From a virus, in IMG/VR virus record IMGVR_UViG_3300024348_000227, positions 1-25,013 of that record: a stretch of DNA of 25,013 nt; one strand, 5' to 3'. The notes beneath the pieces were generated by a model. It saw nothing but the letters and a program-made list of their open reading frames with translations, was not told the origin of the DNA and did no database searches. Every line of letters begins with the position of its first letter. Position 1 is the stretch's first letter. Shown here piece after piece: positions 1 to 25,013 of this stretch. Both the position numbers and the translations under genes were made by a program.

Positions 1-788
1 TGGATACTTTGAAATCTGGCGGTTCGTTTGACGATGCTGTTTACCGTATTTCTCGTTACCATTTTGATTATACCGATTTGTCTGCGCTGGATGAAACTGC
101 AAAGCAGTTTATCCCTTTTTGGATTTGGACTACCAAGAACCTTCCGTTGCAGTGGACGGAGCAGTTGCTGCGCCCGTCATCTTATAATGCTTATAGGCAG
201 ATGCAGGAACGCAATCCCGTTACTGGCGACATCGCACAACCTGCATGGTTGAGCGAAACTGGTCCGATGGGGTTATTTAATGATTGGGTGTTGAACCCTG
301 ACCTGCCAATGTCTCGTATGGGTTCTACTTCTAAGAAGTTGGTTACTGTTTCTGGTTTGCTTGGGCAGGCTAATCCGCTTATAAAGTTGATTCCTGAGAA
401 TATTGCTGGCAAACAAATGGGAACCAATGTTCCTTTCAGGGATGAAGGAACCGAGGCTAAAGGCTTGGACAAGGGGATTGCTTATTTGTTGGACCTTGCT
501 GGTGTTGACTCTCGTAATGATGAAGGCAAGTTGGTTATTCCTGATGAGTTGTCCACACAATCAAGTGCTGTTATTCCGTTGTTGGGTAAGGCACAGCGTT
601 TGTCTGGCGGATTTATTGGTGGTAAGCCTACTTATAATGAGCGTTGGTTGACTAGTGTGTTGACCGAAATTGGTGTACCTGTGCGTAAGGTTGGTCCGAG
701 GCAACAGCGTGGTGAACTTATATCCAGAGGGTTTAAGTTGAATGATTTGATTAAGGCGTTAGAAGATAGAGGGATGATACAAAAATGA
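1..788 (+). CDS. C-terminal end of a large internal virion / polyvalent-type phage protein (partial)
   Basis: The frame is open to the left edge: the codons before the first possible start at position 9 continue without a stop, so this is the last ~260 residues of a longer protein. The stretch FIPFWIWTTKNLPLQW, followed by lengths of Pro/Gly-rich loop, resembles the tails of very large phage internal or ejection proteins, which often carry a conserved aromatic F-x-x-W-T-R/K-N-x-P-L-Q motif. No catalytic motif is visible in this part. It overlaps the next gene by 4 nt (ATGA), so the two are probably co-translated late genes. The exact function (ejection protein, tape-measure-like or polyvalent protein) cannot be decided from this end alone. 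Confidence 0.7.
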   Translation, partial: DTLKSGGSFDDAVYRISRYHFDYTDLSALDETAKQFIPFWIWTTKNLPLQWTEQLLRPSSYNAYRQMQERNPVTGDIAQPAWLSETGPMGLFNDWVLNPDLPMSRMGSTSKKLVTVSGLLGQANPLIKLIPENIAGKQMGTNVPFRDEGTEAKGLDKGIAYLLDLAGVDSRNDEGKLVIPDELSTQSSAVIPLLGKAQRLSGGFIGGKPTYNERWLTSVLTEIGVPVRKVGPRQQRGELISRGFKLNDLIKALEDRGMIQK

Positions 789-1237
789 CGGTAAATAAAA
801 CTAATTATTTTAACTGGCAAAAGGCGACGGCTGTTGACCGTGCCCGTTTCGGTGGTAAACCTAGCCCTAATGTTGTGGCGTGGAAAGATTACCTGTTGAA
901 GCGTTTCGGTGGCACTAGTGTGGGTATTGTAAATAAGCGTGAAATTCGTGGTGGCGGTTCGTTGTCCACGCATTATTATGGCGCAGCGATTGACTGGCGT
1001 TACCCAACCCGTGCGGTTGGGAAACTAGCGATGAAAGATTTGGTTAACAATTCGCAAGAGTACGGCGTTCAAATGATTGTTGATTATGTCGGCAGTGTTA
1101 TTTGGACACCGAAGAAGGGTTGGCATAAAGCCACATCCAAGGGTCACGGTATGGGGCAGGCTTGGGCTGCGTGGATTCATGTTGAAACCACAAAGACCGA
1201 TTGGGCTAATAAAAAGCGTCCTGAGGACCGACTTTAA
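785..1237 (+). CDS. M15-type peptidase endolysin (D-Ala-D-Ala carboxypeptidase-like)
   Basis: A 150-residue protein with the zinc-peptidase signature of the M15/VanY-like family: S-T-H-Y-Y-G-A-A-I-D at residues 61-70 (Zn ligands H63 and D70), and W-I-H-V-E at 130-134 (third ligand H132, preceded by the usual Trp). These enzymes cut peptide bonds in the peptidoglycan stem or cross-bridge. With no other lysin in the window it is the best lysis-enzyme candidate. It has no signal peptide or membrane segment, so it would need a holin, and holin-like genes lie at 20965 and 21347. The ATG overlaps the upstream stop (ATGA). The stop overlaps the convergent gene at 1234 by 4 nt. Confidence 0.85.
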   Translation: MTVNKTNYFNWQKATAVDRARFGGKPSPNVVAWKDYLLKRFGGTSVGIVNKREIRGGGSLSTHYYGAAIDWRYPTRAVGKLAMKDLVNNSQEYGVQMIVDYVGSVIWTPKKGWHKATSKGHGMGQAWAAWIHVETTKTDWANKKRPEDRL

Positions 1238-1479
1238 TCGTAGATTTGTTCTTCCATACTGTTAACTATAAAGTCATAGTTGACCATGGAATTTTCAAAT
1301 GCTTCTTCATCGCCTGCGTTTGCTAGGTCCCATTCGTCAATCATGTTTCTGGCACCTAGTTTTGTGATGTGAAACTCAACCACTAGGGTGGTTTCGTTTT
1401 CTTCTTCTAGCGAGTTAAACTTTATGTTTAATTCTTTAATTACTTTGTCTAGGTATTCGTCGTCGTTATTTGTAGTCAT
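1234..1479 (-). CDS. Small acidic hypothetical protein
   Basis: An 81-residue, strongly acidic protein (runs such as EEENE and GDEEAFE) with no recognised domain. It looks like a small phage accessory protein, with an alternating hydrophobic strand (TTLVVEFHI) between acidic helices. It is the last gene of the minus-strand block and meets the endolysin gene head-on, the two stop codons overlapping. Its ATG lies inside the end of the 57-residue gene 1466-1639, which suggests coupled translation. Function unknown. Confidence 0.6.
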   Translation of the reverse strand: MTTNNDDEYLDKVIKELNIKFNSLEEENETTLVVEFHITKLGARNMIDEWDLANAGDEEAFENSMVNYDFIVNSMEEQIYD

Positions 1480-1639
1480 TGTGTCTGTCTAGTATTTCTT
1501 CTAGTCTGGCAAGTGTTTCTGCTGTGGGGCTTGTGGCGTGTTTACGGGCTGCTATGCGCAGTAGCCGTAGTTCTTTATGCGTGTCACGGTACATGTTCCA
1601 GCCCGCATTAGAAATTGCTGATGCAAGTTTACTGTTCAA
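1466..1639 (-). CDS. 57-residue hypothetical protein, TTG start
   Basis: Found by reading the frame by hand. It starts with TTG at 1639, preceded by an AAGAGG ribosome-binding site about 7 nt upstream, and overlaps the stop of the gene at 1629 by 11 nt. The product starts MNSKLASAISNAGWNMYRDT, is rich in Lys and Arg, and ends in a helix (LARLEEILDRHNDYK). It fills the gap between two minus-strand genes exactly and overlaps the next ATG by 14 nt. No family recognised. It could be a small nucleic-acid-binding or anti-host protein, but nothing shows that directly. Confidence 0.6.
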   Translation of the reverse strand: MNSKLASAISNAGWNMYRDTHKELRLLRIAARKHATSPTAETLARLEEILDRHNDYK

Positions 1640-1775
1640 GGCATGCCTCTTCGTATGAGTTAAGTGCCCGCCATGCTTTGCGCCACACTTTTGGTGTGTC
1701 GCAATCTTCTTCCAAACACATTATGGAGTATGCTAGTTCGTGGGCTACTTGTTCCCAGTCTGGTTCATTTTTCAT
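1629..1775 (-). CDS. 48-residue hypothetical protein
   Basis: Start chosen at the ATG at 1775 (product MKNEPDWEQVAHELAYSIMC...), which has AGGAAG about 8 nt upstream and overlaps the end of the gene at 1765. A longer frame reaching 1883 is open, but its first 36 residues lie over another, more protein-like frame (1765-1917). The product is amphipathic with several Trp and two Cys and ends ...YEEACLEQ. No domain recognised. Confidence 0.6.
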   Translation of the reverse strand: MKNEPDWEQVAHELAYSIMCLEEDCDTPKVWRKAWRALNSYEEACLEQ

Positions 1776-1917
1776 TTTTTGTTCTTCCTGCTTTAATGAG
1801 TGTAATAACTTTGGTGACATCCGTGATGTCGGCGATGCGTGCGAGTGGTAGCCCCATCTGTTTGGCTTCTCGTTGTAGTTCATTGAGTGTTTCCTTTAGT
1901 TCCTTTAGGTTGACCAT
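1765..1917 (-). CDS. 50-residue coiled-coil-like hypothetical protein
   Basis: Found by hand in a frame hidden by a longer overlapping one. The product begins MVNLKELKETLNELQREAKQ, a clean heptad-like Leu/Lys/Glu helix, then MGLPLARIADITDVTKVITL and a basic tail. That composition is typical of a real small protein, whereas the competing frame gives a low-complexity Ser/Pro/His stretch. A weak GAAAG ribosome-binding site lies 5 nt before the ATG. It overlaps the end of the sigma-like gene by 38 nt. The second half (GLPLARIADITDVTKVITLI) could be a short helix-turn-helix, but this is uncertain. Confidence 0.6.
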   Translation of the reverse strand: MVNLKELKETLNELQREAKQMGLPLARIADITDVTKVITLIKAGRTKNEK

Positions 1918-2245
1918 TTTGTCTTTCGTTTATTTCTATAAATATTGGGTGTTTTAACATTTCGGTTTTTAACCGTTCCAACGCAATGCGTGTCTTGCGC
2001 CACGCATGCGATTTGGCTTTAATGTTGAGATTATCTGCAAGCACCTCATAGGTTACCCTGTCGTAGAATATTTCATATAAAACATTCTGGTCCTCTGGGC
2101 TTAGCATGGACATGCAGTGCGACACTGCTTCTAGCAGTTCTGGTGGTGTTTCTAAGTCATTAGCAGATGCGTACATGAATGGTTGCATCAGGACTTCAAT
2201 GTCGGATGCTGATGCTAAGAGTTTTCTCCCTAGGTCATATTGCAT
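1880..2245 (-). CDS. Sigma-70 region-4-like helix-turn-helix protein
   Basis: A 121-residue protein. Residues ~45-95 (LSPEDQNVLYEIFYDRVTYE then VLADNLNIKAKSHAWRKTRI, ALERLK) match the layout of sigma region 4: a helix ending in an aromatic Y/F-x-x-x-T-Y-E-x-L-A turn, a second helix and a basic recognition helix before L-E-R-L-K. Region 4 binds the -35 element. There is no obvious region 2 (-10 binding), so it may be an anti-sigma, appropriator or activator type protein rather than a full sigma factor. Start and upstream stop overlap by 11 nt. The Gln/Gly/Lys-rich C-terminus overlaps the next gene. Confidence 0.65.
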   Translation of the reverse strand: MQYDLGRKLLASASDIEVLMQPFMYASANDLETPPELLEAVSHCMSMLSPEDQNVLYEIFYDRVTYEVLADNLNIKAKSHAWRKTRIALERLKTEMLKHPIFIEINERQNGQPKGTKGNTQ

Positions 2246-2729
2246 CGTATGCCTCGTTGGTCATCAGGTCGGTGATGGCTTCTGGTAGCAACAAGTATCC
2301 ACGGGACGGGTTAGATGATGACCATGCCATGTTAATCATTGTGGACTTCTTATAGATGTCCTTGTTAACCTTGAGGTAGCGTTTTATGCGTTCTACACTT
2401 ATAATGTGGAACGCACCTTGAGTGCCGTCTAGTGTGAGTACATACACCCACCATGTTGCTTTGGTGACGGACAACCCTGATGGTTTCCATACGGCTTTGT
2501 CGTTTTCGTCACGCAACCTTCGGGGGTTGTGTTCCATTTCTAAAACCATTTTACCGTTACGGTAGCGGTCTGTTTTTACTTCAAAGGCTCCCGACTCCAT
2601 GGAGTCTAGAAAGTCCTCAACAAGTTTTTCACCTTTTTTACCGAACGCTAGGTCGGTGCGGAAGTCAAACTTTTTGTTTGGTATATCATAATCCGAGAAT
2701 TTACCTGCTGGAACAGGTGCGTCGGTCAT
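2235..2729 (-). CDS. PD-(D/E)XK nuclease-like phage protein
   Basis: 164 residues from the ATG at 2729, chosen because it makes an ATGA overlap with the RusA stop; an upstream in-frame start at 2774 would run far into that gene. Near residues 28-66 the protein shows F-G-K-K-G-E-K-L-V-E-D-F-L, then A-F-E-V-K-T-D-R and a later V-L-E-M-E. An acidic helix, E-x-K on a strand and a downstream acidic residue is the core pattern of PD-(D/E)XK endonucleases. It sits directly downstream of the RusA-like resolvase, in keeping with a DNA-processing role. The assignment rests on the short motif, so the exact substrate is unknown. Confidence 0.55.
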   Translation of the reverse strand: MTDAPVPAGKFSDYDIPNKKFDFRTDLAFGKKGEKLVEDFLDSMESGAFEVKTDRYRNGKMVLEMEHNPRRLRDENDKAVWKPSGLSVTKATWWVYVLTLDGTQGAFHIISVERIKRYLKVNKDIYKKSTMINMAWSSSNPSRGYLLLPEAITDLMTNEAYDAI

Positions 2730-3073
2730 GCTTTCCATGCCTCTACTAGATGGACTTGCTTGTCGTCTGCCCATGCTGCGCCGTTTAAACCATCCATAAT
2801 GGTTTTGACATAATTATCTATGTCGCCTCGCAACTTGGAGACTTCTAGTGTGGATTCTCCTACGGTGATTTCCATGCTGGTTGGTGTGAACTCAACTCTT
2901 AGCCAGACGGGTCCTTCAAATACGGGTCCGTCTGACATGAGGTAGGCACCACGCACAAGTGCTTCTGCTTCTAGCGTTTTTACGGGGGTGAACACACGAC
3001 CACGGCGTCCTAGACGGGGTCGTCCTTTAGGTGTAGGGCGATTAGGGATTACGATGGTGTGTTGTTTTGACAT
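2726..3073 (-). CDS. rusA: RusA-like Holliday junction resolvase
   Basis: 115 residues with the RusA family layout: N-terminal strand then P-T-P-K-G-R-P-R (13-20) and a basic R-R-G-R-V-F-T-P-x-K-T patch, ending in the conserved acidic motif L-R-G-D-I-D-N-Y-V-K-T-I-M-D-G-L-N-G-A-A (81-100) and A-D-D-K-Q-V (102-107). The catalytic Asp cluster (D84, D86, D94, D103/D104) and the Lys of N-Y-V-K are all present. RusA enzymes are homodimers that cut four-way junctions, and phages use them to clear branches before packaging. Length matches the family (about 110-130 residues). Confidence 0.9.
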   Translation of the reverse strand: MSKQHTIVIPNRPTPKGRPRLGRRGRVFTPVKTLEAEALVRGAYLMSDGPVFEGPVWLRVEFTPTSMEITVGESTLEVSKLRGDIDNYVKTIMDGLNGAAWADDKQVHLVEAWKA

Positions 3074-3090
3074 TATAGTTTTCTAACGGA

Positions 3091-3996
3091 TTATGTTGTT
3101 TGATAAACCCGTTGTACGAGTTTATCAATCTCTAGTTCACCATGTGTCCGCAAATGGTACTTGCCCCAACGCAGGTCGGCGTCGGTGAGTATAATGTGTG
3201 TCTGGCTGGGGTTAAGCCCAGACCTGACACATTCGTGTCCCAGTTTCGCCAGTGTCCGTGAACGGTCATTGTTGGGCAGTGGACCATCACGCCAGATGAC
3301 CTTGCCTAGGGCGCTGAGAGGGCGCATGGCGTCTGGTAGGGATGCACATGGCACATAGTCCATGTTGTGGGCTGTGGGGGCTACTGGGGGCTTGTAGAAG
3401 GAGGCTATACGGGCAATGGTGTCTGGGTGTGTGAGGTGGGCTTCGGCATCATCAAGAAAGGCGTCAAGGGAGATTGGTGTTTCGTCATCGGTGATGACAC
3501 GGCGATTAGGGATTGTCAAGTCGTTATGGTTGGGGTACGGCAGGCGAACATAGTTGCCGTATTGTGCGATACTCGCCAGTGATTCTTGCTTAGGGTTGAT
3601 TTCACGGGCTTCATAATCTGCAACCTGATGCGCAGCCAACAGCATGCGCCTCATGTCTCGTGCCAAGACTGGTTCGGATGCGAACACCCAAACATGGTAG
3701 CCCTTGGAACGGGACTTTTCTATAAAGGCGTGGACACCAGCAGCAGCCAGTGAGTCACGGATTGAGATTGTGCTTTTAAGGTCGCCTGTGTCAATGTCCG
3801 TGCATCCCCAGACTGTGTACCAGTCATTCTTTAGGGGCACCATGGGGTAAACACCGATTGGTGTTTCCCCCATCAAATGATTATGGAACACTTCACGGGT
3901 TAGCGGTTGCTTAACGCATGAACCCATTTCGCTTCCGTAAACATCGCCTCTGCCTCGGAATAGTTTTATGTATCTGTCTAGTGTTGTCGCTTCCAT
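3091..3996 (-). CDS. Archaeo-eukaryotic-type primase (AEP / PrimPol-like)
   Basis: 301 residues from the ATG at 3996 (2 nt after the helicase stop); a TTG at 4008 would add four residues. AEP motif I is W-G-C-T-D-I-D (D67 and D69), motif II is S-R-S-K-G-Y-H-V-W-V-F (the s-x-H motif, H101), then N-P-K-Q and G-N-Y-V-R-L-P-Y-P as in phage and plasmid AEP primases. The C-terminal half is helical and resembles a primase C-terminal domain (G-H-E-C-V-R-S-G-L). It would make primers for the helicase partner at 3999 and may also polymerise. No TOPRIM DnaG-type primase is present. Confidence 0.8.
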   Translation of the reverse strand: MEATTLDRYIKLFRGRGDVYGSEMGSCVKQPLTREVFHNHLMGETPIGVYPMVPLKNDWYTVWGCTDIDTGDLKSTISIRDSLAAAGVHAFIEKSRSKGYHVWVFASEPVLARDMRRMLLAAHQVADYEAREINPKQESLASIAQYGNYVRLPYPNHNDLTIPNRRVITDDETPISLDAFLDDAEAHLTHPDTIARIASFYKPPVAPTAHNMDYVPCASLPDAMRPLSALGKVIWRDGPLPNNDRSRTLAKLGHECVRSGLNPSQTHIILTDADLRWGKYHLRTHGELEIDKLVQRVYQTT

Positions 3997-3998
3997 GG

Positions 3999-5081
3999 TC
4001 ACATCCAATCGTCATCGGCTAGTGACAGTTGCTCACCCACTGGAGGCAAGTCAGCAACTGTCGTAATGTTAGACGCAAATTCGCCGTTGCGTAATCGTGT
4101 CAAGCGTCCTGTGCCTTGTTCAATCTCAAAGTCAATGTCGTCAATGAGTCGTGACGCTGGGCGTTTACATTTAACAAGGTTGATTGTGACCGTATTCTGG
4201 TGTATTCGCAGGTCGTACTGGAGCGTGTCTAGTCTTTCCAGTAGGCGTTCCGTGTTTTTGGATGCGTCCACTCGTTCTTCTATGTCACGGATTTGCGCTT
4301 CAATGTCAAACTTTTTACGGCGCACACCAAGGACATGCGTTGCTTGCTGTTCACCACCGTAGGCACCTGAAGATATGGTCATCTTGCGTCCGTCTGCACC
4401 TGCAGAACGGGACGACTGGTGCAGTACAAGCATTGGAATATTATGGCGTTTACCGAAACTCTTGAGTGTGTTGGCTTTGGATGGGACATCTTCGCCACCG
4501 CCTTGTAGCAACTCTAGATAGTCAAACACCAACAGGGCTGGTTGTCCCCACATGTCACGCACCTCACCGAGGGCGTGTTCCATTTCGTTGAGTGTCATCA
4601 TCTGGTCAAACACGGCTAGGTTCGGGAATGAATCGTTCGCTGTTTCCCTGAGTAGCGAGATTGCCTGATGGTCGTTGTTGGCGATTTGGCGTTCCAAAAT
4701 GTCGGCAGGGATTCCATGCATTAAACAGGTCAACTTTATAAGCGTCAATGTTTTAGGTTCGTCAGGGCAGAAGTACACAACGGACTTGTCACGGTTCGCT
4801 AATAGTATCTGTAGCAGGAACATGGTTTTACCTGAGTGGCTGTAGCCGTTGATTAGGCACATTTCGCTGGGGGCGATGCCACGCATTTCTGCGTCAATGT
4901 CGGGAAAGCCTAGGTAGATTCGTTCGCTTGGGTTTTGCGCCCAGTGCACAAAGTCGTCGGCTGCGTGGGCTAGAGGATTATAATGTTGTCTGATTTTTGG
5001 AACGACAGACAAGTCGGGCGTGGGGATTGTCTCCCCACGCCCTAATGCATCCCATCGTTCCGCATAAGTTGCGGAAGTCAT
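3999..5081 (-). CDS. DnaB-like replicative helicase (RecA-fold ATPase)
   Basis: 360 residues. Walker A is G-Y-S-H-S-G-K-T at 79-86; the strand V-V-Y-F-C-P-D-E at 101-108 supplies the catalytic Glu; Walker B is L-L-V-F-D-Y-L-E-L at 183-191; L-V-L-H-Q-S-S-R-S near 217 gives the sensor His/Gln. This is the DnaB C-terminal ATPase fold with a short N-terminal part, so it may lack the full DnaB N-terminal domain. A coiled-coil stretch (IEAQIRDIEERVDASKNTER) is inserted after the ATPase core. It is adjacent to the primase, so together they form the replisome core. The product unwinds duplex DNA 5' to 3' if typical of the family. Confidence 0.85.
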   Translation of the reverse strand: MTSATYAERWDALGRGETIPTPDLSVVPKIRQHYNPLAHAADDFVHWAQNPSERIYLGFPDIDAEMRGIAPSEMCLINGYSHSGKTMFLLQILLANRDKSVVYFCPDEPKTLTLIKLTCLMHGIPADILERQIANNDHQAISLLRETANDSFPNLAVFDQMMTLNEMEHALGEVRDMWGQPALLVFDYLELLQGGGEDVPSKANTLKSFGKRHNIPMLVLHQSSRSAGADGRKMTISSGAYGGEQQATHVLGVRRKKFDIEAQIRDIEERVDASKNTERLLERLDTLQYDLRIHQNTVTINLVKCKRPASRLIDDIDFEIEQGTGRLTRLRNGEFASNITTVADLPPVGEQLSLADDDWM

Positions 5082-5096
5082 ATGATTATTGTTTTC

Positions 5097-5576
5097 CTAT
5101 CGTGGTGCCCAGAAGGCATCGTTGCCTGTGGTTGATTTAAACCATGGGCGCTTTGGATTTGCGGCTACTGTGTTGCGGTTATCCCACACTTCGTTTACGC
5201 CTTTAACGGCGCAAGCCTCGTTCAACCATGCAGGGATGGGTCCGTGCTGTTCGCCTTTGATGCGTACAGTGAATCCTGTTCCTGTGGATGTTGCGGTAGC
5301 GGATGGGAAAGCGTTTGTGAATGTTGCTTCGTCCTGTGCTACTGCTTGCGGTGTTGGGAATGACTGTGCCTGTGCCACTGGGGTGGCTGGTGCAGTTGCT
5401 AGGGCTGGTGCTGTTGCGGTGGACAAACCTTGTGACGGTAAGATGATGTCACAAACTGAGTCGTATGCTTCGGCGAAAGCCATAATGTTGGATGACAGGT
5501 TGTCTGTCTTGGGCGTCAATTCGGATGCGATTTTAGCGCAAACCTGCATGATGATGGATTGGTCTTTACTGACCAT
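5097..5576 (-). CDS. Hypothetical replication-block protein, possible ssDNA-binding role
   Basis: 159 residues. The ATG at 5576 was chosen because AGGAG lies 8 nt upstream; a GTG at 5585 lies directly against that site. The N-terminal ~50 residues form helices (QSIIMQVCAKIASELTPK), followed by an Ala/Thr/Pro-rich linker and a compact C-terminal part with V-W-D-N-R, K-R-P-W-F-K and A-F-W. Related phage proteins next to nucleases and helicases often have a C-terminal zinc ribbon with the pattern C-x-V-x-D-N-R...P-x-F-K-C...C. Here most of those Cys are replaced (F-K-S, N-D-A-F-W), so metal binding seems lost. Function is inferred from layout only. Confidence 0.6.
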   Translation of the reverse strand: MVSKDQSIIMQVCAKIASELTPKTDNLSSNIMAFAEAYDSVCDIILPSQGLSTATAPALATAPATPVAQAQSFPTPQAVAQDEATFTNAFPSATATSTGTGFTVRIKGEQHGPIPAWLNEACAVKGVNEVWDNRNTVAANPKRPWFKSTTGNDAFWAPR

Positions 5577-5934
5577 TGGGTACACTCCTTGTGGTAGTGG
5601 TTGTTGTTGGAGATTCTAAATTAGTAGTTCGCACTTTGTCACTTTCTTGTGCGGTGGCAATCATGTTGAGACACGCCAAGTATCCTACTGCATCCACGAG
5701 ACTATCGTGGTGCAGTATTCCTTTTTCTTGGTTGGTTCGTAGTCGGGCAAACTTCACGGACAACATGAACATAATGGCTTGGCGCACTGTGAGTTTGATT
5801 CCTGTCATGCCCTCAAAGATTGCAACAACTTTGGTGTAATCCTCAAGGGGATGGCTATAGGATTTCTTCCTGTCGCCAGTCACAAGTCCGTATGCTTCCA
5901 GTACGATTTCCGCACCTGCTGTGTCCTCGCTCAT
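5566..5934 (-). CDS. DUF6378-like phage protein
   Basis: 122 residues. The core G-D-R-K-K-S-Y-S-H-P-L-E-D-Y at ~20-33, then V-R-Q-A-I-M-F-M-L-S-V-K-F-A-R, H-H-D-S-L-V-D-A-V-G-Y-L-A-C-L matches my recollection of the phage DUF6378 family: an all-helical protein with a K-x-A-R and D-S-x-x-D-x-x-G-Y pattern reminiscent of MazG-type nucleotide pyrophosphohydrolases. A nucleotide-metabolism role is thus possible but unproven. The C-terminal Thr-rich tail (SPTTTTTTRSV) looks disordered. It overlaps the upstream nuclease by 4 nt (ATGA) and the downstream gene by 11 nt. Confidence 0.65.
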   Translation of the reverse strand: MSEDTAGAEIVLEAYGLVTGDRKKSYSHPLEDYTKVVAIFEGMTGIKLTVRQAIMFMLSVKFARLRTNQEKGILHHDSLVDAVGYLACLNMIATAQESDKVRTTNLESPTTTTTTRSVPNGQ

Positions 5935-6764
5935 ATTGCCACCTTATAATATGGCAGCGATAGTTGCGTTTCCGTCAGGTGGGCACCCTTGCACAGGTTC
6001 CAGTAGTCACACCATGACGCACTGCAAAGTGCTGTGGTGTCGTTCATAATCCAGTTTTGGTTCGTGACACCAATGTGGAGCGCCATCTGAATGGCTGGCT
6101 TCACATTGTGTCGTAGCCATTCTTCATGGTCGGCAGTTCGTGACATGTAAACGATTTGGTGCTTGGGTTTTTCCTGTCGCACCATAACGCCATAACGAAA
6201 GTCCACTGGGTATTCGCACTTCTTTATAGAAACCAAGGCAGCCGAATACACGGTTGCTTGGATGGATTGAGCCTGCTTCTCTTTCGCATAATACGCACGG
6301 CTGGATGTTTTCCAATCCCAGATGACACCACACGGGTCAACATAATCCATGGTGCCTTCGCACCACACATCCCACTCGCCTACCGTGAGTCCTAGTGGGA
6401 ACTTGAACTTCCATTCTATGTCGCCACCGAGTCTTACTTCGGGCAGGATGCCGTCAACGAACGCTTGAGCCATGCCACGAATTTGTCCTTCGGATTCCTC
6501 GGGTTTCAGGTTCGTGGTTTTATAGGGTTCCAACTTGAGTTGTTCCCAGTGTTCCAACGCAAGGTCTGCGATGGTCATAGGGTTGGCACCTGCGAGCACT
6601 TGTTCAATGCCGTAATGCAACGCTGTACCCATAATGGTGGCGTCAGAACCTGATGACATTTCTGGTTTGTCCAGTTTAAATCTCGCCCTTTCAGGGCAGA
6701 TTACAAGGTCGTTCAGCCACGATTGGCGTACATACACACGCTTTGTTTCTGTGTCAAATCTCAT
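5931..6764 (-). CDS. Cas4/RecB-like PD-(D/E)XK exonuclease with putative Fe-S cluster
   Basis: 277 residues. Nuclease motifs: G-T-A-L-H (46-50), G-T-M-D-Y-V-D (137-143, D140), I-W-D-W-K-T-S-S (148-155, D150 and K152) and Q-S-I-Q-A-T-V-Y (QxxxY). Four Cys are placed as in Cas4/AddB-type Fe-S nucleases: C23 near the N-terminus (I-C-P-E-R-A-R-F) and C247, C252 and C258 near the C-terminus (A-L-C, S-W-C-D-Y-W-N-L-C-K-G). In phages such proteins act as recombination exonucleases, generating single-stranded ends for annealing. No single-strand annealing protein was recognised nearby. The ribosome-binding site is weak (GAAAG). Confidence 0.85.
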   Translation of the reverse strand: MRFDTETKRVYVRQSWLNDLVICPERARFKLDKPEMSSGSDATIMGTALHYGIEQVLAGANPMTIADLALEHWEQLKLEPYKTTNLKPEESEGQIRGMAQAFVDGILPEVRLGGDIEWKFKFPLGLTVGEWDVWCEGTMDYVDPCGVIWDWKTSSRAYYAKEKQAQSIQATVYSAALVSIKKCEYPVDFRYGVMVRQEKPKHQIVYMSRTADHEEWLRHNVKPAIQMALHIGVTNQNWIMNDTTALCSASWCDYWNLCKGAHLTETQLSLPYYKVAI

Positions 6765-6775
6765 TTAGTTTCTTT

Positions 6776-6852
6776 CTATAGTAATAGTATTGCATGGACA
6801 ACGATAGCAAGAGGTAATGGCTATAAGTCCATTACCGATACTATTGCTATAG
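6776..6852. repeat. Nested inverted repeats in the nuclease promoter/leader region
   Basis: An outer pair CTATAGTAATAGTAT (6776-6790) and its near-complement ATACTATTGCTATAG (6838-6852), one mismatch in 15, encloses a perfect inner hairpin GGTAATGG (6813-6820), 8-nt loop, CCATTACC (6829-6836). The right outer arm starts one base after the inner hairpin ends, while 22 nt separate the left arms. It fills the 114-bp gap between the HTH gene and the nuclease gene, so it may be an operator pair or mRNA leader structure controlling the replication block. The outer arms share the TCTATAGYA motif with the palindrome at 14098-14113. Confidence 0.7.
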
Positions 6853-6878
6853 ACAGTATAGTTATTGTAACGCACGGG

Positions 6879-7601
6879 TCAGCCTATTGTCCTTGTCCTG
6901 CGTTTCGTAACGGCACTTCGTGTGTATTGAATTCCTGTGTCTGTAACAATTATCTTCATAATTGTTGCAGCGTCATAATCTGTTAAACATAATTCGTTGA
7001 GCAATTTTCTGGCTCGTGCTTTGGCTGTGTCTTTTTCTTTTGACTTAAACAAGTAGGCAAGACCACGAACATTACCGAACGGAATGTCCAACTGCTTAGC
7101 AATCACTTTACGGGAAACGCCCAACTTTATGAGCCGTTCTAGTTCGTCAATGCGAGCAAATGTCCAATCTTTAGTGCCCCGATTAGCAGTCAAAGCGTTC
7201 ATTGCTTCTTGGCAATCAAGACCCAGATGTCGTATGACACCGCTAAGTGTGACGCCTTCCTTGTCCATGCAAGATTGTATTGCTTCTCGTGTCTTGCCCC
7301 AACGAGTGAATGTGGGTTCCGTGGAGTCAATGACGACATCGGTTCCCACTACAGCGTATAACTCCTGTTCGGCGTGAAACGCATCCCAGTATTCAACCAT
7401 GTCTGTGAAGTAGTCAAGCATGCTGAGCCTGTTCCACGGCACGCCGTAGCCCTGTATTTCGCACACTCTTGAACCCATAAACAAGTCCGCTACCCCGTCA
7501 CGGATGCAATCCGCCAATGGTGGTAGTGGGTTTATAATCTTTACATCGCATAAACATTCCTTAGAATGTGTTGCGACCCCGCAGCCTATTTCTGTTTCCA
7601 T
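6879..7601 (-). CDS. Helix-turn-helix DNA-binding protein
   Basis: 240 residues. A Cys-rich N-terminus (G-C-G-V-A-T-H-S-K-E-C-L-C-D-V) precedes a long middle part and, at ~155-185, a clear HTH: L-G-V-S-R-K-V-I-A-K-Q-L-D-I-P-F-G-N-V-R. A second possible HTH lies around residues 115-135 (GVTLSGVIRHLGLDCQEAMN), and the C-terminus is basic (KRRTRT). It is probably a phage transcription regulator. It lies upstream of the replication block and directly next to the nested repeats at 6776-6852, which would be a natural operator. Its ATG overlaps the stop of the zinc-ribbon gene at 7601 (TAATG). Confidence 0.7.
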   Translation of the reverse strand: METEIGCGVATHSKECLCDVKIINPLPPLADCIRDGVADLFMGSRVCEIQGYGVPWNRLSMLDYFTDMVEYWDAFHAEQELYAVVGTDVVIDSTEPTFTRWGKTREAIQSCMDKEGVTLSGVIRHLGLDCQEAMNALTANRGTKDWTFARIDELERLIKLGVSRKVIAKQLDIPFGNVRGLAYLFKSKEKDTAKARARKLLNELCLTDYDAATIMKIIVTDTGIQYTRSAVTKRRTRTIG

Positions 7602-7777
7602 TATACTTTCAATCCTGACACACGAGTCATAACAGTGTAGCCTTCACCGATGTGGTTATGGCATGTAGGTGGTGCTGTCATGTTTAGATAGATATGCACA
7701 ATCGCATTGCATCTACTGCATGACCACACCCCCTTACGAAACACCTCTGGTTTTTTTATTTTTTTATCAACAGACAT
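7601..7777 (-). CDS. 58-residue zinc-ribbon-like miniprotein
   Basis: Found by hand in an apparent intergenic gap. AGGAG lies 7-8 nt before the ATG, and both ends are fused to neighbours by TAATG overlaps. The product starts MSVDKKIKKPEVFRKGVW, then S-C-S-R-C-N-A-I-V-H...P-T-C-H-N-H: CxxC followed by a C/H cluster about 15 residues later, a plausible single zinc site. Small zinc ribbons of this type are common in actinophages. Target unknown; it could bind nucleic acid or a host protein. Confidence 0.75.
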   Translation of the reverse strand: MSVDKKIKKPEVFRKGVWSCSRCNAIVHIYLNMTAPPTCHNHIGEGYTVMTRVSGLKV

Positions 7778-8376
7778 TAGTAGTCTCCTCTCTTGGCGAA
7801 GTCCTGAATGAACTCACGGACATCATCGGGGCATGCTGGCATGTCCGCAACTTTTTGCATAATCGCAATCAACTTTGCTTCAGGTTCCGTGTTGTCGGTA
7901 CCGTTCACGGATGCTTCATGCAGGTCATGAATGACACTGTTGGCTTCAGACTTGGTTGTCATGCCTGAATGAATTGCTAACTCCATAATGGCAGAGACAA
8001 CCACGCTTGTGTTGTAAGCGACAGACACGCCTTCAAGCAGTTCCGTTGTGATGGACTCAACCATCTCGGCAGGCATGTCGTAGTTGTCACCGTCACGCTC
8101 ACCGTCTGGCGACAAGCCCCACAGCAACACACAGTCACCAACAAGGTCACGCCCAAAGAGTGCACTAGCGAGGTAGTTATATTCCAAACCAATCAGTAGC
8201 CCCTCATCATGCACATAGCCCTCAAAGGAAACATCATCACGACCCACATTTGTAGATACGCAATCAAAGTTGCCTCCGACATATTTCTGAATATCTTTAT
8301 ATCCATCCACCAGAATGTGTTGCGGTTCAACGCAAGCACCTGACGGCAGGAACAATCCCGATACTAAATTTGACAT
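7777..8376 (-). CDS. DUF3846-like phage protein with C-terminal extension
   Basis: 199 residues. The N-terminal ~100 residues follow the DUF3846 pattern: a strand with L-F-L-P-S-G, D-G-Y-K-D-I-Q-K-Y-V-G-G-N-F-D, a G-Y-V-H-D-E turn, N-Y-L-A-S-A-L-F-G and G-D-C-V-L-L-W-G-L-S-P-D-G-E. The remaining ~90 residues are helical and extend past the usual domain. Function of the family is unknown. The start has GGAGG 8 nt upstream, and that site lies in the loop of a hairpin (8380-8396) overlapping the stop codon of the membrane-protein gene, so translation may depend on reading of the upstream gene. Confidence 0.75.
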   Translation of the reverse strand: MSNLVSGLFLPSGACVEPQHILVDGYKDIQKYVGGNFDCVSTNVGRDDVSFEGYVHDEGLLIGLEYNYLASALFGRDLVGDCVLLWGLSPDGERDGDNYDMPAEMVESITTELLEGVSVAYNTSVVVSAIMELAIHSGMTTKSEANSVIHDLHEASVNGTDNTEPEAKLIAIMQKVADMPACPDDVREFIQDFAKRGDY

Positions 8377-8379
8377 AAC

Positions 8380-8396
8380 AATAACCTCCAGTTATT
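8380..8396 (-). promoter_or_regulatory. Ribosome-binding site in a hairpin loop
   Basis: On the minus strand AATAAC and GTTATT (8396-8391 and 8385-8380) pair around the loop TGGAG, so the Shine-Dalgarno core sits in or at the loop. The stop codon of gene 8392-8646 lies in the 5' arm, so a terminating ribosome would open the stem. The same architecture occurs at 11893-11910. Confidence 0.5.
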
Positions 8397-8646
8397 TTTT
8401 CTTGTTGGCTTGTGCCAACATAGATTTGTAAGTGTATTTCACACTTGCGAATAGGACTCTGACAGAACCTGCCAGAATTATAAATGTAATAAGCAGCGAC
8501 CCCAAAGAGCCTGTATTCATTGACCAATTTGACTTGTCAAGCAACTCCATAGCAACACATGATGTGAAGAATAGCGTCAGCACAAACCAACACACACCGA
8601 CAGACACTATGCGTGGTATCGGCGCTTCATAACGGTAGTCGTCCAT
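8392..8646 (-). CDS. Small membrane protein with two transmembrane segments
   Basis: 84 residues from the ATG at 8646, which makes a TGATG overlap with the upstream stop and has AGGTGG 7 nt before it (a GTG at 8649 adds one residue). Two hydrophobic stretches, IVSVGVCWFVLTLFFTSCVA and SLLITFIILAGSVRVLFAS, are separated by a ~20-residue polar loop, and the C-terminus is Lys-rich (QANKKK), suggesting a cytoplasmic tail. It could be an early holin, an antiholin or a superinfection-related membrane protein, but no family was recognised. Confidence 0.65.
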   Translation of the reverse strand: MDDYRYEAPIPRIVSVGVCWFVLTLFFTSCVAMELLDKSNWSMNTGSLGSLLITFIILAGSVRVLFASVKYTYKSMLAQANKKK

Positions 8647-8852
8647 CACTTGACCACCTTTACTGCGTGCCAGTCTAGGTATTCCTCTTTCGCATTTTCA
8701 GCAACATGAGTCATAAAGTTTTTGACATCATCCCATGTCCAATCAGAGGCATCCCACTGTTTGTCCACGCCTTCAATGAGTGACGGACTGAAAGCCCATG
8801 CCCCCATCTCTTTTGAGTGCCCAATGTATGTAGGGCTATTTTGTGTTTTCAT
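8646..8852 (-). CDS. Small hypothetical protein, Trp-rich
   Basis: 68 residues with AGGA 8 nt before the ATG. Aromatic-rich (K-Q-W-D-A-S-D-W-T-W-D-D-V, L-D-W-H-A-V) with a short helix (KNFMTHVAENAKEEY). No domain recognised. Starts inside the end of the zinc-site gene 8836-8967 (17-nt overlap) and ends in a TGATG junction with the membrane-protein gene, so all three are probably co-translated. Confidence 0.6.
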   Translation of the reverse strand: MKTQNSPTYIGHSKEMGAWAFSPSLIEGVDKQWDASDWTWDDVKNFMTHVAENAKEEYLDWHAVKVVK

Positions 8853-8967
8853 TTTCTTTTTCCTGTTCTGTTTCTAGGGTTTCTAATAGTGCCAAACAAT
8901 GGCGACATTCGCCATTGGATGAGCAGTAACAATAATCTGGGTACTCTGGTGTTTCGTATTCCATCAT
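8836..8967 (-). CDS. 43-residue Cys-rich miniprotein
   Basis: Found by hand between two minus-strand genes. The product starts MMEYETPEYPDYCYCSSNGE and continues C-R-H-C, giving C-x-C-x5-C-x-x-C, a likely zinc-binding knuckle, followed by an acidic Leu/Glu helix (LALLETLETEQEKENENTK). The first ATG (8967) and the next codon (ATG at 8964) are both possible starts; both overlap the upstream TGA stop, with AAGGA just before. No function known. Confidence 0.65.
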   Translation of the reverse strand: MMEYETPEYPDYCYCSSNGECRHCLALLETLETEQEKENENTK

Positions 8968-9233
8968 TCCTTCATTCCGTTATCAACATATGACGCCATG
9001 CTTACCATCGTTGCAAGCACAGACGCCTTTAGGTTCCAAATAGAATCAGACAACGCATCTACTGACCAATCCTCAAGAGGTTCCCAAGCGTAGCAGAACT
9101 CGCTTGTCTCAAGCAAATCCGCTAGGTCATTATAGATAGCCAACGCTGTCATCTCTTCGGGCATCTCGCTAAGGTGCCAGTCTAGAGAAATTTGCATTGC
9201 CTCTTCTTCGTATCGTGTTTCTAACTTGTTCAT
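8964..9233 (-). CDS. Acidic helical hypothetical protein
   Basis: 89 residues, strongly acidic and mostly helical (MNKLETRYEEEAMQISLDWH, then LADLLETSEFCYAWEPLEDW). The ATG has AAGGAAGG about 6 nt upstream and makes an ATGA overlap with the zinc-ribbon gene stop. No family recognised. Acidity could fit a DNA mimic or a partner of the nearby basic zinc proteins, but there is no direct sign of either. Confidence 0.6.
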   Translation of the reverse strand: MNKLETRYEEEAMQISLDWHLSEMPEEMTALAIYNDLADLLETSEFCYAWEPLEDWSVDALSDSIWNLKASVLATMVSMASYVDNGMKE

Positions 9234-9421
9234 CGTGAACCTTCCTTTTTATAATCAGTGACAGAACCATTCTGCCACTGCTCTATTGCTTCATCCTGAC
9301 CACATGATGGACACACCGAGGTGGTGTTGTCCAACCTGCTTAGCGCCACTCGTGGTGGATACATATAACTCTCACAGCGTGGACATACCAAGCGTGGTGT
9401 ATAGGTTGATGGTGTACGCAT
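9230..9421 (-). CDS. Zinc-ribbon protein
   Basis: 63 residues with two CxxC knuckles, C-P-R-C (13-16) and C-P-S-C-G (37-41), and the segment S-R-L-D-N-T-T-S-V-C-P-S-C-G-Q-D-E-A. The pattern R-x-D-N-x-T-x-x-C-x-x-C-G-x-x-E-A recurs in many small actinophage proteins. Zinc binding is expected; the ligand or partner is unknown. Starts in a TAATG overlap with the previous gene. Confidence 0.75.
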   Translation of the reverse strand: MRTPSTYTPRLVCPRCESYMYPPRVALSRLDNTTSVCPSCGQDEAIEQWQNGSVTDYKKEGSR

Positions 9422-9705
9422 TATATTTCTACTTTCTCATCAAGGGTTGAATCCCATGATGCTATTTGTTTGGCGTCTTTCAACACCCACTTACATGCAC
9501 TAGCCTTATTGCTAAAGCCATACGCATGTTCGTACTCTCTACAATCCTGCCCACCATTACGGTAAGCATCCTCGTAGCGGATGACGAACCACTTGCCACC
9601 ATCACCCATGCAAACATAATATATGCATTGAATGTCGGGCATGTTAATTTTATATTCACTCATTTTACTGTTTACCTTAAACTCGCTTATCTCGTAGTTA
9701 CTCAT
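9421..9705 (-). CDS. Hypothetical protein
   Basis: 94 residues from the ATG at 9705, chosen because it makes an ATGA overlap with the stop of the DUF7192-like gene; an in-frame start at 9744 would lie inside that gene. Product MSNYEISEFKVNSKMSEYKI... with a strand-rich middle (Q-C-I-Y-Y-V-C-M-G-D-G-G-K-W-F-V-I-R-Y) and Y-G-F-S-N-K-A-S-A-C-K-W-V. This fold pattern (a short beta sheet followed by A-x-x-W) is seen in small phage proteins of unknown function. Confidence 0.6.
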   Translation of the reverse strand: MSNYEISEFKVNSKMSEYKINMPDIQCIYYVCMGDGGKWFVIRYEDAYRNGGQDCREYEHAYGFSNKASACKWVLKDAKQIASWDSTLDEKVEI

Positions 9706-10556
9706 TCTGCCAGCCCTAATCCCTGTACGGTTGTCAACACCCAAGCGAACGGGTCACGGACAATGTCGCCGTTACCATTCTGTAGTTTCTCAACCATCAC
9801 ATCATAATCCCGAATTTTTGTGTACTCAAGATTATGTGGTGTGCCATAACCACTATAGGATTCTGCACCCTGCGCCTTGGCTGTCGTTGACTGCTCCTGA
9901 ACACTGAATGTCAATCGCCTAAGCATTGACGGGTGAGCCATGCTGAACATGACGCTGTCAATGTCTAGGTGGTCGTTGCTGTCATGCAATTTGACCACGG
10001 TGGAGTATGTCTTGTCACGGGCACCACGACCAGTGACGCATGATTCCCACCACAACTCAACACCCACACCCATTTTGTGGATAGTTTCAAGCAGCGCAAC
10101 CACAGCAACACCACGGGCTATAATGTGAGCAGAACTAATGTCGCTAGACGCTGTGCCAGCAACCATAATCTTTACAACACGACCCATCGTTGCTGATGAT
10201 TCTGGCAGGAACTCAAGCATGCACTCGGGTTCACCAGTGACGAAACGCCCCATGTCAACCGATGAGCCACTTACGGCGTACTCGGTCACATAATGTTCGC
10301 TGAACTTCATGTCTAGGCGTTCTGTCACCTTGCTAAGGATGCTGTCAACATCGCTACGGATAGCGCCATAACCATTACGGGCAATGTCACACGCCTCGGA
10401 CAGTGTTGCTGATTCCTGCCACGACACGCCATTCTCATAGCGTTCCGCACTGTTGGCGGATTGTGGTGCCTCATTGGCAATGGCGTACTTAGCGAACTCG
10501 CCAAGTGAGCCGAACACCTCGTAATGGTGTTTCGGGTTGTCGGTTATAATTTGCAT
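9702..10556 (-). CDS. DUF7192-like protein, likely partner of the CobS-like ATPase
   Basis: 284 residues. Contains V-D-M-G-R-F-V-T-G-E-P-E-C-M-L-E-F (~99-115) and I-I-A-R-G-V-A-V-V-A-L-L-E-T-I-H-K-M-G-V-G-V-E-L (~143-166), features I associate with the phage DUF7192 family, which is often encoded next to MoxR/CobS-type ATPases. MoxR/CobS ATPases usually work with a von Willebrand A-type partner (CobT in cobalt chelatase). The region around 143-166 could be a Rossmann-like core, but the classical D-x-S-x-S metal site is not obvious. AGGAG lies 6 nt before the ATG. The name rests on memory of the family and the position, so treat it as provisional. Confidence 0.65.
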   Translation of the reverse strand: MQIITDNPKHHYEVFGSLGEFAKYAIANEAPQSANSAERYENGVSWQESATLSEACDIARNGYGAIRSDVDSILSKVTERLDMKFSEHYVTEYAVSGSSVDMGRFVTGEPECMLEFLPESSATMGRVVKIMVAGTASSDISSAHIIARGVAVVALLETIHKMGVGVELWWESCVTGRGARDKTYSTVVKLHDSNDHLDIDSVMFSMAHPSMLRRLTFSVQEQSTTAKAQGAESYSGYGTPHNLEYTKIRDYDVMVEKLQNGNGDIVRDPFAWVLTTVQGLGLAE

Positions 10557-10582
10557 AATGTTCTCCTATTTGCTTTCGTTAC

Positions 10583-11890
10583 TTACAGTGACAAGCCCAT
10601 GAGAATTTTCTCACAAGCCTCAGGGGTTGCGCCCTTGGTGATGGTTGCCTCAACAACCTCGCCGAGATTATAGACACCGTCATGGCGTAGCATCTTAGCA
10701 CCGTACACCGTGGCACGGGGTGACACCACAACATGCAAACCATAGGTGGACACATTCTTACGGGCAACACGGACAATGTTGAGCCACTTGGCAGACATTG
10801 AAGCGTCAAGTCCTACGGCATCCAGCATTGCCTGTTCAATGTTCTCATCGTATGTGATGGTGAGGTTAGCGAAGCGGTTCAGGAACGCCTCATCCAACGG
10901 GTTACGACCCACATACTTAGCGTTAGCGCCATGACCGAAGGTGTTGGCGGTAGCGATGAGCACAAAGGCATCATGGCGCTTGACCATACCATCAGGGAAC
11001 GCCATGAACGAGTTACTCAAGGCACTGTTCAGGACTGTGAGAACATTCGGGTTGCCGTTGTCAACCTCATCCAGTAGGAACACGCCACCCAACTCAAACC
11101 GCTTACGGAATTCGGTGGTGACATAATCGCCAGTCGCCGACATATAACCAAGTAGCGATGACTCGGTGGATTGGCTACTGCATGACTTGGACGAGAACGC
11201 CACACCCAACGCTTGTGAGACTTGCTCTGCGATGTGTGACTTCCCTGTCCCTGCCTCACCTACAAGATAGGTTGGTGTACCGTCTGCAATGTTCGCCAAT
11301 ACCTTAGGGAACATGTGATGCTGAACGCCTTCCATAATCTTTATGTCACGATTCGGAATGTGGATATGGGTAATTTTCGGTTGAAGCCTTGCCACAGTCT
11401 CGGACAACTCACCTAGGGACACAGTCACATCGGCGAATGATGCAATGGCAGGAGCCATTGCCTCATTGACGATTGCGCCAATAGCCTCGGTATCGGGTTC
11501 AGGATTATAACCATCCAGAACTTCCGTCACGATGTCACGAAGCACCGCATCTATGCCAGTGGCAGGTGCCTTGGGTTGCTTGGGTGTGGATGGGATGGGT
11601 GTTGTAGCCACGATGGGTACTTCCTTTGGTGTTGGTGTTGGTGTTGGTGTTGGTGAGCCATAAAGTTTGGCACACTGAGAATTCCACGCTGTGCACAGTT
11701 GGTCAAGCGTCCACCGCATGGCAGGGTAGCCAGTGAACTTGAAACCGCTATAATTCAACGCTGCAATTTGCCCATTTTTGGATAGGAAACTGAAGCGGTC
11801 AGTCCGTTCACGGGTTGAGCCGTGTTCGTGGTAGGTGACACGCTGTGTGGCGTAGTCAATGGATGTGACGATTGGCATTTTGTTAGCCAT
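10583..11890 (-). CDS. CobS/MoxR-like AAA+ ATPase
   Basis: 435 residues. N-terminal ~75 residues form a small separate domain (F-S-F-L-S-K-N-G-Q...), then a Pro/Thr linker (S-P-T-P-T-P-T-P-T-P-K, 79-89), a helical segment, and an AAA+ core: Walker A G-E-A-G-T-G-K-S (211-218), G-G-V-F-L-L-D-E-V-D (268-277; D274, E275), sensor L-I-A-T-A-N-T (311-317) and F-L-N-R-F (arginine finger R339). The order matches the CobS/MoxR group, chaperone-like ATPases that remodel partner proteins or insert metals. The gene downstream is its probable partner. GGAGG lies 8 nt before the ATG, inside a hairpin (11893-11910). Confidence 0.85.
   Translation of the reverse strand: MANKMPIVTSIDYATQRVTYHEHGSTRERTDRFSFLSKNGQIAALNYSGFKFTGYPAMRWTLDQLCTAWNSQCAKLYGSPTPTPTPTPKEVPIVATTPIPSTPKQPKAPATGIDAVLRDIVTEVLDGYNPEPDTEAIGAIVNEAMAPAIASFADVTVSLGELSETVARLQPKITHIHIPNRDIKIMEGVQHHMFPKVLANIADGTPTYLVGEAGTGKSHIAEQVSQALGVAFSSKSCSSQSTESSLLGYMSATGDYVTTEFRKRFELGGVFLLDEVDNGNPNVLTVLNSALSNSFMAFPDGMVKRHDAFVLIATANTFGHGANAKYVGRNPLDEAFLNRFANLTITYDENIEQAMLDAVGLDASMSAKWLNIVRVARKNVSTYGLHVVVSPRATVYGAKMLRHDGVYNLGEVVEATITKGATPEACEKILMGLSL
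11632..11656. repeat. Short tandem repeat coding the Pro-Thr linker
   Basis: A GGTGTT unit (minus-strand AACACC) is repeated four to five times in a row. It encodes the alternating Pro-Thr linker of the AAA+ protein. Such a run can change length by slippage in 6-nt (two-residue) steps without a frameshift, so linker length may vary between relatives. Confidence 0.6.
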
Positions 11891-11892
11891 TT

Positions 11893-11910
11893 TAATTACC
11901 TCCGTAATTA
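11893..11910 (-). promoter_or_regulatory. Ribosome-binding site in a perfect hairpin loop
   Basis: On the minus strand TAATTAC (11910-11904), loop GGAG, GTAATTA (11899-11893) make a perfect 7-bp stem with the Shine-Dalgarno core as the 4-nt loop, 8 nt before the AAA+ ATPase ATG. The ribosome-binding site is thus presented on a loop, as at 8380-8396, which may set or regulate translation. Confidence 0.55.
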
Positions 11911-11952
11911 GTTGAGAGTTATAGTAGGGATAGGATTATAGGCTAGGACAAC

Positions 11953-12282
11953 CTAGCGAGTGGACACCGTAGCGCCAGTGATGGTGTTCACATAGCGTGG
12001 GTTTTTCTTGTCACGCTTGAAGCGTACAACTGACTCATTTTGTGCCAGTAATTCGTTCATGCCATTTTGGTCACTGACCGAACCAAGCCCGACAGATACG
12101 ACACCCAAGTACCACGAATCATCGTAGGAACCATCGTACTCACACATGAGAGTCTCATAATGATATACACGGCGGACACGACCCATATCGTCAATGTCGT
12201 CAACGAACGACCACGACGATGCCTTGCCTGTACGACCTTTTTTGTGTGGTGTCACCGATGGTGACATATCTGTAATTTTCAT
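11953..12282 (-). CDS. Hypothetical protein, first gene of the minus-strand operon
   Basis: 109 residues from the ATG at 12282, chosen for the strong AAGGAG site 6 nt upstream; an in-frame ATG at 12303 has none. Product MKITDMSPSVTPHKKGRTGK..., strand-rich with aromatic clusters (Y-D-D-S-W-Y-L-G-V-V-S-V) and a basic C-terminus (RFKRDKKNPRYVNTITGATV). No domain recognised. It follows directly after the hairpin-rich non-coding region, so its mRNA probably carries the last hairpins (12307-12357) in its leader. Confidence 0.6.
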   Translation of the reverse strand: MKITDMSPSVTPHKKGRTGKASSWSFVDDIDDMGRVRRVYHYETLMCEYDGSYDDSWYLGVVSVGLGSVSDQNGMNELLAQNESVVRFKRDKKNPRYVNTITGATVSTR

Positions 12283-12841
12283 AATATTCTCCTTATGTTT
12301 CAATGCCCCTAGCGGAATTGCTAGGGTATTGGAACCACACCACGGAATTGCACCGTGACGAACTCGCTAGAGTGTGGACGGACATTATGGGTTCTACTGC
12401 CACACGCTATGGTGTGGTGAACCTGCGATGTCCTCGCAAGAATGGCACATGCCACGAGCCTTATCTTCACGACCCGTAGCACCCATTATGAGACACGGCA
12501 CTGGCACCCTTTGTGCCACCGTGTCCCTAATCACTTACGCCCTGCCATTATGACCATGAACCCGAACTACACTCTCGGGCTGTCATAACGATTGAACGCC
12601 AACCTCAGCACCTCAGCCATGACCATGAGCCATGCATCGCTGTACTAAGCGCCGTGGCAATGCATCATCCCGATAGCACTACAACACGGCACCACTAGGC
12701 ATCCTGTGACTAGTGGCGAACGACACCACGAAAGCAGTGCCGAACAACCAATACAGTAAGACCGCCGATTATGAATTCCAACAATCCATAACGAAACTAA
12801 CTAGCAAAACATCCGCAAACCCTTACGGCATATAGGAAAGA

Positions 12842-12858
12842 TTTTTTTTATTTTTTTT
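12842..12858. repeat. T8-A-T8 tract
   Basis: Two runs of eight T separated by one A on the plus strand, flanked by AGGAAAG and TTTCCT, which are complementary. On the minus strand it would be an unstructured A-rich linker splitting the hairpin-rich region in two. On the plus strand it could act as a terminator, but there is no strong GC stem before it. It could also be an easily melted origin element. Confidence 0.45.
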
Positions 12859-13095
12859 CGTTTCCTCGCCTACATGCGCCCCAACACGACGAGAATCGTC
12901 GCCCATAGCCACGCCATATCCTGCCCATAATGCACGCCATATCGCACATCAGAACTGCATACCCACACACCCACATCATGCCTCCATGCATGACGCATTA
13001 TGTGCACATTGCCCCCCATAATCTGCCTATAAAGTGCACCGCATGCACCATGCGAACGCCTATCGCTATTGACTAGTACAGACTAGCCTCGCATG

Positions 13096-13221
13096 AGGGG
13101 GGAGGCACGGGGGGGTGCGCCCCCACTTGCGTATAAGTAATATAGAACCAATTCCGAGGGCGTCTATTTTTGGGACTTGGGGTACCTACAGAGGGGGGGC
13201 ACCCTTGTTTCAATAGGGGGG
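13096..13221. other. G-tract cluster
   Basis: The plus strand carries several G runs of 6-7 within 126 bp (13097-13102, 13109-13115, 13193-13199, 13216-13221) plus shorter ones, striking against the moderate GC of the rest. One run pairs with CCCCC at 13120-13124 across a 4-nt loop (13111-13124). On the minus strand these are C runs. They may be part of the structured RNA, form G-quadruplexes, or mark a DNA processing site. Confidence 0.5.
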
Positions 13222-13254
13222 TGGATGGATGTCCATGCTACCTATATGGTGTAT

Positions 13255-13268
13255 GGGGTTGATACCCC
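13255..13268 (-). terminator. Hairpin just downstream of the tRNA
   Basis: GGGGT and ACCCC pair around a 4-nt loop, starting 7 nt after the CCA end of the tRNA on the minus strand. No U run follows, so it is more likely a 3' processing signal or the first stem of the structured RNA than a full intrinsic terminator. Confidence 0.35.
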
Positions 13269-13274
13269 TAGTGG

Positions 13275-13349
13275 TGGCTCTCCCCCTTGGGATTGAACCA
13301 AGACTTGACGGATTAACAGTCCGTTGCACTGCCGTTATGCTAGAGGAGA
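13275..13349 (-). tRNA. tRNA-Asn (anticodon GTT), CCA encoded
   Basis: A full cloverleaf can be drawn on the minus strand: acceptor TCTCCTC with GGGGAGA (one G-U), D stem GCAT with GTGC, anticodon stem ACGGA with TCCGT around loop CTGTTAA (anticodon GTT), 5-nt variable loop, T stem CTTGG with CCAAG around TTCAATC. The 72-nt body ends at 13278 with discriminator G, and CCA (13277-13275) is encoded. It lies 10 nt after the DUF6321-like gene on the same strand and is probably co-transcribed with it. It would read AAC and AAU; the capsid gene uses AAC heavily. Confidence 0.95.
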
Positions 13350-13359
13350 AAGACTGTCT

Positions 13360-13632
13360 TTAGCAGTCCCATTTACGCAAAGCGAGGGCTTTGCGGGTGG
13401 GGCGTCCTTTGGAATCTTTTAATGGTCCTTTGGATGCGCCCATTCTGGCGCAGAATGAGTCTCGGCGTGCTGCTGCTTTGGGGGATTTAGCTGCTTGTTT
13501 GGCTGACACGGGCGGCTTTAGTGTTCCACCTGTTTGTGCTTTGTAGGATGCCCGTCCTTTAGCATTTAAACCGCCTGCTGGGTTTTTGCCTTCGGCTCGG
13601 GTCCATGCAGGGGTTTTCTTTTTGGCTGCCAT
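13360..13632 (-). CDS. DUF6321-like basic phage protein
   Basis: 90 residues, very basic. Segments P-A-W-T-R-A-E-G-K-N-P-A-G-G-L-N-A-K-G, S-Y-K-A-Q-T-G-G-T-L-K-P-P-V, R-R-D-S-F-C-A-R-M and K-G-R-P-T-R-K-A-L-A-L-R-K-W match a small phage/virus family (DUF6321, from memory) that is almost invariant across unrelated phages. Its strong conservation and basic charge suggest binding of nucleic acid, but its job is not known. GGGAGAG lies just before the ATG. The stop is 10 nt from the tRNA. Confidence 0.8.
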   Translation of the reverse strand: MAAKKKTPAWTRAEGKNPAGGLNAKGRASYKAQTGGTLKPPVSAKQAAKSPKAAARRDSFCARMGASKGPLKDSKGRPTRKALALRKWDC

Positions 13633-13647
13633 AACTCTCCCTAGGGT

Positions 13648-13923
13648 TTATAGTTTGGTGATGCTGGTAATCCAGCCGATTGGAATATGGTTTATATCGC
13701 CAACACATTCAGGGGTTGGCATCTCCGCTTCAAAGATAGTACCAACCACCGTCAGGTAACCTTCTTGGCAGTCATGCCAGATTCTACCTAGGGTGGTGGC
13801 TTCGGAGTTGCGTGGCTCATAATCCTGAGTGTCATGCCAACCTGACGCTGGACAATAGGCATCTTGCCATTTGACTCGCACTTCGGTCCATTCAGGGATT
13901 GCTTTGATTTCTTGTGGAGTCAT
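13648..13923 (-). CDS. Small beta-rich phage hypothetical protein
   Basis: 91 residues from the ATG at 13923, which makes a TGATG overlap with the hidden membrane-protein gene; the longer frame to 14022 puts a Ser/Asn-rich stretch over that gene. Product MTPQEIKAIPEWTEVRVKWQ..., then G-W-H-D-T-Q-D-Y, T-L-G-R-I-W, G-Y-L-T-V-V-G-T-I-F and V-G-D-I-N-H-I-P-I-G-W-I. This recalls small SH3/OB-like phage proteins with the I-P-x-G-x-I ending. Function unknown. Confidence 0.65.
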   Translation of the reverse strand: MTPQEIKAIPEWTEVRVKWQDAYCPASGWHDTQDYEPRNSEATTLGRIWHDCQEGYLTVVGTIFEAEMPTPECVGDINHIPIGWITSITKL

Positions 13924-14051
13924 CAGTCTAGGTTCTTGTCTTTCCGTAGAGTCCACAGCGAGATTGCTGTCCCCGTTACTACCAGTGTTGTGGTCAAATA
14001 GGTTATTGTGTTTAAAATCCATTTTGCTGCTTGTTTCACTTGGTTGTCCAC
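13923..14051 (-). CDS. 42-residue single-span membrane miniprotein, GTG start
   Basis: Found by hand in a frame inside the 5' end of a longer overlapping frame. Starts GTG at 14051, the only start after the in-frame stop TAA. AGAGG is only 1 nt before it; a second GTG at 14039 is an alternative start. The product begins MDNQVKQAAKW and has one hydrophobic segment (ILNTITYLTTTLVVTGTAIS) and a short basic tail (LWTLRKDKNLD), a typical small phage membrane protein. TGATG overlap with the next gene. Confidence 0.6.
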   Translation of the reverse strand: MDNQVKQAAKWILNTITYLTTTLVVTGTAISLWTLRKDKNLD

Positions 14052-14070
14052 GCCTCTATTGTACTGTTAC

Positions 14071-14097
14071 GCAATACCACCTTCTGGGTGGTATTGC
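14071..14097. repeat. Perfect 11-bp inverted repeat
   Basis: GCAATACCACC (14071-14081) and GGTGGTATTGC (14087-14097) around the 5-nt loop TTCTG. It lies between divergent genes, so it may be an operator or a leader hairpin for the minus-strand miniprotein gene at 14051. No U run follows on either strand, which argues against a plain terminator. Confidence 0.6.
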
Positions 14098-14113
14098 TCT
14101 ATAGTACTATAGA
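14098..14113. promoter_or_regulatory. Perfect 16-bp palindrome TCTATAGTACTATAGA
   Basis: A perfect 16-bp palindrome in the divergent control region, directly beside the 11-bp hairpin. Its half TCTATAGTA is shared with both outer arms of the repeat at 6776-6852. It contains TATAGT on both strands, so it could be a dimeric repressor operator placed over divergent -10 elements. No good -35 box was found. Confidence 0.6.
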
Positions 14114-14158
14114 ACTGTCCTTTGACTGAACCTGATGGCTTACTCGTCTGGGGGACTC

Positions 14159-14268
14159 GCAACCCACAAGGTTGCTTAACCCCCCCTATAATCCCCCCCT
14201 TGTTCCCTAGCAGAGAGTAGTCAACCGACCACTCTCCGTGGTCAACTAGGAACAACCCTAGCATTTGT
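14159..14268 (+). promoter_or_regulatory. Candidate packaging (cos/pac) and/or small-terminase control region
   Basis: In order: hairpin GCAACC/GGTTGC (14159-14175); C7 (14180-14186), TATAAT (14187-14192), C7 (14193-14199); then a long-range pair TTGTTCCCTAG (14200-14210) with CTAGGAACAA (14246-14255), one bulged C. Inside are two mutually exclusive 6-bp hairpins, GAGAGT/ACTCTC (14213-14218 with 14231-14236) and GACCAC/GTGGTC (14227-14232 with 14238-14243). CCCTAGCA repeats at 14205 and 14257, GTCAAC at 14220 and 14241. Packaging sites usually adjoin the small terminase gene, which starts at 14269; AGGA at 14248 sits in the outer stem. Confidence 0.5.
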
Positions 14269-14694
14269 ATGTCTGAAAATATTATTGACGAACGCCAAGA
14301 AAAATACTTAAACTGGTTGTTGGTACCCGCCCCCATGCGTGTACCATCCACAACAGAAGCCTACGCTAAAGAAAACGGCATGGACACCTCAACCCTGAGG
14401 CGCTGGATGAAAAAACCCGTATTTAAAAACGAATGGCAAAAACGAGTAGAAGAACTACAAGGTTCTCCAGAACGAACCCAAAAACTATTGGACTCCGTAT
14501 ATCAGCGTGCTCTGGGCGGGGACAACAAAGCAGCACAACTATACCTTCAGGCTACAAACCGTTTGGCTCCCACACAAGTAACTGTGAACCATACGCAGTC
14601 TCTGGCAGAAATCAGCGACAAGGACCTAGAAGATTTAATCTCTAGCATGGCTGTGACTGAGCAGACTGCCAGATTAGATGCGGGTCATGGTTGA
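14269..14694 (+). CDS. terS: Terminase small subunit (HTH type)
   Basis: 141 residues. N-terminal HTH: F/W-x-x-W-L region then R-V-P-S-T-T-E-A-Y-A-K-E-N-G-M-D-T-S-T-L-R-R-W (23-46), the homeodomain-like type seen in phage terminase small subunits. It is followed by a helical oligomerisation part (S-P-E-R-T-Q-K-L-L-D-S-V-Y-Q-R-A-L, N-K-A-A-Q-L-Y-L-Q-A-T-N-R-L) and an acidic C-terminus. Small terminases bind the packaging site and hand DNA to the large subunit. The large subunit gene is 4.4 kb further on, separated by the fibre cassette, which is unusual. No good ribosome-binding site lies at normal spacing from the ATG. Confidence 0.75.
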   Translation: MSENIIDERQEKYLNWLLVPAPMRVPSTTEAYAKENGMDTSTLRRWMKKPVFKNEWQKRVEELQGSPERTQKLLDSVYQRALGGDNKAAQLYLQATNRLAPTQVTVNHTQSLAEISDKDLEDLISSMAVTEQTARLDAGHG

Positions 14695-14800
14695 GTGCCC
14701 TGAGTGTGGTTCTGACTTTCCTGAGAACCTTCGTGAGTGTCCTTGGTGCTGGTTTGAGGAAGAACCCCGCAAGATTCACCACATGCGTGACTTTGATTAA
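14678..14800 (+). CDS. 40-residue zinc-ribbon miniprotein
   Basis: Found by hand; overlaps the end of terS by 17 nt. The product begins MRVMVECPECGSDFPENLRE then C-P-W-C, giving two CxxC knuckles 10 residues apart (C-P-E-C ... C-P-W-C), a classical zinc ribbon, and a His-rich basic end (RKIHHMRDFD). ATG at 14678 or at 14687. There is no strong ribosome-binding site, so translation is probably coupled to terS. Its place between terS and the structural genes hints at a role in packaging or late transcription, which is a guess. Confidence 0.6.
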   Translation: MRVMVECPECGSDFPENLRECPWCWFEEEPRKIHHMRDFD

Positions 14801-14812
14801 GGAACAGGTTCC
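14801..14812. repeat. Short inverted repeat GGAACAGGTTCC
   Basis: GGAAC and GTTCC around AG, immediately after the stop codon at 14800 and 9 nt before the adaptor gene start. GGAAC-containing stems or boxes also occur in the gaps at 20711 and 23274-23288. Confidence 0.4.
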
Positions 14813-14820
14813 CTACTAGT

Positions 14821-15159
14821 ATGGTGCCCGCAACTCAAAATATTAAGATTACTCGTGGCGACACCGAGGTTTTTGTGTTTACGCTACAAAACGCTGACGG
14901 TACCCCCATGAATTTAACTGGTTCTTCTTTTGCTAGTCAGATTCGTTATGCTTATGATTCTGCTACTGTCGGTGCTGCTTTTGTTTGTACTTTAACAAAC
15001 GCTGTTGGCGGTGTTGTCACTGCCACACTATCTGCTGGTGACTCTGCGTTGCTAACTACTGGTTCTGCTTTTTGGGACCTTCAGCGTACTGTGGGTGGTG
15101 TTGTAACTACTATTCTTTCTGGTAAATGTAGTATTTTGCCTGATGTAACCAGACTGTAA
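14821..15159 (+). CDS. Small beta-sandwich tail/fibre adaptor-like protein
   Basis: 112 residues, all beta by appearance. I-K-I-T-R-G-D-T-E-V-F-V-F-T-L-Q, P-M-N-L-T-G-S-S-F-A-S-Q-I-R, G-G-V-V-T-A-T-L-S-A-G-D-S-A-L-L and F-W-D-L-Q-R-T...I-L-S-G-K...P-D-V-T-R-L recall the beta-sandwich N-terminal domains of tail-fibre or baseplate adaptor proteins (BppU-like, LtfC/gp6-like). Those attach fibres to the tail. It opens the fibre cassette and is followed after 3 nt by the collagen-like fibre, so it is probably the base to which fibres join. The assignment is by pattern only. Confidence 0.6.
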   Translation: MVPATQNIKITRGDTEVFVFTLQNADGTPMNLTGSSFASQIRYAYDSATVGAAFVCTLTNAVGGVVTATLSAGDSALLTTGSAFWDLQRTVGGVVTTILSGKCSILPDVTRL

Positions 15160-16263
<1,104 letters not shown>

Positions 16264-16265
16264 AT

Positions 16266-16613
16266 ATGGCAAGTGGAGACAGAGTAGAAACACGATTGGT
16301 TAACTCTACGGCGTTGTCAGCAACAGACGCAGCCCTTGGGTCTGGCGTTGTTGCAGCGGGTCATGTGTGGGTTATTAAGCAAGTTATGTTGTGTAATACT
16401 AGTGGCACGGACAGGTTGGTGTATTTAGGTATTGGTAATACGGTTACGGGTGGAACTTCTAGTCGTTTTATGCATGCGCTTCCTATTGCGGGTTATGATA
16501 CTATTATTTTAGATACGGCTGTTGTGTTGAACGCTGGCGATAGGTTGTGGGGTTACTCTGACTTTGCTGGTTCTGTTAATGTGACTGTTGTAGGTTGGGA
16601 TAAAACTCTGTAA
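16266..16613 (+). CDS. Small beta-structured fibre-cassette protein
   Basis: 115 residues, mainly beta, with no collagen triplets: S-G-V-V-A-A-G-H-V-W-V-I-K-Q-V-M-L-C-N, L-V-Y-L-G-I-G-N, T-I-I-L-D-T-A-V-V-L-N-A-G-D-R-L-W-G-Y-S and V-N-V-T-V-V-G-W. The pattern (a compact jelly-roll ending V-x-G-W) recalls small fibre-associated or head-fibre proteins. GGAG lies 8 nt before the ATG. It shares the operon with the fibres, its stop overlapping the next ATG (TAATG). Confidence 0.6.
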   Translation: MASGDRVETRLVNSTALSATDAALGSGVVAAGHVWVIKQVMLCNTSGTDRLVYLGIGNTVTGGTSSRFMHALPIAGYDTIILDTAVVLNAGDRLWGYSDFAGSVNVTVVGWDKTL

Positions 16614-17548
16614 TGGCTATTTCTAGTGTTTTGGGTTCGTCTGCGTTGTTGCCTGCGGGTTTAGGGTTCCGCAATGTCTTGATTAACGGCGACTTTAAAG
16701 TGTGGCAACGAGGGACTTCAATCACTGTAACTAGTGGTACGCCTTATACAGCCGATAGATGGTGTGTTACGGCAGGGGGGACAGCCAACTTTTCGGCATC
16801 CCGTCAAACAGCAAGCCTTGACGGTTTTCAGTATTGTTTGAGGCTTCAACGCACGGCATCCAATACAAACACTTCAGTACTTTATTTAAGTCAACCTGTT
16901 GAAACAGTTAATTCAATTCCTTTAGCAAATAAACAAATTACATTTTCTTTTTATGCTAGGGCTGGCGCAAACTTTTCTGATGCAAGTTCTGCTTTGAATA
17001 TCCGTATTGTTACGGGTACTGGCACGGATGGCAACTATCTTGCAGCGACACTTACTGGGCAATCTTTCCAGTTAGATACCACGGCGACGCTTACTACATC
17101 TTGGCAAAGATTTACTTATTCGGTTCTTGTTCCTTCGGGCGTTAATCAGATTCAGCCTGTCTTTTTTTATACTCCTGTTGGTACGGCTGGTGCGGCTGAC
17201 TATGTGGAGATTACTGGTGTGCAGTTGGAACAAAATCTTCAGCCAACCCCGTTTGAACAACGCCCATACGGTGTAGAACTAGAACTATGCCAACGGTATT
17301 TCTTCAAATTTGTTAGTGCTGCAATTAGTTGGTTGTCATTTATTTATGCAGGAACACAATACCGATTGACACTTCCGCATCCTGTTTCAATGCGTATAGC
17401 CCCTCATACTGTTTCTACATCTACATGGCAAGGTGGGTCAACCCCGTCATTAAGTGGTTCTAGTGTTCTTGCAACTAATTGGGTAACGACTGCTGGTTGG
17501 TTTTATATGAACGAAGCAACATCTATTGAAATAAGTTCGGAGTTGTAA
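16613..17548 (+). CDS. Tail fibre / carbohydrate-binding protein
   Basis: 311 residues. N-terminal anchor M-A-I-S-S-V-L-G-S-S-A-L-L-P-A-G, then N-V-L-I-N-G-D-F-K-V-W-Q-R-G-T, Y-T-A-D-R-W, I-T-F-S-F-Y-A-R-A-G and W-Q-R-F-T-Y: the order of a carbohydrate-binding-module-like jelly roll common in phage fibre proteins. The segment V-E-L-E-L-C-Q-R-Y-F-F-K-F that follows is also frequent there. It probably binds a cell-surface sugar. The N-terminal anchor resembles that of the 17707 protein (MGITQQIGASSLIKAG). Confidence 0.8.
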   Translation: MAISSVLGSSALLPAGLGFRNVLINGDFKVWQRGTSITVTSGTPYTADRWCVTAGGTANFSASRQTASLDGFQYCLRLQRTASNTNTSVLYLSQPVETVNSIPLANKQITFSFYARAGANFSDASSALNIRIVTGTGTDGNYLAATLTGQSFQLDTTATLTTSWQRFTYSVLVPSGVNQIQPVFFYTPVGTAGAADYVEITGVQLEQNLQPTPFEQRPYGVELELCQRYFFKFVSAAISWLSFIYAGTQYRLTLPHPVSMRIAPHTVSTSTWQGGSTPSLSGSSVLATNWVTTAGWFYMNEATSIEISSEL

Positions 17549-17707
17549 ATGTATTACACACATACTGACCCTCTATTAAATTCAACCACTTTGGCTTTAC
17601 ATGATGGCGAAGTCATTACTTACTTTACGGAACAAAGCCCTTTGCATGGAGCGTATCTTGCGTGGGTTGCTGAAGGAAACGAAGCAACAGAATGGACAGG
17701 TAACTAA
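17549..17707 (+). CDS. 52-residue fibre-associated miniprotein (possible assembly chaperone)
   Basis: Found by hand directly after the 311-residue fibre gene (adjacent start) and overlapping the next one (TAATG). Product MYYTHTDPLLNSTTLALHDG..., ending H-G-A-Y-L-A-W-V-A-E-G-N-E-A-T-E-W. The Y-L-x-W-x-A-E-G-N pattern is seen in small phage proteins beside tail-fibre genes and is often part of fibre-assembly proteins. A chaperone role is inferred from position and motif. Confidence 0.65.
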   Translation: MYYTHTDPLLNSTTLALHDGEVITYFTEQSPLHGAYLAWVAEGNEATEWTGN

Positions 17708-18372
17708 TGGGTATCACACAGCAAATCGGTGCTAGTTCACTAATTAAGGCGGGTGTTATTGAAAACACCGCCAACCGCCCTGCATCACCATATGAAGGTC
17801 AAGTCATATTCCAAAAAGACACGGACCAGTTGCTTGTGTGGAATGGTACGGCTTGGGTTATCCCGAACAGCCCTGCACAAAACCCACAAGGGTTGGAACT
17901 TGTCAAGACACAAACCATTGGTAGCGGAGTAACATCTCAACTGGTATCTAACTGTTTTAGTAGCACCTATGATAATTATCGTGTCGTTATATCAGATTTT
18001 GCGACATCAGCAAATGGCGAGTATCTAGCAATAAGAACAATGATAGCAAATGGTGGATATAGGTTTGGCGGTTTTTATGTGGCTTACACTTCTGCCTCAG
18101 TAGTGGCAACGGCAAGTAATGGTATGGATTATTTTCCTATTGCGTTTACTTCCTCTAACACTGCATATCGCAATCATGTGTCTTGTGAAATATACGCACC
18201 ATATTTGTCTTTGGTTCCTAGGTTTGTGTCATCTAATGCTAGTCAAGCATACAACACTAATTTTAATGGGTTGGTTGCTGACACAACATCAACTACTGAT
18301 TTAACAGTATTAGTGAATGCTGGAACCATGACTGGTGGCACTATTGCTGTGTATGGATACCGAAAGGCATAA
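17707..18372 (+). CDS. Tail fibre protein with PYEGQ-type N-terminal module
   Basis: 221 residues. N-terminal G-I-T-Q-Q-I-G-A-S-S-L-I-K-A-G, then N-R-P-A-S-P-Y-E-G-Q-V-I-F-Q-K-D-T-D-Q-L and L-V-W-N-G-T-A-W-V, a short module widely used before phage fibre tips. The remaining ~150 residues are a beta-rich domain (Y-R-V-V-I-S-D-F, V-S-C-E-I-Y-A-P-Y, I-A-V-Y-G-Y-R) of a type seen in tail-fibre heads. It shares the N-terminal module with the protein at 18494 but has a different C-terminal domain. Confidence 0.75.
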   Translation: MGITQQIGASSLIKAGVIENTANRPASPYEGQVIFQKDTDQLLVWNGTAWVIPNSPAQNPQGLELVKTQTIGSGVTSQLVSNCFSSTYDNYRVVISDFATSANGEYLAIRTMIANGGYRFGGFYVAYTSASVVATASNGMDYFPIAFTSSNTAYRNHVSCEIYAPYLSLVPRFVSSNASQAYNTNFNGLVADTTSTTDLTVLVNAGTMTGGTIAVYGYRKA

Positions 18373-18374
18373 CA

Positions 18375-18494
18375 ATGACAAGACCAAATATAGGTATAGA
18401 TGATGAAGTCCGTGAGATGACCGAAGAAGAATACGAAGCATTGCTTGCATCAGGCTGGACTGAAGAAGGCACACCACTGGGGGGTGCTGTGTAA
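18375..18494 (+). CDS. 39-residue fibre-associated miniprotein
   Basis: Found by hand; starts 2 nt after the preceding fibre gene and overlaps the next ATG (TAATG). Product MTRPNIGIDDEVREMTEEEY..., then A-L-L-A-S-G-W-T. The R-E-M-T-x-E-E-Y/F-x-x-L-x-x-x-G-W motif is a frequent tail of small phage proteins encoded by fibre operons. Acidic and helical. Role in fibre folding is inferred. Confidence 0.6.
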   Translation: MTRPNIGIDDEVREMTEEEYEALLASGWTEEGTPLGGAV

Positions 18495-19060
18495 TGGCTA
18501 TTAGTAATAATTCAACTGGTTTACGCACAGGTGTATGCACCAGTGCGACACGCCCTACAGCCCCGTATGAGGGTCAGATGATTTACGAAACCGATACGGA
18601 TATGGTGGCGATTTGGAACGGCACAGCATGGCGGTATTTGGCTGCGACTACAGCAGCAAGTGGCTCTGTTTTACAAGTAGCACCGCAAGGTATTTTTTCA
18701 ACCCAAACGCAGTTTACGGGTGGCACTTTTGCCGACCTTGGAGTTAATGTTTCCATAACACCAAAATCGTCATCATCAAAAATTATGCTGTTTGGTTTAT
18801 GTAACTGGTATTCAGCGTCAACTAACTATTTTGTTACTTTTAACATTGAAAGAAACGGAACACAAGTTACTGTTAGCAATAACCAACACACGGACAACGC
18901 AACAAACACTTCTCGTTCAACAAGTTTAATATTTATAGATTCACCAGCAACAACTTCTGCATTAACTTATAAATTAAGAATTAACGCCAACGGTCATAGT
19001 CTTTATGCTCAACATAACGGTGCGCCGTCAATTCTTATTGCTATGGAGATTGCAGGCTAA
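18494..19060 (+). CDS. Tail fibre protein with PYEGQ-type module and beta-rich head
   Basis: 188 residues. Begins M-A-I-S-N-N-S-T-G-L-R-T-G, then T-R-P-T-A-P-Y-E-G-Q-M-I-Y-E-T-D-T-D and A-I-W-N-G-T-A-W, parallel to the 17707 protein. The C-terminal ~120 residues (F-T-G-G-T-F-A-D-L-G-V-N-V-S-I-T-P-K-S-S-S-S-K-I, V-T-F-N-I-E-R-N-G-T, I-L-I-A-M-E-I) form a strand-rich head domain seen in several phage receptor-binding tips. Third member of a modular fibre set in this operon. Confidence 0.75.
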   Translation: MAISNNSTGLRTGVCTSATRPTAPYEGQMIYETDTDMVAIWNGTAWRYLAATTAASGSVLQVAPQGIFSTQTQFTGGTFADLGVNVSITPKSSSSKIMLFGLCNWYSASTNYFVTFNIERNGTQVTVSNNQHTDNATNTSRSTSLIFIDSPATTSALTYKLRINANGHSLYAQHNGAPSILIAMEIAG

Positions 19061-19091
19061 ACCTGCCAACAGAAGGGAACCACATTCCCTT
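19052..19091 (+). terminator. Two tandem hairpins before the large terminase gene
   Basis: GCAGG and CCTGC (19052-19066) around CTAAA, which includes the stop codon of the fibre gene, and AAGGGAA and TTCCCTT (19073-19091) around CCACA. No T run follows, so an intrinsic terminator is doubtful. They may be RNA processing or stability elements separating fibre and terminase mRNA. Confidence 0.4.
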
Positions 19092-19108
19092 GGACATAAA
19101 AGAATATT

Positions 19109-20710
19109 ATGGATTTACAATCATTAATACATGAAAAAGAATGGCGTAAATGCCGAGGGGCAGATGACGCCACCTTAGAAGAACAACTAGATGCGTTCGT
19201 TTACTTCTGTGAAAACTATTGGAGTATTAAACACCCCGAAAAAGGGCGTATAATGTTTGAGATGCGTGACGCACAGATAGAAACCATGCAGGTATGGATG
19301 TCGGCACGATACAGTGTTGTCCTGAAGGCACGCCAGATTGGTTTCTCCACTCTGGCTGCTGCATACGCTTTCTGGTTGGTTTATTTCCGCCCCGACAGAT
19401 TCATAGTCATGTTGTCCCGTACTGAACGAGAGTCAGTTAAACTGCTGGCTAAGTCTAAGTATGGTTTTCGTTTTCTTCCGCAGTGGATGAAAGAACGAGG
19501 ACCTAAGCAGACTACTGACCATCAGTTAAAGATGGTGTTTGAGAATGAGTCGGCGCTGGAGTCTCTACCTAGTGGTAGCGACCCTGCCCGTGGTGAGTCG
19601 GTGTATTTGGTTATTGTGGACGAATGGGGTTTCCTGCCGAACCCTGAGGAGGCGTGGGCTTCTATTGAGCCGATTGCCGATGTGGGTGGTCGTGTGATTG
19701 GTTTGTCCACGGCTAATGGTTCGGGTAACTTCTTTCACCAGTTATGGGTTGGTTCCCAAACAGGTACCAACCAGTTTGAAGGTATTTTCTTCCCGTGGAG
19801 TGCAGGTGACCGTGATGATGATTGGTATGAAGTTAAAACAAAAAACATGCCTAGTTGGCAGTTGCATCAAGAATACCCACGGTCCCCTGAGGAGGCTTTT
19901 GTTAAGTCTGGTAATCCTGTGTTTGATATTGATTTGCTTGATACTTTTAGCACTATTGACCCACTCGTTGGTTATCTTCATGTTTACTCTAATAAGAACT
20001 ATGAATTCCGTGATGGGGATGACGGGAATCTTAGCGTATGGGATTTTCCTAGGGCTGATTGTGTTTATGTGATTGGGGCTGATGTCGCCGAAGGCTTGAG
20101 CCATGGCGACTACAGTTCTGCTCATGTTATTAATGCGGGGACAGGTGAGATTGTTGCTACTTGGCATGGACATATAGAGCCAGACTTGTTTGGTGAGTTA
20201 CTGTCGGATATTGGTTGGTGGTATAATCAGGCTTTGCTGGGTGTGGAGTCCAACAACCACGGTTTGACCACTCTCAAGGCATCCCAAAAGTATGGGTACC
20301 GTAATATTTACCGTCAGCGTCGGTTGTCCCAGCGTAATCCTGAACAGTCTGAGACTTTGGGTTGGCGCACAACAAGTGCGACGAAACCACTGGCGATTGA
20401 CGAGTTGGCTGCAGCCCTACGGGATGGAGACATCACTTTATACTGTTACAGGACGATTGCCGAGTTGCGGACCTATGTGCGCAAGGAGAATGGTAAGACG
20501 GCTGGGTCGCCTCATGACGATAGAACTATTAGTTTGGCTATTGCTAACCAGATGATTCACTATGTTTGGCTTCCTATGTACCGTGGGGATGTGTCTGTAC
20601 CTAAAAATAGTCTTTTATGGTGGGAACAGCACCTTTATAGTGAGGTTAGTGCGGGTAAAACACCGATTGGTGGTCATAATATTCGTTCCAAGACCGCAAA
20701 TTACCAATAA
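19109..20710 (+). CDS. terL: Terminase large subunit
   Basis: 533 residues. ATPase: Walker-A-like K-A-R-Q-I-G-F-S (73-80), the R-Q-x-G-x-S/T form usual in terminases; L-S-R-T-E-R-E-S-V next; Walker B Y-L-V-I-V-D-E-W-G (166-174; D171, E172); coupling motif G-L-S-T-A-N-G (198-204). Nuclease: I-G-A-D-V-A-E-G (322-329, D325), G-V-E-S-N-N-H-G (378-385, E380) and H-D-D-R-T-I-S-L-A-I-A (469-479, D470/D471). All three acidic residues for metal binding are present. It pumps DNA into the prohead and cuts concatemers, with the small subunit at 14269. It lies right upstream of the portal region. Confidence 0.95.
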   Translation: MDLQSLIHEKEWRKCRGADDATLEEQLDAFVYFCENYWSIKHPEKGRIMFEMRDAQIETMQVWMSARYSVVLKARQIGFSTLAAAYAFWLVYFRPDRFIVMLSRTERESVKLLAKSKYGFRFLPQWMKERGPKQTTDHQLKMVFENESALESLPSGSDPARGESVYLVIVDEWGFLPNPEEAWASIEPIADVGGRVIGLSTANGSGNFFHQLWVGSQTGTNQFEGIFFPWSAGDRDDDWYEVKTKNMPSWQLHQEYPRSPEEAFVKSGNPVFDIDLLDTFSTIDPLVGYLHVYSNKNYEFRDGDDGNLSVWDFPRADCVYVIGADVAEGLSHGDYSSAHVINAGTGEIVATWHGHIEPDLFGELLSDIGWWYNQALLGVESNNHGLTTLKASQKYGYRNIYRQRRLSQRNPEQSETLGWRTTSATKPLAIDELAAALRDGDITLYCYRTIAELRTYVRKENGKTAGSPHDDRTISLAIANQMIHYVWLPMYRGDVSVPKNSLLWWEQHLYSEVSAGKTPIGGHNIRSKTANYQ

Positions 20711-20731
20711 AGGAACAAGTACTGTATTGTT

Positions 20732-20965
20732 ATGGGTTTATATGAATATAACTGTCTGGAATGTGGCAAATCGTGTACTGCAGAGGGTGCCCAACGCCGT
20801 GGTGATGTTTGTTTTAAATGCCATGTGCGTGGTATTAACCTTGGGTTTACTTACGGCAAGGAAAACTTCCATGGTGACACTGTTCGTGAGAAGCAAGATA
20901 AGATGTTTGCCGATGCTAAGGCTAAAGGCATGACGATTGCCCCTGCAAAAGATTACGGCTTCTAA
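20732..20965 (+). CDS. Small zinc-finger protein
   Basis: 77 residues. C-L-E-C-G-K-S-C (8-15) and C-F-K-C-H (27-31) give two paired-Cys knuckles; the rest (G-I-N-L-G-F-T-Y-G-K-E-N-F-H-G-D-T, K-D-Y-G-F) is a conserved-looking tail. Small Cys4 proteins with this shape are common between terminase and portal genes in actinophages. Stop overlaps the next ATG (TAATG). Role unknown, perhaps in packaging or late regulation. Confidence 0.7.
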   Translation: MGLYEYNCLECGKSCTAEGAQRRGDVCFKCHVRGINLGFTYGKENFHGDTVREKQDKMFADAKAKGMTIAPAKDYGF

Positions 20966-21162
20966 TGGAAGCATGGTTTGTGCCTATTATTGTTGCCATA
21001 ATTGGTGGACCTATAATGGTTGTTATGCAGAAATTGCGTAATGAAAACACAAGCCAACATGCCGAGGGGCGGGAACTCCTTAATCGGGTCCTTTATAAGG
21101 TTGATGAAGTTGGAACTAAAATTGACGGTCATATTGGCTGGCATAAAGGAAAAGAAGAATAA
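20965..21162 (+). CDS. DUF2746-like membrane protein, possible holin component
   Basis: 65 residues. One N-terminal membrane segment (FVPIIVAIIGGPIMVVMQKL) followed by E-N-T-S-Q-H-A-E-G, R-V-L-Y-K-V-D-E-V-G-T-K-I-D-G-H-I-G-W-H and a charged end. The order (membrane helix, G-G-P-x-M-V, then S-Q-H and a short coiled-coil ending in H-x-x-W-H) matches the actinophage DUF2746 family as I recall it, often annotated as membrane or holin-like. Adjacent to a second membrane protein at 21347. Confidence 0.7.
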   Translation: MEAWFVPIIVAIIGGPIMVVMQKLRNENTSQHAEGRELLNRVLYKVDEVGTKIDGHIGWHKGKEE

Positions 21163-21350
21163 TGAAACAACCAACACCACCAAAGAAAGCAGCCAAGAAG
21201 CCTGTAGCCCCTAAAATGAATATCTATACTTACAAGGCTAAAGATGGTTCTTTGCAGGCATACAGCAATAGTGCTGCTTATCAGGCTAAAGTTGGCAACA
21301 AGGTTGCTGGCAAGCAGGCAGCAGCAGAGAAGAAAGCAAAAAAGAAATGA
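21162..21350 (+). CDS. Lys/Ala-rich small basic protein
   Basis: 62 residues: basic ends (KKAAKKPVAPK, AAAEKKAKKK) flank M-N-I-Y-T-Y-K-A-K-D-G-S-L-Q-A-Y-S-N. The basic low-complexity composition suggests nucleic-acid or capsid-DNA binding; no family recognised. Starts in a TAATG overlap and ends in an ATGA overlap with the next gene. Confidence 0.6.
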   Translation: MKQPTPPKKAAKKPVAPKMNIYTYKAKDGSLQAYSNSAAYQAKVGNKVAGKQAAAEKKAKKK

Positions 21351-21541
21351 AAATCAGTAAAGAAAACAAATGTGCACTGGCATCATATGCCCGTTCCGCA
21401 ACAGCAACCGTGCTAACGGTTGTTATTGCTGGTGAAACCTCCCCCAAGGCGTTGTGGGCTGCTGTAGTGGCTGCTTTTCTGCCTCCTGTGGTGCGTTGGT
21501 TGAACCCATCAGACCCAGCGTTTGGGCGTACGGCTAAATAA
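21347..21541 (+). CDS. Holin-like membrane protein
   Basis: 64 residues. Two hydrophobic stretches (A-T-A-T-V-L-T-V-V-I-A-G and L-W-A-A-V-V-A-A-F-L-P-P-V-V) separated by a short turn, with a conserved-looking end V-R-W-L-N-P-S-D-P-A-F-G-R. Small two-segment proteins with the R-x-L-N-P-x-D-x-x-F-G ending are often annotated as holins in actinophages. Would release the M15 endolysin at 785. Start by ATGA overlap. Confidence 0.65.
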   Translation: MKISKENKCALASYARSATATVLTVVIAGETSPKALWAAVVAAFLPPVVRWLNPSDPAFGRTAK

Positions 21542-23268
21542 TGGCTCGTAAACCCTCATCCGACAAACTGACAGAGTACCGCCAGCATTTAGAGGCATCT
21601 AAAAAGTGGCGCAAGGATGAGGGGTACGACGCTGTCTGGCGTCGTCTTGTTGACCTGTATAAAGGTAAACATTATGACCAGTACAGCAATGAAGATAGAA
21701 TGTTGATTAACATTTCGTTTTCAACTATTAATGTTATTGCTCCTGCTATTGCTGTTAACTACCCTAAGATTACTGTTAATGCTGTCAGCCCCGACAATGC
21801 TGCTCAGGCAGTCATTGCCGAGGCGGTAGTTAACTATTGGTGGCGTCACCGTGACATTAAGGATGAGTTCCGTCGTGCTGTTAAGGACTTGTTGATTTGT
21901 GGTCATGGTTGGGTTAAGACGGGTTATCGTTTTGTTGAGGAATCAGCGATTGGTGAGGAAGGCGACGACAACGACCCTATTTCTGGTGGTGAAGCCCAGC
22001 CCAACACTATAATTCTGCAGGATTCACCGTTCGCCGAGCGTGTGTCGCCGTTTGATGTGTTTGTGGACTCGGATGCTACCAGTGTTCATGACATGAAGTG
22101 GATTGCCCAGCGTATCCGCCGTCCGATTGCTGATGTGAAGTCTGATAAGCGTTATAACAAGTCTGCACGGGATGATGTTGAGGTTATGGCTGTGTCTCGT
22201 TACACCGAGGACCCATCTTCTCGTAAGGTGTACGACAAGAATTATGGTTATGCCGAAATTTGGGAGTATTATAATATTGTTGACCGTACTCTTAGTGTGT
22301 TTGCTATCGGTGGGGAAAGTTTCCTTATTAAACCTACCAAGATTCCGTATGCCTTTGGGCATCCGTTTGTTATGGTACGCAACTTTGATGTTCCTGACTG
22401 CTTCTACCCTATTGGTGACTTGGAACAGATTGAACCACTACAGCGTGAGTTGAACGAAACCCGTAGCCAGATGATGAACCACCGTAAACGGTTCAGTCGC
22501 AAATACCTCTACAAGGAATCAGCGTTTGACCAGTTTGGTCGTACCGCACTTGAATCCGACGAGGACAATGTCATGGTTCCAGTATCTAGTGATGAACCTC
22601 TTGGTGGTGTAGTTACTGCTTTCCCTGCGGTCATCAGCCCACCAGAGTTTTACAACCAGTCACAACTAATTTCTAGCGACATTGACCGTATTACTGGTTT
22701 GCCTGAGTTTATGACTGGTGGACTTCCAGAGATTCGCCGTACCGCTACCGAGGTTTCAGCCATCACAGATGCTGCTAACGCCCGTACAGCCGATAAACTG
22801 GCTATCATTGAAATGGCTATCTCTAAGGTTGCCAAAAATATGCTTATGTTGGCTCAGCAGTACATGACTGGTGAGCAGGTTGTTCGTGTTACTGGTAAAG
22901 ATGGCGAACCTGCTTGGGTTCAGTTTGACCGTGACTATCTTGAGGGTGACTTTGACTTTGATGTTGTTGGTGGCTCTACCAAGCCTAATAATGAGGCTGT
23001 GCGTCGCCAAGGTGCTTTGCAACTTGTTGACGCTATGACTCCGTTTGCTTCTACTGGTATTGTTAATATGCAGGAATTGGCTGCTCATGTGTTGCGTGAT
23101 GGGTTTAATATTAAGAATCCAGAGAGGTTCTTGTCCACGCCTCCTCCGCCGATGGACCCAGCGATGCAGGGACAACCAGAGGGTGGTATGCCTCCTGAAG
23201 GTGGTCCACCACAGGGTTTGCCACCTGAAATTGCTGCCATGATGGCACAACAGCCTCCACAACAGTGA
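21541..23268 (+). CDS. Portal protein
   Basis: 575 residues. N-terminal helices (K-W-R-K-D-E-G-Y-D-A-V-W-R-R-L-V-D-L-Y-K-G), Y-S-N-E-D-R-M-L-I-N, the segment I-N-I-S-F-S-T-I-N-V, D-L-L-I-C-G-H-G-W-V-K-T-G-Y, F-A-E-R-V-S-P-F-D-V-F-V-D, E-I-W-E-Y-Y-N-I and Q-I-E-P-L-Q-R-E-L-N-E-T-R-S match portals of phages with T7-like or short-tailed architecture. The acidic/Pro-Gln C-terminus (P-P-P-P-M-D-P-A, Q-P-P-Q-Q) is disordered. The portal ring is the channel for DNA packaging and ejection. Starts in TAATG overlap. A stem-loop follows directly after the stop. Confidence 0.9.
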   Translation: MARKPSSDKLTEYRQHLEASKKWRKDEGYDAVWRRLVDLYKGKHYDQYSNEDRMLINISFSTINVIAPAIAVNYPKITVNAVSPDNAAQAVIAEAVVNYWWRHRDIKDEFRRAVKDLLICGHGWVKTGYRFVEESAIGEEGDDNDPISGGEAQPNTIILQDSPFAERVSPFDVFVDSDATSVHDMKWIAQRIRRPIADVKSDKRYNKSARDDVEVMAVSRYTEDPSSRKVYDKNYGYAEIWEYYNIVDRTLSVFAIGGESFLIKPTKIPYAFGHPFVMVRNFDVPDCFYPIGDLEQIEPLQRELNETRSQMMNHRKRFSRKYLYKESAFDQFGRTALESDEDNVMVPVSSDEPLGGVVTAFPAVISPPEFYNQSQLISSDIDRITGLPEFMTGGLPEIRRTATEVSAITDAANARTADKLAIIEMAISKVAKNMLMLAQQYMTGEQVVRVTGKDGEPAWVQFDRDYLEGDFDFDVVGGSTKPNNEAVRRQGALQLVDAMTPFASTGIVNMQELAAHVLRDGFNIKNPERFLSTPPPPMDPAMQGQPEGGMPPEGGPPQGLPPEIAAMMAQQPPQQ

Positions 23269-23295
23269 TACCAGTTCCAAAAAGGAACGGGTATC
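23267..23295 (+). terminator. Stem-loop after the portal gene
   Basis: GATACC-A-GTTCC (23267-23278), loop AAAAA, GGAAC-G-GGTATC (23284-23295): 11 pairs with one A-G mismatch. No T run follows, so it may pause or process mRNA between portal and scaffold genes rather than end transcription. Confidence 0.5.
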
Positions 23296-23332
23296 CCATA
23301 TGTAGAGCAACCTTTGGACTCTAGGAGAAAAA

Positions 23333-24115
23333 ATGAGCGATACTTTCGCACCCGCACCTGACGCAGAACCCACCATAGGGTCAACTGATTCCAGCGAGGC
23401 AAGTCAAACCACAGAAAAACAGTATTTAGACCCGACTGAATATTCTAATTATAGAGTACCAGTTAAACTAAATGGTGAGGAACAAGATGTTTCTTTTACT
23501 GAGGCTATTGCTGGTTATCAGCGACAAGCAGATTATACTCAAAAGACACAGGAACTAGCGGAACAAAGGCAGGCTTTACAGTTTGCTGCTACGCTACAGA
23601 CTGCTCTGGAGAACGACCCTGCTGGAACTTTAAATCTATTACGGAACCATTACGGCATTTCTGAAGCGCAAGCACAGGAAATGGTTGACTCATATGATGA
23701 GGATATGGACCCTAGGGATATTCAGTTATCGCAACTTGATAAACGGCTTGCACAGTTTGAGGAACAACAGTCCCAGCAGCAGATTGAGAAAGAGATTTCT
23801 CGCTTGCAGGCTAAGTATGAGGATTTTGACACAAACCAAGTTGTTCAGGCTGCAATTCGCAGTGGTTCAACTGATTTGGAAGCAACATATAAGCAAATGG
23901 CTTTTGATGTTATTATGAATCAAAGAGAATTACAGTCTCAGGCTGCTGCCCAGTCGCAACTAAAGGAATCTGAAGTTGTGCAGGCTAAGCGTGATGCGAG
24001 TGTTATTTCTGGTGGCAGTTCTGCCACTGCTAGTACCACAAATGATTCTGCTACTTCTATTAACAGCGTGTCAGATGCTTGGGCTGCAGCCAAACGACAA
24101 CTATTAGAAAACTAA
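23333..24115 (+). CDS. Capsid scaffolding protein
   Basis: 260 residues, acidic and Gln/Glu-rich with long helices (Q-T-K-E-L-A-E-Q-R-Q-A-L, L-D-K-R-L-A-Q-F-E-E-Q-Q-S-Q-Q-Q, L-Q-A-K-Y-E-D-F-D) and disordered ends (T-I-G-S-T-D-S-S-E-A; G-G-S-S-A-T-A-S-T-T-N). It contains V-P-V-K-L-N-G-E-E-Q-D-V-S-F-T-E-A-I-A-G-Y-Q-R, a short motif common in phage scaffolds. Placed between portal and capsid genes, as scaffolds are. The GGAG site lies 6 nt before the ATG. Confidence 0.8.
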   Translation: MSDTFAPAPDAEPTIGSTDSSEASQTTEKQYLDPTEYSNYRVPVKLNGEEQDVSFTEAIAGYQRQADYTQKTQELAEQRQALQFAATLQTALENDPAGTLNLLRNHYGISEAQAQEMVDSYDEDMDPRDIQLSQLDKRLAQFEEQQSQQQIEKEISRLQAKYEDFDTNQVVQAAIRSGSTDLEATYKQMAFDVIMNQRELQSQAAAQSQLKESEVVQAKRDASVISGGSSATASTTNDSATSINSVSDAWAAAKRQLLEN

Positions 24116-24134
24116 CTAAAAGGAAAATTAAATC

Positions 24135-25013
24135 ATGTCTAACCCGAATTTTGATGCAATTCTAACTACCACACTCGCCAACTATCGTGACCAACTCACA
24201 GACAATGTGTTTTCGGCTCGTCCGTTGACCTACCACCTTATGAATAAGGGTCGTATCCGCATGCTTAACGGCGGTTCTAAAATCGTTGAACCTTTGGTTC
24301 ATGGTTTGAACACCACTGTTGCTGCATACTCTGGCTACGACACTATTTCACTTACACCTCAGACTGGTATTTCAGCAGCAGAATTTGATTGGAAGCAGTA
24401 CGCTGCTTCAATCGCCATTTCTGGTATTGAAGAAGCCAAGAACAACGGAGAACAGGAAGTTATTAACTTGCTGGAAGCCAAAATCATGCAGGCTGAAGAG
24501 TCAATGCGTGAAGGTTTCAACCAGATGTTCTTCGCTGACGGTTCTGCTGCTAACGCATGGAACGGTCTTGGAAACTTGATTGAAACAGGCAACACTGTCG
24601 GTGGAATTAACTCGGCTACTGCTGGTAACGAATACTGGCGTTCATACGAAGAAAACACTGCTGGTGCTTTGACACTTGCACAAATGGCTACTGCTTACAA
24701 CAGCGTTTCTGTTGGTAACGACCATCCAGACATGGTCCTTACTACACAGACATTGTTTGAAAAGTACGAGTCACTTCTGCAGCCACAACTGCGTTACACA
24801 GACACTAAGACTGCAGATGCTGGTTTCCAGAACCTGCTTTTCAAGTCTGCTCCTGTAACTTTTGATGTTCATGCGCCTGCTGGCACCATGTTCTTCATCA
24901 ACTCAAAGTACCTTTCACTTGTCGGTCATTCTGGTAAGTGGTTTGAAAACACGGCGTTTGTTCGCCCTGAAAACATGGATGCCCGTTATGCACTTATCTT
25001 GTGCTACGGAAAC
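24135..25013 (+). CDS. Major capsid protein, 5' part (runs off the window)
   Basis: The frame opens at the ATG at 24135 (AAGGAAAA about 10 nt upstream) and stays open for 293 codons to the edge. Product starts MSNPNFDAILTTTLANYRDQ, then D-N-V-F-S-A-R-P-L-T-Y, G-G-S-K-I-V-E-P-L, Y-S-G-Y-D-T-I, D-W-K-Q-Y-A-A-S-I-A-I-S-G and E-N-T-A-F-V-R-P-E-N-M-D-A-R-Y: a common phage major capsid family of the HK97-type fold (named by pattern, not search). AAC is used for nearly all Asn, and C-ending codons are frequent, unlike neighbours, as expected for the most expressed gene. Confidence 0.85.
   Translation, partial: MSNPNFDAILTTTLANYRDQLTDNVFSARPLTYHLMNKGRIRMLNGGSKIVEPLVHGLNTTVAAYSGYDTISLTPQTGISAAEFDWKQYAASIAISGIEEAKNNGEQEVINLLEAKIMQAEESMREGFNQMFFADGSAANAWNGLGNLIETGNTVGGINSATAGNEYWRSYEENTAGALTLAQMATAYNSVSVGNDHPDMVLTTQTLFEKYESLLQPQLRYTDTKTADAGFQNLLFKSAPVTFDVHAPAGTMFFINSKYLSLVGHSGKWFENTAFVRPENMDARYALILCYGN

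Follow-up and report, generated by a model that had tools for sequence, protein, structure and literature searches.

A large structured phage RNA family with a tRNA-like 3' domain, located upstream of a CobS-like ATPase gene

The stretch of DNA analyzed here (the window; 25,013 bases from one virus record) carries on its minus strand, on which the RNA coordinates are given, a large structured RNA that ends in a tRNA-like domain. At the level of sequence comparison, we demonstrate for this RNA a conserved, covarying, and non-coding fold, a tRNA-like 3' domain, and a constant site upstream of a CobS-like gene. The element is almost certainly a functional non-coding RNA of the minus strand, and it is probably a new large stable phage RNA, set off by tRNA-Asn on its 5' side and by the tRNA-like domain on its 3' side, that acts as RNA. 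To our knowledge, very few RNAs of such size and complexity have been described beyond the ribosome, and we know of no function for the phage ones (GOLLD and ROOL).

Genetic Organization of the RNA Locus

The minus strand of the window contains genes from about position 14350 down to about position 1880, including replication genes for a DnaB-like helicase, an archaeo-eukaryotic primase, and a PD-(D/E)XK nuclease; the tail, terminase, and portal genes are located on the plus strand. The nearest named phage according to the terminase (50% identity) and the portal protein (41%) is an unclassified podovirus (Manatee Spring, MW202803.1), in which the RNA is absent. The features of the locus are compiled in Table 1. 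The tRNA-Asn most resembles its counterparts in Streptomyces phages (80–86%), which may hint at an actinobacterial host.

The initial annotation had described a gap of about 970 nt without any credible gene, and this was corroborated: no ORF of at least 60 aa exists in 12304–13359 on either strand, the longest sense ORF inside the window RNA has 53 aa, and ORF matches between groups of relatives are few and weak. The span originally assigned to the RNA (12304–13274) was largely right, except for its start, beyond which the last hairpin (12331–12301) slightly extends. Both the structure and the orientation of the operon point to transcription of the RNA from the minus strand. The CobS-like gene was found in the sense orientation, 1.0–2.8 kb downstream of the RNA, in the 30 loci (30/30) with enough sequence; some of these loci were recruited by that very gene, and the pattern-recruited loci L132, L138, L139, and L167 agree. 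The DUF6321 gene lies upstream of the RNA in 20 of 49 loci, and, with the patterns used, IMG/VR contained no relative of the 109-aa gene other than the gene itself. After the CobS-like ATPase comes a DUF7192 protein (phrog_1909; 9702–10556), which may be its partner.

Table 1. Features of the RNA locus in the window.
Feature	Positions	Strand	Evidence or details
DUF6321 gene, upstream of tRNA-Asn	13360..13632	-	PF19846, E 5e-27
tRNA-Asn (GTT), CCA encoded, abuts the RNA 5' side	13275..13349	-	ARAGORN; Rfam RF00005, 58.5 bits
Large structured non-coding RNA, about 970 nt	12301..13274	-	Fold z, nhmmer relatives, covariation, lack of ORFs; predicted ends: 5', right after the tRNA-Asn CCA; 3', last hairpin
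Conserved A/U-rich box (UAUAUUACUUAUACGC in the window, UAUAAGAAUCAUACAC in other groups)	13128..13147	-	Alignments
Conserved C-rich (C7) motif RCCCCCCCRUGCYCCCC	13100..13117	-	Alignment; derived pattern retrieved the family
Conserved motif GYGCAUUAUG	12926..12935	-	Alignment
Long hairpin 12599-12594/12542-12537, 12590-12582/12554-12546, 12581-12574/12566-12559	12537..12599	-	Window vs L004
Hairpin 12527-12518/12499-12490 (10 bp, 2 G-U) and 12517-12513/12507-12503 (5 bp)	12490..12527	-	
Hairpin 12481-12471/12460-12450	12450..12481	-	4 double compensatory changes, window vs L004
Compound hairpin 12433-12426/12387-12380, 12423-12419/12394-12390, 12414-12411/12405-12401	12380..12433	-	
tRNA-like 3' domain: closing helix CCACAC 12377-12372/GUGUGG 12340-12335 around the T-arm	12335..12377	-	
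T-arm CACGG-UGCAAUU-CCGUG, G-C closing pair invariant	12341..12357	-	27 loci, 17 distinct T-arm sequences
Terminal hairpin (CAAUACCCUAGC AAUUCC GCUAGGGGCAUUG), 3' of the tRNA-like domain	12301..12331	-	
109-aa gene, 3' of the RNA and outside it, before the CobS-like gene	11953..12282	-	No family match
CobS/MoxR-like AAA+ ATPase gene, constant downstream neighbor	10583..11890	-	phrog_249, E 1e-54; PF07728

Folding and Strand of the RNA

Folding of the minus-strand RNA gave an energy of −394 kcal/mol, compared with −353 ± 6.5 kcal/mol in dinucleotide shuffles (z −6.3), and that of the plus-strand RNA gave −312 kcal/mol (z −2.9), each z-score being calculated from just 20 shuffles. Strand-specific G-U pairing, already proposed from the window alone, was confirmed by the consensus helices of the relatives, in which G-U cells largely exceed C-A cells on the minus strand (300/54 in groups A+B, 254/28 in group C, 330/55 in group D, and 130/13 in group E); moreover, the complementary strand gave poorer consensus folds in 4/4 groups. 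The region 12200–13350 contains 26 pairs of inverted repeats, in agreement with the minimum of ten noticed before. Among the individual stems, the one reported at 12492–12525 is present and slightly longer (Table 1), with 15 bp in all and G-U pairs restricted to the minus strand. The stem at 12400–12417, which had been considered to point the other way, turned out to be no exception: its arms are palindromic in the window, and in L004 they read AUGGAC/GUUCAU, with G-U pairing on the minus strand only. A local stem at 12977–12992 was not clearly supported, the two-sequence consensus pairing 12985–12977 with 13109–13101 instead. Comparison of the window with L004 revealed seven double compensatory changes in the long hairpin 12537–12599, with zero unpaired cells, and another seven in the compound hairpin 12380–12433.

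Three motifs are conserved within the RNA. The A/U-rich box, located just upstream of the C7 motif, is a candidate linker or promoter element. CATTATG was present in 27/27 members (50 copies versus 4.4 in shuffles); considering the window RNA together with 27 full-length relatives, CATTATG and CATAATG were both enriched (50 and 21 copies, versus about 4 and 3 after shuffling). In group D, GCAUUAUGC is found in the core and again in the tRNA-like domain, at the tip of its long arm. In most members a hairpin comes after the T-domain; in the window this terminal hairpin is not followed by a U-run, and it is therefore not an intrinsic terminator.

Relatives of the RNA and Covariation Analysis

Relatives were obtained by scanning IMG/VR with the CobS-like protein, the DUF6321 protein, and a CobS alignment, and then with the RNA-derived DNA pattern GYRCCCCCCCATGCHCCCC, which retrieved 61 contigs. 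Besides the window, about 49 non-redundant RNAs (96% identity cut) were detected by nhmmer in IMG/VR, with less certainty for a few low-scoring ones (E near 1e-3). One contig was identical to the window, L004 showed 84–85% identity, and the others went down to about 37% in pairwise alignments. Relatives recruited by the neighboring genes and those recruited by the motif carry the RNA, of about 850–1000 nt, at the same place. Searches of other collections were negative: in GTDB bacterial genomes the C7 pattern gave 22 scattered, chance-like matches without extended similarity; the RNA was not found by DNA search in 50,697 phage records, where the window retrieved tRNA-Asn alone among the matches listed; and queries from groups C and D had no DNA match in isolated phages.

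The 5' side of the RNA is variable, with tRNA-Asn in the window and tRNA-Lys or no tRNA in some relatives; in one subgroup (L012–L014), a tRNA-Lys (TTT) takes the place of tRNA-Asn. In five relatives (L132, L159, L166, L173, and L196), strong intrinsic-terminator-like hairpins with U-runs were identified by eye about 90–170 nt upstream of the C7 motif. Their location suggests that the RNA starts its own transcript in those viruses and that it may have a promoter of its own.

A single sequence-only alignment of 47 cores showed no significant structure, and the analysis was consequently done within subgroups; MAFFT misregisters the long arm between them. Covariation was assessed in the manner of R-scape, by a G-test to which the average-product correction was applied, using null alignments in which the substitutions of each branch of a FastTree tree were replayed at random columns, and re-predicting the structure on every null. 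Group C (six sequences) had a fold energy of −359 versus −259 ± 8.7 in the nulls (z −11.4), 11 significant pairs versus a null mean of 0.04 (maximum 1), and 71 compensatory cells versus 28 (maximum 38). Group D (seven sequences), the alignment of which contains a small inserted gene, had a z of −11.9, seven significant pairs versus 0.17, and 211 compensatory cells versus 98 (maximum 126). Groups A+B, including the window (nine sequences), had six significant pairs versus 0.08 (maximum 1) and 151 compensatory cells versus 67 (maximum 83); their energy z was only −1.7 because the cross-group alignment is poor. Between the window and L004, none of 313 pairs was broken, and 21 double changes were found versus 9.2 (maximum 14) in column-shuffled alignments. 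An all-pairs covariation test on subgroups of three to nine sequences, too few for such a test, yielded nothing significant, the informative tests being the structure-restricted ones with refolded nulls. Compensatory changes thus exceeded the tree-preserving nulls in every subgroup tested in this way, and this comparative covariation supports the large structured minus-strand RNA beside tRNA-Asn that the initial annotation had put forward.

The tRNA-Like 3' Domain

The most distinctive part of the RNA is its tRNA-like 3' domain, which had not been noticed before. Its T-arm is the sole such element in the window, as verified on both strands. In 27 loci, a 5-bp hairpin, which has the loop UGCRAUU and is invariably closed by a G-C pair, is located 670–940 nt past the C7 motif, and group D has a second T-arm element at 1080–1240 nt. 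The 3' strand of the T-arm continues directly, or after one additional base, into the 3' strand of the closing helix, which is the geometry of the T-arm and acceptor in tRNAs. In 15 distinct sequences, 99.4% of the cells of the T-arm and closing helix were paired versus 69.3% in shuffled ones, for T-arms selected by a pattern needing 4/5 pairs and closing strands placed within ±2 nt for maximal pairing; double changes affected 10/11 pairs, the covariation score was 0.988 versus 0.320 after shuffling, and the signal was lost when the strands were slid by one base. Independent support comes from seven other members, in which the arm is perfectly paired and the loop is UUCRAUU, UUCGACU, UUCAAGU, or UCCGAUU, in most cases a canonical tRNA T-loop. 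The U55→G change (loop UGCRAUU) is a trait of the 27 loci, the window included, and the true T-loop UUCRAUU is found in divergent members. The domain displays the T-arm/acceptor module of tRNAs, in which a 5-bp T-stem with G53-C61 and a loop of 7 nt (UUCRANY) adjoins the 3' strand of the acceptor. Among 19 related loci sampled, every such T-arm found was in the sense orientation and lay just past the RNA.

Cloverleaf folds comprising an acceptor-like stem, a D-arm-like hairpin, a long arm, and the T-arm were obtained for group D, L137, L212, and L167. In these members the loop of the short D-arm-like hairpin is usually AGG(N)A, and an arm of 12–14 bp replaces the anticodon arm; the D-arm-like hairpin is limited to group D-type members. 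Features of a decoding tRNA are lacking, the long arm standing in place of a 5-bp anticodon arm and ARAGORN making no call at default settings. Its relaxed modes were discarded owing to too many false calls, only a D-armless call in L010 coinciding with the domain. An aminoacylatable CCA end was also rejected, the CCA past the T-domain of the window not being general in the family, as was ACCACAC (12418–12412) as the acceptor strand, which the comparison with L004 assigns to a hairpin of its own.

The domain resembles tmRNA in having a tRNA-like end with a T-arm, no or a reduced D-arm, and a long stem replacing the anticodon arm. It differs from tmRNA in that the 5' acceptor-like strand, placed in 22 loci, lies about 20–45 nt upstream of the T-arm and not at the 5' end of the RNA, and neither ARAGORN nor Rfam called a tmRNA. 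It also recalls tRNA punctuation, the tRNA-like element separating a structured RNA from a gene and being repeated past the next gene in some relatives, but here it is joined to a large conserved phage RNA, and processing is putative. Group D and L030 have a second tRNA-like element after the next small gene. Since a protein gene is thereby enclosed between two such elements, these may be a general punctuation mark for transcripts rather than a part of the RNA. In group D (L138, +844 to +1165 from the C7 motif; also L058, L164, L139, L034, and L118), a gene of 105–109 aa with a good ribosome-binding site is placed between the first (UUCAAUU) and second (UGCAAUU) elements, in what looks like a cargo slot; in L095, a different small gene occupies the slot. 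L113 has three successive T-arm elements (+578, +915, and +1195) with canonical UUCGAUU loops, which were not called by default ARAGORN.

Interpretation and Alternative Explanations

The explanation that we favor is as follows. The RNA would be transcribed from the minus strand, either within the early operon or, as apparently happens in some relatives, from a promoter of its own. It would be delimited by tRNA-type punctuation: on the 5' side by a tRNA-Asn, which some members replace by tRNA-Lys or lack, and on the 3' side by the tRNA-like domain, whose T-arm is coaxial on the acceptor-like helix and after which a capping hairpin comes. Enzymes of tRNA processing (RNase P, RNase Z/E) would recognize these elements and liberate a stable RNA. 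A T-arm/acceptor stack of 12 bp would fit RNase P substrates. On balance, we lean slightly towards release of a separate stable RNA through tRNA-type processing. Alternatively, the tRNA mimic would protect and dock the 3' end of the RNA. Once free, the RNA may work as such during infection, either in scaffolding or assembly, as in the case of GOLLD and ROOL, or by acting on the translation machinery.

The main rival explanation, which we regard as unlikely, is that no separate RNA exists and that the region acts in cis as a 5' untranslated leader of great length, controlling, by attenuation, antitermination, or other regulation, the small gene and the downstream operon with the CobS-like gene. 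Such a leader would fit the position of the RNA, always in sense and upstream of the CobS-like gene in the 30 loci, and the absence of a closing U-run terminator in the window, and terminator-like sequences that precede the RNA in several relatives would place it at the start of a transcript. However, about 900 nt of covarying structure far exceeds known leaders, the tRNA-like domain and the terminal hairpin resemble the end of an RNA, and no competing terminator/antiterminator pair was found.

A second alternative, similarly doubtful, is that the RNA forms an RNA-only cage or multimer, comparable in function to GOLLD and ROOL independently of sequence. GOLLD, encoded by phages and often near tRNA genes, is a large structured RNA of at least 800 nt with conserved and variable halves, and ROOL is a large structured phage or prophage RNA near tRNA islands that does not code for protein; both form RNA-only cages although their sequences are unrelated (PMC12286853). 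In setting and scale, this is the class that our RNA most resembles. Our RNA shares with GOLLD its size, structure, phage coding, and tRNA vicinity, with a tRNA located upstream in several relatives, not in all; it is distinguished from GOLLD by the lack of an Rfam match, a tRNA-like end with a T-arm, and the constant CobS-like downstream neighbor. It is likewise large, structured, phage-borne, non-coding, and near tRNA like ROOL, but it is larger, has no Rfam match, and ends in a tRNA-like 3' domain. A cage would agree with this multi-hairpin architecture, with the lack of an obvious protein partner, and with the conservation and recurrence of the palindrome-like GCAUUAUGC words; against it, similarity in Rfam is absent, and the recurrent words may just pair intramolecularly.

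That the RNA is instead a divergent member of GOLLD, ROOL, OLE, or HEARO is suggested by its phage origin, tRNA neighbor, and size, traits that resemble those of GOLLD and ROOL, but it is most improbable, being refuted at the sensitivity of the Rfam 15 models. With the 4227 families of Rfam 15 at gathering threshold, the window and 37 related loci from all subgroups matched no family but tRNA; none of those four models matched in the window or in the related loci; and at E ≤ 5 the region in the window gave, apart from tRNA, only two CRISPR-repeat matches, both below threshold and located at the terminal hairpin. The initial annotation had left the choice between one of the known families and a new one, and these comparisons support the latter, a new family of large phage RNAs ending in a tRNA mimic, of which we found no description in the open-access literature searched. 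A DNA-level structure (replication origin or packaging site) or decayed tRNA genes would account for a hairpin-rich region beside a tRNA, but can hardly be reconciled with G-U-rich, C-A-poor pairing on a single strand, compensatory changes in all groups tested, and a fixed orientation relative to the operon.

Significance

The large stable phage RNA proposed here adds to the known RNAs a family that Rfam 15 does not contain; it has about 49 relatives and covaries clearly, and its constant neighbor is a gene for a CobS-like AAA+ ATPase. More tentatively, it may represent a new class of giant phage RNAs in which a 3' tRNA mimic serves to make and protect a stable, possibly multimeric, RNA machine engaging host translation or the CobS-like ATPase. 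The tRNA-like 3' domain provides a functional handle, and short constructs can probe how such RNAs arise and what they bind.
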